Shown: in pieces, positions 1-64,000 of the stretch
Numbering within the stretch: the stretch's first letter is position 1
Layout: each line of letters starts with the position of its first letter
Assembly: GCA_020540725.1 (NCBI GenBank)
Contig: JAJBSL010000006.1
Location: 72,060 to 136,059 of the forward strand
Reading direction: 5' to 3'
DNA length: 64,000 bases
DNA from: Lachnospiraceae bacterium EP-SM-12S-S03
Lineage (GTDB): Bacteria > Bacillota > Clostridia > Lachnospirales > Lachnospiraceae
Position numbers and translations under genes: made by a program
Notes under the pieces: generated by a model
The model's database searches: none
What the model was told of the DNA's origin: nothing
Seen by the model: the letters and a program-made list of their open reading frames with translations, nothing else

Positions 1-20
1 TTTACTATAAATTTTTTCAT
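1..20 (-). CDS. 5' end of a gene running off the left edge (possible peptide-transporter permease)
   Basis: An ATG at 18-20 read leftward gives MKKFIVK before the window ends. A good AGGAG ribosome site lies five bases upstream (25-29). It is the next gene downstream of the binding lipoprotein at 93-1661, and in oligopeptide transporters a permease gene is the usual next member. That context, plus the Lys/Phe-rich start, is the only reason to suggest a permease; seven residues cannot identify it. Confidence 0.5.
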
Positions 21-41
21 TTGATCTCCTTATAACTAAGA

Positions 42-69
42 AATAGATTCTGCCGAAACAGAATCTATT
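42..69 (-). terminator. Stem-loop between binding lipoprotein and next gene
   Basis: AATAGATTCTG (42-52) and CAGAATCTATT (59-69) form a perfect 11-bp stem with a six-base loop, just after the lipoprotein stop. The T-tract that follows on the minus strand is short and broken. It may act as a partial terminator or 3'-end stabiliser that lets the binding protein be made in excess over the downstream gene. Confidence 0.5.
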
Positions 70-92
70 CCCTTCACTCTTGTATAATATGT

Positions 93-1661
93 CTATTTGA
101 AAGAAAGCTTTGTATAATCTTCAAATACCGGTGTTGTTGATAAAGCTTCTGTTCCTTCCAAATTATCGCTTGTTGCAAAACAATAGTTTGGATATGCAAT
201 CGGATAAATCAGGTAAGCATCTGCTGCTTTCTGCTGTAAGTCTTTGTAAATTTCTGTTCTTTCTTCTACATCTGTTGTTCTTCTTGCTTTTTCAAAGAGA
301 TCCAGAATTTCTTGTGGTGTATCTACATTCACACCCCATGTTCCATCAAACATACCTGAAATTACATTGTCCGGATCGCCGATTGCACCATATTCATTTA
401 AGTATAATTCATAGTCAGACTGATCTGTAAATACGACATCAAAGAAACCATTTGCATCAATTCCCTGAATCTCAACATTTACATCAATTGCCTTTAACTG
501 TTCCTGAATTAACAATGCAGTAGCTTCCATGTAACTTCTGTCTGTATTGTAGTGTAACTTGATTGTCTTTCCTGCAAGCCCTGAACTCTTTGCCAGCTTT
601 TTCGCTTCGTCAAGATTCTGCTCATATCCTTTTACACTCTCGTCATAAAAAGTATTGCGATTACTAAAAATAGAATTGGCTGCTTTTCCCATGTGTTCTC
701 CGTAAGCACCCTTTACGATTTCTTCCTGATTGAGCGCCATAAATACAGCTTTTACGGCATCACGGTTTTCCCATGTCGGACAGTATTTGTTCCATGCAAG
801 ATATTTTACACGTCCTTCTGCCAATGTATGAAGCGCAACACCCTCTGTTTTTTCTATTTCTTTTATCACGTCATCTGAAGAAGCAGTTAAGAAGTTGATC
901 TCTCCGTTCTTAAATGCAACTTCCTGAGCACTTGGATCAGAAATGACTTTGAAAATAATCTTCTCGATCTGTGGCTCATTTCCATAATAGTCATCAAATT
1001 TTTCTAAAACAAGAGACTCTCCGTCTTTAAACTCCACAAGCTTATATGGACCCGATCCGATATCTGTCAGGTTCGCTTCTGCTGATTTAATGTCTGTGTT
1101 TCCATTAAATGCATGTTCCGGAATCAGAATAAGATTTCCGAGTAATGAGTAGTAAGATGCCGATACTTCAGGAAGTGTGAACTTCACAGTAAGATCATCT
1201 ACCTTTTCTGCTTTTACCTGTTTTTCACCTACAAATACAACATTGGAAAATCCCGCACCATTGTTTGTATCTAAGTTACAGTTGAATGTAAAGATTACAT
1301 CATCTGCAGTAATAGCTTCTCCATCGTGCCATTTCAGATTGTCTTTTAATTTCAATGTATAAACAAGACCATCCTCTGAGATTTCGCAGCTATCTGCCAG
1401 GTACCATCTTGTCTCATCCTGATCTACATAATATAATTCATCCTGGTAAGGCGCAAGCTGAAATGCTCCCTCCGCCATTGTTTCCAAGTTTCCATTCAAA
1501 CTTGTTACTGTTGCAGAAACCGGCATTACAAGGGAATCACTTTTTTCTGACGTTGCTCCGGAAGTTGTATTTTCCCCACCATCTGAACTTTTACCGCATC
1601 CTGCAATAACTGTCGCAGTCATAGCTACACATAACAGTAAGCTAATCAATTTTCTTTTCAT
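93..1661 (-). CDS. Peptide/nickel-type ABC transporter substrate-binding lipoprotein (family 5)
   Basis: A 522-residue extracellular solute-binding protein of the SBP_bac_5 (OppA/DppA) family. It captures peptides or similar ligands outside the membrane for an ABC importer. The N-terminus is a lipoprotein signal: a Lys-rich start, a hydrophobic stretch and the lipobox VIAGC, so the mature protein begins at Cys22. Family features include the WYLADSCEISEDG region, KWHDGEAITADDV near residue 110 and the YNTDRSYMEAT segment. The length is normal for the family. A stem-loop and a new gene start follow immediately at 1-69, so it is probably the first gene of a transporter operon continuing out of the window. 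The ligand cannot be told from sequence. A second member of this family lies at 27576-29189. Confidence 0.93.
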   Translation of the reverse strand: MKRKLISLLLCVAMTATVIAGCGKSSDGGENTTSGATSEKSDSLVMPVSATVTSLNGNLETMAEGAFQLAPYQDELYYVDQDETRWYLADSCEISEDGLVYTLKLKDNLKWHDGEAITADDVIFTFNCNLDTNNGAGFSNVVFVGEKQVKAEKVDDLTVKFTLPEVSASYYSLLGNLILIPEHAFNGNTDIKSAEANLTDIGSGPYKLVEFKDGESLVLEKFDDYYGNEPQIEKIIFKVISDPSAQEVAFKNGEINFLTASSDDVIKEIEKTEGVALHTLAEGRVKYLAWNKYCPTWENRDAVKAVFMALNQEEIVKGAYGEHMGKAANSIFSNRNTFYDESVKGYEQNLDEAKKLAKSSGLAGKTIKLHYNTDRSYMEATALLIQEQLKAIDVNVEIQGIDANGFFDVVFTDQSDYELYLNEYGAIGDPDNVISGMFDGTWGVNVDTPQEILDLFEKARRTTDVEERTEIYKDLQQKAADAYLIYPIAYPNYCFATSDNLEGTEALSTTPVFEDYTKLSFK

Positions 1662-1780
1662 TTTATTTTCCTTTCCTCTTTTTTAGTATAAATTTAATTT
1701 TTCCGGTAGCCATTATAACATTTATGTACTTCTTTGTATAATTGAATATTTTTATATGTTTATTGCTTTTTTCTATAAAA

Positions 1781-1812
1781 AAATAACAGGATATCACGCT
1801 ATCCTGTTATTT
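1781..1812 (-). terminator. Rho-independent terminator, usable in both directions
   Basis: AAATAACAGGATA (1781-1793) pairs perfectly with TATCCTGTTATTT (1800-1812) around a six-base loop. On the minus strand it follows the stop of the gene at 1826-4333 and is followed by a run of T. Confidence 0.85.
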
Positions 1813-1825
1813 TTATTCCAAATCA

Positions 1826-4333
1826 TTATTTTACGTATCCAAAAAATGCTTCCTGACTCTCCTCGGTCATTTTTTCCACATCTTTCATTTTTACCGTTGG
1901 TTTTTTCCCCGTTGCCGGATCAATATAGGTAAATGTATTCTGATCATAGCCAACAAGAAGTATTGCGCTATCACTTCCCGTCATAGCAATAACCGGAGTT
2001 CCTTGCCCCACAATATAGCAAAGCTGCTCTAATGTACATCCGGATAAGTCCACTGCTTCTCCACCGGAATATTTATTCAGCACTTCCATGACTGTCTTGC
2101 CTGCTGCAAGCTCTGCTTTCACATCTACACTTTGCTCCTCGTATGCAAGAATCTGCCTCAAACACGCCATCAGGGAACTCTCGCCTTCATTCGCAGTAAA
2201 CGCATCTATACCGTCAATCTTATAAGAAAGCATACGGTTTCCTCTTTCCCACACTTTTGTCTGACTTGAGGTCACCACAACACCTCTTACCGTATCTGCC
2301 TCACCGATCGCCTCCCCTGCCTGATTGTAAATTCCTTGCAGTTTGCCCAGGCCGTATACATAATATGTTCCCTTTGACTCTGCCTGCTCAAAATCAATGG
2401 TAGTTGCCCGTTCAAAGAGCATCTGCTTCGGTTTCAGGATCTTCGGATTCCTATCCTCAATTCCAGATTCATCTGTCAGTCTGACCTGAAATCCTTTGGA
2501 CGAAGAAGATATTTTTTCCGCTTTCACATCCCCGTCTTTCTTCCCTTCATTATTGGTAATGAAATCCTGGCTCGTTTCCCGGTACACATCCCCTTCCTTC
2601 ACCACACGATCCATCGTAATCATATTGTCTTTCACTGAAGCGTTGGATATGTAGATTCCCTCTACTTCATAAGATTTTACAACTTTATTTTTATCATCTC
2701 GTATCTCCAGCTTATAGAATGGAATAATTTCTTCTCCCACTGCATTTTTCCCGATATCAGCTTCTCTTCCCACTCCGTATACCACATCACCATTTACAAA
2801 CCCGAGAGGGCGGATCAGCTCATTTTCCGGAACTTCGATTGTAACGCTTTTCTCTTTCTGAAGATTCCATACCTCAATACTGTCTGCAGTCCGAAGCTCT
2901 CCTTCCTTCTGATACGCCACATATTTCCCATTGAAAGATGACGCATACTGGTCTTCGCTTAAATCATCTTTGATAACCTCTTTCTTCTGACTCTTTAAGT
3001 CTATCTTATAAAGCGCTCCCTCAAATATAGCATACAGCACATTGGAAGATTTATTATAATACGTGAGCTGACTTAAGCTTTGCCGTACAATTTCTCCGGA
3101 TTGTCTGCTGGAAATGAATGCTTTCTCCTGTACATAGTTTTCTGCAATATTGTAATAATAAATTGCAGCTCCGGTCTGGCCTTCATGTTTGCCGCGGTTC
3201 ATATATCCATACACCGCAAAGACTGTATTCCCTTTTTCATCCATGTCAAGAAGCCGTATTGCATGGTCATCATTGTAATTCCGAATATCATTATTTTCCG
3301 CATCCGCAAAACTGAACAACAACGAAATCCTGTTCTCTGTCTTATCGTAATGCCACACTTCTCTCTCCTGTACAAAAGAAATATGCGTTCCATCCTCATT
3401 CGTCAAGTAAGGGACATTCTCCTCTGTCAGTCCAAGGACAATTCCGTCTTTACTAAAGTTTTTCTCTTTCCCTTCAAAAACCTCATTCATGGTTCTTACA
3501 TAAGATTCCAAGGAGGCTTTCCCTTTTAAGAAACGCACTTTAAAAAATTCGGTCACATGATATAAATCTTCTGTCTTCGAATCCCCTTCTGCTTTCACCT
3601 GATATTTCAAGGAAATGGATGTATATGTTTCATTGCTTTCTTTGATCTCCCACACCATATCTCCTACAACTTTCGGTGTAAGATCCCCCCATCCGATGAT
3701 ATCCAAATCCGATGCTAATGTTACTTTCTGAAGTCCATTCCCTTCCTCTGCCCCTTCCGTACTATAGTAGGATTTCAGATCTGTCAGAGTTTCGGACTCC
3801 ATAGCGGTACTATGGAAATATTCGGCAAATTCGAGACATTGCTGCACATTAAACTCCGCCGCACGCACGACCCGCGTGTAATAATAAATCTTCTCGTCAT
3901 TCTCTGTAGTAAGCGTTAGCCTCAACACTTTCTCATTGCCATCGGAAATACTGTCCCCCAATTCCAGCTTTACCGTATCACTCACATCACTTATCTTTTC
4001 ACTCTTCAACGTCTTCTCTCCATCTAACGTCATCACATCATACGTAAGCGATTGAATTTTCTCTGCGTATCCGCTGATATCTGCTGTCACAGAGGTACCT
4101 ACAGACACGGGCAAAATGTCGTCTCTCATCATTGGGATATCCATCTCTTCTGTGTACCCCGCCAGCGGATTCACCTGGTAACCGGACTCCTCAAAGGAAA
4201 TCAACGGAAGTTTCGCTCCTCCCATATCCGCCGTCATATCATCTGTTCCCTGGTTCAGAATGATACTAAAGCCTGTAAGTGCTGCAATAAACACTACAAA
4301 CAGCACAACCACTGTAATAACTCTGTCTTTCAT
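1826..4333 (-). CDS. Large membrane-anchored extracytoplasmic protein with C-terminal C39-like (papain-fold) domain
   Basis: An 835-residue protein with one N-terminal membrane segment (about residues 5-27) and a long outside region. The middle (about 330-700) has repeated short beta-type segments such as LYAIFEGALYKIDL, suggesting a propeller-like fold. The last 120 residues resemble C39/papain-like domains: MACLRQIL holds the Cys position, then GTPVIAMTG, LLVGYD and TYIDPATG. In active C39-type enzymes the residue before the LLVGYD-like strand is His; here it is Ser (SDSAILLVGYD), so the domain may be inactive or bind rather than cut. The ATG has GGGGAG six bases upstream. The methyltransferase gene ends 20 bases before it in the same direction. 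I do not recognise a named family for the whole protein. Confidence 0.7.
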   Translation of the reverse strand: MKDRVITVVVLFVVFIAALTGFSIILNQGTDDMTADMGGAKLPLISFEESGYQVNPLAGYTEEMDIPMMRDDILPVSVGTSVTADISGYAEKIQSLTYDVMTLDGEKTLKSEKISDVSDTVKLELGDSISDGNEKVLRLTLTTENDEKIYYYTRVVRAAEFNVQQCLEFAEYFHSTAMESETLTDLKSYYSTEGAEEGNGLQKVTLASDLDIIGWGDLTPKVVGDMVWEIKESNETYTSISLKYQVKAEGDSKTEDLYHVTEFFKVRFLKGKASLESYVRTMNEVFEGKEKNFSKDGIVLGLTEENVPYLTNEDGTHISFVQEREVWHYDKTENRISLLFSFADAENNDIRNYNDDHAIRLLDMDEKGNTVFAVYGYMNRGKHEGQTGAAIYYYNIAENYVQEKAFISSRQSGEIVRQSLSQLTYYNKSSNVLYAIFEGALYKIDLKSQKKEVIKDDLSEDQYASSFNGKYVAYQKEGELRTADSIEVWNLQKEKSVTIEVPENELIRPLGFVNGDVVYGVGREADIGKNAVGEEIIPFYKLEIRDDKNKVVKSYEVEGIYISNASVKDNMITMDRVVKEGDVYRETSQDFITNNEGKKDGDVKAEKISSSSKGFQVRLTDESGIEDRNPKILKPKQMLFERATTIDFEQAESKGTYYVYGLGKLQGIYNQAGEAIGEADTVRGVVVTSSQTKVWERGNRMLSYKIDGIDAFTANEGESSLMACLRQILAYEEQSVDVKAELAAGKTVMEVLNKYSGGEAVDLSGCTLEQLCYIVGQGTPVIAMTGSDSAILLVGYDQNTFTYIDPATGKKPTVKMKDVEKMTEESQEAFFGYVK

Positions 4334-4353
4334 TTGTAACTCCCCTTTTTATC

Positions 4354-5487
4354 TTATAAAAGTCTCCCCAACATAGGCGAAACATGCAGTTGTTCCTCAC
4401 ATTTTCTTATTGCTTCCTGATTCTTTGCCTTCTTTCCTGTCTTTACTGCCCGAATCAAAATATTTTTCGGCGTATGCTCCATATCAATAAATTCCAGTAT
4501 CTGTGCATCGTATCCTTCCCCTTCCAGATACTCTGCCCGAAGCGCATCTGTAATAAGCGCCGCCATTCTCTCCTTGATCAGACCATATTTTAAAATCGGT
4601 GCAAGCACATCACTCTGAATCTGTCTGTTCAATTCATGTTGGCAACACGGTACGGACAGAATCACTTTTGCATTCCATCCCACTGCTTTTGCAAGGGCAA
4701 AATCTGTAGCCGTATCACAGGCGTGAAGTGTCACAACCATATCCACTTCCTCCACTCCTGTATAATCCGAAATATTCCCCTCCAAAAACTGCAGTTTCTC
4801 GTAACCATACTTCTCGCTTAGTCTATTGCAAAAATGAATGACATCCTTCTTAAGATCCAAACCGATAATCCGAATATCATATCCCTTCAATTCGTGCAGG
4901 TAATAATACATGGCAAATGTAAGATAGGACTTCCCACATCCGAAGTCCAGAATCGTCACTTCCTTATCTTTGGAAAGTTGAGGAAGTATATCCTCAATGA
5001 ATTCAAGGAAACGGTTGATCTGGCGGAACTTATCGAATCTGCTTTTTACAATCTTCCCATCTTCCGTCTGTACGCCAAGATCATAAAGAAACGGTACTTT
5101 GATCCCCTCTTCCAAAATATACTTTTTGGAACGGTTATGAGACAAATCTACTTCTTTCACTTCTCCTTTAACCGCCTTTTTCTGAACTGTGACTTTTCCC
5201 TTTTTACTGACAAGCACCGTATAGTTTGTCTTCTTCGTCATAATCTGAAGCTGCTTGAATTGCTCCATATATTCCTGTACTTTTTCCGTGGCTTCTTCCA
5301 CACTCAAATTCTCATGAAACGCCTGATTATTTTGAAACGCTTCAAGCTGAAATACCAACCTGTCCTTTACAAGCATCGGACGGATCTTCACCTTTTGGAT
5401 CCCGCCTTTTTCCCGCGGATTACTGATGGTTCCACTTATAAAATCTATCGTAAAGCACTGGGCTAAAACTGCTTTGATTTCTTCCAT
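4354..5487 (-). CDS. Class I SAM-dependent methyltransferase (Methyltransf_32 type)
   Basis: 377 residues. The N-terminal 150 residues form a basic beta-rich region of unknown role. The C-terminal part is a Rossmann methyltransferase with the SAM-binding motif TILDFGCGKSYLTFAMYYYL (about residues 178-197), an acidic second motif IIGLDLKK, and the family-typical VTLHACDTATD followed by VPCCQHELN. Proteins of this layout (Methyltransf_32, related to GSTCD/YfiB-like methylases) are thought to act on RNA or protein, but the substrate is not established, and LHACD/PCCQ only mark the family. It reads in the same direction as the gene at 1826-4333, 20 bases apart, so the two are probably co-transcribed. 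Confidence 0.82.
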   Translation of the reverse strand: MEEIKAVLAQCFTIDFISGTISNPREKGGIQKVKIRPMLVKDRLVFQLEAFQNNQAFHENLSVEEATEKVQEYMEQFKQLQIMTKKTNYTVLVSKKGKVTVQKKAVKGEVKEVDLSHNRSKKYILEEGIKVPFLYDLGVQTEDGKIVKSRFDKFRQINRFLEFIEDILPQLSKDKEVTILDFGCGKSYLTFAMYYYLHELKGYDIRIIGLDLKKDVIHFCNRLSEKYGYEKLQFLEGNISDYTGVEEVDMVVTLHACDTATDFALAKAVGWNAKVILSVPCCQHELNRQIQSDVLAPILKYGLIKERMAALITDALRAEYLEGEGYDAQILEFIDMEHTPKNILIRAVKTGKKAKNQEAIRKCEEQLHVSPMLGRLL

Positions 5488-5598
5488 TTTCTTACCTTCT
5501 ATATCTATTTTATTTCTATATTAATTAAATATTTTTCTATAATTCCAGTTTATATTGTAATGCCAATTTCACGGAAACGCAACAGTAAAAACGATTTC

Positions 5599-5755
5599 TT
5601 CGGAATCCTACGCAATCAAAAAAGATTGCATAACTGTGCAATCTGCGCGCGAGCGGTTACGAAGTAATACACTCCTTGCCGCGAGCTGCGCATCCCCACA
5701 CGAAGTGTGTTTTTTATGATATAGGATTCCGAAGGAATTTCCTATATCATAAAAA
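5599..5755. repeat. Palindromic intergenic element with 12-bp terminal inverted repeats
   Basis: The gene-free stretch 5488-5798 holds TTCGGAATCCTA (5599-5610) and its exact complement TAGGATTCCGAA (5722-5733). Between them lie the small hairpin GATTGCA/TGCAATC (5624-5630/5637-5643) and a GC-rich CGCGCG...CTGCGCAT tract. The right end is itself a long hairpin, ATGATATAGGA (5716-5726) with TCCTATATCAT (5740-5750), flanked by T and A runs, so it can terminate transcription in either direction. A related hairpin followed by ACGCGCG and CTGCGCAT occurs at 22837-22876. It looks like a small dispersed non-coding repeat. Confidence 0.5.
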
Positions 5756-5756
5756 A

Positions 5757-5784
5757 GCAGGGAACTTTTTGAAATATTCCCCGC
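5757..5784 (-). terminator. Terminator of the sensor kinase gene
   Basis: On the minus strand GCGGGGAA (5784-5777) pairs with TTCCCTGC (5764-5757), one mismatch, and is followed directly by TTTTTT (5756-5751). It lies 14 bases after the kinase stop codon. Confidence 0.8.
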
Positions 5785-5798
5785 CCTTTTATCCTGTT

Positions 5799-8393
5799 TT
5801 ATTCCGTCGTTTCTGACTGCTGTGTCTGCACTTTTGCCTCTTCTTCTCCCAGAGGTTTTTCTAACTCCGTTTTTTCTGCTTTCGGACGAATCCGCGGAAA
5901 ACTAATGGTTACTTTAAATAAATCTCCATCCACATACAGCTTGAATTCTCCGCCCTGCATCTTTGTTAAATTCTGGGCTATAGAAAGTCCAAGTCCGCTT
6001 CCTTCTGTAGTTCTTGATACATCTCCTCTTGTAAAACGTTCCATCAGTTCGTCCGCAGTAATATTCAGCGGATACTCCGATACATTTTTCAAAGACAAGA
6101 GAACAATATTCTTATTCATTGAGAGATCTACATACACTCTTGTTCCCGGCATAGCATATTTTGCCGCATTATTGTAAATATTCTCAATTACCCGCCACAT
6201 CCGGCGTCCATCCACTCTCACAACAGCCGGTTCCTCCGGAACGGTTACAACTGCTGTCAGATTCCGTTTCTCAAACTTCTCGGTAAATTCTCCCGTTGTC
6301 TGATGGATCATTTCCACCAGGTTCAGATTCACAAATTCGAGATTAATATTTCCGGAACTGATTTTGGAAGCCTCCACAACATCTTCCGTCAGGGTCTTAA
6401 GCCTCTGTGACTTCTGATCCAGTATATCCAAATACCTCTGAATTCTCGGATTATCAAAATGTTCCTGTTTCAAAAGGCCTACATAGTTAATAATTGATGT
6501 AAGCGGTGTCTTGATATCATGAGAAACGTTGGTAATCAAATCCGTCTTCAATCTTTCGTCTTTCAGACTCTTCTCCACCGCATTTTGGATTCCTTCTCCG
6601 ATGTGATTGACCATTTCTGCCATATCTTTATTATCACCGGTGAGATTATCCAAAGGAATCTTATATTCCGTATCTCCTGATGCAATCTTCATAAGCCCTT
6701 TTTTGATCCGTGTACGTTCAATGGCAAGTTTTGCAAGACGGAGCACGGATGCAATATCTACGATCATTGCAAGAAGGACGAAAAATCCACTTCCTGTCAG
6801 CACCATAAAGTTTACAAGGAAAAGAACAACTGATGTTATGATAAGTTTAGTAATACTGGTTCTGTTCTGCCAGATATATTTTATCATTCGGCAAATCCAT
6901 TTTGTAATGCTGTTCCTCCAAAGAGTTTTGGCTTTCAGTACCCTTACCAAGCTCAAATATACCGTCAGCACACACGCACATGCCATAGCCGCCGCAACTC
7001 CGAATACTGCAACTGTTTCCGTGGAAAACTGTCCGTTTTTCACGATCTGATCCCAGTTAATCATATAACCATCGACAAGATTTACCGGAAATGCAACACT
7101 TAAGGAAATGGCGATCATGAGGCACAGCCAAACTTCTGTTTTCCATTTATCAAAAAACATAAGTTTAATTTTTTCCTCTCCGTTACTGTGACCTGCCACA
7201 GCAGTAAGCCAAATCAGACATACGAGGAAAATAAGCACAGATAAACTTCCGATTACGATCACCTGATCTACCCATGGCATATATTTCGTATAGGAATAAT
7301 TCTGCTCATAGAACTCATCCTGTATCGGGTAAGACGTATCCACCGCAATGAGAAAACGATAATTGTCTGGATTTCCTTTCAATTCCACAACCATGTGTTT
7401 CCAACTGGACAAGGATATATTCTCAGAAGACAGATTCGTTTTACACTCTGCAAGTGTCGGTGCGATCATCACATATTTTCCTTTGGAAGTGATCGTCTCA
7501 AAATCTGCACCCATCAAAGCCGCTGCATCTGTGTTTTCATACTCTTTGATATTGGTCTCAACTTCACCGGTATCACCGTTGGCATATAAATAGGAAATAT
7601 TGGAATCCCCATTGGCATACATATCGCTCAATTCCAGATAGGTGGAGTAATAATCTCCCAAAACACTCGCAGCGCTACTAATAGAAGAAAACATCTCATA
7701 GAGTCTTCCATTCCATTTCTCCGACTCATTGGCAAGTTCCATCATAGATTTCCCGGATACTGTTTTTAAACTTCCGTAAATCTCATTTTCCATATACCAG
7801 ACAGACGAATACACCTGGTTACCGTCTTTATCCAATACTTCCCCCTGTGGAGGAACCTGCATATCGAGCATATCAGATAATATTTCTTCTGTCTCAAATC
7901 CACTGTCTTCCTCTTCCGGGAACCGATATCCTTTCTGTCTTACTTCATTTACAAATTCCTCTTCCGTTAAATATCGGTACTTCAATTCGTTCTTCGGTGT
8001 TTCGCACACAAGAACATACAGATCTCCCGTACTATACAAAGTCGTTAGATCTCCCAGTTTAAAACTAAGATCTCCCGGTGTCGCAGCAATTGTCTTATCT
8101 TTGTCAAACTGCTCCACATCCACTACTTTGTTCGGATCATACTTTCCTTCTGTCAAGAGTACATTCTTCCATGTTGCCATGTTCAGAATATTCAATCCGG
8201 TCTCCTGCAGTTTCTTGGCAAATCCTCTTGTGTCTTCATACTTATCATTCTGCTTGTTAAAGAAAATCTGTCCGTAATTCTGTCCCGGATAAACGAGTCC
8301 GATCACAAGACAAACCGCCAAAGCGGCTGCAGAAATATGGGCTGCCAAAACAAGGAGCCCTTTACACAAAGGAGATTGATACCATTTTTTCAT
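5799..8393 (-). CDS. Multi-spanning membrane sensor histidine kinase
   Basis: 864 residues. A first membrane segment at about 13-35 is followed by a long external domain (36-370) and then several further membrane segments between about 372 and 560 (for example VIVIGSLSVLIFLVCLIW and LIITSVVLFLVNFMVL). A cytoplasmic HisKA domain carries NVSHDIKTPLTS with the phospho-acceptor His near 625. The ATP-binding domain shows NIYNNAAKYA near 740 and GSGLGLSIAQNL near 801. All catalytic boxes are present, so it should phosphorylate the response regulator encoded 12 bases upstream in the same operon. The ATG is preceded by AAGGAG at five-base spacing. The signal it senses is unknown; the large external domain is the likely input. 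Confidence 0.93.
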   Translation of the reverse strand: MKKWYQSPLCKGLLVLAAHISAAALAVCLVIGLVYPGQNYGQIFFNKQNDKYEDTRGFAKKLQETGLNILNMATWKNVLLTEGKYDPNKVVDVEQFDKDKTIAATPGDLSFKLGDLTTLYSTGDLYVLVCETPKNELKYRYLTEEEFVNEVRQKGYRFPEEEDSGFETEEILSDMLDMQVPPQGEVLDKDGNQVYSSVWYMENEIYGSLKTVSGKSMMELANESEKWNGRLYEMFSSISSAASVLGDYYSTYLELSDMYANGDSNISYLYANGDTGEVETNIKEYENTDAAALMGADFETITSKGKYVMIAPTLAECKTNLSSENISLSSWKHMVVELKGNPDNYRFLIAVDTSYPIQDEFYEQNYSYTKYMPWVDQVIVIGSLSVLIFLVCLIWLTAVAGHSNGEEKIKLMFFDKWKTEVWLCLMIAISLSVAFPVNLVDGYMINWDQIVKNGQFSTETVAVFGVAAAMACACVLTVYLSLVRVLKAKTLWRNSITKWICRMIKYIWQNRTSITKLIITSVVLFLVNFMVLTGSGFFVLLAMIVDIASVLRLAKLAIERTRIKKGLMKIASGDTEYKIPLDNLTGDNKDMAEMVNHIGEGIQNAVEKSLKDERLKTDLITNVSHDIKTPLTSIINYVGLLKQEHFDNPRIQRYLDILDQKSQRLKTLTEDVVEASKISSGNINLEFVNLNLVEMIHQTTGEFTEKFEKRNLTAVVTVPEEPAVVRVDGRRMWRVIENIYNNAAKYAMPGTRVYVDLSMNKNIVLLSLKNVSEYPLNITADELMERFTRGDVSRTTEGSGLGLSIAQNLTKMQGGEFKLYVDGDLFKVTISFPRIRPKAEKTELEKPLGEEEAKVQTQQSETTE

Positions 8394-8405
8394 ATAGACT
8401 CCTTC

Positions 8406-9101
8406 CTAAAGTTTTTCTATCTTATATCCGACTCCCCATACTACCTTCAAATAACGAGGTTCCTTTGGATTGATCTCAATCTTTTCACGGATATGGCGGA
8501 TATGCACCGCCACAGTATTATCCGCTCCGATCGCATCCTCATTCCAAATATTTTCATAAATCTGGTCAATAGAAAATACTTTCCCCTGATTTTTTACTAA
8601 CAGTAACAAAATATTATATTCAATAGGTGTAAGTTTCACGGTTTCCCCGTCAACTGTTACCTCTTTCAAGTCATCATCAATCGTTAATCCGCCCACTGTA
8701 TATATGGATTTCTTTGTATCCATTACCGTACTTCCAAGCTTCGTGTATCGGCGGATCTGAGATTTCACTCTCGCCACCAGCTCTAACGGATTAAACGGTT
8801 TCGTTACATAATCATCCGCACCTACATTTAATCCGAGAATCTTATCTGCATCTTCTGATTTTGCAGATAAAATAATGATCGGCAGGCTGTTCTCTTCACG
8901 AATCTTAAGTGTTGCCCTGATGCCGTCAAGTCTCGGCATCATCACATCAATTACAAGTAAATCTACGTTCTCTTGCTTTAATACTTTCAGTGCCTCTTCG
9001 CCGTCATAGGCCTTAAGCACATGATACCCCTCCTGTGTCAAATATATTTCAATTGCTTCTACGATTTCTTTGTCATCATCACATACTAAAATATTAAACA
9101 T
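8406..9101 (-). CDS. OmpR/PhoB-family response regulator
   Basis: 231 residues from the preferred ATG at 9101, which has GGGAGG eight bases upstream; a TTG at 9128 and an ATG at 9107 are possible but badly spaced. The receiver domain has the acidic pocket DDD (8-10), the phospho-acceptor Asp52 in LLVIDVMMPRLDG and the conserved Lys in YVTKPF. A C-terminal winged-helix domain carries LTPIEYNILLLLVKNQGKVF and HIRHIREKIE. It is the partner of the kinase at 5799-8393. The region shared with the divergent citrate synthase gene contains CTTAA and TTTAA half-sites 11 bases apart (9167 and 9178), the sort of direct repeat this family binds, so autoregulation is plausible. Confidence 0.95.
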   Translation of the reverse strand: MFNILVCDDDKEIVEAIEIYLTQEGYHVLKAYDGEEALKVLKQENVDLLVIDVMMPRLDGIRATLKIREENSLPIIILSAKSEDADKILGLNVGADDYVTKPFNPLELVARVKSQIRRYTKLGSTVMDTKKSIYTVGGLTIDDDLKEVTVDGETVKLTPIEYNILLLLVKNQGKVFSIDQIYENIWNEDAIGADNTVAVHIRHIREKIEINPKEPRYLKVVWGVGYKIEKL

Positions 9102-9166
9102 TTTCATCACCTCCCTTGTAGTATACAAGATTAGCAGAGAATTTTTAAGAGCCCACAGCGAAATTT

Positions 9167-9182
9167 CTTAAATCTTTTTTAA
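9167..9182. promoter_or_regulatory. Possible response-regulator direct-repeat box
   Basis: CTTAA at 9167-9171 and TTTAA at 9178-9182 are exactly 11 bases apart, one helical turn, between the response regulator gene and citrate synthase. A very similar arrangement (CTTAA at 17356 and 17367) lies upstream of the second sRNA copy. OmpR-family regulators bind such repeats; the assignment is inference. Confidence 0.3.
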
Positions 9183-9219
9183 GACGTAAGTCTGTTACAA
9201 TAATTTAATATCTTGTGCA

Positions 9220-9248
9220 TTGTAGTTTTTCTGACAATTTAGTATAAT
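9220..9248 (+). promoter_or_regulatory. Sigma-A-type promoter of citrate synthase gene
   Basis: TTGTAG (9220-9225), a 17-base spacer and a perfect TATAAT (9243-9248), 33 bases ahead of the citrate synthase start. Confidence 0.7.
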
Positions 9249-9280
9249 AAGTGTAATTTTCAAAAGAAAGGAGTATGTCT

Positions 9281-10651
9281 ATGACAAAATCATTATCAGA
9301 ATCATTATTTGAAGTCACTCCGAAGATACAGCAACTCGCTGACCTATGCGAGAAAAATAACTCCATCGAACGGGAGCTTTATACAAAATACGATGTAAAA
9401 AGAGGCCTTCGTGACTTAAACGGAAAAGGTGTGCTTGCCGGGCTCACCAACATTTCCGACGTATGTGCCAAAAAAATTGTAGACGGCAAAGAAGTTCCTT
9501 GTGCCGGCAATCTGTACTACAGAGGATATAATATCAAAGACCTGGTGAACGGTTTCTTAAGCGCGGATCATTTTGGTTTTGAGGAAATCACATATCTCCT
9601 TCTGTTCGGAGAACTGCCGAATACAAAAGAACTGGAAGAGTTCAAAGAGACCTTGATCGAACGCCGGACTCTCCCTCCGACATTTGTAAGGGACATCATT
9701 ATGAAAGCCCCGAGCAAAGATATGATGAACAGTCTCTCCCGTTCGATCTTGAATCTTTACTCCTATGATGACAATGCGGATGACACATCCATTCCAAACG
9801 TACTGCGTCAGTGCCTGAACCTGATCAGTCAGTTTCCAATGATGATGGTCTATGGATATCATGCTTATAATTATCGTATGGGACAGGACTTATATATCTA
9901 TGCACCGAAGCCGGAACTTTCCACCGCGGAAAATATCCTCATGATGCTCCGCGAAGACAGAAAATATACGCATTTTGAAGCTACGGTTCTTGATATGGCG
10001 CTGGTTCTCCATATGGATCACGGCGGTGGTAACAACTCCACATTTACAACTCATGTTGTTACTTCCTCCGGAACGGATACCTATTCTACAATGGCTGCTG
10101 CCATGGCTTCCCTGAAAGGCCCAAAACACGGCGGTGCCAACATTAAAGTTACATCCATGTTTGCAGACATGAAAGAAAAGCTTACAGACTGGACAGACGA
10201 AGAGCAGATCCGGCAATATCTGACAGATCTGTTGGATAAGAAAGCATTTGACCGGAAGGGTCTCATCTACGGTATGGGACATGCCATTTATTCCGTATCC
10301 GATCCGAGAGCTGAAATTTTCAAGGATTTTGTGAAACAGCTCGCTGTGGAAAAAGGATATGAAAAGGAATATGCTCTCTACGAAACTGTGGAACATATGG
10401 CGCCTGAGATTATCAGCGAAAAGCGGAAAATGTACAAAGGAGTCAATGCCAACGTAGACTTTTACAGTGGTCTTGTATATGAAATGCTTGGTCTTCCGAA
10501 GGAACTTTACACACCGATTTTTGCTGCGGCACGTATTGTCGGATGGAGTGCCCATCGTCTGGAAGAGCTGAAAAACGTAGACAAAATCATCCGTCCGGCA
10601 TACAAACCGTTGGCGCCTTACAGAGACTATGTAAAGATGGAGGAACGATAG
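9281..10651 (+). CDS. Citrate synthase
   Basis: 456 residues, condensing oxaloacetate and acetyl-CoA to citrate in the cytoplasm, the entry step to 2-oxoglutarate and glutamate synthesis. AAGGAG (9268-9273) sits seven bases before the ATG at 9281 but only one base before the in-frame ATG at 9275, so 9281 is the better start. Characteristic segments are MDHGGGNNSTFTTHVVTSSG with the first catalytic His, GPKHGGANIKV, and GMGHAIYSVSDPRAEIF with the second. It belongs to the longer clostridial type with an N-terminal extension of about 60 residues. Aconitase, the next enzyme of the pathway, is encoded at 35923-38178, not in this operon. The hydrolase gene follows after six bases. Confidence 0.95.
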   Translation: MTKSLSESLFEVTPKIQQLADLCEKNNSIERELYTKYDVKRGLRDLNGKGVLAGLTNISDVCAKKIVDGKEVPCAGNLYYRGYNIKDLVNGFLSADHFGFEEITYLLLFGELPNTKELEEFKETLIERRTLPPTFVRDIIMKAPSKDMMNSLSRSILNLYSYDDNADDTSIPNVLRQCLNLISQFPMMMVYGYHAYNYRMGQDLYIYAPKPELSTAENILMMLREDRKYTHFEATVLDMALVLHMDHGGGNNSTFTTHVVTSSGTDTYSTMAAAMASLKGPKHGGANIKVTSMFADMKEKLTDWTDEEQIRQYLTDLLDKKAFDRKGLIYGMGHAIYSVSDPRAEIFKDFVKQLAVEKGYEKEYALYETVEHMAPEIISEKRKMYKGVNANVDFYSGLVYEMLGLPKELYTPIFAAARIVGWSAHRLEELKNVDKIIRPAYKPLAPYRDYVKMEER

Positions 10652-10657
10652 ATACTT

Positions 10658-11584
10658 ATGAAGAATCATTTTTACTATCCTTCCCAGGATAATCAGACTC
10701 AGATTCATGCCATAGAATGGATTCCCAAATGCGGCGTAAAGGCAATCCTACAGATTTCCCACGGGATGGTGGAGCATATTGAACGCTATGATGCATTTGC
10801 AGACTACTTAAGTAAGCGCGGCTTCTATGTTGTTGGCCAGGACCATCTGGGGCATGGTGCGTCTGTGACAGATGATGAAAAACACGGATATTTCCATGAC
10901 ACACACGGCAACGAACATGTCATTGGCGATATTCATAAACTTCGACAGATTACCACTTCCCGCTATCCCAATGTTCCTTATTTTATGTTGGGACACAGTA
11001 TGGGATCTTTTCTGACCCGCCAGTATATTACCATGTATGGCGCCGGTCTTGCCGGGGTTGTAATTATGGGCACCGGCAACCAGCCTTTGGCTTTGGTCAG
11101 ACTCGGAAAACTGCTTTGCAGAATCGTAGCTTCTGTAAAAGGTTGGACATATCGAAGTACGTTGATCAATAACATGGCTTTTGGCGGTTATAACCGGAAA
11201 TTCAGACCGGCACGTACTCCTATGGACTGGATCAGCAGAAATCCGGAAAATGTGGATAACTATCTGCAAGACTCCTGGTGTACATTTACATTTACGGTCA
11301 ATGCCTATTATCATATGTTCCGCGGAATGGAGCAACTTTTAAACCGGAAAAACTTCGCACGGATTCCAAGAGATCTGCCGGTACTTTTTGTCGCCGGCAA
11401 AGATGATCCCGTTGGAGATTTCGGAAAAGGTGTTATCGCCGTCTATAAGAAATATAAGAAGGAATTCGATGATGTGTCTCTGAAATTATATGAACATGAC
11501 CGACATGAAATCTTAAATGAAATTGACAGAAAGGATGTATATCTGGATATTTATAAATGGCTGGAAAACAGAAGACGTACATAA
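10658..11584 (+). CDS. Alpha/beta hydrolase, monoacylglycerol-lipase-like (serine aminopeptidase S33 fold)
   Basis: 308 residues of the Hydrolase_4/lysophospholipase type, probably a cytoplasmic carboxylester hydrolase. The nucleophile elbow LGHSMGSFL places the catalytic Ser near 113, an acidic residue follows in FVAGKDDPVGD near 249, and the catalytic His is in DRHEILNE near 282. The oxyanion region HGMVEHIERYD near residue 33 and GQDHLGHG near 65 also fit the family. The gene starts six bases after the citrate synthase stop with no well-spaced ribosome site of its own, so translation is probably coupled. A strong terminator follows at 11616-11666. The natural ester is unknown. Confidence 0.85.
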   Translation: MKNHFYYPSQDNQTQIHAIEWIPKCGVKAILQISHGMVEHIERYDAFADYLSKRGFYVVGQDHLGHGASVTDDEKHGYFHDTHGNEHVIGDIHKLRQITTSRYPNVPYFMLGHSMGSFLTRQYITMYGAGLAGVVIMGTGNQPLALVRLGKLLCRIVASVKGWTYRSTLINNMAFGGYNRKFRPARTPMDWISRNPENVDNYLQDSWCTFTFTVNAYYHMFRGMEQLLNRKNFARIPRDLPVLFVAGKDDPVGDFGKGVIAVYKKYKKEFDDVSLKLYEHDRHEILNEIDRKDVYLDIYKWLENRRRT

Positions 11585-11615
11585 ATATTGCTGTTAAAAA
11601 TCCATGTTCTATTCT

Positions 11616-11666
11616 AAAAGAGAAACTGCCTCTGATCTACAAACGTACAGAGGCAGTTTCTCTTTT
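11616..11666. terminator. Strong bidirectional terminator
   Basis: AAAAGAGAAACTGCCTCTG (11616-11634) pairs perfectly over 19 bases with 11648-11666, which ends in a T run. It lies between the convergent hydrolase and PHP genes and serves both. Confidence 0.9.
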
Positions 11667-11670
11667 CTAT

Positions 11671-12495
11671 CTATACCGGCAAGCAATGCCGAAATAATAT
11701 CCTGCTGGATTCATGTGCCGGATAAGCTCCAAGCTTCGTCTTTGTCTTCTCATAAAGTCCATGGAAATCACTTCCGCCTGTCAGAAAAAGGCCAAACTCT
11801 TGTGCCGCTTTCGCCGCCTTTTCCCTCAGTTCTTCATTGTGAGACGGATGATTGTATTCAATCCCCTTTAGTCCTGCCGCCACAAGTTTCGGGAGCAGAT
11901 CAAAATTATTCTGCTGTCCCGGATGTGCCAGAACCGGAATCCCGCCATCCGCACAGATTGCTTTCACACATTCTACTGCATCGGGATAATCCACATCAAA
12001 ACTGCATGGACCGCCATTTTTAAATTCCTTATAATATACATCACCAAAAATAGAATCTGTCTGCCCGGTCTTCATAAGATAAGCAAGGATATGCTGCTTA
12101 TAAATCGCACTTGTAGAAAGTGTCCTGATTTCTTCCAAGTCTGCCTTATATCCAATCTCATTTAACACCCGGATATATTCCAGTCCATTTTCTGTACGCT
12201 TGCGAAGCGTCTCTGCCCCGATTCTCTCAATATGATCTGTTGTCCTGTAGTTATAACCAAGGATATGAGCCCGCACCTCTCTTTCGGAATCGTATGCCGA
12301 CATCTCTACTCCCGGGATTGCATAAATTCCATATCTTCTTGCTTCCGCAATATATTCTTCCGTCTTTTGCGTTGTATCATGATTTGTAATTGCCAGGTGT
12401 GTAATCCCCGCTTCTTTCGCCATCTTCAAAATTGTAGTGATATCTTCACTACCGTCTGATACTTTTGTATGTAAATGCAAATCTGCCTTATACAT
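11671..12495 (-). CDS. PHP-domain metal-dependent phosphoesterase
   Basis: 274 residues from the ATG at 12495, which has AGAGGAG eight bases upstream; a longer GTG-initiated frame to 12531 is poorly supported. PHP proteins hydrolyse phosphoesters with a trinuclear metal site. The ligands are visible: ADLHLHTKVSDGSED at the N-terminus, ITNHDTTQKTEE near 40, GVEMSAYDSE, AHPGQQ near 180 and GGSDFHG near 240. The layout matches the YciV/TrpH-like group (3',5'-nucleoside bisphosphate or RNA 5'-end phosphatases); the exact substrate is not shown. It stands alone between two terminated or divergent units. Confidence 0.88.
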   Translation of the reverse strand: MYKADLHLHTKVSDGSEDITTILKMAKEAGITHLAITNHDTTQKTEEYIAEARRYGIYAIPGVEMSAYDSEREVRAHILGYNYRTTDHIERIGAETLRKRTENGLEYIRVLNEIGYKADLEEIRTLSTSAIYKQHILAYLMKTGQTDSIFGDVYYKEFKNGGPCSFDVDYPDAVECVKAICADGGIPVLAHPGQQNNFDLLPKLVAAGLKGIEYNHPSHNEELREKAAKAAQEFGLFLTGGSDFHGLYEKTKTKLGAYPAHESSRILFRHCLPV

Positions 12496-12660
12496 TTTCA
12501 TCACTCCTCTTTCTTCACAATTACTATTCACTCCTAACCGTCATCCGCATGCAAATTATAACAAAATTTTTTTCTATATTCAATCAAATAGATTTTATGC
12601 TATACTATGCGTATAAGCGGCTGACACCGCATTGAATTTGAATTTTAGGAGAAAAATCAT

Positions 12661-13533
12661 ATGAAAGAGCCATTTTTAGGCAACCCACAAAATACAATTG
12701 CAGTATTGCAGAAATACAATTTTACGTTTCAGAAGAAATTTGGACAGAATTTTTTAATAGATACTCATGTCCTTGATAAAATTATCGATTCCGCTCAGAT
12801 CACAAAGGACGATCTTGTTCTGGAAATCGGACCGGGAATCGGAACTATGACTCAATACCTGGCTTATGCTGCCCGGCAGGTCATTGCTGTTGAGATTGAC
12901 AAAGCGCTCATTCCAATTCTTGAAGATACACTGTCTGCATATGATAATGTAATGGTCATTAACGATGATGTATTAAAAGTAGATATTGCCGCTCTTGCCG
13001 ACAAATACAATAACGGTAAACCGATTAAAGTGGTAGCAAATCTTCCTTATTATATTACAACACCAATCATTATGGGACTTTTTGAAAGTCATATCCCAGT
13101 GGAAAGCATTACGGTCATGGTGCAAAAAGAAGTTGCTGACCGTATGCAGGTAGGACCCGGCACAAAAGATTACGGCGCACTTTCCCTTGCCGTTCAGTAC
13201 TATGCCGAACCATATATTGTAGCAAATGTACCGCCAAATTGCTTTATGCCAAGACCGAAAGTCGGCTCCGCAGTCATCCGACTCACGAGACATAAAGAAC
13301 CACCTGTACAAGTCAAAAATGAGAAACTGATGTTTCAGATTATCCGTGCTTCCTTTAACCAACGCCGGAAAACCCTTGCCAATGGACTAAACAACTCCCC
13401 TGAGATCCATCTCCCAAAAGAGGTTATCACAGAGGCCATTGAAAGTCTCGGAAAAGGCGCAAGCATCCGCGGAGAAGCTCTTACATTACAGGAATTCGCT
13501 GCACTGAGCGATATGATCAGTGATCGATTATAA
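12661..13533 (+). CDS. rsmA: 16S rRNA (adenine1518-N6/adenine1519-N6) dimethyltransferase
   Basis: 290 residues, the KsgA/RsmA enzyme that dimethylates two adjacent adenosines in the 3' helix of 16S rRNA late in 30S assembly. Diagnostic segments are KKFGQNFLID near residue 24, the SAM motif VLEIGPGIGTMTQYL, VIAVEIDKAL and the catalytic NLPYYITTPII near 125, then FMPRPKVGSAVIRL and FNQRRKTLANGL. AGGAG lies eight bases before the ATG. The AIM24-like gene follows after 27 bases in the same direction. Confidence 0.97.
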   Translation: MKEPFLGNPQNTIAVLQKYNFTFQKKFGQNFLIDTHVLDKIIDSAQITKDDLVLEIGPGIGTMTQYLAYAARQVIAVEIDKALIPILEDTLSAYDNVMVINDDVLKVDIAALADKYNNGKPIKVVANLPYYITTPIIMGLFESHIPVESITVMVQKEVADRMQVGPGTKDYGALSLAVQYYAEPYIVANVPPNCFMPRPKVGSAVIRLTRHKEPPVQVKNEKLMFQIIRASFNQRRKTLANGLNNSPEIHLPKEVITEAIESLGKGASIRGEALTLQEFAALSDMISDRL

Positions 13534-13560
13534 AGTAACCCCATAGAAAGGAGATTATGT

Positions 13561-14241
13561 ATGCAGTACCAGATTACAGGAGAAACATTACCGGTTGTGA
13601 TCTGCCAGCTAGAAGAAGGCGAACAAATGATCACAGAAAAAGGATCTATGTCATGGATGTCACCAAACATGCTGATGGAGACATCTACAAACGGAGGCTT
13701 GGGAAAGGCATTCGGAAGAATGTTTTCCGGAGAATCTATTTTCCAGAACATCTATACTTCCAGAGGAGGAAAAGGATTGATCGCATTTGCTTCAAGCTTT
13801 CCAGGCTCTATCAAGGCATTCACCATTTCCCCGGGAAATGAAATGATTTTTCAAAAAAGTGCTTTTCTCGCGGCAGAATCCGGCATAGACCTGTCCATTC
13901 ACTTTCATAAGAAATTAGGTTCCGGACTATTCGGTGGTGAAGGATTTATTCTACAGAGGGTTTCCGGAAACGGAACTGTTTTTGCAGAATTTGACGGACA
14001 TGTCATAGAATACGAACTGCAGCCAGGTCAACAGATTGTAGTTGATACCGGACATCTTGCCGCTATGACTCCAAGCTGTCAGATGGATATCCAGACTATA
14101 AAAGGCGTAAAAAATATTGTATTTGGCGGTGAAGGAATCTTCAATACTGTCATTACCGGTCCTGGAAAAGTATGGCTTCAAACAATGCCGATCAGTAATG
14201 TGGCCGGAGCCCTTCGGCCATATTTCCCTACTGGAAACTAA
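13561..14241 (+). CDS. TIGR00266/AIM24-family protein
   Basis: 226 residues of the AIM24 (TIGR00266) family, a beta-helix or double-barrel fold of unknown biochemical role found widely in bacteria. Typical features are the start QYQITGETLPVVICQLEEGE, MSWMSPNM, SGESIFQNIYTS, a glycine-rich centre and the C-terminal VWLQTMPISNVAGAL. GGAG lies seven bases before the ATG. It probably shares a transcript with rsmA. Confidence 0.85.
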   Translation: MQYQITGETLPVVICQLEEGEQMITEKGSMSWMSPNMLMETSTNGGLGKAFGRMFSGESIFQNIYTSRGGKGLIAFASSFPGSIKAFTISPGNEMIFQKSAFLAAESGIDLSIHFHKKLGSGLFGGEGFILQRVSGNGTVFAEFDGHVIEYELQPGQQIVVDTGHLAAMTPSCQMDIQTIKGVKNIVFGGEGIFNTVITGPGKVWLQTMPISNVAGALRPYFPTGN

Positions 14242-14344
14242 TCATGCATTTTATTTATGGGGGATTTATGTATTCTTAATATTTTTTCGATTTCCTTAAG
14301 ATATTGCACATACTTTAGACACATTTTCCCTATATACTAAGAGT

Positions 14345-14470
14345 CAGATAGTTGATAAAACAACTATCACCCCCCTCATAAAGTAAAACACATCCCTGTG
14401 ACGGGATGCAAACTTTACTCTCATTCCTTTAAATTAATGAAAAACCTGCCGGCAAAACCGGCAGGTTTTT
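14345..14470 (+). ncRNA. Candidate small structured RNA, copy 1 of 2
   Basis: This stretch between the AIM24-like gene and the glutaredoxin-like gene matches 17437-17571 closely but contains no reading frame. Predicted folds are hairpin 1 GATAGTTG/CAACTATC (14347-14354/14361-14368), an unpaired C-rich linker with six C (14370-14375), hairpin 2 with AGTAAA/TTTACT (14382-14387/14414-14419) enclosing CATCCC/GGGATG (14391-14396/14403-14408), an unpaired CTCTCATTCCTTTA tail, and an intrinsic terminator CCTGCCGG/CCGGCAGG plus T5 (14445-14470). A -10-like TATACT (14333-14338) precedes it, with a conserved TTTAGACA at 14314-14321. The helix pairs CATCCC/GGGATG here but CATCCTG/CAGGATG in copy 2, a compensatory change. 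I do not recognise it as a named family. Confidence 0.7.
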
Positions 14471-14549
14471 CATATGCATTTTTATTTTCGTATCTCCTTG
14501 ATTTTCACATCTTCTCGTGATATAGTCGTTTAAAAGGAGGTATCGCACT

Positions 14550-14810
14550 ATGAAAGTAATCATGTACGGGACAAATGCATGTCCGGATTGTGTAAATGCA
14601 GAAAATACTTTAAAAGAGAACAATATCCAGTATCTTTACCTGGATTGGACAAATAGCATAGGAAACTTAAAACGCTTTTTAAAACTTCGGGATACGAATC
14701 CACTGTTTGATGATGCCAAAAACACGGGATCTGTAGGAATTCCGTGTTTTCAGCTAGAAGACGGAACACTTACCCTCGATTTAGAAGAAGTATTAAACAA
14801 ACAGTCATAA
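14550..14810 (+). CDS. Glutaredoxin-like thiol protein
   Basis: 86 residues with a thioredoxin fold. The active-site motif near the N-terminus is CPDC (residues 11-14, in MYGTNACPDCVNAE), followed by a Gly-x-x-x-x-Pro region in SVGIPCFQLEDG. The motif differs from the classical CPYC, as in clostridial glutaredoxin-related proteins. AAAGGAGG stands nine bases before the ATG. It follows the first sRNA copy and its terminator by 80 bases, so it probably has its own promoter there or is reached by read-through. A terminator follows at 14834-14873. The partner protein and physiological role are not evident. Confidence 0.85.
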   Translation: MKVIMYGTNACPDCVNAENTLKENNIQYLYLDWTNSIGNLKRFLKLRDTNPLFDDAKNTGSVGIPCFQLEDGTLTLDLEEVLNKQS

Positions 14811-14833
14811 AAGCATTAGTTAAGAGAAAGATT

Positions 14834-14873
14834 AGGGAGGCAGCCACTTCCATAAGTTGCTGCCTCCCTTTTT
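14834..14873 (+). terminator. Terminator after the glutaredoxin-like gene
   Basis: AGGGAGGCAGC (14834-14844) pairs with GCTGCCTCCCT (14859-14869), extended by ACTT/AAGT inside, and is followed by a T run. Confidence 0.88.
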
Positions 14874-14917
14874 AATACCATTCGTTTTCCAATCGTTCTC
14901 TTTCCATCATTCTTCAC

Positions 14918-16087
14918 TTACAGACTAGCTTTTAAAATCTCCACGATTTCCTCATGATCAAGAACCTTATAACCACCATTCATCGTAAATGTAGTATCCG
15001 CAATTGCTTCAATCATATTTTCGTTGGCTCCAAGCTCTGTAATACTCATTACAAGACCTAGTTCTTTCATCCAATTTTCCATCGCTTTCAAACCTTCTTC
15101 AGCAAGCTGGCGGTCATCCTTACCATTTGCTTCAATCCCCCACACATTAACCGCAAAACATTTGAACTTCTCCAATCCGTACTCCATAATATACCGATAA
15201 TAAGGAAGCGATACCGCAGCCAATGTCATGCCATGCGTCGCATTCGTATGCCCACCTACAGATTGACCAAGCATATGCACCATCCAATCTGTTGATTTTC
15301 CTTTTGACACAAGTGTATTCAATGCCCATGTTGCTGTCCACATGATATTGCTTCTAGCCTCATAATCCTGTGGGTTCTTATTCGCAATCCGGCTGGAATG
15401 AATCAAGGACTTCATCAATCCTTCACTGATATAGTCACTTGTGTTGTCATCATCTCCCGAAAAATATTGTTCACAAATATGATTAAAAATATCATAAATA
15501 CCGGAAACCATCTGGTAATGCGGCAATGTCATTGTGTACTTTGGATTTAAAATGGAGAATCTTGGCATAATCTTCTCATCCGCAAATACATGACCTATTT
15601 TCTGTTTTGTCTTTTCATTTGTAATAACTGCACCTGCATTCATTTCGGATCCGGTTCCTACCATAGTAAGTATGCAGCCTACCGGAATACACTCACAATC
15701 CGGCTCTTCAAAACGAAGATAATATTTTTCCCATGGATCTTCCTTGCAATTTACCGATACGGACAGCGCCTTGGAATAATCACATACCGAACCGCCGCCT
15801 ACCGCCAACAATAAATCCGCTTCATGCTTTTTCGCAATCTCAATACCTTCGTATAATTTAGCAAGCGTTGGATTGGGCATGACACCGGAAATCTCTGCAA
15901 TATTTTTCCCGTTTCTATTTAGCAATCCCACAACCGCATCATAAATTCCATTCTCCTTAATGGAACCGCCACCATAAATCAACACCACATTATTCCCGTA
16001 TTTTTGCAATTCCTCGTTTAGATAGTTTAAAGAATCTTCTCCAAAATAAAGTTTTGTAGGATTACAATACATAAAATTTCCAAGCAT
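14918..16087 (-). CDS. Iron-containing alcohol dehydrogenase (butanol-dehydrogenase-like)
   Basis: 389 residues of the group III, iron-dependent alcohol dehydrogenase family, YqhD/BdhA branch, which reduces aldehydes with NAD(P)H. The cofactor-binding GGGS motifs are seen twice (VVLIYGGGSIKENG and AVGGGSVCDYSK). The metal site includes the His residues in YDIFNHICEQYF and in MLGQSVGGHTNATHGMTLA. The start has GGGAG seven bases upstream. The gene is divergent from a MerR regulator and its promoter carries the regulator-type 19-base spacer and dyad (16143-16173), so it is very likely induced by that regulator. The actual aldehyde is unknown. Confidence 0.93.
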   Translation of the reverse strand: MLGNFMYCNPTKLYFGEDSLNYLNEELQKYGNNVVLIYGGGSIKENGIYDAVVGLLNRNGKNIAEISGVMPNPTLAKLYEGIEIAKKHEADLLLAVGGGSVCDYSKALSVSVNCKEDPWEKYYLRFEEPDCECIPVGCILTMVGTGSEMNAGAVITNEKTKQKIGHVFADEKIMPRFSILNPKYTMTLPHYQMVSGIYDIFNHICEQYFSGDDDNTSDYISEGLMKSLIHSSRIANKNPQDYEARSNIMWTATWALNTLVSKGKSTDWMVHMLGQSVGGHTNATHGMTLAAVSLPYYRYIMEYGLEKFKCFAVNVWGIEANGKDDRQLAEEGLKAMENWMKELGLVMSITELGANENMIEAIADTTFTMNGGYKVLDHEEIVEILKASL

Positions 16088-16142
16088 AACTTATCTCCCC
16101 CTAAAATTCAATTTGACATTCTTTTTATATCCTGATAAAATC

Positions 16143-16173
16143 ATGCTAACACCTAAAGCTGACTTTAGGTCAA
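16143..16173 (-). promoter_or_regulatory. MerR-type promoter with dyad operator for the alcohol dehydrogenase
   Basis: Read on the minus strand, TTGACC (16173-16168) and TAGCAT (16148-16143) are separated by 19 bases, two longer than the optimum. The dyad ACCTAAAG/CTTTAGGT (16151-16158/16163-16170) lies almost entirely in the spacer. A 19-base spacer holding a dyad is the hallmark of promoters that MerR proteins untwist to activate. The regulator gene starts 32 bases to the right. Confidence 0.8.
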
Positions 16174-16204
16174 TAGTTTTCTTTTATTTTTTAGGAGGTT
16201 TTTT

Positions 16205-16642
16205 ATGTATACAATTGGACAAGTTTCGGAAATGTTTCATTTACCAATCTCTACCTTGCGATATTATGATAAGGAAGGACTCTTTCCTGAAATACAGCGA
16301 ACCTCAGGAATCCGCAGATTCAGTGAAACAGAGATAGAAGCTTTACGGGTCATTGAATGCCTGAAAAAATCCGGCTTGGAAATCAAAGATATCAAACTTT
16401 TTATGGAATGGTGTAGCGAAGGCAGTAAAACCTATGAAAAGCGATTGGAATTGTTCCTGAAACAAAAAAAGAACGTAGAGGCTGAAATCGAACGGCTGAA
16501 CCAAACACTTGAAATGTTAAATTACAAATGCTGGTACTACTCACAAGCCATTGCCGATGGAAATGAAGACCGGCTGCATGCTATGAATCCGGAAGATATG
16601 CCGGAAGCCATTCGAAAATCTTACCTTCGTGCACACAAGTAG
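16205..16642 (+). CDS. MerR-family transcriptional regulator
   Basis: 145 residues. The N-terminal winged helix shows MYTIGQVSEMFHLPISTLRY and then YDKEGLFPEIQRTSGIRRFS, the standard MerR DNA-binding signature. It is followed by a dimerising coiled coil (about 80-115) and a short C-terminal tail ending in SYLRAHK. There is no cluster of Cys as in metal-sensing MerR members, so it more likely senses an organic or aldehyde signal. AGGAGG is six bases before the ATG. It is divergent from the alcohol dehydrogenase and the operator lies between them. Confidence 0.93.
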   Translation: MYTIGQVSEMFHLPISTLRYYDKEGLFPEIQRTSGIRRFSETEIEALRVIECLKKSGLEIKDIKLFMEWCSEGSKTYEKRLELFLKQKKNVEAEIERLNQTLEMLNYKCWYYSQAIADGNEDRLHAMNPEDMPEAIRKSYLRAHK

Positions 16643-16694
16643 AAGGATGGTGTACTTTACTTTATAGAAAAATCAAACCAGAGGTATAAATCTA

Positions 16695-17339
16695 ATGAAT
16701 ACAACATTGTTTTTTATAATGGAAATCATGGGTACTATAGCATTTTCCTGCTCCGGTGCCATGGTCGCAATACGAAAGAAACTGGACTTTCTTGGTGTAA
16801 TTGTTCTCGGCGTTATTACTGCTGTAGGCGGCGGTATGTTCCGTGATATTCTGATCGGCAACAACCCTCCGGAACTTTTCCGTAATCCGGTATACGTTTG
16901 TGTAGCTGTTGTCGCCGCTGTTTTCATGTTTTTTATTATGCAATCGCGAAAATTGTCTCAAATTTTTATTCAGGCAAAACCTTACGACACAATTATGAAT
17001 CTTTTAGATGCTATCGGACTCGGCGCCTTTACCGTAGTGGGTGTAAATGCTGCTACAAATTCCCCTTATAATCATTATATTTTTCTGACTATTTTCCTTG
17101 GTGTGATTACAGGGGTGGGCGGCGGACTTCTTCGTGATATGATGGTCTGTGAAATTCCATCTATTCTAAAAGAACATATTTATGCCTGTGCTTCTTTGGT
17201 CGGCGCCCTTTTATATGTGTTATCCATGTATTTTGATATTCCAAATATTGGTATTGTTGTCAGCGCTGCAGTTGTGATTATCATTCGTGTCTTATCGCGA
17301 TATTATGATTGGAATCTTCCTCACGGAAGAATTTCATAA
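16695..17339 (+). CDS. Trimeric intracellular cation (TRIC)-type channel, UPF0126/YicG family
   Basis: 214 residues with seven predicted membrane helices arranged as two repeated halves. Each half carries the family glycine motif: GVITAVGGGMFRDILIG near 45 and GVITGVGGGLLRDMMV near 130. Bacterial members form homotrimeric potassium-permeable channels related to animal TRIC proteins. It starts 52 bases after the MerR gene in the same direction, with a modest ribosome site AGAGG. The second sRNA copy begins about 100 bases beyond its stop. Confidence 0.88.
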   Translation: MNTTLFFIMEIMGTIAFSCSGAMVAIRKKLDFLGVIVLGVITAVGGGMFRDILIGNNPPELFRNPVYVCVAVVAAVFMFFIMQSRKLSQIFIQAKPYDTIMNLLDAIGLGAFTVVGVNAATNSPYNHYIFLTIFLGVITGVGGGLLRDMMVCEIPSILKEHIYACASLVGALLYVLSMYFDIPNIGIVVSAAVVIIIRVLSRYYDWNLPHGRIS

Positions 17340-17436
17340 GAGAAATTTTTAATTTCTTAAAGTCTTCTTAAGGAAATTTCGTTTTCTTTTATTGTTAAAA
17401 CATATTTTAGACATATTTCTCTTATATACTAATATC

Positions 17437-17571
17437 AAGATAGTTGATAAACAACTATCGCCCCCCTCATAAAGTAAAACACATCCTGGTAACAGGATGT
17501 CGCACTTTACTCTCATTCCTTTAGATAATAAGTAAACCCGAAACCCGCTAGCCCTTGTGGTTAGCGGGTTT
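17437..17571 (+). ncRNA. Candidate small structured RNA, copy 2 of 2
   Basis: This is the same architecture as 14345-14470. Hairpin 1 is GATAGTTG/CAACTATC (17439-17446/17452-17459), followed by six C (17461-17466). Hairpin 2 has AGTAAA/TTTACT (17473-17478/17506-17511) enclosing CATCCTG/CAGGATG (17482-17488/17493-17499). The same CTCTCATTCCTTTA tail follows, then a terminator AACCCGCTA/TAGCGGGTT with T residues (17542-17572) whose sequence is unrelated to that of copy 1. The promoter block TTTAGACA (17406-17413), 11 bases, TATACT (17425-17430) is conserved with identical spacing. The next gene is convergent, so this is not a leader of a downstream gene. Confidence 0.72.
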
Positions 17572-17593
17572 TCGCTGTGTGTACATTTCAATA

Positions 17594-18349
17594 CTATTTG
17601 ATTCCGCTTGCAATCCATACACTGACTACAAAAAGTGTTACTAGATGTGCCGGATAAAATATATAAAAGAAATACTTCATTTTCATGCCACGTTTCCCAT
17701 TATAGAAATAAATTAATACTAAAGAACATACTGCCGTCAAAAAATATGGATCAATCAGACCTTTTAAAGAAAACTCCATGCCACATATATACATAAGCAA
17801 AATCGCAGCAACATATCGATACACAGATTTGTTTCTAAAAATATAAAATATGACGATCAAACATATTCCGTAATATCCGCCATCTAATTTACAGATATAT
17901 GCTATAAAAGCACCAATTCCTACAATTGCAAAACATAGTGCCACATTTTTACAATTGTTTTTTATCACTGCAAGGACAAGTACTCCAAGCAACAGTGTAA
18001 ACAAAACATTTTGCTGACTAAGGCTAAATATTTTTCCTCCAAAAGCCAGATCATAAATCGGTTCTGAAAGAATTGCAAACATCCCCAGGTGAAGCAAATA
18101 CTTTTTCAAACTATGAGTATGTAAAAATCCTTCTACCACCAAAAAGCAAAAAACAGGAAACGCAATCCTACCTAGAATATGGCAAATTTCTATTGCTGAT
18201 AACAGTAATTTAAACTGTTTGTCTGTAAACATAGAATACGGAGCATTCAAAGCAAGACCATTTTTCAATATAATCTGACCAAAATGATCGGTCAGCATGC
18301 TTATAACCGCTAATATTTTAAGTGTACTTCCTGTAAATATTTTGTTCAT
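17594..18349 (-). CDS. TraX-family membrane protein
   Basis: 251 residues, almost entirely hydrophobic, with about eight membrane helices. The start TGSTLKILAVISMLTDHFGQ is characteristic of the TraX family, and FPVFCFLVVEGFLHT follows near residue 60. F-plasmid TraX acetylates pilin, but chromosomal homologues in Firmicutes are widespread and probably act as membrane acyltransferases on unknown substrates; they do not imply conjugation. The ribosome site is weak and the gene starts 23 bases after the XRE regulator stop, so translation may be coupled. Confidence 0.85.
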   Translation of the reverse strand: MNKIFTGSTLKILAVISMLTDHFGQIILKNGLALNAPYSMFTDKQFKLLLSAIEICHILGRIAFPVFCFLVVEGFLHTHSLKKYLLHLGMFAILSEPIYDLAFGGKIFSLSQQNVLFTLLLGVLVLAVIKNNCKNVALCFAIVGIGAFIAYICKLDGGYYGICLIVIFYIFRNKSVYRYVAAILLMYICGMEFSLKGLIDPYFLTAVCSLVLIYFYNGKRGMKMKYFFYIFYPAHLVTLFVVSVWIASGIK

Positions 18350-18372
18350 AACTTTATTGACTGAGATTAGCC

Positions 18373-19020
18373 TTAATTATTTACCTCAATACAGTATTCA
18401 AGACTTACAACGTCTTCTGTGTAATCATCAGCCGTGATTTGAATGATATATGATCCCTTATCAAAATGTAATGTTTGGGAATCTTCCAATTCTTGTCCAT
18501 CCAATTGGTAATACACATGCTTACTATCATCAGTAATTATAACATGTAACTTTCCATCATCTGTCAAGGCTTTTACATTTATATCTAACTGATCATTTTT
18601 AGAGAGCGTAAAATATCTGTATCCAATCTTCATCGTAGGTTGCTCCACACCTTTTCCGCGATACGTTTCCTCTTTTTTCATTGTAAAATTTACCGAATCG
18701 TTCGATTGGATTTTCAAGCACACTCCTATACCAATTGCTGTTATCATCAATAGCAACATTACTAACCATAAGAGATATCTCTTTTTCTTCTTTCCTTGAA
18801 AATCATTTTTATCAACCTCACAGCTATCCCTTTTCAATAAATCATCTAGAGAAATCTGAAAATAATCACTAATTTTTACAATCATCTCCAAATCCGGATA
18901 ACTTTTTCCGGTTTCCCAATTAGAAACGGTTTGCCTTGAAATGTGAAAAAGATTCGCAAACTCATCTTGACTTAAATTGTTCTTTTTACGTAAATTGTTA
19001 ATTTGTTCTCCTATATTCAA
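18373..19020 (-). CDS. XRE-family regulator with membrane anchor
   Basis: 215 residues, starting at TTG (19020) preceded by GGAGGAAGGA; no ATG is better placed. Residues 1-65 form a helix-turn-helix domain (NNLRKKNNLSQDEFANLFHI, SRQTVSNWETGKSYPDLE). A membrane segment (about 90-108, YLLWLVMLLLMITAIGIGV) is followed by an outside domain of about 100 residues. This fusion suggests a DNA-binding protein tethered to the membrane that may respond to an external cue. It is transcribed with the TraX-like gene. Confidence 0.85.
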   Translation of the reverse strand: MNIGEQINNLRKKNNLSQDEFANLFHISRQTVSNWETGKSYPDLEMIVKISDYFQISLDDLLKRDSCEVDKNDFQGKKKKRYLLWLVMLLLMITAIGIGVCLKIQSNDSVNFTMKKEETYRGKGVEQPTMKIGYRYFTLSKNDQLDINVKALTDDGKLHVIITDDSKHVYYQLDGQELEDSQTLHFDKGSYIIQITADDYTEDVVSLEYCIEVNN

Positions 19021-19326
19021 TTCAAATCCTTCCTCCTTCCGTATGACATTATGACATTTCAGCCTCTAACCGTCTATCAAACGCCTTTTACATCTTAGTA
19101 AATATTCTGTTCAAAGTGAAAAACAGCTTTGACAAAGGACGATTTGAAGCATTTCCGACCCAGATCATATGCATTTTCATCTCATTTTATCACACTTAGA
19201 TGATTCCTGCCAAACCATTCTGTAACTCACGTTCTGCCTGGTGAATAAATAGATTTCCCACATGATTAAGCTTGTGATTCTCAGATTTTTCTTGTATAAT
19301 GAACGTTGTACAAAGGAGGTACAATT
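19021..19326. other. Divergent intergenic region
   Basis: A 306-base gap between the XRE gene and the GNAT pseudogene. Apart from the promoter at 19272-19300, I see no reading frame, convincing hairpin or repeat here. Confidence 0.5.
19272..19300 (+). promoter_or_regulatory. Sigma-A-type promoter of the GNAT pseudogene
   Basis: TTGTGA (19272-19277), 17 bases and TATAAT (19295-19300), 26 bases before the original ATG. A perfect AAAGGAGG follows, so the gene still has intact expression signals. Confidence 0.7.
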
Positions 19327-19845
19327 ATGGAAAATTTTTAAAATATCACTTATCGTGAACCGGAAATTAGTGATGCAAAGCAGATTGTCGATTTCTACAA
19401 CTATGTAGGTGGCGAAACTTCTTTTTTAAGCTTTGAAAAAGATGAATATCCAATGGATGTTGATGGACAGGTAGAAGATATTCTTGCTACAAAAGCTCAG
19501 CCTGCCAGCATCATGATTCTCGCTCTTGACGGAGATGAGATTGTCGGTATCGGAACAATCCACTCTGGCAATAAGATCAAAGCAAGACATCAGGGTGAAC
19601 TCGGAATCGTTGTTGCACAGAAGTATCAGAAACAAGGAATCGGAAGCGAAATTATCCGTCAACTTATCGAATTCTGTAAAGGAAATGGAATTACTACAAG
19701 AATTCAGCTTGACACACGCGCTGACAATGAATTTGCAGTTCAGCTTTACAAACGTTTTGGTTTTGAAATTGAAGGCTGCCTGAAAAATACAACTTTATTA
19801 AACGGTGTTTACTATGATCTCTATGTAATGGGTCTTATGTTATAA
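19327..19845 (+). pseudogene. GNAT N-acetyltransferase broken by a nonsense codon at position 5
   Basis: The original ATG at 19327 has an excellent ribosome site (AAAGGAGG, 19312-19319), but the fifth codon is TAA (19339-19341), giving MENF and a stop. The same frame then reads on as NITYREPEISDAKQIVDFYN and through to 19845, a full-length acetyltransferase of about 172 residues. The acetyl-CoA-binding motif is intact in VVAQKYQKQGIGSEI, and the C-terminal half has FAVQLYKRFGFEIEGCL. No frameshift is needed to explain it. An internal ATG at 19453 has no ribosome site. It is either a fresh nonsense mutation, a sequencing error or a suppressed stop. Substrate unknown. Confidence 0.8.
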
Positions 19846-19877
19846 TTACCCGCAATTTATGTGATTTTTAATAATAA

Positions 19878-19914
19878 AAAGAACAAGCCATCTCTTTTGG
19901 GGGACTTGTTCTTT
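19878..19914. terminator. Bidirectional terminator between GNAT pseudogene and tatD
   Basis: AAAGAACAAG (19878-19887) pairs with CTTGTTCTTT (19905-19914). A and T runs flank it, so it serves the two convergent genes. Confidence 0.82.
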
Positions 19915-19919
19915 CTATT

Positions 19920-20684
19920 TTATTTTATACAATAAACTTCTTTTGCATTTTTCTCCGTTTGCTCTATTACAGCTTCTTCTCTGATTCCTTTAATTCTCGC
20001 AATTTCTTCTATCACATATGGAAGATTTAAAGAAGAATTGCGCTTCCCTCGATTTGGTGTCGGCGCGAGATACGGACAATCTGTCTCCAGTACAATCTTG
20101 TCGAGAGGAATATCTTCCACAACTTCTTTTAATTTCTTGGCGTTTTTGAACGTAACAACACCACCAACTCCAATATAGAAGCCCATTTTCGTATATTCTC
20201 TTGCCATTTCCTTTGAATAGGAAAAACAATGGATAATCCCTCTAAGTCCTTTCGCATGCTTTTTCATAATCTCCAATGTATCTGCTGCCGCCTCACGACT
20301 ATGAATGATAACCGGAAGATTCAATTCACGAGCTAAATTCAATTGTTCTATGAACCATTTCTTTTGGATATCATGTGATTCGTTATCCCAATAATAGTCT
20401 AAACCAATCTCTCCAACCGCCACAACCTTTTCTTCATAAAATTGTTTCTTTAACCACGAAAAACTTTCTTCATTCAAATCTCCTGTATGGTCCGGGTGCA
20501 CCCCTACGGCCGCATAAATGAATGGATAGGTTTGCGCAAGAGTGACAGAATCCCGGCATCCCCGTAGACTTGCCCCTACATTTATAATCGTACCAATTCC
20601 ACATTCCCTCATACTTGCAAGTAATTCTTCTCTGTCCTCGTTAAACTGCTCATCATCATAATGAGCATGCGTATCAAATATCAT
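19920..20684 (-). CDS. tatD: TatD-family metal-dependent DNase
   Basis: 254 residues from the ATG at 20684, which has GGAGG at normal spacing; a longer frame to 20720 is unlikely. TatD enzymes are TIM-barrel 3'-5' exonucleases or deoxyribonucleases acting on damaged DNA. Metal ligands are visible in FDTHAHYDD (HxH), VGEIGLDYYWD (Glu), PVIIHSRE, RGIIHCFSYS and ETDCPYLAPTPNRGKRN. It lies directly downstream of metG, a very common arrangement in Firmicutes, with a 200-base repeat-rich gap between them. Confidence 0.95.
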   Translation of the reverse strand: MIFDTHAHYDDEQFNEDREELLASMRECGIGTIINVGASLRGCRDSVTLAQTYPFIYAAVGVHPDHTGDLNEESFSWLKKQFYEEKVVAVGEIGLDYYWDNESHDIQKKWFIEQLNLARELNLPVIIHSREAAADTLEIMKKHAKGLRGIIHCFSYSKEMAREYTKMGFYIGVGGVVTFKNAKKLKEVVEDIPLDKIVLETDCPYLAPTPNRGKRNSSLNLPYVIEEIARIKGIREEAVIEQTEKNAKEVYCIK

Positions 20685-20696
20685 TTTTTCCTCCTT

Positions 20697-20890
20697 AATT
20701 AGGGACGTAGTATTTTGCAAGTTTGCTACGTCCCCAATTAACTTTTTCCCTGTCCCTTTTTACAAACTCCCCTGTCCCCCTAGCCTACTTTTATACCATT
20801 TTTCACTACAGGGACACACCTTTTGGCAATTGGGGACATACTAATTCTTCATTCGGGACGTACTCTCTTTACACTTTACTACGTCCCCCA
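20697..20890. repeat. Cluster of GGGACGTA-type palindromic repeats
   Basis: Between metG and tatD, GGGACGTAG (20702-20710) pairs with CTACGTCCC (20726-20734) and is bordered by AATTA/AATT. A second unit has GGGACGTA (20855-20862) and TACGTCCC (20880-20887). Further single GGGAC-like or GTCCC-like words lie between. This has the look of the REP-like palindromes scattered in intergenic regions of many Clostridia. No associated transposase is present in the window. Confidence 0.6.
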
Positions 20891-22798
20891 TTAACAAATT
20901 TCCGCTCCTGCCGGCATTTTTTTCTCCGGTGTCATCAACGCAAGATTGCCATCCGCATCTTCCGCACAGAGGAGCATTCCCTCTGACAGTACGCCTGCCA
21001 GTTTTGCCGGTTTTAAATTCACCAGTACCATTACTTTCTTACCGACCATTTCTTCTGCTGTATAATGTGCCTTAATTCCTGATACAATCTGTTTTACCTG
21101 GCTTCCAACCTTCACCTGTGAACAAAGTAATTTCTTTGACTTTTTCACTTCTTCACAAGCGATGATTTCTCCTACCTGGAACTGCATCTTTCCAAAATCT
21201 TCAAATGTAATTTCTTCTTTCGGTTCGATATCGATCACCGGTTCTTCCTCTTTTTCCAATTCTTCTTCCACCTGTGGATGAAGTTCTGCCACTTTTGCCA
21301 TCACTTCTTCAAGATCCAATCTCTGGAAAAGAATCTCCGGCTTTTCTGTCACTTTTCCATCACCAAGCTGCGAGAAGATCTTTTCTGCTGTTTCCGGCAT
21401 AAATGGTGCGATTGCTTCAGCACCCTTCTTAATACTTTCGATCAAGTTATATAATACTGTTTCGAGACGATCTTTCTTATCCTCTTCTTTTGCAAGCGCC
21501 CAAGGCATTGTCTCATCAATGTATTTGTTGCAGCGTTTGAACAAGTTGAAAATCTCTGTGATCGCATCTGCCACACGGAGATTTTCCATTTTTTCTTCCA
21601 CGATTCCCGGTGTTTTTTCTACAAATGCTTTTAAATCAGCATCTACTTCTTCTGCTGCACCTTTATCAGTTACAACTCCGCCGAAATATTTATTTGTCAT
21701 GGAAATCGTTCTATTTACAAGGTTTCCAAGTGTATTTGCAAGGTCGGAATTCAAACGTTCTACCATAAGTTCCCATGTAATAACACCGTCATTTTCAAAT
21801 GGCATTTCATGAAGTACAAAATAACGCACCGCATCTACACCAAAGAAATCCACCAATTCATCTGCATAGATTACGTTTCCTTTGGATTTACTCATCTTCC
21901 CATCCCCCTGTAATAACCAAGGATGTCCAAAAATTTGTTTTGGTAATGGAAGGTCTAAAGCCATCAGGAAAATCGGCCAATAAATCGTATGGAAGCGAAT
22001 GATATCTTTCCCGATTAAGTGTAAATCTGCCGGCCAGTCTTTTTTGAACTGTTCTGTGCTTTCTCCATCACAATCATAGCCAATACCTGTAATGTAGTTT
22101 GTAAGCGCATCCAGCCATACATAGACAACGTGTTTTGGATCAAAGTCTACCGGAATTCCCCACTTGAAAGAAGTTCTTGATACACAGAGATCCTGAAGGC
22201 CCGGTAATAAGAAGTTGTTCATCATCTCATTTTTACGGGATACCGGCTGAATAAACTCCGGATGTGTGTTGATGTGCTCAATCAGTCTGTCCGCATATTT
22301 ACTCATTTTAAAGAAGTATGCCTCTTCCTTTGCCGGCTGTACCTCACGGCCACAGTCCGGACATTTGCCATCTACAAGCTGCGATTCTGTAAAGAAAGAT
22401 TCGCAAGGCGTACAATACATTCCTTCATAATGTCCTTTGTAAATGTCTCCCTGCTCGTACAGTTTCTTGAAAATCTTCTGTACCTGTTTCTCATGGTAAT
22501 CATCCGTTGTACGGATGAATTTATCATAAGAAGTATTCATTAAATCTGCAATTTCTTTTACCTGTGCTGCCACACCATCCACGAACTCTTTCGGGGAAAC
22601 TCCTGCCTCTGCAGCCTTCAACTCGATTTTCTGGCCGTGTTCATCTGTTCCTGTCTGAAAAAACACATCATATCCCTGACTTCTTTTGTATCTTGCAATC
22701 GCATCTGCAAGTACAAATTCATAAGTGTTACCAATGTGTGGTTTGCCTGATGTGTAGGCAATCGCCGTTGTCATATAAAATTTTTTCTTGTCTGCCAT
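20891..22798 (-). CDS. metG: Methionyl-tRNA synthetase with C-terminal tRNA-binding domain
   Basis: 635 residues from the ATG at 22798 (AAAGGAGAGAG upstream). Class I synthetase that charges tRNA-Met. The HIGH-type motif is GKPHIGNTYE near residue 19 and the KMSKS loop is DGKMSKSKGN near 300. A single zinc knuckle is seen in CTPCESFF...KCPDCG. After an anticodon-binding helical domain and a Glu-rich linker (about 510-535), the last 100 residues form the EMAP/Trbp111-like tRNA-binding domain (FGKMQFQVGEIIACEEV, NLKPAKLAGVLSEGMLL). The gene is preceded by a T-box leader, so it should be induced when charged tRNA-Met runs low. Confidence 0.97.
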   Translation of the reverse strand: MADKKKFYMTTAIAYTSGKPHIGNTYEFVLADAIARYKRSQGYDVFFQTGTDEHGQKIELKAAEAGVSPKEFVDGVAAQVKEIADLMNTSYDKFIRTTDDYHEKQVQKIFKKLYEQGDIYKGHYEGMYCTPCESFFTESQLVDGKCPDCGREVQPAKEEAYFFKMSKYADRLIEHINTHPEFIQPVSRKNEMMNNFLLPGLQDLCVSRTSFKWGIPVDFDPKHVVYVWLDALTNYITGIGYDCDGESTEQFKKDWPADLHLIGKDIIRFHTIYWPIFLMALDLPLPKQIFGHPWLLQGDGKMSKSKGNVIYADELVDFFGVDAVRYFVLHEMPFENDGVITWELMVERLNSDLANTLGNLVNRTISMTNKYFGGVVTDKGAAEEVDADLKAFVEKTPGIVEEKMENLRVADAITEIFNLFKRCNKYIDETMPWALAKEEDKKDRLETVLYNLIESIKKGAEAIAPFMPETAEKIFSQLGDGKVTEKPEILFQRLDLEEVMAKVAELHPQVEEELEKEEEPVIDIEPKEEITFEDFGKMQFQVGEIIACEEVKKSKKLLCSQVKVGSQVKQIVSGIKAHYTAEEMVGKKVMVLVNLKPAKLAGVLSEGMLLCAEDADGNLALMTPEKKMPAGAEIC

Positions 22799-22836
22799 GT
22801 TCTCTCTCCTTTTAAAATAATGGAATTTTAGAAAAA

Positions 22837-22876
22837 GATTATGCATTCGCATAATCTACGCGCGCAAACTGCGCAT
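22837..22876 (-). repeat. Hairpin and CGCGCG/CTGCGCAT repeat in the metG leader
   Basis: GATTATGC (22837-22844) pairs with GCATAATC (22849-22856), followed by ACGCGCGCAAACTGCGCAT. The same order, a GATT-type hairpin followed by CGCGCG and CTGCGCAT, occurs at 5624-5693. It lies between the T-box terminator and the metG start and could be a family of small repeats. Confidence 0.4.
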
Positions 22877-22877
22877 T

Positions 22878-23172
22878 AAAAAACGCCTTCTCTAATCGCT
22901 TAGAGAAGACGAGTATTACCCGTGTTACCACTTCTATTCATCCACACCTCACGGCATGAACCTCTGCGAGTGCTCTTCACACTCTGCCGCTATAAAGGGC
23001 GGACCCATTGCACTTAACCCGAATCCGGTTCGGTGCACCGCTCAGAAGCCATCTTCCATTCTCTTCCACGCTTTCCCTCTCAGCAACAGCCGGAAGATTC
23101 CGGCATCAGGAAATTCTCTGTAAAGCTTTCAAAAATGTACTCTTTTCATCACTGCGTTTTGCCTATAATATG
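22878..23172 (-). promoter_or_regulatory. T-box leader of metG
   Basis: The minus-strand leader, about 295 bases, begins after the promoter at 23179-23207. It contains the T-box core AGAAGTGGTAACACGGGT (near 22932-22915) and ends in a terminator CTTCTCTAA/TTAGAGAAG (22887-22895/22900-22908) with TTTTTT at 22883-22878. Upstream, a long stem I region includes GCTGAGAGGG and GAAGAGAATGGAAGATG, with ATG triplets suitable as a methionine specifier. T-boxes sense uncharged tRNA and prevent termination. The position ahead of metG fits a tRNA-Met T-box. I could not fix which ATG is the specifier. Confidence 0.88.
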
Positions 23173-23178
23173 TTTAAA

Positions 23179-23207
23179 ATCGTATCATAGCAAGAGAAAA
23201 AAGTCAA
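23179..23207 (-). promoter_or_regulatory. Promoter of the metG T-box transcript
   Basis: On the minus strand TTGACT (23207-23202), a 17-base spacer and TACGAT (23184-23179). Confidence 0.7.
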
Positions 23208-23418
23208 GTTATCTCTTTTTCAGCGGTGTGATTGACAATGTAATTCAACTCGAATAAATTACTTGATTAAAACCCGAAATAAAAGATGCCTAAGGCTTAG
23301 ATAACCTTGTGGACAGATTTCCACATAAGAATATAAAATCCATAATAATAGAGTGAGATTTTTCCAATCTCACTCCTTATTCCAATTAAAAATATTCAAC
23401 TTCCAACAATTTATCGTG

Positions 23419-24075
23419 TTAATAAACTGATAATATGATATTTAAGAATGAACTTATATCTCGCTCTAACTCTTGCGCAGCTTTCTCAGCATCATTTTCA
23501 GATAAGTAATCTATAATTTTTAAATGGTTTTCACATCCCATTTTTATAGATTGAACTCCCCATTTTTCCCAATTCCTTTGCACATAAGCTCTTGTTAATA
23601 CACCTATACTTTTTTCTACCAAATTATAACAATACTTATTTCTACTATAGGACAATAACTTTAAATGAAATTTTCCATTATTATACCAATGGTTAAGCAA
23701 AGTCGTATTGGGATCATCTCCGGAGCATTCATTTATAGTAAAGCTTCTTAATTCCTCTATATCCTCTTTTGTCATAACCATTGCTGCTCTCTTCAAACAA
23801 GAAACTTCCACCATAACACGAAATTCTACAATATCCTTAATTTCCTTTTCATCAATCCTAACTACATCATAACCATATCTAGGATGACAAACTAATACCC
23901 CTTCGTTGCATAACTCAATCAAAGCATCTCTAATTGGGGACTTACTAACTCCATATTTTTCGATGAGATTTTTTTCATTTATAATATCACCGGGTTTATA
24001 AATGCCTTCTACTACCTCTTTTAGAATTGAATCGTATATTTCTTTTTTTAATGATGAAGTTTTTTTTCTTTGCAT
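23419..24075 (-). CDS. GntR-family (FadR/FCD subgroup) regulator, likely repressor of the peptide/cysteine island
   Basis: 218 residues from the ATG at 24075 (GGAG nine bases upstream); a longer TTG-started frame to 24108 is possible. The N-terminal winged helix has SILKEVVEGIYKPGDIINEK and KYGVSKSPIRDALIELCNEG. The C-terminal FCD ligand-binding domain shows IVEFRVMVEVSCL, GKFHLKLLSYSRN and CENHLKIIDYL, whose His residues are typical metal ligands. It is the last gene of the dpp-type operon, so it probably regulates itself. The palindrome ACTGATATTATCAGT at 31224 and its near copy at 35828 are the best candidate binding sites. The effector is unknown, perhaps a peptide or cysteine-derived acid. 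Confidence 0.9.
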   Translation of the reverse strand: MQRKKTSSLKKEIYDSILKEVVEGIYKPGDIINEKNLIEKYGVSKSPIRDALIELCNEGVLVCHPRYGYDVVRIDEKEIKDIVEFRVMVEVSCLKRAAMVMTKEDIEELRSFTINECSGDDPNTTLLNHWYNNGKFHLKLLSYSRNKYCYNLVEKSIGVLTRAYVQRNWEKWGVQSIKMGCENHLKIIDYLSENDAEKAAQELERDISSFLNIILSVY

Positions 24076-24122
24076 TTCCTTTCTCTCCACTACCTCTTCT
24101 TTCAACAAAGTATTTTGTTTTA

Positions 24123-25538
24123 TTATAACATATTATCCAATTCTAATATAGCTATAATGTATGTTTTTATTCCTTTCAACAATACATCTACAGCAATACA
24201 TTCATCTGGTTGGTGACCTTGCCCATGTCCCTCTTCAAAAGGATTATCCGCATCCGGTACACCCGGTCCAAAGCCAACTGCACACGGAAGATGTCGTGCA
24301 TAGGTTCCCCCTCCCATAGTATAAGGTTCATAATGCTTTCCTTGAACAAAATCACAGATTTTACCAAGTACTTCGATGTACGGATTATCCAATGGAACAT
24401 ATGCCGGTTCTGAAAGTTCGCTTATTTCCACCTCATACCCTAATTGCTTTGCAATTTCAGAAAATTTACGAATCACTTCATTCCCATCCACAGTAACCGG
24501 ATAACGAACATCAAATAAGATTTGGAGTTCTCCATCTTCAATATTAATCACACTGCCTACACAAGTCAGTTTTCCGGATTCTTTATCTTCATATGCAATC
24601 CCACAACCTTCACCATACGAATTGTATGTCATCTTTTCTATTGAGCGAACAACATCCAATGATTTTCCAACAAGGAGATTACTTTTTGCTAAAGCATTTG
24701 CTAATACATAAATCGCATTAACCGCCCCCTCTGGAAAAGCTGCATGCTTCGAGATCCCAGTAGCTATAACCTTAACATTGTCTTCTTGCACAATACTGAT
24801 ACCCGGCAAGGAGCCCAATACTTTCTCTGCATGTTCAAATTCCACATTGCTAATAACTGCTTCTGCTTTTGCCGGTATGACATTCACTACACTGCCTGCA
24901 CGAAACGAAATTAAGTTTCCCTCGATTTTTTGACTCAATTTTGCTCGCATGAGTCCTTTTTCTCCATAACATACTGGAAAATTTGTATCTACTACCAAAT
25001 TAAAATCTGGAAGTTTTTGCGTTTTGCAAAAATGTTCAATATCTTGCATTCCGGTCTCTTCAGAACAACCATAATAAATCTGCACATCGTTTTTAAGTTC
25101 TATACCGAATTCTTTCAAAAAGCGTAGTGCATATAAAGCGCAAATTCCTGGTCCTTTATTATCTCCTACACCTCGTCCGATTAAAAACCCATCTTTCAAA
25201 GTACATTTTAGCGGTGGATTATGCCATCCTTCTCCTAAAGGCACAACATCAAGATGGGCATACATTCCAATTTTTTTTGCTTCTTTTTTCTTTCCATTTA
25301 CCAGAAGAGTTCCATAATAATAGTCATGATTCTCTATTTGAAAACCATATTCTGAAGCCAAAGAAATCATTTCATCCAAAACATCTCCACAAGGCTTTCC
25401 AAACGGATAGTTATCTTCTTTCTTTCCTGAAATACTTGGTATTTTTACAATACGTTCTAAATCTTCTACAAATGCTTCTTTGTTGCTTTCTATCCATGTG
25501 TCTATTTTTTGAACTAAATTTTCATCAGCTTTATACAT
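24123..25538 (-). CDS. M20-family dipeptidase (PepV/Sapep-like)
   Basis: 471 residues from the ATG at 25538 (AAGGAG at good spacing). A zinc metallopeptidase of the M20A group that cleaves dipeptides in the cytoplasm. Metal and catalytic residues are visible in GMYAHLDVVPLGEGWHNPPL near 94, GRGVGDNKGPG, YGCSEETGMQD (catalytic Glu) and at the end EGHGQGHQPDE. The central lid/dimerisation domain includes a GISKHAAFPEGAVNA segment. It lies 32 bases downstream of the transporter ATPase, which suggests that it digests the imported peptide; Cys-containing dipeptides are the guess from the rest of the island. Confidence 0.9.
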   Translation of the reverse strand: MYKADENLVQKIDTWIESNKEAFVEDLERIVKIPSISGKKEDNYPFGKPCGDVLDEMISLASEYGFQIENHDYYYGTLLVNGKKKEAKKIGMYAHLDVVPLGEGWHNPPLKCTLKDGFLIGRGVGDNKGPGICALYALRFLKEFGIELKNDVQIYYGCSEETGMQDIEHFCKTQKLPDFNLVVDTNFPVCYGEKGLMRAKLSQKIEGNLISFRAGSVVNVIPAKAEAVISNVEFEHAEKVLGSLPGISIVQEDNVKVIATGISKHAAFPEGAVNAIYVLANALAKSNLLVGKSLDVVRSIEKMTYNSYGEGCGIAYEDKESGKLTCVGSVINIEDGELQILFDVRYPVTVDGNEVIRKFSEIAKQLGYEVEISELSEPAYVPLDNPYIEVLGKICDFVQGKHYEPYTMGGGTYARHLPCAVGFGPGVPDADNPFEEGHGQGHQPDECIAVDVLLKGIKTYIIAILELDNML

Positions 25539-25570
25539 ATCGCACTCCTTCTTTTTCAAAAACATGCTAA

Positions 25571-26551
25571 TTATTTATCGCACAAATGGCATGCGACCAA
25601 ATGTCCATTACCAATATCATGAAGTAAAGGACACTTTTGTTTGCAAATATCAGATGCATACTTACATCTAGTATTGAAATAACAACCTTTCGGTGGATTC
25701 AAAGGACTAGGTACATCCCCAGCTAAAATTTCTCTCTTCATTTTCTTATCTACATCCGGTATTGGAATTGCTGATAACAATGCCTTAGTATACGGATGCT
25801 GTGGATGATTGTATAAATCATCTTTAGTAGCAACTTCTACAATTTTACCTAAATACATAACCGCAATTCTATCTGACACATATTTTACAACGCTAAGATC
25901 ATGTGATATAAATAAATATGTAAGCTTTTTAGTTTTTTTCAGATCTTGAATCAGATTAAGTACTTGCGCACGTACAGATACATCTAGCGCCGACACCGGT
26001 TCATCGCATACCACAAATTCAGGATCCAGAACTAATGCTCTTGCAATCACTATACGCTGCCGTTGTCCACCTGAAAATTCGTGCGGATACCGATTCATCA
26101 TATTTTCCGGCATACCCACTAATTCCATAATTTCTTTTACCTTTTGAATACGCTCCTTCTCTGTTCCGATCTTATACGCATCCAACGGGGCCTTGATCAA
26201 TTCTAATACTGTCATTCTAGGATTCAATGAAGCATATGGATCTTGAAAAATCAATTGCATTTTCCTTCTCATCTGACGCATTTCTTCTTTTCTCAATCCT
26301 GTAATATCTTCTCCCTTATAAAGGATTTGCCCTTCTGTCGGAGTAATTAATTGCAATATCGTACGACCAAGAGTGGATTTACCACATCCTGATTCACCTA
26401 CAACACCTATTGTTTCTCCTTCATAAATTTTAAGATTCACATTATCTACTGCATGGACAATTTTCTGAGGTTTTCCTAAAAGACTCTTTGACGTAACAAA
26501 TTCCTTTTTTACATCCTTAACCTCAACTAGTACATTATTGCTCTGCGCCAT
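25571..26551 (-). CDS. Peptide ABC transporter ATP-binding protein, OppF/DppF type
   Basis: 326 residues starting at the ATG whose first base (26551) is the last base of the preceding stop codon, a TAATG overlap showing tight translational coupling. Walker A is GESGCGKST, signature FSGGQRQRI, Walker B EFVVCDEPVSALD. The C-terminal peptide-transporter extension carries PPKGCYFNTRCKYA and CPLLHDIGNGHLVACH. It pairs with the OppD-type ATPase to drive the importer. Confidence 0.95.
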   Translation of the reverse strand: MAQSNNVLVEVKDVKKEFVTSKSLLGKPQKIVHAVDNVNLKIYEGETIGVVGESGCGKSTLGRTILQLITPTEGQILYKGEDITGLRKEEMRQMRRKMQLIFQDPYASLNPRMTVLELIKAPLDAYKIGTEKERIQKVKEIMELVGMPENMMNRYPHEFSGGQRQRIVIARALVLDPEFVVCDEPVSALDVSVRAQVLNLIQDLKKTKKLTYLFISHDLSVVKYVSDRIAVMYLGKIVEVATKDDLYNHPQHPYTKALLSAIPIPDVDKKMKREILAGDVPSPLNPPKGCYFNTRCKYASDICKQKCPLLHDIGNGHLVACHLCDK

Positions 26552-27534
26552 TACTCCACCCCCTCTGGTGCATATTTCCAGCAACGAACTTTTTGTTTAC
26601 CAACTTGATAAAGGTCAGGTTCTTTTTCTCTACACTTCTGGCAAGCTTCTGAACACCTTGTGCAAAATTTGCATCCCTTAGGCATTTCACTCAGATCCGG
26701 AACTGATCCCGGAATATTAAACAATCGCTCACTGGAATCTTGATCCAATCTTGGGATAGATTTTAATAAACCACATGTATATGGATGTAATGGATGTTTA
26801 AATATATCCTCTACACTTCCACATTCCAATTCTTTACCGGCGTACATTACCATAATATCATCCGCCATCTCTGCTACCACACCCATATCATGTGTAATCA
26901 ACATGATTGATTTATTTTCTTTCTCCTTTAATTCTTTCATTAATTCCAAAATCTGTGCCTGAATTGTAACATCCAATGCTGTAGTTGGTTCATCTGCTAT
27001 AAATAGGTCCGCATCACATGAAAGTGCCATTGCAATCATAACTCTCTGTCTCATACCACCGGAAAGTTGATGTGGAAATTCTTTCAGCCGCTGGGCTGGC
27101 GAAGGGATGCCAACTTTTGCCAGCATCTCTTCCGCTCTCTCCCATGCCTGCTTTTTATCCATCTTACTATGCGCGGTTATTGTTTCAGCAAGCTGCTTTC
27201 CAATTGTCATTACTGGATTTAAACCTGTCATTGAGTCTTGGAATATCATGGCAATCTCATTTCCACGTATTTGACGAATTTCTTTTTCAGAAAGTTTCGT
27301 CAAATCTTTGCCTTTAAATAGTATTTCTCCCGATGCTATTTTCCCGGTCTGCTTCGGAATTAATTTTAATATTGACATACTTGTCACAGACTTACCACAT
27401 CCAGATTCTCCAACGATTCCAAGCGTTTTTCCCTTTCCAATTGTAAATGAGACTCCATCAACTGCTGTAACTGTTCCGTTTTTACCCAAGAATTGTGTGA
27501 CGAGCTTTTTTACTTCAATCAAATTTTCGGACAT
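26551..27534 (-). CDS. Peptide ABC transporter ATP-binding protein, OppD/DppD type
   Basis: 327 residues. Walker A GESGCGKSVTSMS, signature LSGGMRQRVMIAMA, Walker B LFIADEPTTALD, then the oligopeptide-type C-terminus with GCKFCTRCSEACQKC, whose Cys cluster is typical of OppD proteins. It is the fourth gene of the five-gene transporter operon, 41 bases after the binding protein. Confidence 0.95.
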   Translation of the reverse strand: MSENLIEVKKLVTQFLGKNGTVTAVDGVSFTIGKGKTLGIVGESGCGKSVTSMSILKLIPKQTGKIASGEILFKGKDLTKLSEKEIRQIRGNEIAMIFQDSMTGLNPVMTIGKQLAETITAHSKMDKKQAWERAEEMLAKVGIPSPAQRLKEFPHQLSGGMRQRVMIAMALSCDADLFIADEPTTALDVTIQAQILELMKELKEKENKSIMLITHDMGVVAEMADDIMVMYAGKELECGSVEDIFKHPLHPYTCGLLKSIPRLDQDSSERLFNIPGSVPDLSEMPKGCKFCTRCSEACQKCREKEPDLYQVGKQKVRCWKYAPEGVE

Positions 27535-27575
27535 TTCAAATACCTCGCTTTTCGCATGGAAAATATCAAAACAGT

Positions 27576-29189
27576 TTATTTATTAACTTTCCATTCCCAT
27601 ACATTTTTGTTAATATTGTAATCGAGAACTCCCTCTCTAACATTTTCAATCTTATCACTATAAGCAAAAAGGTCATTTGTATGATACAAGAATGCCATAG
27701 GCATCTGATCGTAAAGTAACTGCTGATATTCATCATATACTTTTTTACGAGCTTCAAATGTAATTTCCTTTGCTCCTTCCTCTCCTTTAAGCCCGATTGC
27801 CGGATCGCTTAACTGTGCAAAGTTATTCATATACCCTACTGTTACGTTCGGTACAGACTCTGAAGGATCTACTGAACCGGCAGAACCAATGAAGCATAAA
27901 TCATAATCTCCATTACGAGCATTATTTAAAAGTGTCGGGAAATCAAGTGTCTGGATTTCTGTCTTAATTCCAATTTTTTCAAGATCCTGCTGAATCAGGA
28001 TTGCTGATTTTTCACGCACTTCATTACCTGTTGAAACAAGAACCTGAAGTTTACGGTTTGGATCCCAATTCACTTTTTTCATAATTTCTTTTGCTTTCTC
28101 AACGTTATATTCTGGCTGAATATTTTTATTACGATATGGATGGTCATCTGCAAGAGGTCCTATTGCAATACGGCCTTCTCCTTGTAACAACTGATCAACA
28201 ATAACCTGACGGTTAATTGCATAACTAATTGCATGTCTAACATCCTCTGTAAGATATTCTCTTGAAGTATTCATTGCCATATACTGATATCCATATGTAG
28301 GAACAGATTTTGCAACTACACCTTCGGCATTCTTAGCAGCTTCCCAATCTGCTAACGGGAGCTGTGTATTTCCTGAAAGGACATCAATTTCTCCACTCAT
28401 TAAACCGGAAAGTAAATTAGATGCCTGTACTTTCTTAAATACGAGTCTGTCAAAATCTGGTGCTTGTAAATAGTAATCTTTATTCGCAAGAAATTCTATA
28501 GAAACTCCTGATTCCATACTATCGAAAATACAAGGGCCTGATCCAATTGGTTTCTGCCAAAACGGATCGTTAGCTAAAGCTTCATCAGAAATTTCTGATA
28601 AAAGATGATGTGGAATAATAAAGAAGTCACGATTTACCAATGCATAAATAATCGACGGATCCATTGGTGTCTTTAATGTGAATTCTACTGTATGATCATC
28701 TAATGCTTTTACTTCAATACTATCTTTTGAAAGTTCACATCCTGTTTCATCTGTACCTGCAAAATACTGCATACGAATACGTCTTTGATAGAAATATTCT
28801 GAAGACGAAGCAACTTGAGCTGAATATACAACATCTTCTGCTGTTACAGGTTCACCATCATGCCATTTTGCATTTTTATTCAAATGATAAATAATCTTAT
28901 CCTGAGCTTCATTAGTTTCCCATGATTCTGCAAGACGTGGTCCAAATGTCCCATCTGTATTCAAAACCATAAGACGATCGAACATCAATTCATTCACATT
29001 ATCCGCACCAGCATTGGTCGTGTCCATAACCATAAATTTATCCCAATCGCCAGTCTGTGCAACCGTAACTACTTTTTCTCCGCCTTCTTGTTTTTTCTCT
29101 TTGCTAGGTGTTTTTCCACCACCACATCCCGAAAGTAATACGGCACCGGCAATGATCATTGCCATTACTTTTGTATACCTTTTTTTCAT
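27576..29189 (-). CDS. Peptide-type ABC transporter substrate-binding lipoprotein (family 5)
   Basis: 537 residues from the ATG at 29189 (GGAAGGAG upstream). The signal peptide ends in the lipobox LLSGC, so the mature lipoprotein starts at a Cys near residue 21. Family 5 features include NAKWHDGEPVTAEDVVYSAQ, IGSGPCIFD and AIGPLADDHPY. It is the receptor of the adjacent permease and ATPase set and decides the ligand. It differs considerably from the binding protein at 93-1661. Surrounding enzymes suggest peptides or cysteine conjugates, but nickel and other ligands cannot be excluded by sequence. Confidence 0.93.
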   Translation of the reverse strand: MKKRYTKVMAMIIAGAVLLSGCGGGKTPSKEKKQEGGEKVVTVAQTGDWDKFMVMDTTNAGADNVNELMFDRLMVLNTDGTFGPRLAESWETNEAQDKIIYHLNKNAKWHDGEPVTAEDVVYSAQVASSSEYFYQRRIRMQYFAGTDETGCELSKDSIEVKALDDHTVEFTLKTPMDPSIIYALVNRDFFIIPHHLLSEISDEALANDPFWQKPIGSGPCIFDSMESGVSIEFLANKDYYLQAPDFDRLVFKKVQASNLLSGLMSGEIDVLSGNTQLPLADWEAAKNAEGVVAKSVPTYGYQYMAMNTSREYLTEDVRHAISYAINRQVIVDQLLQGEGRIAIGPLADDHPYRNKNIQPEYNVEKAKEIMKKVNWDPNRKLQVLVSTGNEVREKSAILIQQDLEKIGIKTEIQTLDFPTLLNNARNGDYDLCFIGSAGSVDPSESVPNVTVGYMNNFAQLSDPAIGLKGEEGAKEITFEARKKVYDEYQQLLYDQMPMAFLYHTNDLFAYSDKIENVREGVLDYNINKNVWEWKVNK

Positions 29190-29214
29190 AACTTTTTCTC
29201 CTTCCACTAAAAAA

Positions 29215-30120
29215 TTATTTTTTTATTTTCATTTTTGAATCCAACGCATCTCTAATTCCATCGCCAATAAAGTTAATACTACAAACCGTAAGAATTAACA
29301 ATATTCCAGGCGGAATCCAAAGCCACGGTTTAGACGATAGCACAGTAATGGATTGTGCTGCATATAATATATTCCCCCATGATGCTTGTGGAGGCTGAAC
29401 TCCCATTCCCAAAAAGCTCAATGCAGATTCCTGTATAATTGCCTGCGCTGTACGGAAAGTAAAATTAATTAAAATAGGAGCAAACGCATTTGGAATAATA
29501 TATTTAATTAGTATAGCCAAATCTTTCGTTCCTACCGCTTTCGCAGATTCCACATACTCTTTTTCCCTTACAGATAAGACATTACCATATATCAGCTTAG
29601 CAAAATCAGTCCATCCCAACACTCCGATCACCAGTGTAACCGTCCAAACTGACGGGCCAATCAACGACACTAAAACAAGAATCAGTATCATAGATGGAAA
29701 TGACATAAATATGTCTGCGGCTCTCATAACAATCGTTTCCCATATTCCTTTGTAGTATCCTGCTAATAAGCCTAATGGAACTCCAATACAAAGACTGATA
29801 ATTGCTGAAAGTAATCCTACCAGAAGCGAAACACGTCCACCATATATTAACCGAGCAAATACATCTCGTCCTGTATCATCCGTTCCTAAGAAATGTTCCG
29901 CACTAGGTGCTGCTCCGAACGCTTGTATATCTGATGTATAAGGATCCAGTTTCATTACAACCGGAAGAATTACCACGAGAAGCACTTCCAGAAGAATGAT
30001 AGCAAGACCTAACATAGCTAATTTATGCGCCGTAAACCGTTTCAATACATCTCTATAATACGAGTCTTTTTTTACAATTCGATCACTCGAGTCCCTTTTT
30101 ACAGCTATTGTTTCTGACAT
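29215..30120 (-). CDS. Peptide ABC transporter permease, OppC/DppC type
   Basis: 301 residues with an N-terminal tail, one membrane helix (about 30-55), the OppC_N segment with HFLGTDDTGRDVFARLIYGG near 95, and five further helices. The EAA loop that contacts the ATPases is visible in VESAKAVGTKDLAILIKYI. AAGGAG precedes the ATG by eight bases. It is the second gene of the operon. Confidence 0.95.
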   Translation of the reverse strand: MSETIAVKRDSSDRIVKKDSYYRDVLKRFTAHKLAMLGLAIILLEVLLVVILPVVMKLDPYTSDIQAFGAAPSAEHFLGTDDTGRDVFARLIYGGRVSLLVGLLSAIISLCIGVPLGLLAGYYKGIWETIVMRAADIFMSFPSMILILVLVSLIGPSVWTVTLVIGVLGWTDFAKLIYGNVLSVREKEYVESAKAVGTKDLAILIKYIIPNAFAPILINFTFRTAQAIIQESALSFLGMGVQPPQASWGNILYAAQSITVLSSKPWLWIPPGILLILTVCSINFIGDGIRDALDSKMKIKK

Positions 30121-30185
30121 CCTTTTATCTCCTTTTGTTACAACATTGTCAGTTTAATTTTTTATTATTTATTTTCCAGATAAAT

Positions 30186-31139
30186 TTAACGACTTTCTCT
30201 AATCTTTGGATCTAACAGACCATATGCAATGTCTGTTAAGACATTTCCGATCAAAACTGCCGCCGCAATAATTACTGTAATTCCCATAACCATTGGATAA
30301 TCTCTGGAATTAATAGATTGTACCATTAAACTTCCAAGTCCTGGCCAACTAAATACTTGTTCTGCCACAACAGCTCCACCAAACATAAATGGAATCATCG
30401 TACTTAAAACGGTAACAACAGGGATTAATGCATTTCTAAATCCATGAACAATAACCACTTTTGACTCTACTATTCCTTTTGCTCTTGCAGTTCTAATGTA
30501 ATCTTCATTGAAGATTTCCATCATGCTGCCTCTTGTCTGTCTTAAGATACTTCCAATATTAAATACCGTAAGAACCAAACAAGGCAAAATCAAATGTTGT
30601 AATGCTGAAGCTAGCGTATGCACTCCCGCATCATACATTCCTCCCATAGGTAATACTTTCAATTTAACTGCAAAAATATAAATCATAACAAGACCTGTAA
30701 AGAAAGTAGGTGTTGAAGCTCCTACAAACGCAAATCCTGATGAAATATAATCCCATGCTGAGTATGGTTTATATGCAGACATAATTCCGAGAGGTACTGC
30801 AATCAAAATTGATAAAATTGTTGATGAAATGGTAAGTATTAATGTAGGTCCAAGTTTTTCCAACACCTGTTCTAATACCGGAAGACTATTTCTATAGGAA
30901 ATTCCAAGATTTCCCTGTAGCATAGCTGCAAGCCAACGAAAATATTGTACAATCGCAGGATCATCCAATCCCATCTGCGCTTCCAACGCTTTCATTGTTT
31001 CTTCTGTTGCCATAGGATCTGCCATAAGCATTTCTAAGGGACTTCCAGGCGCCATTTCCGATATGAGATAAACAAGTACAGTTATTCCGAAAAATGTAAG
31101 GATTACTCCAAACAGACGTTTTACTATGTACTTAAACAT
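30186..31139 (-). CDS. Peptide ABC transporter permease, OppB/DppB type
   Basis: 317 residues, first gene of the transporter operon. The classic start KYIVKRLFGVILTFFGITVL is the first helix, followed by PGSPLEMLMADP, GNLGISYRNSLPV and six helices in total. The EAA loop is YIRTARAKGIVESKV. Its promoter (31228-31256) has the palindromic operator exactly over the -10 box. The ribosome site is GGAGG 12 bases upstream of the ATG, rather long. Confidence 0.95.
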   Translation of the reverse strand: MFKYIVKRLFGVILTFFGITVLVYLISEMAPGSPLEMLMADPMATEETMKALEAQMGLDDPAIVQYFRWLAAMLQGNLGISYRNSLPVLEQVLEKLGPTLILTISSTILSILIAVPLGIMSAYKPYSAWDYISSGFAFVGASTPTFFTGLVMIYIFAVKLKVLPMGGMYDAGVHTLASALQHLILPCLVLTVFNIGSILRQTRGSMMEIFNEDYIRTARAKGIVESKVVIVHGFRNALIPVVTVLSTMIPFMFGGAVVAEQVFSWPGLGSLMVQSINSRDYPMVMGITVIIAAAVLIGNVLTDIAYGLLDPKIRESR

Positions 31140-31223
31140 GTTGTCTATCTACCTCCTTATCTCTTATCTCATTTTAGTTTCAATCATCCGTGTGCCAAAC
31201 TTTTGATATATTATTGTTATATC

Positions 31224-31256
31224 ACTGATATTATCAGTATTCAACAAAAACGTCAA
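31224..31256 (-). promoter_or_regulatory. Promoter of the transporter operon with palindromic operator over the -10
   Basis: On the minus strand TTGACG (31256-31251), a 17-base spacer and TAATAT (31233-31228) form a good promoter. A perfect 15-bp palindrome ACTGATA-T-TATCAGT (31224-31238) covers the -10. Nineteen bases including it (31218-31236) recur identically at 35822-35840 ahead of the cysteine desulfidase operon. FCD-type GntR proteins bind such palindromes, and one is encoded at the end of this operon. Confidence 0.72.
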
Positions 31257-31354
31257 TATTTTATTTGTAATTTTTATTTTTTTGTATATATTATACATTT
31301 CTTCAATTCTTAATTGTACATATTCCCAATTTCACTTAATATTTTGAATAAACA

Positions 31355-31383
31355 TTGACTAATTCCGATATATGTGCTTTACT
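31355..31383 (+). promoter_or_regulatory. Possible promoter for the ATC-hydrolase-like gene
   Basis: TTGACT (31355-31360), 17 bases, TTTACT (31378-31383). A second possibility is TTGAAA (31417-31422) with TATGTT (31440-31445). The rest of the AT-rich gap 31140-31484 holds the operator described above and no reading frame. Confidence 0.4.
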
Positions 31384-31484
31384 AAATTTAAGTTATTCTT
31401 GTGTGCCTGACTAAATTTGAAATTAATTGTTATATTTTATATGTTAACTATATTTTAAATTTAATCAAAAAGGAGAACTTAAAA

Positions 31485-31982
31485 ATGTCAATCAAACATA
31501 ATGAACCAAAAAATACTGACGCAGCAACAATGGCTTGTAGAGGAGCTGTAGAACATCGTGCTACATGGATGGCACTTCTTTATGAACAAGCAAAAAAGCA
31601 AGGAGCTGATGCTGAAAAGATGTGTCGTGAAGCAATTCGAAAATGCGGTCATATTCATGGCGAGACTATGTACAAGCCGAAATGCGAAGATCCAACAAGT
31701 GCTGCCGATTTTGGTAATGTATTTTTTAGTGGACAGGGTGCCAAAAATATGGAAATCGATATTCTGGAAGCAACTCATGATGATTTAGTTGCTGAATTCC
31801 ATCAGTGTCCACTCGTACAGGCATGGGAAAAGCTTGGATACGAAGGAAAAGAATTAGAGTTACTTTGCGATATGGCAATGGATGGTGATCGTGGTATTGC
31901 CGATCAGATGGGACTTACACTTGATATTGAAAAAACAATTGCTGCTGGAGATGGATGTTGTCACTTACATTTCCATAAATAA
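31485..31982 (+). CDS. L-2-amino-thiazoline-4-carboxylic acid hydrolase-like protein
   Basis: 165 residues from the ATG at 31485 (AAGGAG at good spacing), although the frame stays open upstream to 31401. It resembles the ATC hydrolase family (Pfam PF14196): a helical first half, then EIDILEATHDDLVAEFHQCP, EKLGYEGKELELLCDMAMDG and a C-terminus ending in GCCHLHFHK. The best-known members open the thiazoline ring of ATC to give N-carbamoyl-L-cysteine, but the family is broad and the reaction here is not proven. Cys-rich and His-rich ends could bind metal. It is divergent from the transporter operon, sharing a 345-base control region, and is followed by pepT. Confidence 0.75.
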   Translation: MSIKHNEPKNTDAATMACRGAVEHRATWMALLYEQAKKQGADAEKMCREAIRKCGHIHGETMYKPKCEDPTSAADFGNVFFSGQGAKNMEIDILEATHDDLVAEFHQCPLVQAWEKLGYEGKELELLCDMAMDGDRGIADQMGLTLDIEKTIAAGDGCCHLHFHK

Positions 31983-32007
31983 TTTTCATATTTAATACAT
32001 GAATAAT

Positions 32008-32038
32008 AAGCTGCTTCCATTTATGGACAGCAGCTTTT
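32008..32038 (+). terminator. Hairpin between the ATC-hydrolase-like gene and pepT
   Basis: AAGCTGCT (32008-32015) pairs with AGCAGCTT (32029-32036), extended by TCCA/TGGA inside, followed by TTTCT. It probably ends most transcripts after the first gene. Confidence 0.75.
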
Positions 32039-32072
32039 CTAATTATAAAAAATATAATGATAGGTGATTATT

Positions 32073-33311
32073 TTGAATATAAAAGAAAGATTTTTAACTT
32101 ATATTAATTTTGACACACAGTCAGACAGTTGTAACCCATTATCTCCATCTACTTCCAAGCAACTGGTATTCGCCAAATACCTTACAGAAGAACTTAAAAA
32201 TATAGGAGTAGAAGACACTCAGATGGATCAATACGGATATGTCTATGCACATATTCCAGCTTCAGAAGGATGTACCTCCTCTCCTTTGGCACTTATTGCA
32301 CATATGGATACTGCTCCTGACATGAGTGGTGCTAACATCTCCCCACGCGTTATTACGAATTATAACGGAGAAAATATTGTACTCAATAAAGAAAAAAATA
32401 TTGTAACAAGTGTTTCTACTTTCCCAAGTTTAAAAAATTTCATCGGACAAGATTTGATCGTTACTGATGGAACAACACTTCTTGGTGCCGATGATAAAGC
32501 TGGAATTGCCGAGATTATAACCTTGGCAGAATACCTTATAAGCAATCCTCAGCATCCTCATCCTCAAATCTGCATTCTTTTTACTCCCGATGAGGAAATT
32601 GGGCGTGGAACAGATCATGTAGATTTAAAAAAATTAGGAGCATCTATTGGTTATACTATAGATGGTGGAATTTTAGGTGAATTTTCATATGAAAATTTCA
32701 ATGCAGCGGATGTAGAAGTAACAATTCATGGTATTTCTGCGCATCCAGGATATTCTAAAGGCGTTTTAAAAAATTCCATGCTAATTGCTATGGAATTTCA
32801 CAATTTATTACCAGTTTATGAAACACCAGAGTGTACACAGAACCGTGAAGGTTTCTTCCACTTAAACCATATTGAAGGTTGTGCCGAAAAATCTTCGATG
32901 AAATATCTTTTACGAGATCATAATTATAGTTCTTATCAGAAAAGACAACAACTCATTAAAAATGCTGCTGATTTTCTCAATAAAAAATATGGAAAAGATA
33001 CGATCGAGATTAAAATTACAGAAAGTTATCTTAATATGTATGAAAAAATCAAAAGTCGCCCGGATTTAATAAATCATGCTCTTACAGCTATGGAAGAAGC
33101 CCAAATTACTCCTCTTGTAAATCCAATCCGCGGCGGAACTGATGGAGCCAGACTCTCTTATATGGGATTGTTATGTCCAAACTTATGCACAGGAGCTCAA
33201 AACGGTCACGGACGTCATGAATTTGTTTCTATTCAATCTATGGAAAAAATTGTAGAAATATTGAAAAATCTTGTTTCTCTTTTCTACGATGGAAATAACA
33301 TGGGTAATTAA
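32073..33311 (+). CDS. pepT: Peptidase T (tripeptide aminopeptidase)
   Basis: 412 residues if translation begins at the TTG at 32073, which has AGGTGAT five bases upstream; a GTG at 32064 is the alternative. M20B zinc aminopeptidase that removes the N-terminal residue of tripeptides. Active-site segments are ALIAHMDTAPDMSG near 80, LLGADDKAGIAEI near 135, ILFTPDEEIGRGTDHVD near 175 and NPIRGGTDGARLS near 355. It probably completes digestion of peptides brought in by the neighbouring transporter. A terminator follows at 33341-33388. Confidence 0.94.
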   Translation: MNIKERFLTYINFDTQSDSCNPLSPSTSKQLVFAKYLTEELKNIGVEDTQMDQYGYVYAHIPASEGCTSSPLALIAHMDTAPDMSGANISPRVITNYNGENIVLNKEKNIVTSVSTFPSLKNFIGQDLIVTDGTTLLGADDKAGIAEIITLAEYLISNPQHPHPQICILFTPDEEIGRGTDHVDLKKLGASIGYTIDGGILGEFSYENFNAADVEVTIHGISAHPGYSKGVLKNSMLIAMEFHNLLPVYETPECTQNREGFFHLNHIEGCAEKSSMKYLLRDHNYSSYQKRQQLIKNAADFLNKKYGKDTIEIKITESYLNMYEKIKSRPDLINHALTAMEEAQITPLVNPIRGGTDGARLSYMGLLCPNLCTGAQNGHGRHEFVSIQSMEKIVEILKNLVSLFYDGNNMGN

Positions 33312-33340
33312 TATTTACATCATTTTTATTCCTTTATCAG

Positions 33341-33388
33341 AAAACTCCGAAAAGATTTATTTATCATTAAAATTCTTTTCGGAGTTTT
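33341..33388. terminator. Terminator after pepT
   Basis: AAAACTCCGAAAAGA (33341-33355) pairs perfectly with TCTTTTCGGAGTTTT (33374-33388); T-rich sequence follows. The next gene is convergent. Confidence 0.85.
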
Positions 33389-33454
33389 CCATTTTATTTT
33401 CTAATATTAATTTTTATCATACTGTAAACTATTTTACTTCTATTGCAGACATAT

Positions 33455-34423
33455 CTATCTGTATTGTCTGGCAGCATTGACTGCCATTTTCACTTTTTCT
33501 AAGTCTTGCTCTGTTGCAAGCGTGCAATCAGCCCCTAAAATAAATCCTTTACTTCCAATAGAATTGACGATACTTCTGACTTCTTCCTCAATTTCTTTTT
33601 CAGTCCCATCAATCAGAACACCACTTCTATTCGGTAATCCACCCATAATTGTCTTTCCTTCAAAAAGTTCTTTCCCTTCTTGCAAACTATATGGCGCTTC
33701 ATATACTCCCCAGTTTATAACATCCGCATGTTCTGCATATTCACGATATCTTTTCATATTCAAACCATCTTTACAAATATGTAAAAAACAATATCCCCCA
33801 GCTTCTTTGATAGCATCCATAATTTGTAAGTCAAATGGTTTTATCCATTTTTCAAATTCCTCATCTGTGAAAAAACAACTTTCTCCACCTAACGCTGCAT
33901 AGTAAACAGCATCTACTCCTGCCTCGATATATGCTTTCGCTAAATCACAAAGTACATTGGTTATTCTCTGCATTGCTGAAAGCATTTTTTCTTCATCCCA
34001 ACGTAAAAAGTCCACTTGCATTTGTCTTGCCGCATAATAATTAATACCGGCCTGTTCAATTGGATGAATACCCGAAGCACAAATTCCATGTAATGTCCCC
34101 ATTGTAAATACGTCTTTTTCACAACCTTCAAGGACTGCTTTGGTTAATTCTATCTGTCTTTTCATAAAGTCATCATTTAATGTCATTTCTGGAATCAATC
34201 TATCGTAGTCTTCCGGTGAATGTATTCTCCCAAAAACCGGAATTAAATTTTCATTCATTATTTTACAGATGTCTGTATCTGTTTCTTTAAAGAAGTTCAA
34301 ATGTGCCTTTACACATGCTTCACCTGTCTTCTTATCCTGTGGAAAATGGAGCGAAAAGCTAGATGGTATCCCTTCTGTTTCTCTTTTTTCAATTGCTGCA
34401 ATTACACGTTCTTTTTTTGTCAT
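33455..34423 (-). CDS. Uroporphyrinogen-decarboxylase-family protein (methyltransferase-type, MtaA/CmuA-like)
   Basis: 322 residues of the UroD superfamily. It lacks a heme pathway context and resembles the branch that moves methyl groups between corrinoids and thiols. Visible segments are GIPSSFSLHFPQ near the start, CASGIHPIEQAG, YYAALGGESCFFTDEEFEKW, FLHICKDGLNMKRY near 215 and GGLPNRSGVLIDG near 260, with the His and Cys of the middle segments candidate zinc ligands. It is 12 bases downstream of the cysteine desulfidase gene and shares its promoter, so a role with thiols or methylated sulfur compounds is attractive. The actual substrate is unknown. Confidence 0.8.
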   Translation of the reverse strand: MTKKERVIAAIEKRETEGIPSSFSLHFPQDKKTGEACVKAHLNFFKETDTDICKIMNENLIPVFGRIHSPEDYDRLIPEMTLNDDFMKRQIELTKAVLEGCEKDVFTMGTLHGICASGIHPIEQAGINYYAARQMQVDFLRWDEEKMLSAMQRITNVLCDLAKAYIEAGVDAVYYAALGGESCFFTDEEFEKWIKPFDLQIMDAIKEAGGYCFLHICKDGLNMKRYREYAEHADVINWGVYEAPYSLQEGKELFEGKTIMGGLPNRSGVLIDGTEKEIEEEVRSIVNSIGSKGFILGADCTLATEQDLEKVKMAVNAARQYR

Positions 34424-34435
34424 AACTTTCTCCTT

Positions 34436-35719
34436 TTAACATTTTTTCCCAACCATAATGCTTATAATTTCTTCGTTTGTTTGTTTCATACCTTGTTTAC
34501 CGAGACGCCCAACATTTTTAATAGTTTCATCAGCACCTTTTGTTACAATTCCGTCACCAGCATAAAATTGTTGCCCAGACTTATACATATTATACCCAAG
34601 AATTCCTGCATCTACGGCATATGCAATTTTAGCCGCACAAGATGCTTTTGCTCCATCACATACAATTCCCGAAACTACTGCTAATGCATTCACTACGGTA
34701 TGTGTAATATCTTTATATTCTCCACCACAAAGGTAAGCTATTCCAGCTCCTGCCGCTGCTCCTGCACAAACTGCACCACAATATGCGCTCAATCTTCCAA
34801 TACCGGTTTTTTGATGAATCGCAATTAAATTTGATAATACTAATGCTCTATATAGTTTTTCCTCTCCACTATTTAATTCTTTTGCATATTCAATAACCGG
34901 AACCGAACATGTAATTCCCTGATTGCCACTACCTGAATTGATGATTACTGGAAGTTCGCACCCATTCATTCTTGCGTCTGATCCTGCAGCCGCTTTTGCT
35001 TTCGCACGTGTACGAATATCATTTCCTTCCATAGATAATAGAACACTTCCTATATTGGCCCCATAATCACCCTTAAGTCCCTCTTCAGAAATTGTTGTGT
35101 TGTAATCAATTTGACAACGAATAATATCTCTTACATCTTCAATGTCAACTGTATTTGCAAAATCCCATATGCTTTCCATATTTAAAAGTGTTCTATCTGT
35201 CAGTCCTTCTTCATTTTCACCTTCTACATCTTTCTTATATATCACATTATGGTTCTTTTCGACTAATACAATATTCGTATGATAATTAGCAATACGAACT
35301 TTAGCATATTCCTCTTTAAAGTATTCCGTTATAATAATATCAAAAGTAATTCCATTATCTGTATGATGTACTTCAACTGGAATTTTTTCTAAAAATTCTC
35401 TCATTTCTATAATCTGCTGTTCATTTACGTTAGAAATAACTTCCAAACCTTTTTCCGCCTGTCCAGCTATTATTCCCGCTACTGCTGCTGCCGGTATTCC
35501 TTTCAGAGAATCTGTGTTTGGTACTATAACAGATTTTACATTTTTTATAATACTTCCACTTGCCTCAATTATTACACGATCTGGTTTTTCTCCTAATATT
35601 TCCCTAGCTTTTGCCGCCGCATATGCTAACGCGATCGGTTCTGTACATCCCATAGCCGGAATTAATTCTTCCTTTAGTATCTGCACATATGATGTATATT
35701 TTTCATCTGTTTTTTTCAC
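34436..35719 (-). CDS. L-cysteine desulfidase-family protein (CyuA/UPF0597)
   Basis: 427 residues, starting at a GTG (35719) behind AGGAAGGG. The family uses a [4Fe-4S] cluster to split L-cysteine into sulfide, ammonia and pyruvate, and is related to L-serine dehydratase. The first cluster Cys is in IPAMGCTEPIALAYAAAKA near 25. The glycine-rich SGSGNQGITCSVPV, then GRLSAYCGAVCAGAAAGAG and IVCDGAKASCAAK carry the others. It leads a two-gene operon with the UroD-like gene. The upstream region has a copy of the palindromic operator at 35828-35842, which links it to the peptide transporter across 4 kb of intervening plus-strand genes. Confidence 0.88.
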   Translation of the reverse strand: MKKTDEKYTSYVQILKEELIPAMGCTEPIALAYAAAKAREILGEKPDRVIIEASGSIIKNVKSVIVPNTDSLKGIPAAAVAGIIAGQAEKGLEVISNVNEQQIIEMREFLEKIPVEVHHTDNGITFDIIITEYFKEEYAKVRIANYHTNIVLVEKNHNVIYKKDVEGENEEGLTDRTLLNMESIWDFANTVDIEDVRDIIRCQIDYNTTISEEGLKGDYGANIGSVLLSMEGNDIRTRAKAKAAAGSDARMNGCELPVIINSGSGNQGITCSVPVIEYAKELNSGEEKLYRALVLSNLIAIHQKTGIGRLSAYCGAVCAGAAAGAGIAYLCGGEYKDITHTVVNALAVVSGIVCDGAKASCAAKIAYAVDAGILGYNMYKSGQQFYAGDGIVTKGADETIKNVGRLGKQGMKQTNEEIISIMVGKKC

Positions 35720-35821
35720 CTATTTATCCCTTCCTTTCTTTTTCATATATTCCGTTTAACAGATACTTTAATTTTTCATCGTTTCCTTCTCCTTTTCTTT
35801 TATTTCTGTTATTATCATTAG

Positions 35822-35842
35822 TATATCACTGATATTATCAAT
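35822..35842 (-). promoter_or_regulatory. Second palindromic operator, upstream of the cysteine desulfidase operon
   Basis: ACTGATATTATCAAT (35828-35842) has one mismatch from the perfect palindrome at 31224, and 19 bases (35822-35840) are identical to 31218-31236. As there, it contains TAATAT on the minus strand (35837-35832), a likely -10. The -35 is poor here (GTATAA at the right distance), so the promoter may be weaker. Confidence 0.65.
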
Positions 35843-35886
35843 GAGCAATACATTTATACCACTTTTTAATCTTTTAAAATAATAAT

Positions 35887-35914
35887 GGCGAAGTGCTCCT
35901 CATAGCACCTCGCC
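35887..35914 (-). terminator. Probable terminator of the aconitase gene
   Basis: GGCGAAGTGCT (35887-35897) pairs with AGCACCTCGCC (35904-35914) with one mismatch. On the minus strand an interrupted T-rich tract follows. Confidence 0.6.
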
Positions 35915-35922
35915 AAACTTTT

Positions 35923-38178
35923 TTATCCTCTATAATAATTGATCAGACATCCTTTCAGAATAATCTCTCGCTCCGTATCCGTCATCTCCCCAAGTTTCAA
36001 TATTATTTCTTTTAACTCATCCCCCACAACATAGGCTTTGATCTCGTTTAACTTGTCTTCCACCGCTTTTCTCACATCCGGTACGAAGATGTAATCTCCG
36101 TTTTTGAAAGAAAGGGCAGTATGTTCTTCCTCTGTAATAAATGGAAGCATTCCCCAGTTGATCAGGTTCGAACGATAACGTTTCGTCGCGTACTCATTGG
36201 CAATATTGGCCCATCCGCCAAGCACTTTCTGACAGGATGCTGCCTGCTCACGGGCAGAACCATCTCCCGGCTTTACTGCAAAAATGGTACTTCCTACACC
36301 CAGATTTCCTTCCCCGGCGTTTGGGAACTTTGTATGTACTACGCGCATAACCGTCTTCAGTTCCTCCAAAACTTCCAATGGACACTGTCCAGCTTCGATT
36401 GCTTTCTGTGCCTTCTGCACTTCTTTCGCACGACCTACATATGCAGGATCTTTTCTGGAAAGCGCAAACTGTGCAAGTCCCAATGGATTCGAGCGGTAAG
36501 AAGATGTTTCTCCGGAAGGGATCAGTTCATCTGTTGTTGTGACCGGATCATGAATTTCAGATACAACCTTCAACACAAGGTTTTCCGGTAATGCAGACAT
36601 TGCCGGCCAGTCTTTGATGTTCGGACCGAATTTGATTTCCACGGACGGATCTGCAACACCCTTACTGTCAAATACACGGTTTGCATAAATGCTTCCGTCA
36701 AAATGGTATTTCGGCGCCTTATATTCCCTATCCATCATATCCTCTGCGGATGTCAGATATCCTTTATTTGCTGCGGTTGCTGCAATGGAACGCGCATCCA
36801 TCAGTGCAACCGAAGAAATCTGTCCACTCTGAAGCTTAGAACCTTCACGGTTCGGGAAGTTTCTTGTGGAATGACGTATGCTGAACGCATTATTTGCCGG
36901 CGTGTCTCCCGCACCAAAGCAAGGTCCGCAGAACGCTGTCTTCACGATCGTTCCTGCTGCCATAAGATCAGCAACTGCACCGTTTTTCACAAGTTCCATA
37001 TAAATCGGTGTACTTGCCGGATAGACACTAAATGTAAATTCATCCGCACCGATATTTTTTCCTTTGATGATCTCCGCCGCCGCACAGATATTTTCAAATC
37101 CACCACCGGCACATCCGGCAATGATACCTTGATCTACATAAAATTTTCCATTTCGAATCTTACTCTGAAGTGAATACTCTACCGCTCCATCCAGACTTAT
37201 GAGAGCTTTCTGTTCCACATCATGCAAAATGTCCTTCAAGTTCGCATTCACTTCATCAATCGTGTAAACATTACTTGGATGGAACGGCATGGCAATCATC
37301 GGTTTGATCTTACTTAGATCTACATAAACCATTCCGTCATAGTAAGCAACTGCTCCCGGATTCAATTCTTTATAATCTTCACTTCTTCCATGGATCTCAT
37401 AAAATTCGCGGATCGTCTCATCTGTTTTCCAGATAGAGGAAAGACATGTTGTCTCCGTTGTCATAACATCAATTCCAATACGGAAATCCGCACTTAAATT
37501 TTCCACACCCGGTCCTACAAATTCCATTACTTTATTGTTCACATAGCCATTTGCAAAAACAGCACCGATAATGGCAAGGGCAACATCTTGTGGACCCACA
37601 CCGATTGACGGCTCGCCATCCAGATATATTCCTACAACTTCAGGCATTTTAATATCATATGTTTTGCTCAACAACTGTTTTACAAGCTCTGGTCCGCCTT
37701 CTCCCATAGCCATTGTTCCAAGGGCTCCATAACGAGTATGACTGTCAGACCCTAAGATCATTTTCCCGCCGCCTGCCAGCATTTCTCTTGCAAACTGATG
37801 AATGACTGCCTGATGAGGCGGTACATAAACTCCACCATATTTTTTTGCACAAGTCAGTCCAAACATATGGTCATCCTCGTTGATTGTCCCACCTACCGCA
37901 CAAAGGCTATTATGGCAGTTTGTGAGAATATATGGCACCGGGAATTTTTCAAGTCCGGAAGCCCGGGCTGTCTGAATAATTCCTACAAATGTAATATCAT
38001 GGGAAGTCAGTTTATCGAATCTGATCTGCAGGTGTTCCATGTCAGATGAAGTATTATGATTCTTCAGAATACTGTATGCGATCGTATTTTTCGCAGCTTC
38101 TTCCCGTGAAATCCCTGCTTCTTCTTTTATCTCTGTTCCGTTTACAAGGTACATGCCTTTGTCATATAATTTTATCAT
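35923..38178 (-). CDS. Aconitate hydratase
   Basis: 751 residues, isomerising citrate to isocitrate with a [4Fe-4S] cluster. Family segments are [20 protein letters not shown] near 140, [17 protein letters not shown] near 350 and [20 protein letters not shown] near 415, which carries two of the cluster cysteines, followed by NFPNREGSK. The swivelling C-terminal domain has GSSAREQA-like [28 protein letters not shown] near 690. The length is that of the clostridial/mitochondrial-like branch, shorter than AcnA. It starts 20 bases after the CdaR-type regulator gene, with GGAGG before the ATG, and is likely controlled by it. It should work with the citrate synthase at 9281. Confidence 0.95.
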
Positions 38179-38197
38179 GCCTGATTCCTCCTTCTCC

Positions 38198-39313
38198 CTA
38201 GTTGGTATACATTGTAGCTTTATCCTCCGGTGTTTGCAAGGATTTCATGTGATTTGCAACCATTAATGCAATTTTAAATGTAAGTGCATCATCAAAAACT
38301 CGGACATCAAGCCCTGTTTTCTTCTGAATTTTTTCAAGTCTGTAAACTAAAGTATTTCTATGTAAAAATAATTGTCTCGCCGTCTCAGAAATATTCAAGT
38401 TGTTTTCAAAAAATTTATGCACCGTAGATAATGTTTCCTCATCAAACTGCTCCACAGCTTTTCCGGCAAATACCTCTTTCAAGAACATTTCACATAACGA
38501 AACCGGAAGCTGATGGATCAATCGTCCGATACCGAGTTCATTGTATGCAAGAATATTTTTCTCCTCATAGAAAATCCGACCCACATCCAATGCCATTCCC
38601 GCCTCCTTATAGGATTTGGATACTTCCCGTATCTCCGATACTATGGTTCCATAAGCCACACGCACATTTACCATGGCCTCTGTATTTACAATATCCACAA
38701 TAGACTTTGCCACATCATTTAATTCTTTATAGCCTTCCCCATCCTCCAGCGCTTTCACAAGAATAATATGTCCTTCATCCACAACAGTTACAAAATCCCT
38801 CGTACTTGTGGCATAAATCCCTTTTAATGTTTCAAGAACAAGATTCTCTTCCGGATTCTTCGGTTCGATCACAATAACTGCTCTTCTCTCTTCAATCGCC
38901 ACATTCAGTTTTTTTGCACGATTATACACGTCTACAAGAAGCATGTTATCAAGAAGGAGATTTTGCATGAAATGATTTCGGTTCATTCGTTCCTGGTATG
39001 CCTGTATCAATGTTTCAATCTGCTTCACACTCAGTCTTCCGATTACTTCTGTTCCCTCTTTTTCCGTGTGGATAACAAGAATATATACTAATTCCTCCTC
39101 CATATAAATACAGAAGAAACTCTTTCCTGCCTCTTTTATTTTTTCCCTCTCGTCCATGTTTTGGATAACTTCCTGGATTTCTCTTCGATCCATTTCACTG
39201 ATGGATGCAAAGTGTGCGAGACATACTCCTTCCGAATTCCATATGGAACAGTTTTCTCCCACAATTTCTCCCATATCTCTCATTGTTTTTTGCAAAACCT
39301 GATTTGGTAACAT
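38198..39313 (-). CDS. CdaR/PucR-family regulator
   Basis: 371 residues from the ATG at 39313; the frame continues to a TTG at 39346 but the family usually begins close to the [10 protein letters not shown] segment. The N-terminal sugar-diacid-recognition domain (about 1-135) and a degenerate middle domain are followed by the PucR-type helix-turn-helix near the end, [26 protein letters not shown] (seen at about 310-335). CdaR proteins sense organic diacids and activate adjacent catabolic genes. Being directly upstream of aconitase suggests it responds to citrate or another tri- or dicarboxylate. That is inference from position. Confidence 0.88.
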
Positions 39314-39389
39314 CTCCGCCACTTCCTTTTCCCATAAACTGTTCAATCATAAATTCTATTGGTATGTTCTATGATTTCCTATACAAAGT

Positions 39390-39412
39390 GAGGGAAGCAT
39401 AACGCTTCCCTC
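39390..39412. terminator. Hairpin after pgi
   Basis: GAGGGAAGC (39390-39398) pairs perfectly with GCTTCCCTC (39404-39412). The T-tract on the minus strand is imperfect, better on the plus strand. Confidence 0.6.
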
Positions 39413-39425
39413 TTTCTGTCAAAAA

Positions 39426-40775
39426 TTATAATCTCTTTAATAATTCTTCTCTCTCAGCCTCAAATCCCGGTTTCCCAAGAAGTGCAAACATGTTCTTCTT
39501 GTAACTTTCTACACCTGGCTGGTTAAACGGATTCACTCCTAATAAGTATCCACTTACTCCACATGCAAATTCAAAGAAGTAGAATAACTGTCCGAGGTAA
39601 TATTCATTCTGCTCCGGAATGTTCACCATCAAGTTCGGCACATTTCCGTCTGTATGTGCAAGGATCGTTCCGTTCATTGCACTCTTATTTACGAAATCAA
39701 CAGTCTTGCCTGCAAGGTAATTGAGTCCGTCCAGATCAACCGGCTCTTCCTTAAGTACAACTTCTTCTGTTGACTTCTCCACATTTAATACTGTCTCATA
39801 TAAAATGCGGTTTCCATCCTGGATGAACTGTCCCATAGAATGAAGATCTGTTGTCAGATCAACGGATGCAGGGAAAATACCTTTCTGGTCTTTACCTTCA
39901 CTCTCACCGTACAACTGCTTCCACCACTCGGAAACGTAGTGAAGACTTGGCTCATAGTTGGCAAGAACTTCGATTGTCTTTCCTTTACGTAATAAAATGT
40001 TACGAACTGCCGCATATTTTAATGCATCATTTTCTTCAAAGTCACTCTCAAGAGCAAGCTTTCTTCCTGCCTGTGCTCCTTCCATCAGTTTATTGATATC
40101 CGCACCGCTCACTGCAATCGGAAGAAGACCAACCGCTGTAAGAACTGAGAAACGTCCTCCCACATCATCCGGAACTACAAAGCTTTCATATCCTTCTTCT
40201 GTCGCAAGGCTCTTCAGTGATCCTCTTGCCTTGTCTGTTGTTGCATAAATTCTCTTAGCTGCCTCTTCTTTTCCATACTTCTGTTCCAGTAATTCTTTGA
40301 ATACACGGAATGCAATAGCCGGCTCAGTTGTTGTCCCTGATTTTGAAATCATATTGATCGAGAAGTCTCTGTCTCCAATTACATCAATCAAGTGTCTGAT
40401 ATATGTACTGCTGATGCTGTTACCAACGTAGTAAATCTCCGGTGTCTTTCTGATTTCTTTGGAAACCATATTGTAGAAGCTGTGTCTTAAGAACTCGATT
40501 GCAGCTCTTGCTCCAAGATAAGAACCACCGATTCCAATGACTAACAATACCTCTGAATCACTCTGAATCTTCTCTGCCGCTTTCTGGATACGAGCAAACT
40601 CTTCTTTATCATAATCTACCGGTAAATCGATCCATCCTAAGAAATCATTGCCGGCACCTTCTTTGCTTACAAGTAAATCTTTCGCATCTACAGCAAGCTT
40701 TTTCATATAATCAACCTCATGCTCACTGATGAATGATAATGCTTTTGAATAATCAAATGTTACTTTGTCTGCCAT
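39426..40775 (-). CDS. pgi: Glucose-6-phosphate isomerase
   Basis: 449 residues, the Firmicute-type phosphoglucose isomerase of glycolysis. Diagnostic stretches are [20 protein letters not shown] near 80, the phosphate-binding [19 protein letters not shown] near 142, [17 protein letters not shown] near 205, and [18 protein letters not shown] near 290 with the catalytic Glu. The C-terminus has [20 protein letters not shown] precedes the ATG. It is a monocistronic unit between the regulator of aconitase and a hypothetical membrane protein. Confidence 0.97.
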
Positions 40776-40882
40776 GATACCAATCCTCTCTGATAAAAAT
40801 ATCTGTATATTTTCTATTCATAAAGTTTTCTCTGCTGCCAAAACTCTATATACTGATATCTTATCAAACGACGAAATATTTA

Positions 40883-41761
40883 TCAAGCTAAAAACTCTTC
40901 TAATATCTCTCTTAGAATCACTTCCTGTGGAATTCTCCTCTCCTGTTCCGGTTCCGTTTCACATTTCTTATCCTTATCTGCTTCTACAGATTTTTCACTT
41001 ACTGTCTCCTCTTTGTTAAGCTCAATATTTTTGATTTCCGGCTGCAAACATTCTTCTGGCTCCATTTCCGGTTCCGGTATTTTGTTTTCCTCCATCTCCG
41101 GTTTTTGTACTTCGTCGGATATTTTGAGTTCTTTCATTTCCGGATCCCGATTATGTACATCCTGTTCCATGACTTCCTCTTTTGCGGCCTCCACAATGGT
41201 TTCATTCATTACATTTTCCATTCTCTGATATTTCAAAGCCTGTTGTTTACTGTATCGTGGCGCACATATATTTTCCAGATAATCGATCATATACGTTTTC
41301 ACCACCTCAAGCTGATGCTCCTCATCTGAAGAAATGCGGACAAGAAACATCAGAACCATGGCCGCTCCTCCAATCGCACCATAGCGGAACGTACTTTCCT
41401 CCATTCCGGCTTGTCCATAACTTACAAACACTCCGGCAAGGCCTAATATTCCCAACAGCCATACGCTCTGTTTCACAAAATATCTGTATGTATGTAACCG
41501 TAATCCAAAAACTCTGTATTCGTAAAGATACTTTTCCACAAAAGCACCTACATTATCCACTCTGTCACTTAGCATAAACGCATGTTCAAACTTTGCCTTT
41601 ACAAGCTTCATCAGCTTTTGACTGCTCTTTCCCATTTTCCCTGCTGCTCTTACAAGTCTCTTTAGTGTAAACGCTGTAATAATCTTACAAATAATACCTG
41701 CCCCTGCAACTACTCCCATCACCCAGAAAATTGCATAGGAATTCATAATTGTTTCTAACAT
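40883..41761 (-). CDS. Membrane protein with acidic, repetitive C-terminal tail, unknown function
   Basis: 292 residues from the ATG at 41761 (GGAGGG upstream). Membrane helices are predicted at about 10-32 (YAIFWVMGVVAGAGIICKII), 97-117 and 125-145. The final 110 residues are very rich in Glu, Lys and Pro with quasi-repeats around PEMEENKIPEPEMEPEE, and are probably disordered or extended in the cytoplasm. The region between (about 35-95) is basic and helical. I recognise no family. It stands alone between pgi and mtnN, both in the same direction. Confidence 0.65.
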   Translation of the reverse strand: MLETIMNSYAIFWVMGVVAGAGIICKIITAFTLKRLVRAAGKMGKSSQKLMKLVKAKFEHAFMLSDRVDNVGAFVEKYLYEYRVFGLRLHTYRYFVKQSVWLLGILGLAGVFVSYGQAGMEESTFRYGAIGGAAMVLMFLVRISSDEEHQLEVVKTYMIDYLENICAPRYSKQQALKYQRMENVMNETIVEAAKEEVMEQDVHNRDPEMKELKISDEVQKPEMEENKIPEPEMEPEECLQPEIKNIELNKEETVSEKSVEADKDKKCETEPEQERRIPQEVILREILEEFLA

Positions 41762-41907
41762 ATAGAAAACCCTCCTTCTTTTCATTAACGTCATTATAGC
41801 GTAATTCCAAGAAGGAGGGCGAAAATTCGTTCTACATATTTCTACATAAATACGGCATTCGACACTTATATCGTTTCCGGTTCATTTCTATTTTCTATAG
41901 CATTTTC

Positions 41908-42600
41908 TTACATTGCCGCAAGCAGACCTTTCACAAGCCTTGAAGAATGGAGAATTGCCATCTTTTCAAATGTCGGATAGTCCATTTCCGCACTATTGTC
42001 AGCTTTGTCCGAAATAGCACGAATAATGACACACGAAACTTTATTCAGATATGCGGCATGGGCAATGGCAGCACCTTCCATCTCTGTGCATTTTGCTCCA
42101 AACGTACTCACCAGATGTTCCTTGATCTCCTTAGAAGAAATAAACTGATCCCCACTTACGATTCTTCCTGTAAATGTTTGAATATCCGGATTCGTCTCTT
42201 CATTTACTTTACGCGCAAGCTCTACAAGTTTTTCGTCTGCCGGGAATGAAAAGGTATCCATATTTGGCACCTGTCCAAGCGGATCTCCAAATATGGTTGT
42301 ATCCATGTCGTGCTGCACCGCATCCGTAGAAATCACCATATCTCCGATATCAATCTGTGCATCAAGAGATCCCGCGATTCCTGTATTAATCAGAATCTCC
42401 ACCTGAAATACATCTACAAGTATCTGCGCACAAAGTGCCGCATTCACCTTCCCAATTCCACTCTGCACCACTACAACGTCTTTTCCACAAAGTTGCCCTT
42501 TGTGAAACCGCATTCCGGCCTTCTCTATAATCTCTTCTGCTTTCATTTCTTTCTGCAATAATGCCACTTCATCGGCCATTGCTCCTATTATTCCTATCAT
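41908..42600 (-). CDS. mtnN: 5'-methylthioadenosine/S-adenosylhomocysteine nucleosidase
   Basis: 230 residues from the ATG at 42600 (GAGGAG seven bases upstream). Cleaves adenine from MTA and SAH in methionine recycling and SAM detoxification. Signature segments are MIGIIGAMADEVALLQKEM at the start, GIGKVNAALCAQ, INTGIAGSLDAQIDIGDMVI near 75, EMEGAAIAHAAYL near 172 and RAISDKAD with the catalytic Asp near 197. Confidence 0.96.
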   Translation of the reverse strand: MIGIIGAMADEVALLQKEMKAEEIIEKAGMRFHKGQLCGKDVVVVQSGIGKVNAALCAQILVDVFQVEILINTGIAGSLDAQIDIGDMVISTDAVQHDMDTTIFGDPLGQVPNMDTFSFPADEKLVELARKVNEETNPDIQTFTGRIVSGDQFISSKEIKEHLVSTFGAKCTEMEGAAIAHAAYLNKVSCVIIRAISDKADNSAEMDYPTFEKMAILHSSRLVKGLLAAM

Positions 42601-42785
42601 AATTTTTCTCCTCATGTGTTTTACTCGTTATTTTCGAACATCTCTTTTTAGTATAACAGATGATATGACTGATTTTCTATAACTTATATCATTTTTTTCT
42701 ATAAGATGCAACATAGATTTTTTTCAAAACTTCTGTTATACTTACTCTGTCAAAAAAATTTACTATTATTTTTAAGGAGGCAGAC

Positions 42786-43028
42786 ATGGACTATCAAACA
42801 CATGGCGTATGTTCCAAAAATATTTCTTTTGATATCAAAGACGGCAAAGTATACAATGTACACTTTACAGGCGGATGTAACGGGAATCTGCAGGGAATCG
42901 GCAAACTTGTAGAAGGCATGCCGGTCGAAGAAGTCATTACCCGCGTGGAAGGAATCAAATGCGGACCAAAAGCAACATCCTGCCCGGATCAGTTAGCCCA
43001 GGCATTAAAAGAGGCTGTAGAAAGATAA
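42786..43028 (+). CDS. TSCPD-domain small protein (TIGR03905 type)
   Basis: 80 residues with four conserved Cys: HGVCSKNISF, HFTGGCNGNLQGI, IKCGPKATSCPDQLAQAL. The TSC-P-D ending gives the domain its name, and it also occurs at the C-terminus of some adenosylcobalamin-dependent ribonucleotide reductases. The free-standing form has no established function; zinc binding by the Cys is likely. AAGGAGG precedes the ATG. Confidence 0.88.
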   Translation: MDYQTHGVCSKNISFDIKDGKVYNVHFTGGCNGNLQGIGKLVEGMPVEEVITRVEGIKCGPKATSCPDQLAQALKEAVER

Positions 43029-43280
43029 CTCTTTCTACGGCTTTTTTATTGGATCCATTTCCCTCCCCATACACTTGTGATGTTCGCTTCCATAAATGGT
43101 ATTCAATTCGGATATATAATTTCCAGTATTTACCTGTTATATTTTCATAAAAATACAGTATACTGTAAGAGTAATTCTATAAAAGGATCGTGCAACTGCA
43201 CAATCTCCGCACAAAAAGACAGGACCGGCACGAATGCCAGTCCCAAAGAAATGTATATGATGAAAAAAATATGAAACCCT
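43029..43280. other. Non-coding stretch with small palindromes
   Basis: It contains a perfect 14-bp palindrome TACAGTATACTGTA (43154-43167), a short hairpin GTGCA/TGCAC (43190-43194/43197-43201) and a hairpin GGACCGGCA/TGCCAGTCC with a CGAA loop and one mismatch (43222-43230/43235-43243). No reading frame is convincing. Confidence 0.45.
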
Positions 43281-43418
43281 CCTGGGAAGCTGTTGCAACC
43301 ATTGCAAAAACTTCAATCGGATAACTTTTATATGTGATGTTAAAAGTCCGGAAAGAAACGCAAACTAGATTCCGATCCGATTGCCTGACCGCTGCAATGG
43401 TTGCAACAGCCTCCCCGG
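43281..43418 (-). repeat. 138-bp inverted-repeat element folding into a three-way junction (structured RNA or MITE)
   Basis: The ends form a 26-bp stem, with 18 perfect pairs GCTGTTGCAACCATTGCA (43289-43306) against 43393-43410, extended outward with two mismatches to 43281 and 43418. Inside, CAATCGGAT (43314-43322) pairs with ATCCGATTG (43375-43383). Within that lie two adjacent hairpins, ACTTTTA/TAAAAGT (43324-43330/43341-43347) and CGGAA/TTCCG (43349-43353/43370-43374). Only one, one and zero bases separate the helices at the junction. On the minus strand one mismatch becomes a G-U pair. It begins 12 bases after the stop codon of the secreted-protein gene, with a T-run on the far side. Confidence 0.65.
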
Positions 43419-43430
43419 AATGGTTCTAGC

Positions 43431-43904
43431 CTAGCTTACATATAGAGCATCTGTATCGGATGTTCCCCTATCTGAATTTGCATTGTGAATCGAAATCACC
43501 CGATAATAATATCCTCTCGGCACTGTCAATGTCTTTGACGTTGTAAGGGAATACGCATTTGCTTTGGATGCTGTCCAGGATGTGTAACTGACCCAGTTCC
43601 CATTTACAAGCCGTTCCACTCTTACTGATACTTTGATATTGGAAACCTGTTTCTGCGCAATGGTGGTTGCTCCAACTGTAATTTTTCCTGTGCCTGCCCT
43701 TACAATTTTGGAACTTCCTGTCTGCAGATACTGTCCTCTTGCTTCAGGATCCATTTCTCCGACAGACTCCTCCGCATCATTTAAAAGAACAGAACCATCT
43801 ACCATGGATTCTTCTGCTGCCCTTACTGTCTCCGACGGAATTGCCGTAAATACACCAACCGTCATTACCATAACTGTCATAATTGCTACTAATTTTTTCT
43901 TCAT
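43431..43904 (-). CDS. Small secreted protein, DUF6147-like
   Basis: 157 residues with a clear Sec signal peptide (MKKKLVAIMTVMVMTVGVF, cleavage likely after VRA near 29). The mature part has an acidic spacer, then RGQYLQTGSSKIVRAGTGKI, a beta-rich core SNIKVSVRVERLVNGNWVSY and a C-terminus PRGYYYRVISIHNANSDRG. It resembles the DUF6147 family of secreted Lachnospiraceae proteins; function unknown. AAAGGAGG precedes the ATG. The three-way-junction element lies immediately downstream. Confidence 0.75.
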   Translation of the reverse strand: MKKKLVAIMTVMVMTVGVFTAIPSETVRAAEESMVDGSVLLNDAEESVGEMDPEARGQYLQTGSSKIVRAGTGKITVGATTIAQKQVSNIKVSVRVERLVNGNWVSYTSWTASKANAYSLTTSKTLTVPRGYYYRVISIHNANSDRGTSDTDALYVS

Positions 43905-43969
43905 TTTTCTCCTCCTTTAAAAGCCTCTATAATATATACAAATTTGAAGAGAAAAACTTACGGCTATTT

Positions 43970-44812
43970 TTAAAAAAAGTTTAAATTTTTTACAACTTTT
44001 TCAAAATCTTCCCGATTCATAATGCCTGTAAGGAAATATTGGCTATCTTTGTACATAAATTGCGCTGAATACTCCAATTCTCCTGTATCTTGAATTTCAT
44101 ACTCAGAAATCATAATATTTGTTTCTGCTAATTTAATGACATATTCCTGACGTAAATTGTCTTGAATTACCATACCATTAGAACTTTCTGCATATGGGAA
44201 TACAATTCTATAAGATAAAACTTTTTCTTCTACTAAATAATAAAAAATCGCTTCCTGTAGTTCTTGATCTAATTGCATCTCTAAAAATCTTGTATTCTCT
44301 GGAACTTCAGATAGTCGAACCACTTTTGTTCCAAATACTTTTTCAATCTCTGCATATGCTTTATGCTCTGTCGATCCTCCTGCCGATTCTATTTCATCCG
44401 TGTTCACATATGTCTTCTCACTGCCACCAAAGTTTTTTTCAAATACATCAACTATAATCTTTTTCCCGCCTACACTTGTCATTCCGATACCAACTACCAT
44501 CACAAGTACTGCTGCCAGCATGACCCACACTTTGCGTTTCTTTTGTCTATAAACTACCACCTTCTTTTCGGATTGTTCCTGCATCTCTCTTCCAAGGCGA
44601 AGGGCTTCTCTGTCTTTCTCGGACAATCCTTCCACTGCTTTTTCTTCCTCATATTTTCGAATTCTCTCCGCAAGCCTCTTGTGTACTTCCTCCGGTACTT
44701 CCACATCATGAAGTCCTGCTGAATCCTTCATCATTTCTCTAACTGTGTCTGCTTCTTTCTGCAATTCTTCCTCAGAAAGACTTGTCATTGACTCTCTTCC
44801 TTTTTCCATCAT
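43970..44812 (-). CDS. Single-pass membrane protein with DUF4367-like domain, probable anti-sigma factor
   Basis: 280 residues. The N-terminal cytoplasmic part (1-95) is charged and helical, a membrane segment lies at about 98-117 (VWVMLAAVLVMVVGIGMTSV), and the outside part ends with SAQFMYKDSQYFLTGIMNRE and DFEKVVKNLNFF, typical of DUF4367-type proteins encoded beside ECF sigma factors in Clostridia. The ECF sigma gene at 46033-46584 is the obvious partner, but an oppositely oriented murG lies between them. The anti-sigma role is inferred from architecture and neighbourhood. Confidence 0.68.
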   Translation of the reverse strand: MMEKGRESMTSLSEEELQKEADTVREMMKDSAGLHDVEVPEEVHKRLAERIRKYEEEKAVEGLSEKDREALRLGREMQEQSEKKVVVYRQKKRKVWVMLAAVLVMVVGIGMTSVGGKKIIVDVFEKNFGGSEKTYVNTDEIESAGGSTEHKAYAEIEKVFGTKVVRLSEVPENTRFLEMQLDQELQEAIFYYLVEEKVLSYRIVFPYAESSNGMVIQDNLRQEYVIKLAETNIMISEYEIQDTGELEYSAQFMYKDSQYFLTGIMNREDFEKVVKNLNFF

Positions 44813-44901
44813 TAAAACCTCATCTTCTGTTGCATTTTCCTTGACCTTTATTTCAAATCTGTTTAATATAAATCATAGAGATTGAATTTCGGAGGGAAAT
44901 T

Positions 44902-45966
44902 ATGAAACGAATTATACTTACAGGGGGCGGTACCGCCGGTCACGTCACCCCTAACATTGCTTTGCTACCACGTTTAAAAGAACTTAATTACGATATTCAC
45001 TATATTGGTTCCTACCATGGCATTGAAAAAGAGCTGATCGAACAATTTGATATTCCATATCACGGAATCTCATCCGGTAAGCTCCGTCGTTATTTCAGCC
45101 TGAAAAACTTTACAGACCCGTTCCGCATTGTCAAAGGACTTGCGGAAGCCGATAAACTAATTAAAACCTTAAAACCTGACGTCATATTCTCGAAGGGCGG
45201 TTTTGTATCTGTTCCTGTAGTCATGGCCGGAAAACGCCGCCATGTTCCTACCATCATCCATGAATCCGATATGACACCCGGACTTGCCAACAAGCTATCC
45301 ATCCCTTCCGCTACGAAAGTATGCTGTAACTTCCCGGAGACTCTTGAACATCTTCCTAAGGACAAAGCTGTCTTAACCGGTTCTCCTATCCGTCAGGAAT
45401 TATTATCCGGCAACAAAGTAGCAGCCCTTGACTTCTGCGGGTTCACATCCGATAAACCTGTCGTTCTTGTCATAGGCGGAAGTCTTGGCTCCGTTGCAGT
45501 AAATAACGCTGTGCGTGCAATCCTGCCTGAGCTTCTGAAAGACTTCCAGCTCATCCACTTATGCGGCAAAGGCAAAGTAGATGAATCCTTAAAAGATTTA
45601 AAAGGCTATGTACAATTTGAATATGTACAGAATGAACTGAAAGACATGTTTGCTCTTACAGATGTGATTATCTCACGTGCCGGAGCAAATGCAATTTGCG
45701 AAATTGCTGCTCTTCGCAAACCAAATCTTCTGATTCCTCTTTCTGCAAGCGCAAGCCGCGGCGATCAGATTCTGAATGCCCGCTCTTTCGAACGTCAGGG
45801 ATTTAGCATTGTAATTGAAGAAGAAGAACTTACCAATGATAAACTTCTTTCTTCCATCCGAAATCTATATGATAATCGTGAGACTTATATCAAGGCCATG
45901 GGTCAGTCTGGACAACAGAATTCCATTGACACCATCATTGGTCTGATAGAAAATGCTTCTAAATAA
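44902..45966 (+). CDS. murG: UDP-GlcNAc:undecaprenyl-PP-MurNAc-pentapeptide GlcNAc transferase
   Basis: 354 residues, GT28 family, making lipid II from lipid I at the inner face of the membrane. Segments are LTGGGTAGHVTPNIALLP at the start, FSKGGFVSVPVVMAGKR near 95, HESDMTPGLANK near 119, VLVIGGSLGSVAVN near 190 and SRAGANAICEIAALRKPNLL near 258. It resembles the second, stand-alone murG found outside the cell-wall cluster in many Firmicutes. GGAGGG precedes the ATG. It is inserted between the ECF sigma and anti-sigma-like genes, in the opposite direction. Confidence 0.95.
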   Translation: MKRIILTGGGTAGHVTPNIALLPRLKELNYDIHYIGSYHGIEKELIEQFDIPYHGISSGKLRRYFSLKNFTDPFRIVKGLAEADKLIKTLKPDVIFSKGGFVSVPVVMAGKRRHVPTIIHESDMTPGLANKLSIPSATKVCCNFPETLEHLPKDKAVLTGSPIRQELLSGNKVAALDFCGFTSDKPVVLVIGGSLGSVAVNNAVRAILPELLKDFQLIHLCGKGKVDESLKDLKGYVQFEYVQNELKDMFALTDVIISRAGANAICEIAALRKPNLLIPLSASASRGDQILNARSFERQGFSIVIEEEELTNDKLLSSIRNLYDNRETYIKAMGQSGQQNSIDTIIGLIENASK

Positions 45967-45983
45967 TTTTAAATTTATTTCAT

Positions 45984-46016
45984 AAAATAGAATGTGCTAA
46001 CTGCACATTCTATTTT
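45984..46016. terminator. Bidirectional terminator between murG and the sigma factor gene
   Basis: AAAATAGAATGTGC (45984-45997) pairs perfectly with GCACATTCTATTTT (46003-46016) around a five-base loop. Confidence 0.88.
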
Positions 46017-46032
46017 CTATTCAGGATTCCCC

Positions 46033-46584
46033 TCATTTATCTAAATCCAACAGTTCACTATACTGCTTTCCATAACGTCTCTTTATCCAGCCTCTTGCCC
46101 GAAATAGCATGGAATGAAATCTTCCCATATTCATCCCCATCTCTCCTGCCACCTCTCTTTGGGATCTTCCAAAACAATAGACTCTCACAATTGCTTTATA
46201 CCATGTTACATTCTCCTGGTACAATTCATCAAAGATCTTTCTGCTCAGATTATTACAATCCCGTTGTTCTTCTATTCTCTGAATGTTCCCATAAAAATCA
46301 CTCGGTATTTCATCCGGATCTGTTTCAAAATATCCTATCTGCTCTTGCCTCGTTGCCACGTACTTCAGCATATTAATCGATTTATGCTTTACAACTGTCA
46401 AAAGCCAGTTTTCTGCCGTTTCGCTATGAACAGTATCGATTCTCATATACAATTCCAAAAATGTCTCCTGAAAAATCTCTTCCGCTAAGTAACGATCTCT
46501 CATATAGCCTAATGCTGCTACAAATACTTTTTCATAATGTTCCTCGTATATGCTGTCGAATTTTTTTATTCCACATATTTTCAT
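46033..46584 (-). CDS. ECF-type RNA polymerase sigma factor
   Basis: 183 residues. Region 2 spans about 10-80 (YMRDRYLAEEIFQETFLELY, then WLLTVVKHKSINMLKY) and region 4 about 120-175 (VRVYCFGRSQREVAGEMGMN, MLFRARGWIKRRYG). Group 4 sigma factors direct RNA polymerase to stress or envelope genes and are usually held by a membrane anti-sigma factor; the protein at 43970-44812 is the candidate. No convincing autoregulatory promoter pattern was found upstream. Confidence 0.88.
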   Translation of the reverse strand: MKICGIKKFDSIYEEHYEKVFVAALGYMRDRYLAEEIFQETFLELYMRIDTVHSETAENWLLTVVKHKSINMLKYVATRQEQIGYFETDPDEIPSDFYGNIQRIEEQRDCNNLSRKIFDELYQENVTWYKAIVRVYCFGRSQREVAGEMGMNMGRFHSMLFRARGWIKRRYGKQYSELLDLDK

Positions 46585-46630
46585 TTTACTTTCATTTCCT
46601 GTTTTTTCTTTTGTCTTATATTCATCATGT

Positions 46631-47038
46631 CTAGTTTAGTTTTGAAAGAATTTCCTCTTTATCTTCCTCACTTAATGTTCCCGGTTCCCATGTAAGACCT
46701 ACATGATCTCCTTCATATCTTGGAATTAAGTGCATGTGGAAATGATGTACTGTCTGGCCTGCTGCTTCTCCATTATTCTGAACAAGATTATATCCATCAC
46801 AACCTAACACGTCTGTCAGCTTTTTGATCATTTTCTTTGCCAGCACAAGAACTTTTGCAGCAACCTCATCATCCAGTTCATAAAGGTTTGCATAATGCTC
46901 CTTCGGCAAAATCAGTGCATGTCCTTTCGATGCGGGACCAAGATCTAATATTACACGGAAATCATCATCCTCATAAAGTGTCGCTGCCGGAATTTCTCCA
47001 TTTGCAATTTTACAGAAAATACAATTATCATCTCTCAT
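46631..47038 (-). CDS. HIT-family nucleotide-binding hydrolase
   Basis: 135 residues of the histidine-triad family, probably hydrolysing purine nucleoside phosphoramidates or dinucleotides. The triad is TVHHFHMHLIPRYEG near residue 100. The N-terminus has the usual CIFCKIANGEIPAATLYED, with two Cys that may bind zinc, and LILPKEHYANLYEL follows. AAAGGAG precedes the ATG. Confidence 0.95.
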   Translation of the reverse strand: MRDDNCIFCKIANGEIPAATLYEDDDFRVILDLGPASKGHALILPKEHYANLYELDDEVAAKVLVLAKKMIKKLTDVLGCDGYNLVQNNGEAAGQTVHHFHMHLIPRYEGDHVGLTWEPGTLSEEDKEEILSKLN

Positions 47039-47140
47039 ATCTTTTTTCTCCTTTTCTCTTTCTTTTTGTCGAAATTTCGTCCCCTGTTTTTGTTGAATCC
47101 TGTAATCCGCAATGTTACACTTTCCAAAGGAGGATTTTTT

Positions 47141-47881
47141 ATGTTTACATTACAAGACACAGAACAATTACACAAACTTATGGAAGAAAATTCACACAAT
47201 GCTGCTTTGATAAAAAAATTATTGGATTCCCATCAATTTGCCTTAAGCCGGATCAGTCATGAAATACGCAATCCTCTTACCACACTCTCAAGTACTCTGC
47301 AGTTGATTGAAAAACAACATCCTGAAGTATCCGATTACGCTCATTGGTCCAACATACGGGAAGATATTGATTTTATGGAAAAACTTTTGGAGGAGCTGTC
47401 TTTGTACAATAACGGAAACCGCCTTCAAAAACGGCTCATTCACACATCGGACTTTTTAAAACATACTGTTTTGTCCTTCGCTTCTGCCTCTGCAGACGAT
47501 CCCATAGAATTTACAGCCGAAATTGATCAAAACCTCTGCCCTATCCGGGGCGACGCCACAAAGCTTCGCCAGCTTTTCTTAAATCTTCTTCGAAATGCTT
47601 TGGAAGCCACTTCTCACAAAGGAAAAATACACCTGAAAGCCACACAAGAATCTCACCACATTATCATAAAAATCACAGACAACGGATGTGGGATTCCCGC
47701 ATCACATTTACCCGATATTTTTACTCCATTTACTACATACAAAGATAACGGTACCGGTTTGGGTCTGGCCATCGTAAAATCCATTGCAGAGGCTCATAAA
47801 GGCTCAGTCTCTGTCACATCAGTTCCATTCCAGGGTACTACGTTTACGGTCATGCTTCCGATAGAGGACTACCGCCACTAA
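47141..47881 (+). CDS. Soluble sensor histidine kinase without a sensor domain
   Basis: 246 residues from the ATG at 47141 (AAAGGAGG upstream). After a 40-residue helical start it goes straight into HisKA (ALSRISHEIRNPLTTLSSTL, His near 45) and the ATP-binding domain with LFLNLLRNALEAT near 150, ITDNGCGIPASHL and NGTGLGLAIVKSIAEAHKG near 210. There is no membrane segment, and no response regulator lies next to it. This sporulation-kinase-like layout (KinA/KinB C-terminal part) fits an orphan kinase feeding a phosphorelay, but that is inference. Its last 63 bases overlap the convergent rhomboid gene. Confidence 0.9.
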   Translation: MFTLQDTEQLHKLMEENSHNAALIKKLLDSHQFALSRISHEIRNPLTTLSSTLQLIEKQHPEVSDYAHWSNIREDIDFMEKLLEELSLYNNGNRLQKRLIHTSDFLKHTVLSFASASADDPIEFTAEIDQNLCPIRGDATKLRQLFLNLLRNALEATSHKGKIHLKATQESHHIIIKITDNGCGIPASHLPDIFTPFTTYKDNGTGLGLAIVKSIAEAHKGSVSVTSVPFQGTTFTVMLPIEDYRH

Positions 47882-48430
47882 GAATCCGGTTATAATTCCG
47901 CCGATATGTGCCATATTATCAATCCCGGTACTTGTAAAACCGTGATAAAGACTACACGCCACCATAAAAAGCATTCCTCGTCCGCTCAGATTTCCAATGC
48001 GTCCGCGGTTTTTGATAATAATCAAAAATAGTGCTCCTATAATTCCGAATATAGCGCCGGAAGCCCCGGCCGATACAACATAATAACCTGTCCGCAAATC
48101 ATACAACGCTGATAACACATTACCGCCAATTCCGCTGATTATGTAAAGTACTCCATACCTCCACCATCCAAGTTCCTCTTCCAAAATACTTCCAAGGAAA
48201 AATAACATCATCATATTATTCATAAGATGTTGAAAACCAAAGTGAAGAAAGATACAGGTAAACATGCGGTAATACTCACCCTTTTCCACTACTAACGGCA
48301 GATACATTGCTCCATGCTGCAGCATATAAGCTGCATCCTCTGTCATTCCAAACAAAGATAGCCAAATAAATATTAGGACATTGACAGATACAAGTATAAT
48401 TGTAATGATCGGCTTTCTAGTCTGCTGCAT
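47819..48430 (-). CDS. Rhomboid-family intramembrane serine protease
   Basis: 203 residues with six membrane helices. The catalytic Ser is in SAGASGAIFGIIGALFL near 125 and the His in NMAHIGGIITGFLVA near 178; the L1 region has HFGFQHLMNNMMMLFFLGS. It cleaves membrane proteins within the bilayer. AGGAGG precedes the ATG. It lies just downstream of the Tad operon in the same direction, separated by 48 bases, but rhomboids are not standard Tad components. The 3' end overlaps the convergent kinase gene by 63 bases. Confidence 0.93.
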   Translation of the reverse strand: MQQTRKPIITIILVSVNVLIFIWLSLFGMTEDAAYMLQHGAMYLPLVVEKGEYYRMFTCIFLHFGFQHLMNNMMMLFFLGSILEEELGWWRYGVLYIISGIGGNVLSALYDLRTGYYVVSAGASGAIFGIIGALFLIIIKNRGRIGNLSGRGMLFMVACSLYHGFTSTGIDNMAHIGGIITGFLVAVVLYRKHDRKRSTLEWN

Positions 48431-48478
48431 GATTTTTCTCCTCCTATTGCATTTTATTATAGGATAATTTTTTCTATT

Positions 48479-49174
48479 TTACAACTTTTCTGCCCAATCT
48501 CCCCACTTTCCTCCTTTCCTCCTTTTCCATTTGACAGAATTTTCCCGAAAAATTGATTTCTTTGGATTTCCTTCTTCTTCCTTTTCATAATCCATATCTG
48601 TAATAATCACTTCCGGTATTTCGTATGATTTCTTTTTTTCTTCCTTTCTTTTTATTTTCCCAAGCATTTTCTCCAAATTATAGTTTTCTTCCATCGTTGC
48701 CTTGTGGAGTTCATAAGCAATCCGGATCCCTTTCTGCTCCCTGTGATCGATTCTGCTCACAAAATACTCCGTAAGTTTATGAAATTCTTTGCATAGCTCC
48801 GTTTCTTTTGCCGGAAGATAACAGAACTCGTATTTTCCGTCTTCATAAAAAATATATTCCGGATCAAACAGTATTTTCCCCGCATCCAACATAAATTTTC
48901 GCACTGTATTTATCACCTTCAGAAGCTGAGAAAGCAAATTTCCCAACTCTTCTCCCGACATTTCCGACTTTTCATAAAGAGAACGCAAAGATGTTTTCCC
49001 GCTTATTTCATAAAAATACTGACTCTTTCCATCTATGCCCTGCCCCGCCGTTGAAAGAAGCCCTTCTATTCTATTCGTCTGCATCATCTTCATCTGATAA
49101 TCCTCCTCATAGAGTATAGGAAGTTCCAGTATCAAATATGTATGATCTAATCCTCGCTTATATTTTGTTTCCAT
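48479..49174 (-). CDS. DUF6382-like protein of the Tad locus
   Basis: 231 residues. The N-terminal 150 residues (RGLDHTYLILELPILYEEDY, KTSLRSLYEKSEMSGEEL, FDPEYIFYEDGKYEFCYLP) match the DUF6382 protein commonly encoded at the end of clostridial Tad pilus loci. In many relatives an FHA domain follows; here the C-terminus is only a short basic tail, so it may be a reduced form. It overlaps the TadE gene end by 28 bases. Function unknown, possibly signalling linked to pilus assembly. Confidence 0.72.
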   Translation of the reverse strand: METKYKRGLDHTYLILELPILYEEDYQMKMMQTNRIEGLLSTAGQGIDGKSQYFYEISGKTSLRSLYEKSEMSGEELGNLLSQLLKVINTVRKFMLDAGKILFDPEYIFYEDGKYEFCYLPAKETELCKEFHKLTEYFVSRIDHREQKGIRIAYELHKATMEENYNLEKMLGKIKRKEEKKKSYEIPEVIITDMDYEKEEEGNPKKSIFRENSVKWKRRKGGKWGDWAEKL

Positions 49175-49566
49175 GCATTCTGAACCCTTCTTAAATCTCT
49201 GATATATTTCTCCGGTTCCGTAATTGTTGCCCTCTGCCTTGTACGCATTCTCATCCGTCCTTTCGCCGCTCTTGCATTTACACTAACCGCCTTTTCACCG
49301 ATTTCAATTTCTGCGGAAGCTTGTGCAAAAAAGATAAATTTCCCTTTGATTCGTTCCTTAAAAAGCTGCTTCATCTGACTTTCTGCATCTTCTTCATCCC
49401 ATCGTACCTTCTGTGCCCCCACAACCGCTGTTTCATAAGCTGCTCCTATTAAGATATTCTTATCATGAAAATAGAATATAATATAAATTGTTACAATAAA
49501 AGCGAGAAAAATAACCGGCATCATATACGCAAGTTCTACCGTCGCGCTTCCTTTTACCTTTTTCAC
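49147..49566 (-). CDS. TadE-like pseudopilin
   Basis: 139 residues if it begins at the GTG at 49566, which overlaps the prepilin peptidase stop as GTGA; the open frame reaches 49677 but only through the peptidase gene. The N-terminus KKVKGSATVELAYMMPVIFL is a TadE-type prepilin signal and membrane anchor (SATVELAYM has the +5 Glu). The rest is a soluble domain. It should be a minor pilin processed by the peptidase encoded just upstream. Confidence 0.8.
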   Translation of the reverse strand: MKKVKGSATVELAYMMPVIFLAFIVTIYIIFYFHDKNILIGAAYETAVVGAQKVRWDEEDAESQMKQLFKERIKGKFIFFAQASAEIEIGEKAVSVNARAAKGRMRMRTRQRATITEPEKYIRDLRRVQNAWKQNISED

Positions 49567-49976
49567 AAATACAACACCCCTACATATCCCAACATTAGAA
49601 ACGGTACAAATGGAAAGGCAACCTTTTTGGACCACTTTCCTCTTGCCAAAAGAAAAAGTGCAAGGAGTCCTGCGCATGAAAGGGCAATGCTAAGTAGCAG
49701 CAAAATATCCCAAAGGCCAAGACTGATTCCCAAAATCAATATCATCCAGCTATCCCCGTATCCAAAACCTTCTTTTGTCCATTTACTAAGCAATAGAAAC
49801 ACAATGCCAATGACAATACCTCCAATCCATAATGCCGTATTCTGCCCCCAGTTAAGAAGGCGAAATACAACTGCCGCAACGTTTCCCACAATCATAAACC
49901 ATACCGGAAGCCTCCTTGTTTTTATATCCAGTACTGTACAAATAAATAAAAATATTATGACCCACACCTTGAACAT
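49563..49976 (-). CDS. tadV: A24-family prepilin peptidase (TadV/CpaA-like)
   Basis: 137 residues from ATG at 49976; a GTG at 49967 has better ribosome spacing (AAAGGAG), so the start is uncertain. It is a short membrane aspartic protease without the methylation domain, as in Tad systems. The two catalytic Asp are in ICTVLDIKTRRLPVW near 15 and GFGYGDSWMILI near 72. It cleaves Flp and TadE-type prepilins. It overlaps the gene before by 22 bases and the TadE gene after by four. Confidence 0.85.
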   Translation of the reverse strand: MFKVWVIIFLFICTVLDIKTRRLPVWFMIVGNVAAVVFRLLNWGQNTALWIGGIVIGIVFLLLSKWTKEGFGYGDSWMILILGISLGLWDILLLLSIALSCAGLLALFLLARGKWSKKVAFPFVPFLMLGYVGVLYL

Positions 49977-50845
49977 GCTCCTTTCCCTAAAACTTCCGAT
50001 ACCGGAACTGCGTATACTTTTCTCTTTAGCCCACTGCATCCCAAAGAACTGTGATATCTGTTTCCTTGTCCAGTAATATAAACTTTCTTACCGTTCCCTC
50101 CACATATCCCACATGCATGATACTTTTCTCCATATTCATTGCGCATAGAGCTAACACTGTCTTTTGTCACCATCTGAATGGAAAGTTCTAAATATGTGCA
50201 ATGATAATCCTTGTGATACACAACTCCGGTTTCTGTAATATAGACAATATCCTCTCGGGGTGTAAACATCCCGTTTTGTGAATACCCATTCCATCCTTTG
50301 ATACGAAATCCGTCTTCACATGCCATCGTAAGTTTCCCAAACATGGAAATCGGAAGAAGAATCTCATATTCTACATGCATCTGTATTATTCCATTACCTG
50401 GCATGATAACCGTTCCACTTGCATCAAGTCCCGTACTGCCTCCTTTAATAATACTTCTGTTCAACCGTTCCGACCCAATATAGCTCACCATCTTTTCCTC
50501 TACTTTGGAAGGAGAAACTGCCGGCATCATATAAACTTCTTTTGCAATTTCCCTTCCTGTATCATGGAGCGCCCCACGGACGTAAGATTGAATGGACATA
50601 ATTTCAAGTAAATAGCAAAGGCAACATACTGCAAGAAAGAAAATCGGTGTTACAAGCGCCGCCTCCACAGATATACTTCCTGACGAAGAGGTGAACAGAG
50701 ATGTCCTTTCTTCATCTTTTGGGAAAGATGATATTGATTGTGTCATAGCAGAGTCTTCCTCCTTTCTTAAAGCATCTTTCTTTCGTATGTTCTCAGATAG
50801 TTTCTCTTTTTGTGTTGGTTGGGAATAAAAATTTTGAAAGGACAT
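49955..50845 (-). CDS. Large TadE-like pilus protein with C-terminal Cys motifs
   Basis: 296 residues. A 55-residue charged leader precedes the prepilin-like segment SGSISVEAALVTPIFFLAVC (+5 Glu present) and a membrane helix. The C-terminus has pairs of Cys and His in YHKDYHCTYLELSIQ, KYHACGICGGNGKKVY, YHSSLGCSGLKRKVYAV and KGACSRCGS, a repeated H-x-x-x-x-C-x-x-L-like unit that may bind zinc or form disulfides. This arrangement is common in clostridial Tad loci. It overlaps the prepilin peptidase gene. Confidence 0.78.
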   Translation of the reverse strand: MSFQNFYSQPTQKEKLSENIRKKDALRKEEDSAMTQSISSFPKDEERTSLFTSSSGSISVEAALVTPIFFLAVCCLCYLLEIMSIQSYVRGALHDTGREIAKEVYMMPAVSPSKVEEKMVSYIGSERLNRSIIKGGSTGLDASGTVIMPGNGIIQMHVEYEILLPISMFGKLTMACEDGFRIKGWNGYSQNGMFTPREDIVYITETGVVYHKDYHCTYLELSIQMVTKDSVSSMRNEYGEKYHACGICGGNGKKVYITGQGNRYHSSLGCSGLKRKVYAVPVSEVLGKGACSRCGS

Positions 50846-50863
50846 CTCTGTTCACCTCTTTTC

Positions 50864-52222
50864 CTATTGATATCCGTATTGTGTTGAGAATTCATAATAA
50901 ATTCCTCTTCTTAAGTTACATTTCGTTGTTACCTCCACTTTGCTGATGCAATGGTCTGCTTTGAAAAAATCACCCAATTTCTTTTGCATCCGCATTTCCA
51001 TTACTCCCAAACCTCTCATTGTACAATGTTCCTGCTTTTCAAATACCAGAAGCATACGAAGATACTCTTTATAACTAAGTCCATGTTCCGAATCTCTTCC
51101 TGTTCCCGGATCATCTGCTGTTCCAAGTTTTAAAAGTCCGGTCAGCGATAACTGCCACTCTTCCTTACTTTTCGTAAGTGGTATTCTCCCACCGCCCAGA
51201 AGTGTTCTCAAATCCATAATGCTCTCTCCAAATGCCCATGCCAACAATATAGCTTGTTTTATAAGTCCGGTAAGGGCAGGCAGTGCTACGATTCCCGCCA
51301 AAGTAAGAGCCATAGCTTCTGCCTCGGCCTTTTTCCCTGCATCCGTCAAAAGATATCCATAATTTGCCGCAAGACGTATACCTGCCAGCTTTCTCAAAAC
51401 AGCTTCTAGATTTTTTCTGTCACTTTCTTCTCCGTTTATAATGTATTCCAACTCATAAGACAGCTTTCCATCGTCAGAAAGTTTATCTGCAGCATGAAAT
51501 TTCTCAATCAGATAAGAAGAAAAATAAAGATTCGATGTCATATCTGTCGTATCATCCTTTACTTTGAATTCACCCCTTCCTTTTTGTAAGGATCGGTGAG
51601 TCAGCAGTTCCTTTGTTGTAACGGATTTATCAGACACTTCCTTCCCTCGCATTACAATATTTACCAGACCTGCTCTCTTTATTGAATCTATATTTCCAAT
51701 CGGATTATCCTGTTCCGGTAATGACTGCTCTGCATCCTGAAGGGATTCTTCCAGATTCGTTTCTACATCGCTTTCTTCTTTCTCATACTGTTCTGTTTTC
51801 CCTGTCTGGTTTTCCCACTCTCCGGTTAGTCCGGCAAGTTCTTCCATCTGAGCTATTCCCATCCTATGCTTCATGTAAGCAATGACCTGTTCCCGAAAAG
51901 GACGCCCTGAATCATCCGTCAAAAATTGTATTTTCCTTATCGTCTGATCCGCATCTCTCATTCCATAAAATTCAAGACGCTCTGTCAGATTGTCTTCGCT
52001 GAATTCTCCGGTTCCATAAGTTCCTTCCAGTGAAAAGATCTCAAACTCTTCCAGCATATCTTTCTGATATTCTGCAAATACGCTTTCCAAAGCTCTATCC
52101 ATGTCTCCTCTTTTCCTGTTTTTCAGTACTTGCATAGATGCACTTCCTACTACAGATGCTACAACTGACAGAAGCAAGATAAAAATCAAGCTTAAGAACG
52201 CTGTCACCTCTCCTTTTTTCAT
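50864..52222 (-). CDS. DUF5702-like Tad locus protein
   Basis: 452 residues. The first 25 residues (MKKGEVTAFLSLIFILLLSV) are a TadE/TadG-like membrane anchor, followed by a long soluble region with a Glu-rich stretch at about 155-170 and a Gly/Ala-rich hydrophobic part near 315-345 (ALTLAGIVALPALTGLIKQA). It ends in TTKCNLRRGIYYEFSTQYGY. The size and position between Flp and TadE match the DUF5702 protein of Lachnospiraceae Tad systems, perhaps the TadG equivalent. GAGGG precedes the ATG. Confidence 0.72.
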   Translation of the reverse strand: MKKGEVTAFLSLIFILLLSVVASVVGSASMQVLKNRKRGDMDRALESVFAEYQKDMLEEFEIFSLEGTYGTGEFSEDNLTERLEFYGMRDADQTIRKIQFLTDDSGRPFREQVIAYMKHRMGIAQMEELAGLTGEWENQTGKTEQYEKEESDVETNLEESLQDAEQSLPEQDNPIGNIDSIKRAGLVNIVMRGKEVSDKSVTTKELLTHRSLQKGRGEFKVKDDTTDMTSNLYFSSYLIEKFHAADKLSDDGKLSYELEYIINGEESDRKNLEAVLRKLAGIRLAANYGYLLTDAGKKAEAEAMALTLAGIVALPALTGLIKQAILLAWAFGESIMDLRTLLGGGRIPLTKSKEEWQLSLTGLLKLGTADDPGTGRDSEHGLSYKEYLRMLLVFEKQEHCTMRGLGVMEMRMQKKLGDFFKADHCISKVEVTTKCNLRRGIYYEFSTQYGYQ

Positions 52223-52234
52223 ATCTGATCCCTC

Positions 52235-52411
52235 TTAGATTCCTGAACTTTCACTTACAATCTTGTCAAAAATAGAATTTACGATATCTGTAAGTTGTGT
52301 TTTAAAGATAATAACAAGTCCTATCAGCACGACCAAAATCAAAATCACTTCCACAACTCCGATTCCCCGGTCATTTTTCAATGTCTGAAAAAACATTTTG
52401 ATTCTCTTCAT
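52235..52411 (-). CDS. flp: Flp-type major pilin
   Basis: 58 residues, too short for automatic calls. The sequence begins MKRIKMFFQTLKND and continues RGIGVVEVILILVVLIGLVI. Cleavage after the Gly of RG-IGVVE leaves Glu at +5, the Flp pilin rule, followed by a 20-residue hydrophobic helix and a short polar tail ending SESSGI. AGGAGG precedes the ATG. It lies exactly where Flp is expected, between tadC and the DUF5702 gene. Confidence 0.9.
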   Translation of the reverse strand: MKRIKMFFQTLKNDRGIGVVEVILILVVLIGLVIIFKTQLTDIVNSIFDKIVSESSGI

Positions 52412-52426
52412 ATAACATCATCCTCC

Positions 52427-53641
52427 TTATAACGATATAGAAAGAAATGCCGGAACGATCACGATGACCAGTACCACGATCAGCATAAGACTCATTGGAA
52501 AAAGCAACTTTGTACTCACTTCTTCTCCTTGCTTTTTCGCCATTTGACGCCTCTCTTCATATGCTCTGCCGGCCTCTTTCGAAAGTACCTCTGTCAAACC
52601 TTTTGTTCCTTTTCTCAAATTCTGGGAAAGAATCGTTCCAAGCTTTACATAAGGAGATATTCCTATCCGTTTCCCGAAATGCTCATAACACTCCGATTCT
52701 GTAATGCCTCCTTGCATTTCCCGCATAGCATTCGCCATCTCCTCATATGCAAAACGTTTCTTTTTTTTGTCCTTTTGCTCTTCATAGTTATCCACAATTT
52801 TCTTCCATGCATTTTTTACAGTAAGCCCGGCTCCTACAAGGAGTGCAATGCCATTTACTATTTCCGGATAGTCCATTCGCATCTGTCTCTCCTTTTTCTC
52901 CTGTTCTTTCTGTTTTTTCTGCTTTTCCTGCATCCATAACAATATGGCAGCAACTGTACCAAGCACCAAAATCCAAATACTCTTATATTCTTTCTTTTGT
53001 TCCCATATAAGTGTTTTTCCATTTACTTCTTTCGGAAGCTTTACAACCGCCTCCTGGCGGCTTTGTTCTTCCGAAGATGTCACTAAGTTCCTGAGTGACT
53101 CTATCATTTCTTCTTTCTTCGTAAGTGTTCTCGGGTATACCATGACATTCACTATATAGAGAGCTTCTTCCTTTCCATATGTAAGAAGTCCTTGAAGTTC
53201 TACCAGATCACCCTCTCCAGATAGATTCTCTCCTTGAATTTCCCCTGTAGCATCTATGATATCTCTTCTTTGGGATTCCCATCTGATTTCAATCGGCTGA
53301 TCCGGCATTGCAGTAACAAGATTCAGATTCTGCTCCACATGATCAAGACTTTCATTCTCACCAAGTATGATCTTAGGAAGTTCCTCCATTGCCTGTCCGA
53401 AAACTCTCTGCAATTCCTGTTCACCATATGCCCGTTCATTGATTTCTATTTCAAAAGGATCCTCCAGTTTTTCTTCTCCGATGGTCACTTCTAATGTTTC
53501 TTTCTTTTTCCCTTCTCCATAACTTTTTCTTTCAAGTTCGCTGACAATTGCTGCATCACGTTCCTGAATAAATAGCAGAAGAGCCAACAGGATTGTTGCT
53601 GCCAATACAAGTCCTATATTTCTTTTTGTCTTTTTATCCAC
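52427..53641 (-). CDS. tadC: TadC-like inner-membrane platform protein
   Basis: 404 residues if the GTG at 53641 is used (GAGGTG four bases upstream); a TTG at 53653 is the alternative. An N-terminal membrane helix and a long extracytoplasmic-type region (about 30-220) precede a second helix and a GspF/T2SSF domain, seen in PEIVNGIALLVGAGLTVKNA, RISPYV-like GISPYVKLGTILSQNLRKGT and the final helix FPMSLMLIVVLVIVIVPAFL. It forms the assembly platform with TadB. The start lies two bases from the tadB stop. Confidence 0.82.
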   Translation of the reverse strand: MDKKTKRNIGLVLAATILLALLLFIQERDAAIVSELERKSYGEGKKKETLEVTIGEEKLEDPFEIEINERAYGEQELQRVFGQAMEELPKIILGENESLDHVEQNLNLVTAMPDQPIEIRWESQRRDIIDATGEIQGENLSGEGDLVELQGLLTYGKEEALYIVNVMVYPRTLTKKEEMIESLRNLVTSSEEQSRQEAVVKLPKEVNGKTLIWEQKKEYKSIWILVLGTVAAILLWMQEKQKKQKEQEKKERQMRMDYPEIVNGIALLVGAGLTVKNAWKKIVDNYEEQKDKKKKRFAYEEMANAMREMQGGITESECYEHFGKRIGISPYVKLGTILSQNLRKGTKGLTEVLSKEAGRAYEERRQMAKKQGEEVSTKLLFPMSLMLIVVLVIVIVPAFLSISL

Positions 53642-53642
53642 A

Positions 53643-54341
53643 TTACACCTCAATCTCTAACATCCTTTTCCCCAAATACCATGCTCCGATGTATATAGCC
53701 AGACATCCGCTCATCACTACAACTCCTGCCACACTTCCATAAAGTACCGACATAAATTCAGGAAAGCTTATTTTCATATAAACAATAATTCCAAGAGGAA
53801 TCATCGTCATGATCTGAAATTCCATCTTCTTTGCAGCAATCATTGTCTCGATTTCTTGTTTGACCTCCATACCGGTACAGATCTTATCTATAGTATTTTT
53901 CAACACCTGGATCATATCTCCGCCACTTCTTTTCAAAGTCGTAAATACAGTTACAAAACTATACAACTCTTCAGATTTGACTCTTCCCGCAAATTCATAA
54001 AATGCTTTTTCTACCGTCACATTCATCTCAAGCTGCCGGATCATATAAGAAAATTCCCAAATAATAACTGCATCATTTCCAAACAGAAGTTTCATCTCTT
54101 TTGGAATTGTACGAATTGCATTTTCTACAGAATACCCTACATTTAATGCCGTCATAAAAGCCTTCAAAGCCTCTCCGAACTGCATACGAAATTCTTGTTC
54201 CTTTTTTCTGACATATTCTCTCTTCCAGTTTTTATAATAGAAGATGAGACACGGAGAAAGGATGACCCCTGCCAATACCGCATTATAAAACAAGTAGATC
54301 AATAACCCGAAGATTCCTATCCCCTTAATTGCGGCCACCAC
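53643..54341 (-). CDS. tadB: TadB-like inner-membrane platform protein
   Basis: 232 residues, GTG start overlapping the tadA fragment by 17 bases. The T2SSF domain is clear: FGEALKAFMTALNVGYSVEN near 60, FAGRVKSEELYSFVTVFTTL near 120 and KRSGGDMIQVLKNT near 140, flanked by membrane helices at both ends. It should work with TadC and the ATPase TadA, which is truncated here, so this assembly machine is probably not functional unless another ATPase serves it. Confidence 0.85.
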   Translation of the reverse strand: MVAAIKGIGIFGLLIYLFYNAVLAGVILSPCLIFYYKNWKREYVRKKEQEFRMQFGEALKAFMTALNVGYSVENAIRTIPKEMKLLFGNDAVIIWEFSYMIRQLEMNVTVEKAFYEFAGRVKSEELYSFVTVFTTLKRSGGDMIQVLKNTIDKICTGMEVKQEIETMIAAKKMEFQIMTMIPLGIIVYMKISFPEFMSVLYGSVAGVVVMSGCLAIYIGAWYLGKRMLEIEV

Positions 54342-54723
54342 ATATTCTTTCCGTTTGATATCCCGCTGCCAGTAATTTTTCTCGATTTTTCATCTCATTT
54401 TCCTTCACCCACTTTCCTGCTATTCTCTCATTTTTCATGCCTGTTTCTTGGAAACGATACAATACATTTCTTATTACAGTGCCATTCTCACACCCTGCAA
54501 TCTCCTCCACGGACAATACCTTTCTGCTTTTATCCCGAAGTCTTCCAAGATGAACCAGAATATCCACTCCGGAAGCAATCTGCCTTTGAATTGCAGAAAG
54601 CGGAAGATTCATTCCCATGAGAACCATTGTTTCCAGCCTGGAGATCATATCTCCCGGACTATTGGCATGTCCTGTACTCAGAGATCCATCATGCCCGGTA
54701 TTCAGTGCCTTTATATGGACTCC
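54325..54723 (-). pseudogene. tadA: C-terminal remnant of the TadA secretion ATPase
   Basis: The frame from 54723 encodes ALNTGHDGSLSTGHANSPGD and then MISRLETMVLMGMNLPLSAI and ASGVDILVHLGRLRDKSRKV, which are textbook TadA/VirB11-type ATPase C-terminal sequences. It is about 130 residues of a normal 400-plus. Just upstream the frame meets TAG (54724-54726) and the family similarity stops around 54705-54720. Walker A and B are therefore missing. The adjoining DNA belongs to a mobile module (54.8-61.5 kb), so the 5' part of tadA and the genes normally before it were lost or moved by its insertion or by an associated deletion. Confidence 0.85.
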
Positions 54724-54814
54724 CTATGTTCCCATCATGCAGAAATACAATATCTGTACTTAATATACACTGTATATAACGTTATTATCTTGCCATTCCA
54801 CAGTTGCAAAAAGA

Positions 54815-54840
54815 AAAGAGAGCCTTTCACAGCCCTCTTT
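54815..54840 (-). terminator. Terminator at the left end of the mobile module
   Basis: On the minus strand AAAGAGGGC (54840-54832) pairs with GCTCTCTTT (54823-54815), with one G-U, followed by TTCTTTTT. It ends the transcript of the small membrane protein gene. The gap 54727-54853 also contains the perfect palindrome ATAACGTTAT (54776-54785). Confidence 0.72.
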
Positions 54841-54853
54841 CATATTGACTTTC

Positions 54854-55150
54854 TCATTCATTTGTCATACTTAACAGTTTGGCAACCAATGTCTCTAAAC
54901 TTTTTCCCAAAAATGGGACAAAGTCTGGTATTGCACCAAATGCCATCCCAATTATTATCATTCGCCCACATTCTCTTGCAGATTCCAATGCAAATCCATA
55001 ACTCAAAACACCTGTCAGAATAAATATAATTGATAAAAAGTAAAGCAAAATATTTCCCAACATCATCGGAATTTTTAATAACCAGCGAATCAATGTCATT
55101 ACTGCAAGAATTAAATATAAAAACACTTTTATTATGTACTTAACCAACAT
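54854..55150 (-). CDS. Small membrane protein of the mobile module, unknown function
   Basis: 98 residues from the ATG at 55150 (GAGGG eight bases upstream); the frame is open to 55234 but only through tandem repeats. There are two to three hydrophobic segments (IIKVFLYLILAVMTLIRWLL, ILLYFLSIIFILTGVLSYGF and GRMIIIGMAFGAIPDFVPFL). Similar short hydrophobic proteins occur in clostridial mobile elements near recombinases; none has a known role. Confidence 0.65.
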   Translation of the reverse strand: MLVKYIIKVFLYLILAVMTLIRWLLKIPMMLGNILLYFLSIIFILTGVLSYGFALESARECGRMIIIGMAFGAIPDFVPFLGKSLETLVAKLLSMTNE

Positions 55151-55178
55151 TTTTAATCCCTCACTTTTTTGTCTTTCC

Positions 55179-55270
55179 GGACAGCAAGAATCTTGCCATC
55201 CGGACTTCCTTTTTTTTGCTATCCGGACTTCCACTTTTTTGCTATCCGGGCTGCAAAATTCTTGCTATCC
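55179..55270. repeat. Four contiguous 23-bp tandem repeats (iteron-like)
   Basis: Units start at 55179, 55202, 55225 and 55248, each exactly 23 bases without gaps. Every one begins GG and ends in GC(C/T)ATCC, for example GGACTTCC then TTTTTTTTGCTATCC. A decayed fifth unit precedes them (55157-55178). The outer two units are internally palindromic around AAGAATCTTG-like cores, while the inner two carry T-runs. They sit between tnpV and the small membrane protein gene. Confidence 0.85.
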
Positions 55271-55281
55271 AATGCAGTTCA

Positions 55282-55662
55282 TTATCCTTTTGTGTATATC
55301 ATTTCCGTCAAAATCATCTCTTCTGCATCATGACAAATGGCATTCATCCTCCTTGTCCATTCCATGTTGTCCTGCCTTTTTAATTTCTCTGTAATTCCTT
55401 GTTTCTCCATCATCTGTTTTACTAATTGTTCTTCCCTATCCCTTGCTTCTGCATCAATCTGATTCAAATGCTCGACAAGTTTTCCTTGTAACAACAATAT
55501 TTGATATTTTGCCTTTCTGTGTTCCTGTAAATAGCTTTTACGAAGCATCCCATATTTCCCATAAGTTGGTTCGATATCTGTAAGTGCCAATTTTGGCAAA
55601 TAATAATCACCACATAACATATAAGTAAGTCCATTTTTCTCATCATAAATTTCGTTCTGCAT
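55282..55662 (-). CDS. tnpV: TnpV-like transposon protein
   Basis: 126 residues. The start EIYDEKNGLTYMLCGDYYLP, IGKYG-like TYGKYGMLRKSYLQEHRKAK, LLLQGKLVEHLNQIDAEARD and HDAEEMILTEMIY match TnpV, a small protein carried by Tn5397/Tn4451-type and related clostridial mobile elements. Its function is unknown. AAGGAG precedes the ATG. It follows the TnpC-like gene by 20 bases. Confidence 0.85.
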   Translation of the reverse strand: MQNEIYDEKNGLTYMLCGDYYLPKLALTDIEPTYGKYGMLRKSYLQEHRKAKYQILLLQGKLVEHLNQIDAEARDREEQLVKQMMEKQGITEKLKRQDNMEWTRRMNAICHDAEEMILTEMIYTKG

Positions 55663-55682
55663 AAAATATTCTCCTTTTCTTC

Positions 55683-56090
55683 CTATAATTGGTCGTACAT
55701 CTTCAACAGTGTTCCCTTTTTCATTTGACTATATTTCACCTGTAATTCTTCATATTTTTTCTGAAGACTTTCATATTCGTTTTTCGGAACACTATCGGAT
55801 AATTTCTGTTCTAAACTCTTAATCCGTGCTTCCTGTGCTTTTGCAATAGCATCACTTTTAGGATTTCGCAATATCATTCCCTGTTGTTTTTCCTTCAATT
55901 CCATCATGACCTGTTTCACATTCGGATTATTATAGAAAAAACCTCTGGAAAGTCCTGTTAGTTTTGTAAGTTCAGCAACTGAAATTTTTATATTTTTTCT
56001 ATACATTGTTTCAATAGCTGTTATTGCTGTTTCCGTCATTTCCGCACTTTTTTCTTTTGCCAGTGCTACCATTTTATCGTGTTTCTGCAT
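55683..56090 (-). CDS. TnpC-like accessory transposition protein (DUF6262)
   Basis: 135 residues. An N-terminal helix-turn-helix-like part (ISVAELTKLTGLSRGFFYNN, about 35-55) is followed by a coiled coil (about 85-125, KSLEQKLSDSVPKNEYESLQ). This matches DUF6262/Tn554 TnpC proteins, which set orientation and efficiency of transposition alongside TnpA and TnpB. The start overlaps the upstream recombinase by 17 bases, so the four genes are translationally coupled. Confidence 0.82.
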   Translation of the reverse strand: MQKHDKMVALAKEKSAEMTETAITAIETMYRKNIKISVAELTKLTGLSRGFFYNNPNVKQVMMELKEKQQGMILRNPKSDAIAKAQEARIKSLEQKLSDSVPKNEYESLQKKYEELQVKYSQMKKGTLLKMYDQL

Positions 56091-57582
56091 TTTGCTTTTC
56101 CCTCCTGTATTGTGCTAATAATTCATTCATTTCATCTCGTACAGCCTTTGTATCCTCCGCTAATGCTTCGTTTCTTAACCGCCGATAATGTGGTATGGTT
56201 CGTGTATCCTTATGCCCCAACAGCCTTGCAATGCTATCATCATCTAATTTCATTTCTGTAAGTTTTACTCCAAAAGTATGTCTAAAACGATGTGTACGAA
56301 ACTCAAAATAATTTCCATTATCATCCCTGATATCATTTTCATAAATCATGATATTTACATGATATTTCAGCATTGAATCTGTATACAATTTTCCATTATC
56401 TTGCAGAAAAATATATTCTGAATCTGGATGCTCCTTTTCTGAAACTTCTATTGCTTTTCTAATCAATTCTGCCAGCTGATTGCTAACTGGTCTTTTATAT
56501 TTCCTTGTTTTCTGCTGGATAATAGTTATAAAATAATGTCCAGATTTCTCAGATAAGCAATCCCTTCGCAAAGTCAACGTATCCTCTATTCTTGTACCGA
56601 GCATCTGATGTATTATTAAACATCTGCCTAACTGGGGCTTTAATTTTGTTAATGCACAATTAAATCTTCTGATTTCTGCATCTGAATACGCTTCTGGTAA
56701 AGCGTTGTCATATGCTCTGCAATCACTGGACAGAAAAAGGTTGCATATATTTCCTATTTCCAGTTCACGCCCTATTTCATCCAACAGATTATCCAAAACC
56801 GACAGCTCTGTCGTGTAACTGACTGATGTAAGACCAGTATCCGTTTTTATATAAACCAGATAATCTTCTATCATATCCCTGCTAATTTCTGTAAAGTGCT
56901 TTACTTCTGGGAATCGATCATACATGAAACTAGCAAACCGACGGAATCCACGCAATTCACCTTTTATACTACCCATTGCTTTTGTCTGGCAGTGGCTATA
57001 CAATATTTTCTTTATTATCTCTTTAAATTCTTTCTGCCTGATCTCACGAAAATCTAATCTATATCTTCCACGAATCGGATTACTCCTTGGCACAATATCC
57101 AACTTTCTCATATCCCATACATCTTTTTCATTTTCTGGAATATCTGCTGTTTTACACTTCACAACATACTCATAATACATTTTCAGAAAAGAAATCTGAG
57201 CGCTACTTTGTTGCTCAACATTCCGCCTATCCGGTCTATTTCTTCTAACATACAGCGCCAATCCTTTTTTATATAAAAATGCTTTATAACTTCTCTCCAG
57301 TTCTTCCCATTTTTTATCAGTGATGCTACTACAACTTGTACACTTCTCATTCAGAAATTCTTTCAACAGATCAAATCTGTAAATATCATTTACTACTGTT
57401 GATAATGACAAACGTCTACATCTATCATCGATATACCCATAAATCTCATCCTGCATCTTTTCATTATGAATCTCTGATATGTAGTACACCCTGTTTTCCT
57501 TCCATTTCAGTCCTGCCAACTGTTTTTCTGTAGCTTGTTGATAACAGTCATACGAAATCAAATTAATATTACCTTTCATCAT
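56074..57582 (-). CDS. Tyrosine recombinase 3 of the trio
   Basis: 502 residues. The catalytic core is complete: first Arg in IIHQMLGTRIEDTLTLRRD near 335, H-x-x-R in FRTHRFRHTFGVKLTE near 430, the second His in ARLLGHKDTRTIPHYRRL with the nucleophile Tyr near 468. The long N-terminal half (SAM-like core-binding region about 150-290) contains several Cys. It overlaps recombinase 2 by 14 bases. It does not correspond obviously to Tn554 TnpA or TnpB, so it is the extra member compared with classical Tn554. Confidence 0.88.
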   Translation of the reverse strand: MMKGNINLISYDCYQQATEKQLAGLKWKENRVYYISEIHNEKMQDEIYGYIDDRCRRLSLSTVVNDIYRFDLLKEFLNEKCTSCSSITDKKWEELERSYKAFLYKKGLALYVRRNRPDRRNVEQQSSAQISFLKMYYEYVVKCKTADIPENEKDVWDMRKLDIVPRSNPIRGRYRLDFREIRQKEFKEIIKKILYSHCQTKAMGSIKGELRGFRRFASFMYDRFPEVKHFTEISRDMIEDYLVYIKTDTGLTSVSYTTELSVLDNLLDEIGRELEIGNICNLFLSSDCRAYDNALPEAYSDAEIRRFNCALTKLKPQLGRCLIIHQMLGTRIEDTLTLRRDCLSEKSGHYFITIIQQKTRKYKRPVSNQLAELIRKAIEVSEKEHPDSEYIFLQDNGKLYTDSMLKYHVNIMIYENDIRDDNGNYFEFRTHRFRHTFGVKLTEMKLDDDSIARLLGHKDTRTIPHYRRLRNEALAEDTKAVRDEMNELLAQYRREKQNAETR

Positions 57583-59299
57583 CTTCTGCTCCTTTCAATT
57601 TAAATGACTGATTTTTAGAGAAATATTTATCTTCAGCCGATACAATACGTTCCGGCATGAAATCAATGTACTGTTTTGTCATATTCTCACTTGAATGTCC
57701 TAGATAATCTCGTACCCCTTGTATAGAAACCCCATTTCCGTACATTGAAGTTGCAAGGTTATGTCTGTAATCGTGTGCTCTAAAGATATAATCTCCGCAG
57801 GCAATCCCACGAACCTTACACTCCCGAATCATCTGATTTGAAAATGTCTGTCCATTAAATGCACCACCCTTTTTATTTTTGAATAAATACTCCCCATTTT
57901 TTATTCCGTACTTTTTTTCATAATCATTCACCAGTCCAACCAATAAACTGGGAACAGGAATGACTTTTTCTCTCCGCATTTTGCTTTGATATATGCGCAT
58001 CCAATTCTCATTGCCTTGTGAATAAAAGGCTCCCGATTTTATTGTACAAACCTCGCTTTTCCTAATTCCTGTGCAAAACAAAATCAAATACATCAACTGT
58101 AAATGCTCTGGGAATGCCGGCAGCTCCTTAATCAGATGAGCAATTGTTTTTTCTGGAACACTTCTTTCATTGTGTTCTGAAAAACCTTTTTTTAAAAATC
58201 GTTCCGGATAAAACTTCAACACTTCAATATTTTTCATTTTCAAAAACTGTAGAAATGTATGCATATGTGTGATATATCGGTTAAAAGTAGAATACTTAAT
58301 ATCGGACTTATCCAAAACAGACACATAACCCTCTATATCTTGTATCTCCAGTTCAGTTACTTTCTTACTCTGTCCATCCAGATATTTTAAAAATTGTGAA
58401 ATAAAACTTATTGTATTTCGGATATTTGATAAAGACAGATCCGATATCCCGACCAAATATTTTGCGTATAATTGTAAATACCAACGATTTTCTTTTTCGT
58501 AAATATTAATAAATGAAAGGCTTTTAACAGGTGAACTAGCATTGATTCTCGATTTATCAAACTGAAACCTATCCATATACCAGATACACGCTCGCCAATT
58601 TGTCTCTGAATCTGTCAGAAATAACGTTCTTCTCGCAAACTCAACAATCTTAGAAGCCTGTTTTTTTATAATTTCCGACTCCTTGTTTAAATACAGATAA
58701 AATCTGTTTTCGTCTGCCTGTTCCATTTCTTCAATATCATCTATTCCGTACTTATCGCAAAATCGTATAAGTGCTTTTAATGGTTCTAAAAAATATCTTC
58801 GATGTCTTTGTACCTTATCCATATTCAGAATTTCACACAGCAATATTTTTGTCTGTCGCACCAACTGTGATGAATGTATCCTCGTTAAGTCCCATAACAA
58901 ATCATTCTTATCAACCACCTGACGGAAAGATTGTGCTTTCTTCTTATTGGGGACATACAGCAAAAACAATTTGTCTTGCTTAAAAAACTCCTGTTCTACA
59001 GAGAAGGGCTTTCCTTGTGAATAGACATCCGGCATATTTTCTATTTTTAAACGATCAAATAAGCTCAGTAATTCCGCTTTATATTTTTCTGAAATATCCT
59101 CTTTTTCAAGAGAGTCCATATACATTTTTCTCGTTTCATAGTTAATATCTGCAGTACACTGTATATCTGTATACTGAAAAAATTTGTATAACCGGTTATA
59201 GTATTTTGCTTCTCCAGTCGTAACTAAAGATATTTCTTCCTTTAATTTCTCAGGTATTTTTTCCTGATATAACTTCGGAACAATTTTTAATACTGCCAA
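57569..59299 (-). CDS. Tyrosine recombinase 2 of the trio (TnpB-like)
   Basis: 576 residues, TTG start with GGAGGG six bases upstream. The large N-terminal part precedes a core-binding domain (about 285-370) and a complete catalytic domain: FCTGIRKSEVCTIK near 420, RAHDYRHNLATSMYGNG near 510, RDYLGHSSENMTKQYIDFMP with the Tyr near 547. Size and layout match Tn554 TnpB. It starts 18 bases after recombinase 1. Confidence 0.9.
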   Translation of the reverse strand: MAVLKIVPKLYQEKIPEKLKEEISLVTTGEAKYYNRLYKFFQYTDIQCTADINYETRKMYMDSLEKEDISEKYKAELLSLFDRLKIENMPDVYSQGKPFSVEQEFFKQDKLFLLYVPNKKKAQSFRQVVDKNDLLWDLTRIHSSQLVRQTKILLCEILNMDKVQRHRRYFLEPLKALIRFCDKYGIDDIEEMEQADENRFYLYLNKESEIIKKQASKIVEFARRTLFLTDSETNWRACIWYMDRFQFDKSRINASSPVKSLSFINIYEKENRWYLQLYAKYLVGISDLSLSNIRNTISFISQFLKYLDGQSKKVTELEIQDIEGYVSVLDKSDIKYSTFNRYITHMHTFLQFLKMKNIEVLKFYPERFLKKGFSEHNERSVPEKTIAHLIKELPAFPEHLQLMYLILFCTGIRKSEVCTIKSGAFYSQGNENWMRIYQSKMRREKVIPVPSLLVGLVNDYEKKYGIKNGEYLFKNKKGGAFNGQTFSNQMIRECKVRGIACGDYIFRAHDYRHNLATSMYGNGVSIQGVRDYLGHSSENMTKQYIDFMPERIVSAEDKYFSKNQSFKLKGAEDDER

Positions 59300-59317
59300 G
59301 GTAATCCCTCCTTCCTT

Positions 59318-60421
59318 TTACAGAAAATCTGCAATTTGGTATAAATTTTCATTATTTGAGTAGTATTGATCTGTCGCTTCTACCAATCGTTCATTATTTT
59401 CACCCAAGTATTTAATGGTAGTTTCAACTTTCTTATGCCCCAGGGCAAAACGAATGTCATTCAAATCCCATCCTTCTTTTCTTCTTTCCTCCGCAAAATA
59501 GTGTCGGAGCTGATGCGGATGGGAATTGATATCCGTTTTTTTGGATAGCCTTTTCAACATGCTATACACAGAATCCGCATCTAATGGCTCTCCTTTGTTT
59601 TTTCCAGTTAATTTTGTAAATAGATACTCCGAGTTCATCAGACTTTTTCGGTTATCAGAAATGTACTTAACCAAGAACTCAAAAGTTGTATTACTTAACA
59701 AAGCCATTCTATATTCTGCATTTTTTGCTCTTGCCAAGTTGGTATTGGATTCACGATACCTTACCCGAACCGTCCTTCTTTCAAAATCAATATCTTCGGT
59801 ATAATGGATTCCTAGAATTTCCCCTAATCTAAGACCGGTTTCTGCCATCATTGCTATCAGCAATCGATCTCTATCATTCGTACAGGCATTTATCAGCTCC
59901 TGTATTTCTTCGGATGTTATTTCTTCCAGATTAGGTTCTTCTTCTTTGAAGAAACCTTTAAACGAATTCACTGCATTTTGATGATTTACTCCCATACTGT
60001 CAAAATATGATACTTTTTTTACTCGTAAGACTTTAAGCATTGGCAAAACATCTTCCAGTGCCAAAAACTGGTAGTATCTGAAGACTGCACCAAGATACAT
60101 ATTGCAGGTCTTATTGCTCGTCTGTGTATTATGCTCAGTATGCTTTCCACTCTTAACCCAATACAAGAAATCAATAAAATGTTTATTCTGCTCTGAATAG
60201 GATAGCAATGTAATCTCATCCAATCCTATCGTTTGCTCCTGCAGATAATTGTAATAATATGAAAGTGCGAAGGCTGCGGATTTTACAGTATTCGGAGAAG
60301 TATTAATCTGATCCAGATGCTTCAAATACTTTGATGGAAGGATTTCAATTTCTTCAATATCAGAAATAATCAAAAAACGTGGTCTATTATCTTTCAAAAC
60401 CGAAACAACCCTATATTTCAA
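59318..60421 (-). CDS. Tyrosine recombinase 1 of the trio (TnpA-like)
   Basis: 367 residues from a TTG at 60421 with GGAGGG seven bases upstream; the frame extends to 60490, but through the promoter. The catalytic residues are all present: AETGLRLGEILGIHY near 200, SHPHQLRHYFAEERRKEG near 300 and ALGHKKVETTIKYLGE with the Tyr near 340. It is first in the operon and comparable to Tn554 TnpA. The promoter (60482-60509) carries repeated GAAGTCAAA sites likely bound by the divergent XRE regulator. Confidence 0.92.
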   Translation of the reverse strand: MKYRVVSVLKDNRPRFLIISDIEEIEILPSKYLKHLDQINTSPNTVKSAAFALSYYYNYLQEQTIGLDEITLLSYSEQNKHFIDFLYWVKSGKHTEHNTQTSNKTCNMYLGAVFRYYQFLALEDVLPMLKVLRVKKVSYFDSMGVNHQNAVNSFKGFFKEEEPNLEEITSEEIQELINACTNDRDRLLIAMMAETGLRLGEILGIHYTEDIDFERRTVRVRYRESNTNLARAKNAEYRMALLSNTTFEFLVKYISDNRKSLMNSEYLFTKLTGKNKGEPLDADSVYSMLKRLSKKTDINSHPHQLRHYFAEERRKEGWDLNDIRFALGHKKVETTIKYLGENNERLVEATDQYYSNNENLYQIADFL

Positions 60422-60453
60422 TCCACAGCCCTCCTTCCTTTCGTTTTGATTTG

Positions 60454-60651
60454 TTTGACTTCTTTGACTTCTTAATTCTACATTATACACAAAGAAGTCA
60501 AAATGTCAATTACGTTTTTGATTTCTTTGACTTTTATAAGAATATCAATAAAGCATTTTTTGATTTCTTTATGTTTTAAATTGATTTTTAGGGATATAAT
60601 TGATAAGATAAAATACAAGAAGTCAATTTATACAAAGTCAAAGAAGTCAAG
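60454..60651. promoter_or_regulatory. Array of 9-bp operator half-sites (GAAGTCAAA) in the divergent control region
   Basis: TTTGACTTC occurs twice in tandem (60454-60462, 60463-60471); its complement GAAGTCAAA lies at 60494-60502. TTTGATTTC plus TTTGACTTT is at 60517-60534, another TTTGATTTC at 60559-60567, GAAGTCAAT at 60619-60627, and AAAGTCAAA plus GAAGTCAAG at 60634-60651. Tandem pairs make 18-bp sites. One lies in the recombinase promoter spacer and one just before the regulator's ribosome site, suited to repression of both sides. Confidence 0.72.
60482..60509 (-). promoter_or_regulatory. Consensus promoter of the recombinase operon
   Basis: On the minus strand TTGACA (60509-60504), a 16-base spacer and TATAAT (60487-60482), both perfect. 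A GAAGTCAAA site occupies the spacer, so expression probably depends on a repressor. Confidence 0.8.
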
Positions 60652-60662
60652 AGGAGATTTGC

Positions 60663-61460
60663 ATGAACGAATTTATATCAAATTCAGGCACACTAATAAA
60701 TCCTGACAGCGTTTACGATCAGGAAAGATTCATCAATATACTTCAAATCATTTTACAGAAAAAAACACAAAAAGAATTATCTGAACAAACAGGCTTAAAT
60801 AATGCAACCATTTCACGAATGCTCAACGGTGCCCGATCTGGAAGACCATATAAAAGCACTATTGATAAAATTGCAAAAGCCATTGATGATCCAGAACTTA
60901 TCCAAGAATTATATGATGCAACGGGATATTCTTCTAAGAAAATACAGGAACGGAAAAAGATAATTGCAGACAATGGATTTTCTCTGGATCTCTCTACTGT
61001 TCAGGTGCATGAAAAATTTTTTTCTACCTTAATGCGTGGACTTTCCATGATGACAAGTCTGCATAAAGTTGAATGGACAATAAAATTCGGAACACCCAGA
61101 TCATACGATTATTTAATTGAATTAAAAGAGGGAACTATAGATTATTGGTATATTAGATATGTAGATAGAATTACTTCTGATGAAGAAAGAAAAAAAGCCT
61201 TAACTGCCATTTATGGAGAATTTGCAAAATTGAAATTGGACGGAAAAATCAAAGTTTCTTGCGCCACTCCTTCTTATGAAGATTATGATTATTTTGTTAC
61301 AATTCCACCATACCAATTAAATACAAATGCTTCAATTATATATTTTGATTCTGAACTCGAAAGATTTGCAGACGAAACCTTTTTAGAGACAGCTTTACCA
61401 CTTAAAGAAAATATTCCTGTTAAGGATTTTTGTAATCTTACCGAATCACTGATACTATAA
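60663..61460 (+). CDS. XRE-type helix-turn-helix regulator of the mobile module
   Basis: 265 residues. Residues 15-75 form a helix-turn-helix (ILQKKTQKELSEQTGLNNAT, ISRMLNGARSGRPYKSTIDK). The C-terminal 180 residues are of unknown fold, with segments such as TLMRGLSMMTSLHKVEWTIK and YDYFVTIPPYQLNT, perhaps sensing a signal. AGAGGAG precedes the ATG and TATAAT lies at 60595-60600. It is divergent from the recombinases and the shared region is filled with likely operator repeats, so it probably represses transposition. Confidence 0.8.
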   Translation: MNEFISNSGTLINPDSVYDQERFINILQIILQKKTQKELSEQTGLNNATISRMLNGARSGRPYKSTIDKIAKAIDDPELIQELYDATGYSSKKIQERKKIIADNGFSLDLSTVQVHEKFFSTLMRGLSMMTSLHKVEWTIKFGTPRSYDYLIELKEGTIDYWYIRYVDRITSDEERKKALTAIYGEFAKLKLDGKIKVSCATPSYEDYDYFVTIPPYQLNTNASIIYFDSELERFADETFLETALPLKENIPVKDFCNLTESLIL

Positions 61461-61558
61461 CTATTTGATTTTATCACAGAGAGAGTTGCTTATGGCTCTC
61501 TCTTTTTTAACGCTTCCTCCTCCTATGTTCTAATTCATTATGGCAAATCATTTTCTAA

Positions 61559-61629
61559 AGCAAGATCCACCTGTGTTTAACAATATTGTCTTTCCGACAA
61601 ATGTTCTTTCATCAGGTTTTTATCTTGCT
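61559..61629. repeat. Structured repeat A (AGCAAGAT/ATCTTGCT)
   Basis: AGCAAGAT (61559-61566) pairs with ATCTTGCT (61622-61629); after an asymmetric internal loop CCTG (61570-61573) pairs with CAGG (61613-61616). The flank GGGGATT...CCCC follows. Repeat B at 61685-61757 has the same first helix, with CCGG/CCGG in the second, a compensatory difference. Confidence 0.55.
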
Positions 61630-61654
61630 GGGGATTCCCCAAACCCATTCTTTC

Positions 61655-61797
61655 TATTTATGCCGAGGTTACTGTACACATTAGAGCAAGATCCACCCCG
61701 GTAATACCATATCGCTATTTTAGCAATACGGCATTTTCCGGATGTTGAAATCTTGCTGAGGATTGTGCTCCCCAGTACCTCACATTCAGCATAAATA
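61655..61797. repeat. Structured repeat B with an extra enclosing stem
   Basis: AGCAAGAT (61685-61692) with ATCTTGCT (61750-61757) and CCGG (61698-61701) with CCGG (61738-61741) match repeat A. Inside lies the hairpin CCATATCGCTA/TAGCAATACGG. Outside, TATTTATGC (61655-61663) pairs with GCATAAATA (61789-61797) and GAGGT-ACTG with CAGTACCTC (61773-61781). The whole forms one long folded unit of 143 bases. Confidence 0.55.
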
Positions 61798-62032
61798 TAT
61801 AATTGGTTCCTCGAATTTCTTCGGTCACAGCACAGGGAGAAAAAATAGGCTAAACAGCCCTATATCCCTGTGAAATCACCATGTGATTAAAAAATAGCAA
61901 GGACAGGAAGTGTGGATACACTTCCGCAAAATTGCCAATTTCGGAGCCATATCCAAAATTGAAAAATACATAAAAATCAAAAATCCGAAACCTTACTTGA
62001 TATCCAAATTTATAATTTTTACAGATTACAAA

Positions 62033-62092
62033 AAAACCAATATGAAAATTTTACAAATTTTGTACCACCTGTAAAATTCCCATATTGGTTTT
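62033..62092 (-). terminator. Terminator of the DNA methyltransferase gene
   Basis: AAAACCAATATG (62033-62044) pairs with CATATTGGTTTT (62081-62092), continued inside by AATTTTACA/TGTAAAATT. On the minus strand seven T follow. Confidence 0.82.
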
Positions 62093-62172
62093 CATTCAGC
62101 TTTTATGGATTTGGAATATTCTATGTTTTCAAATATTTTACTTTGAGCAAAAAACAGCTCTATAAACTTTTA

Positions 62173-63900
62173 TCATTGCATTTTCTGGTATAATTTCATC
62201 AACTCTCCCACACAATCTGCTTCCGTCATTTTTGTACTAAAGCCATACGCAGCCATAACAGCTTTATCATTTGCAGTATGTGCTCGCCGTAACTCGGCTG
62301 GCATTGTTAAAGGATCATATAAAGCCGCAAGATTACTATTAGGATATAATGTTCTTGCTTTCAAAATTTCCTGTGCCGATTTTTCAATTTGTTCCCGATT
62401 CTTCTCCGTTACTACAGGCCACGGGAAATTGTTATACACTATTGTGTTTGAATAACTATAATCACTTTTTAATCTTCCACACACTGCTCGCATCCATGCC
62501 ATATGAACATTCGACATCAATACACCAAATTCATAAAATGATGCATTTGGCATAGTGAATAATTTGTCTCCCGGAATAATTTCACCATCTAAATAATCCA
62601 TTGGAATATATCTACGATTCTGAGAAGAAACTTTGGGAATCGCAATATATTGATTTTTATGTTCAAGTATTGATGCAAATAAAGTTGGATTCTCAGCCGC
62701 TTTTTTTGTGTTCGCTCTTGTACTACTAAGTCTAAATTCACGTACTTTATTCACCCGTTCTAATATCATCGGACATTTTTTTAATAATCCAGGATCAGCT
62801 CCAACAAGCCAAATACAATATCTCGGCTTTCGATCAATAAAATCTTTTCCCATCATATAATGTCTAAAAAACGGAGAAGCCTGTGGTTCTTTTTCCAAAA
62901 ACTCTTCCTTTTCCTCTTCCGTCAATATTAAAAATCCACCATCAATTGCTTGCCCACCTAATGCTATTTCAGGAACATTACACAATGGTTTCATTCTTTT
63001 TTCAATGAATATATTTTCTGCATCAAGCAAATATCCATTAATATTATTCGCCGGAATTGCGTTCTCACCTGAATAAATTATTTTCTGCTTATTATTTACA
63101 GCTCTGCTAAAGCCAACAATTACACAATGAACATGCGCTTTTATTGACGCTTCACTATCCCATATAAATGTTCTGTATGCAAAATCAATATGTACACCTG
63201 ATTCAAAAAGCGGTTTCCAGAGAATCGAAACACTTTCTCCCTGTGTAATTGAATTAGTTGATACCAATGCTGCTCTGATATTATAATTTCCCATATAGTC
63301 AGCTGCTTTTTTATACCAGCAACTAACATAATCAAGATTTCCTATACTCTTCCATCCTTCAAATATCTTCTCAACATCTTCCTTCTGCTCCGACGCCATC
63401 CAACGTGCTCCTACAAATGGCGGATTTCCCATTATAAACGATAATTTTTCTGCAGGAATTACATCATTCCAATCAATTCTTAATGCATTTCCTTCTGTGA
63501 TATTTACATATGTCTTTAAAGGAAGAAAATCATCATTAAATCCATACACAATATTTTTCGTTTCTTCCAACATTTGAGATTCTGCAATCCATAAAGCCGT
63601 TTTTGCAACTGTAACTGCAAAATCGTTAATCTCTATTCCATAAAATTGCTGAATAGAAACTCTAATTGGATTATTTACCTCTACCAATGTCATTTGTCCG
63701 CCAACTTTTTCCTTTATCACCTCATTCTCCAAACGACGAAGCGACAAGTATGTTTCTGTAAGGAAATTTCCAGAACCACACGCAGGATCAAAAAATGTAA
63801 GTGATGCCAATTTATTTTGGAATTCTTCCAATTTTTTATCTCTGGTACGCTTCACTTGAATTGCTCTAATACTATCAAATTCCTTTTGCAAATCTTCCAA
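62173..63900 (-). CDS. DNA N6-adenine methyltransferase of the MmeI/YeeA type, 5'-truncated
   Basis: 575 residues beginning inside the protein. Motif I is FFDPACGSGNFLTETYLSLR near 37, followed by GIEINDFAVTVAKTALWIAE, and catalytic motif IV FIMGNPPFVGARWM near 157. The rest matches the target-recognition and C-terminal part of large Type IIG/YeeA-like proteins (IALGGQAIDGGFLI, RLKSDYSYSNTIVYNNFPWP). Intact relatives have about 300 more N-terminal residues, often with a nuclease. The best upstream continuation, KVISPLF, is in another frame separated by a run of six T (63898-63903 region) and is itself preceded by a stop. So the gene is frameshifted or a fragment of a defence system at the window edge. 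Confidence 0.8.
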   Translation of the reverse strand: MEDLQKEFDSIRAIQVKRTRDKKLEEFQNKLASLTFFDPACGSGNFLTETYLSLRRLENEVIKEKVGGQMTLVEVNNPIRVSIQQFYGIEINDFAVTVAKTALWIAESQMLEETKNIVYGFNDDFLPLKTYVNITEGNALRIDWNDVIPAEKLSFIMGNPPFVGARWMASEQKEDVEKIFEGWKSIGNLDYVSCWYKKAADYMGNYNIRAALVSTNSITQGESVSILWKPLFESGVHIDFAYRTFIWDSEASIKAHVHCVIVGFSRAVNNKQKIIYSGENAIPANNINGYLLDAENIFIEKRMKPLCNVPEIALGGQAIDGGFLILTEEEKEEFLEKEPQASPFFRHYMMGKDFIDRKPRYCIWLVGADPGLLKKCPMILERVNKVREFRLSSTRANTKKAAENPTLFASILEHKNQYIAIPKVSSQNRRYIPMDYLDGEIIPGDKLFTMPNASFYEFGVLMSNVHMAWMRAVCGRLKSDYSYSNTIVYNNFPWPVVTEKNREQIEKSAQEILKARTLYPNSNLAALYDPLTMPAELRRAHTANDKAVMAAYGFSTKMTEADCVGELMKLYQKMQ

Positions 63901-64000
63901 AAAAAGCGGACTAATAACTTTATCCTAAATTATTCACGGAACAGTATCTGAAGCGATAACTGTGCCATGAATCTAAAAATTGATCCATGCAGCCATAACA
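63901..64000 (-). pseudogene. Disrupted sequence upstream of the methyltransferase
   Basis: All three minus-strand frames have stops within these 100 bases. One frame gives DKVISPLF, which would join LEDLQKEF if a seventh T were present in the T6 run at the junction; a TAG lies just before it. Another frame reads FLDSWHSYRFRYCSVNNLG and stops. I cannot identify the source; it may be decayed 5' methyltransferase sequence or the end of a different gene. Confidence 0.4.

Follow-up and report, generated by a model that had tools for sequence, protein, structure and literature searches.

Lachnospiraceae are among the commonest bacteria in the human gut. In the open-licence literature, no paper on a Lachnospiraceae sRNA family was found by titles and abstracts, and no paper, supplements aside, was found to print the conserved segments of the sRNAs described here. 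The design of these sRNAs and their likely two-component regulator resembles CiaR/csRNA, LisR/LhrC, and ResD/RoxS. In the excerpts of the csRNA reports used here, the Streptococcus csRNAs of the CiaRH system are siblings with two hairpins and an unpaired anti-Shine-Dalgarno (SD) plus CAU region between them. They are activated by an OmpR-type two-component system via TTAAG repeats spaced by 11 bp (TTTAAG-N5-TTTAAG), and the csRNA prediction placed the repeat 10 nt from the -10 (PMC3091779, PMC8186281). The excerpted LhrC report describes seven sibling sRNAs in Listeria, most of them activated by the LisRK two-component system, with an antisense mechanism (PMC5880928). For RoxS, the sections drawn on describe C-rich single-stranded regions, a ResD/SrrA site near -65, and SD pairing (PMC4409812).

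The likeness to LhrC, compared by the excerpted description, lies in sibling sRNAs and, by the reading proposed here, would extend to two-component activation and antisense action. The likeness to RoxS/RsaE, as far as the excerpts describe it, lies in C-rich single-stranded regions, a two-component regulator, and SD pairing, the last of which would apply here by inference. The regulator of RsaE/RoxS is ResD/SrrA; the regulator proposed here is of the OmpR type. Unlike RsaE/RoxS, the sRNA here occurs in multiple copies in many genomes. The additions made here are the likely two-component regulator, a short form of the sRNA, and, behind a similar promoter, a third sRNA type.

Two sRNA genes and their family

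The window is the whole 64-kb stretch of DNA that was analysed. The sRNA features within it are as follows.

14345..14473, plus strand: sRNA copy 1, from its inferred start through the terminator (sequence; covariance model R1, 88.8 bits; fold z -8.4)
17437..17572, plus strand: sRNA copy 2, from its inferred start through the terminator (sequence; R1, 97.5 bits; fold z -7.5)
14347-14354/14361-14368, plus strand: hairpin 1 of copy 1, GATAGTTG/CAACTATC (read, aligned)
17439-17446/17452-17459, plus strand: hairpin 1 of copy 2, GATAGTTG/CAACTATC (read, aligned)
14370-14379 (copy 1) and 17461-17470 (copy 2), plus strand: six-C linker within CCCCCCTCAT
14418-14431 (copy 1) and 17510-17523 (copy 2), plus strand: CTCTCATTCCTTTA segment

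The first-pass annotation had proposed a duplicated small RNA, and its promoter-to-terminator arrangement was borne out by direct reading and alignment. Hairpin 1, the six-C linker, a two-part second hairpin, and the CTCTCATTCCTTTA segment are common to both copies. In the upper helix, CATCCC/GGGATG of copy 1 (14391-14396/14403-14408) is replaced by CATCCTG/CAGGATG in copy 2 (17482-17488/17493-17499), and the terminators have unrelated sequences at similar positions. As read from the sequence and its conservation, the two loci are sibling genes, each with its own predicted promoter and intrinsic terminator. None of 200 dinucleotide shuffles was as stable as the fold of either copy; with slightly different ends the z values were -10.7 (copy 1) and -7.2 (copy 2), again with 0 of 200 shuffles as stable. 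Segments CCCCCCUCAU and CUCUCAUUCC are single-stranded in the predicted folds of both RNAs. Model R1, whose seed alignment includes both window copies, gave its next score in the window at 18.5 bits.

A pattern scan of genome contigs found at least 118 stretches with members, mostly titled Lachnospiraceae. The proposed covariance-model search of Lachnospiraceae genomes was run and returned many members: 50 of 299 genomes in a family sample and 72 of 392 in an order sample were positive. The 72 R2-positive genomes are not a pure count of long and short forms, because a third-type copy led to at least one of them (G179). Many positive genomes carry more than one copy, and named species that can be cultured are among the carriers ([Ruminococcus] torques, Coprococcus comes, Dorea, Faecalicatena, and Claveliimonas). 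The shorter form consists of a hairpin, CCCCCCUCA, and a terminator. The third type, the CAUACUCAUACC type, sits behind a similar promoter. The two window copies are members of a widespread, apparently uncatalogued sRNA family of gut Lachnospiraceae. A multi-copy sRNA of conserved structure, linked to one sensor system, in culturable species offers an entry to post-transcriptional control in Lachnospiraceae, and the family allows a test of whether two-component-driven sibling sRNAs arose repeatedly in Firmicutes.

Selection on the RNA helices had been claimed from two copies, where the covariation is thin; covariation is established by 134 aligned copies, in which the apical helix has two-sided changes at all 10 pairs. 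A recent copy or mobile repeat was rejected because the helices covary and the terminators differ. The C-run and CUCAU segments are nearly invariant, and the helices change freely among copies. CCCCCTCAT and CTCTCATTCCTTT do not vary in L001-L122 because the search pattern required them, and the model-found copies vary more. Among the 39 R2 loci read (L201-L239), the match shows the C-run plus TCA in 37; L217 carries a variant, CCCCCCTCTTA, and L237 does not fit and looks closer to the third type.

Of 153 pattern matches, 149 distinct copies were kept, and 151 entered the promoter profile (L065 and L110 were left out, the AGATAG anchor being missing). One count drew on 100 of 254 sources and gave 134 rows, two of them for copies truncated where a contig ends. 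Alignment A2 (40 diverse copies) had the apical helix out of register and was kept out of the models; its place was taken by A3, a subset of 30 similar copies. A narrower pattern kept 134 copies for the insert-length analysis. As to a peptide-coding gene, the insert between AAAGT and ACTTT ranges from 17 to 37 nt with nearly every length represented, which argues against a conserved reading frame. An alternative pairing, of the 5' arm of hairpin 1 with a conserved distal AACTAT, was dropped because the arm of L111 changes to AGATAGAT and its AACTAT stays unchanged.

Promoters and the neighbouring two-component system

The promoters, upstream elements, and two-component genes of the window are listed below.

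14308..14338, plus strand: promoter 1, direct repeat ACATA-N6-ACACA at 14308-14326 and -10 TATACT at 14333-14338 (sequence, promoter profile)
17400..17430, plus strand: promoter 2, direct repeat at 17400-17418 and -10 TATACT at 17425-17430 (sequence, promoter profile)
14275..14301, plus strand: element ahead of copy 1, CTTAATATTTTTTCGATTTCCTTAAGA, degenerate (placed by its position in the profile of 151 copies)
17357..17380, plus strand: element ahead of copy 2, TTAAA-N6-TTAAGGAAATTTC, putative site for the response regulator (profile and element scan)
9159..9182, minus strand: matching element TTAAA-N6-TTAAGAAATTTCG upstream of the response-regulator gene (element scan; scored with the sRNA-trained matrix, it stands at the 99.2nd percentile of controls)
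8406..9128, minus strand: OmpR-family response regulator, putative activator (Pfam Response_reg and Trans_reg_C; orthologs beside sRNAs)
5799..8393, minus strand: sensor histidine kinase, 864 aa (none of its Pfam domains lies before residue 616)

The repeat plus -10 fits 185 of 213 distinct promoters. With a strict promoter pattern, all 14 sites in 17 genomes stand before an sRNA member. In the promoter profile, about 52 nt separate a TTAAG repeat from the sRNA -10 downstream of it; the copy 1 element gave no match in a 3-mismatch scan. The 11-bp period of the TTAAG repeat is shared with the csRNAs as excerpted, but the distance to the -10 is about 52 nt here and 10 nt there, and here a second repeat covers the -35. 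CiaR itself is not indicated as the regulator: the recognition-helix region reads NTVAVHIRHIREKI in the window regulator and VVEVYVSKVRKKL in CiaR, as given in the excerpted source, and no CiaR model was among the best 25 NCBIfam matches listed.

An OmpR-family response regulator adjoins members in 26 of the 118 stretches listed, and at several loci it is divergent from the sRNA or immediately downstream of it. A matrix trained on sRNA upstream regions was applied to 40 regulator promoters. Against 1110 control ORF upstream regions, 33 scored above the 95th percentile, 28 of them above the 99th, and 7 below the 95th. Against dinucleotide shuffles, 36 of the 40 were at 5% or better. The sites lay 50-60 nt before the start in 21 of 40, compared with 8.8% expected. 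Across 392 genomes, both partners occurred in 39, the sRNA only in 33, the regulator only in 22, and neither in 298, in a count that ignores kinship and uses a regulator threshold picked after the list was seen; at that threshold, 33 of 72 sRNA-positive genomes are without the regulator. For the third sRNA type, the regulator is present in 19 of 19 genomes. The shared element, adjacency, and co-occurrence suggest that this OmpR-family system is the likely regulator of the sRNA promoters.

It is unlikely, though it deserves weight, that the sRNAs are real but not activated by the neighbouring two-component system, another factor binding ACATA-N6-ACACA and the TTAAG element being a general A+T-rich feature of promoters in these genomes. 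No promoter feature is more specific to the sRNAs than the -35 repeat, which did not appear in the regulator promoters inspected, and the disregard of kinship in the co-occurrence count also favours this explanation. Against it, the motif transfer beats both control regions and shuffles with a preferred spacing, and the third type keeps the regulator throughout.

Candidate pairing segments and proposed mechanism

The first-pass annotation had read the C-rich segments as trans-acting and complementary to Shine-Dalgarno tracts. The conserved, predicted unpaired segments stood; the duplex test against translation-initiation regions was weak, since shuffled seeds did as well in 3 of 40 and in 4 of 40 cases. 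The target prediction gave duplexes in 520 initiation regions and no convincing target, with no gene recurring in the listed rows of strongest duplexes. For the third-type motif, initiation regions were not preferred (30 of 40 shuffled seeds were as good). Set against the unpaired anti-SD and CAU region of the csRNAs, the two segments here are single-stranded in predicted folds, and their preference for initiation regions is weak.

That the RNA is a decoy, its C-run and CUCAU binding and titrating an RNA-binding protein like CsrB or 6S RNA, is quite improbable. Segments that are nearly invariant while the helices vary freely would fit such a decoy, as would the weak target test; however, no hairpin motif of a protein-binding kind was seen to recur, and the layout matches the base-pairing sRNAs of Firmicutes.

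The reading we favour, with some confidence, is that of sibling sRNAs activated by the two-component system at 5799-9128 and repressing several mRNAs by pairing. The OmpR-family system would bind the TTAAG-type repeats and, as the shared element, adjacency, and co-occurrence suggest, activate the sRNA promoters and its own gene. The RNA would be about 130 nt, with hairpins keeping CCCCCCUCAU and CUCUCAUUCC single-stranded. These segments may base-pair with translation-initiation regions that are rich in purines, and several mRNAs would be repressed. More tentatively, the main output of one two-component system may be C-rich sRNAs whose scaffolds are swapped between lineages, with long, short, and CAUACUCAUACC architectures behind similar promoters and with seeds rather than folds conserved. 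If true, this shared-regulator and scaffold-exchange reading would describe an RNA regulon that compares with the csRNAs and is so far undescribed in a dominant gut family.

Relation to known RNA families

Rfam release 15 gave 0 matches in the window at gathering score, and no sRNA copy was matched at gathering in 11 further loci or in 13 more (5 short-form and 8 third-type). The suspicion that the family has no known Rfam counterpart thus agrees with all copies tested. The sole Rfam match among the further loci was skipping-rope in L308, outside the sRNA copies. 6C RNA and CsfG have C-rich single-stranded segments; nothing under either name was among the 29 matches listed for copy 1 (E up to 10), where Rfam naming may differ. 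FsrA (RF02273), which shares C-rich single-stranded segments with this family, scored 23.3 bits sense and 26.0 antisense on copy 1, below its gathering score of 80.

The family is very improbable as a divergent member of RsaE/RoxS (RF01820) itself, and such membership was not upheld. RsaE/RoxS is the best sRNA match of copy 1 in Rfam, with a hairpin plus UUUACUCUCAUUCCUUU aligned to UUUCUCCCAUCCCCUUUGU, but the score is 26.9 bits versus a gathering score of 79, and in 12 other short sources, six of which are long copies, RsaE is absent from the matches with E of 0.5 or less.

That the RNA is a leader, attenuator, or riboswitch acting in cis on the gene that follows is scarcely credible and was rejected: the structured RNA does end in a terminator and copy 1 is followed at 14550 by a same-strand gene, but the gene after copy 2 is on the other strand, neighbours differ from locus to locus, and of 235 downstream neighbours, with overlapping loci left in, 80 share the strand of the sRNA and 155 lie on the opposite one.

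The small RNA family and its forms

The first-pass annotation described two sibling segments in the window, and sequence reading and alignment agree with the features it gave. The two copies are located as follows:
14345..14473 (+): copy 1 of the small RNA
17437..17572 (+): copy 2 of the small RNA

In both copies, a TATACT -10 element lies 7-8 nt before the inferred RNA start. From 5' to 3', hairpin 1, the single strand CCCCCCUCAU, hairpin 2 (in two parts) and CUCUCAUUCCUUUA follow one another, and an intrinsic terminator forms the 3' end. The fold stability z values were -8.4 and -7.5, and 0 of 200 shuffles was as stable for each copy.

Searching for both conserved single-stranded segments as one pattern gives at least 118 genome-contig stretches, with 147 matches inside the 118 listed. 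By their titles, the majority are Lachnospiraceae or assigned genera, and a few have general names. Mediterraneibacter, Dorea, Coprococcus comes, [Ruminococcus] torques, Faecalicatena, Claveliimonas, Extibacter and others are taken here to be Lachnospiraceae. Four contigs from the virus collection (L119-L122) also have a copy, in viral sequence or bacterial flank.

The covariance-model search of Lachnospiraceae proposed in the first-pass annotation returned members. Covariance model R1, built from 30 copies, matched in every one of the 10 genomes from which loci had been taken. Any search that spanned over 40 genomes was filtered more strictly, so that weak members may be missed, and the weakest matches were read in part; on this basis R1 matched in 50 of 299 genomes sampled from the family to which G002, with its [Ruminococcus] torques locus, belongs. 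Each had 1 to 4 matches, in several genomes only a few kb apart. The model of promoter, hairpin 1 and C-run (R2) matched in 72 of the 392 genomes sampled from the order, including at least one (G179) matched through a third RNA type. In a class sample of 291 genomes, which may reach little or far beyond the order, it matched in 6, all six of which are also positives of the order sample. The family is real, widespread and apparently uncatalogued.

Most of the fetched weak R1 matches are a short form, in which hairpin 1 and CCCCCCUCA(UAA) are followed at once by the terminator; the remaining ones (L193, L196-L200) are long copies. The distinct copies gathered comprise 173 long copies versus 41 short or otherwise different ones. 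Of 263 long copies (overlapping loci kept), 242 have a terminator-like hairpin with a T-run within 110 nt downstream. In most long copies, a conserved AGATAACTATAA lies 3' of the CUCUCAUUCC segment (consensus of an alignment of 40 diverse copies). It is similar to the 3' arm of hairpin 1, and in locus L111 it is unchanged though the 5' arm differs. Both window copies deviate from this consensus (14431-14446 and 17523-17538). One R2 match (L237:1440-1640) is neither form and by look is nearer the third type; it combines a repeat like that of the promoter with a short hairpin, CTCCCCCAAC and TTTTTTCATACC.

Genes for GH25 lysozymes with LysM domains frequently precede the sRNA on the same strand (78 proteins, 56 loci), as does Spo0A (27 proteins, 26 loci; overlapping loci kept in both counts).

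Structure, known RNAs and proposed mode of action

R1 was run on 100 of 254 sources, and the 134 matches were aligned to the model. Pairing cells made up 95.7%, versus 84.8% in shuffled alignments and 34-42% with the partner slid. The helix covariation claimed from the two copies extends to these matches: two-sided changes occur in 16 of 24 pairs, including 10 of 10 pairs of the apical helix. Because a model alignment is fitted to the structure, the plain list of the 134 unaligned inserts matters, and complementary arms of differing sequence recur in it. GATAG/CTATC and AAAGT/ACTTT are almost invariant and by themselves little evidence. Hairpin 1 is replaced in distant short copies; L233 has ATCGTTAAA...TTTAACGAT before CCCCCCCTCATAA.

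The family had not been recognised from the sequence, and the window likewise gave no match at gathering score in Rfam release 15. When copy 1 alone was searched at a loose threshold, RsaE scored best, and membership in RsaE/RoxS was rejected at 26.9 bits versus a gathering score of 79. FsrA was rejected at 23.3 bits on the sense strand and 26.0 bits on the opposite strand, over the terminator, versus 80. Thousands of structured RNAs have been predicted from human microbiomes (PMC8040213). The main text of that paper has no word starting with Lachnospir, Dorea, Ruminococcus or Blautia; since this comparison covers the main text and not the tables, the family could be among the unnamed candidates there.

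At the level of sequence, the family has a promoter, a terminator, covarying hairpins, several copies and conserved segments predicted to be unpaired. Function by base pairing is proposed: CCCCCCUCAU and CUCUCAUUCC would pair with purine-rich initiation regions of mRNAs, by analogy to csRNAs (PMC3091779, PMC8186281) and RoxS (PMC4409812). LhrC (PMC5880928) is a further system to which the family may be likened in its way of working. Duplex energies of each seed were compared between 400 of 520 initiation regions and internal regions. The preference for initiation regions is suggestive at best: of 40 shuffles per seed, 3 for seed 1 and 4 for seed 2 matched its strength. The earlier anti-Shine-Dalgarno, trans-acting reading has partial support, in conserved, predicted unpaired segments and a weak duplex preference.

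The promoter and its likely regulator

Anchoring 151 copies on AGATAG reveals strong conservation of the sequence upstream. The promoter has a -10 of TATA(C/A)T and, instead of a consensus -35, an 11-bp direct repeat, ACATA-N6-ACACA; further upstream are TTAAG-N6-TTAAG, then AAATTTTCG and TTTCTTTTA. Repeat and -10 fit 185 of 213 distinct promoters; among shuffled sequences the rate was 0. In 17 whole genomes picked because members were known there, a strict promoter search found 14 sites in 12 genomes, and the reversed control pattern found none. A member directly follows all 14 sites, 13 by pattern and one (L247, variant core) by eye.

The likely regulator is encoded in the window:
5799-9128: two-component system, comprising a large sensor histidine kinase (5799-8393, -) and an OmpR-family response regulator (8406-9128, -)
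9159-9182: matrix site of the regulator promoter, at the 99.2nd percentile of controls

Regulator orthologs (at least 70% identity) occur in 26 of the 118 pattern-matched stretches listed (862,893 bases), among which syntenic relatives are not independent. The sRNA and the regulator gene are divergent from one common intergenic region at L064, L038 and L251, and the sRNA is directly upstream of the regulator gene at L019 and L157/L202.

The matrix was derived from 190 sRNA upstream regions for which the available stretch shows no regulator start closer than 1.5 kb; where that stretch is short, one may lie farther out. The promoters of the regulator gene itself were then scored with it, with 1110 ORF upstream regions as controls. 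Forty distinct regulator promoters have no sRNA closer than 700 nt; of these, 33 exceeded the 95th percentile, which 7 missed, and 28 the 99th (p = 7e-19). With an sRNA nearby, 14 of 16 passed the 95th and 13 of 16 the 99th percentile. When dinucleotide shuffles served as the control, 36 of these 40 were at 5% or better, and the best site lay 50-60 nt before the start in 21 of the 40 (8.8% expected).

Across the 392 order genomes, 39 had both sRNA (R2) and regulator, 33 the sRNA only, 22 the regulator only and 298 neither, where regulator presence means E 1.7e-112 or better, a line set after the list was seen. The odds ratio was 16 (p 9e-19), in statistics that ignore relatedness. Activation of the sRNA promoters by this two-component system is well supported but indirect. 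The sRNAs constitute a new family within a known kind, and the regulator proposed for them is testable.

Identity of the regulator with CiaR was rejected, as the recognition helix differs. Among NCBIfam models, VanR-type models rank first for it, yet under their cut-offs. In the kinase, about 600 residues ahead of the HisKA domain have no Pfam match. Kinase orthologs beside sRNAs are about 29-42% identical over long stretches, versus 77-89% for the regulators.

A third RNA type

At E up to 0.1, R2 gave weak matches in 14 of the 22 regulator-only genomes, and a third type was seen at eight of these loci (L288, L290, L291, L293-L297). Here and at L300-L319 it consists of AAAGC-UUUUUCAUACUCAUACC, a GC-rich hairpin and a C-run (CCCCCCU). 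Most of the eight loci have a 5' hairpin and a similar promoter. A scan of eight third-type loci found nothing from Rfam at the position of the RNA. G608 was picked as a known positive, and among 200 genomes from its family the motif TTTTTCATACTCATACC was found in 19 (23 sites), and the reversed pattern at no site. All 19 have the regulator, at 72-81% identity. The C-run follows the motif in 25 of 25 occurrences read (two seen twice), and the promoter expression matched in about half of them (12 of 25; background 0.75%). At L308:1708-1785 (-), a skipping-rope RNA (RF02924, 74.1 bits) lies between two same-strand third-type copies.
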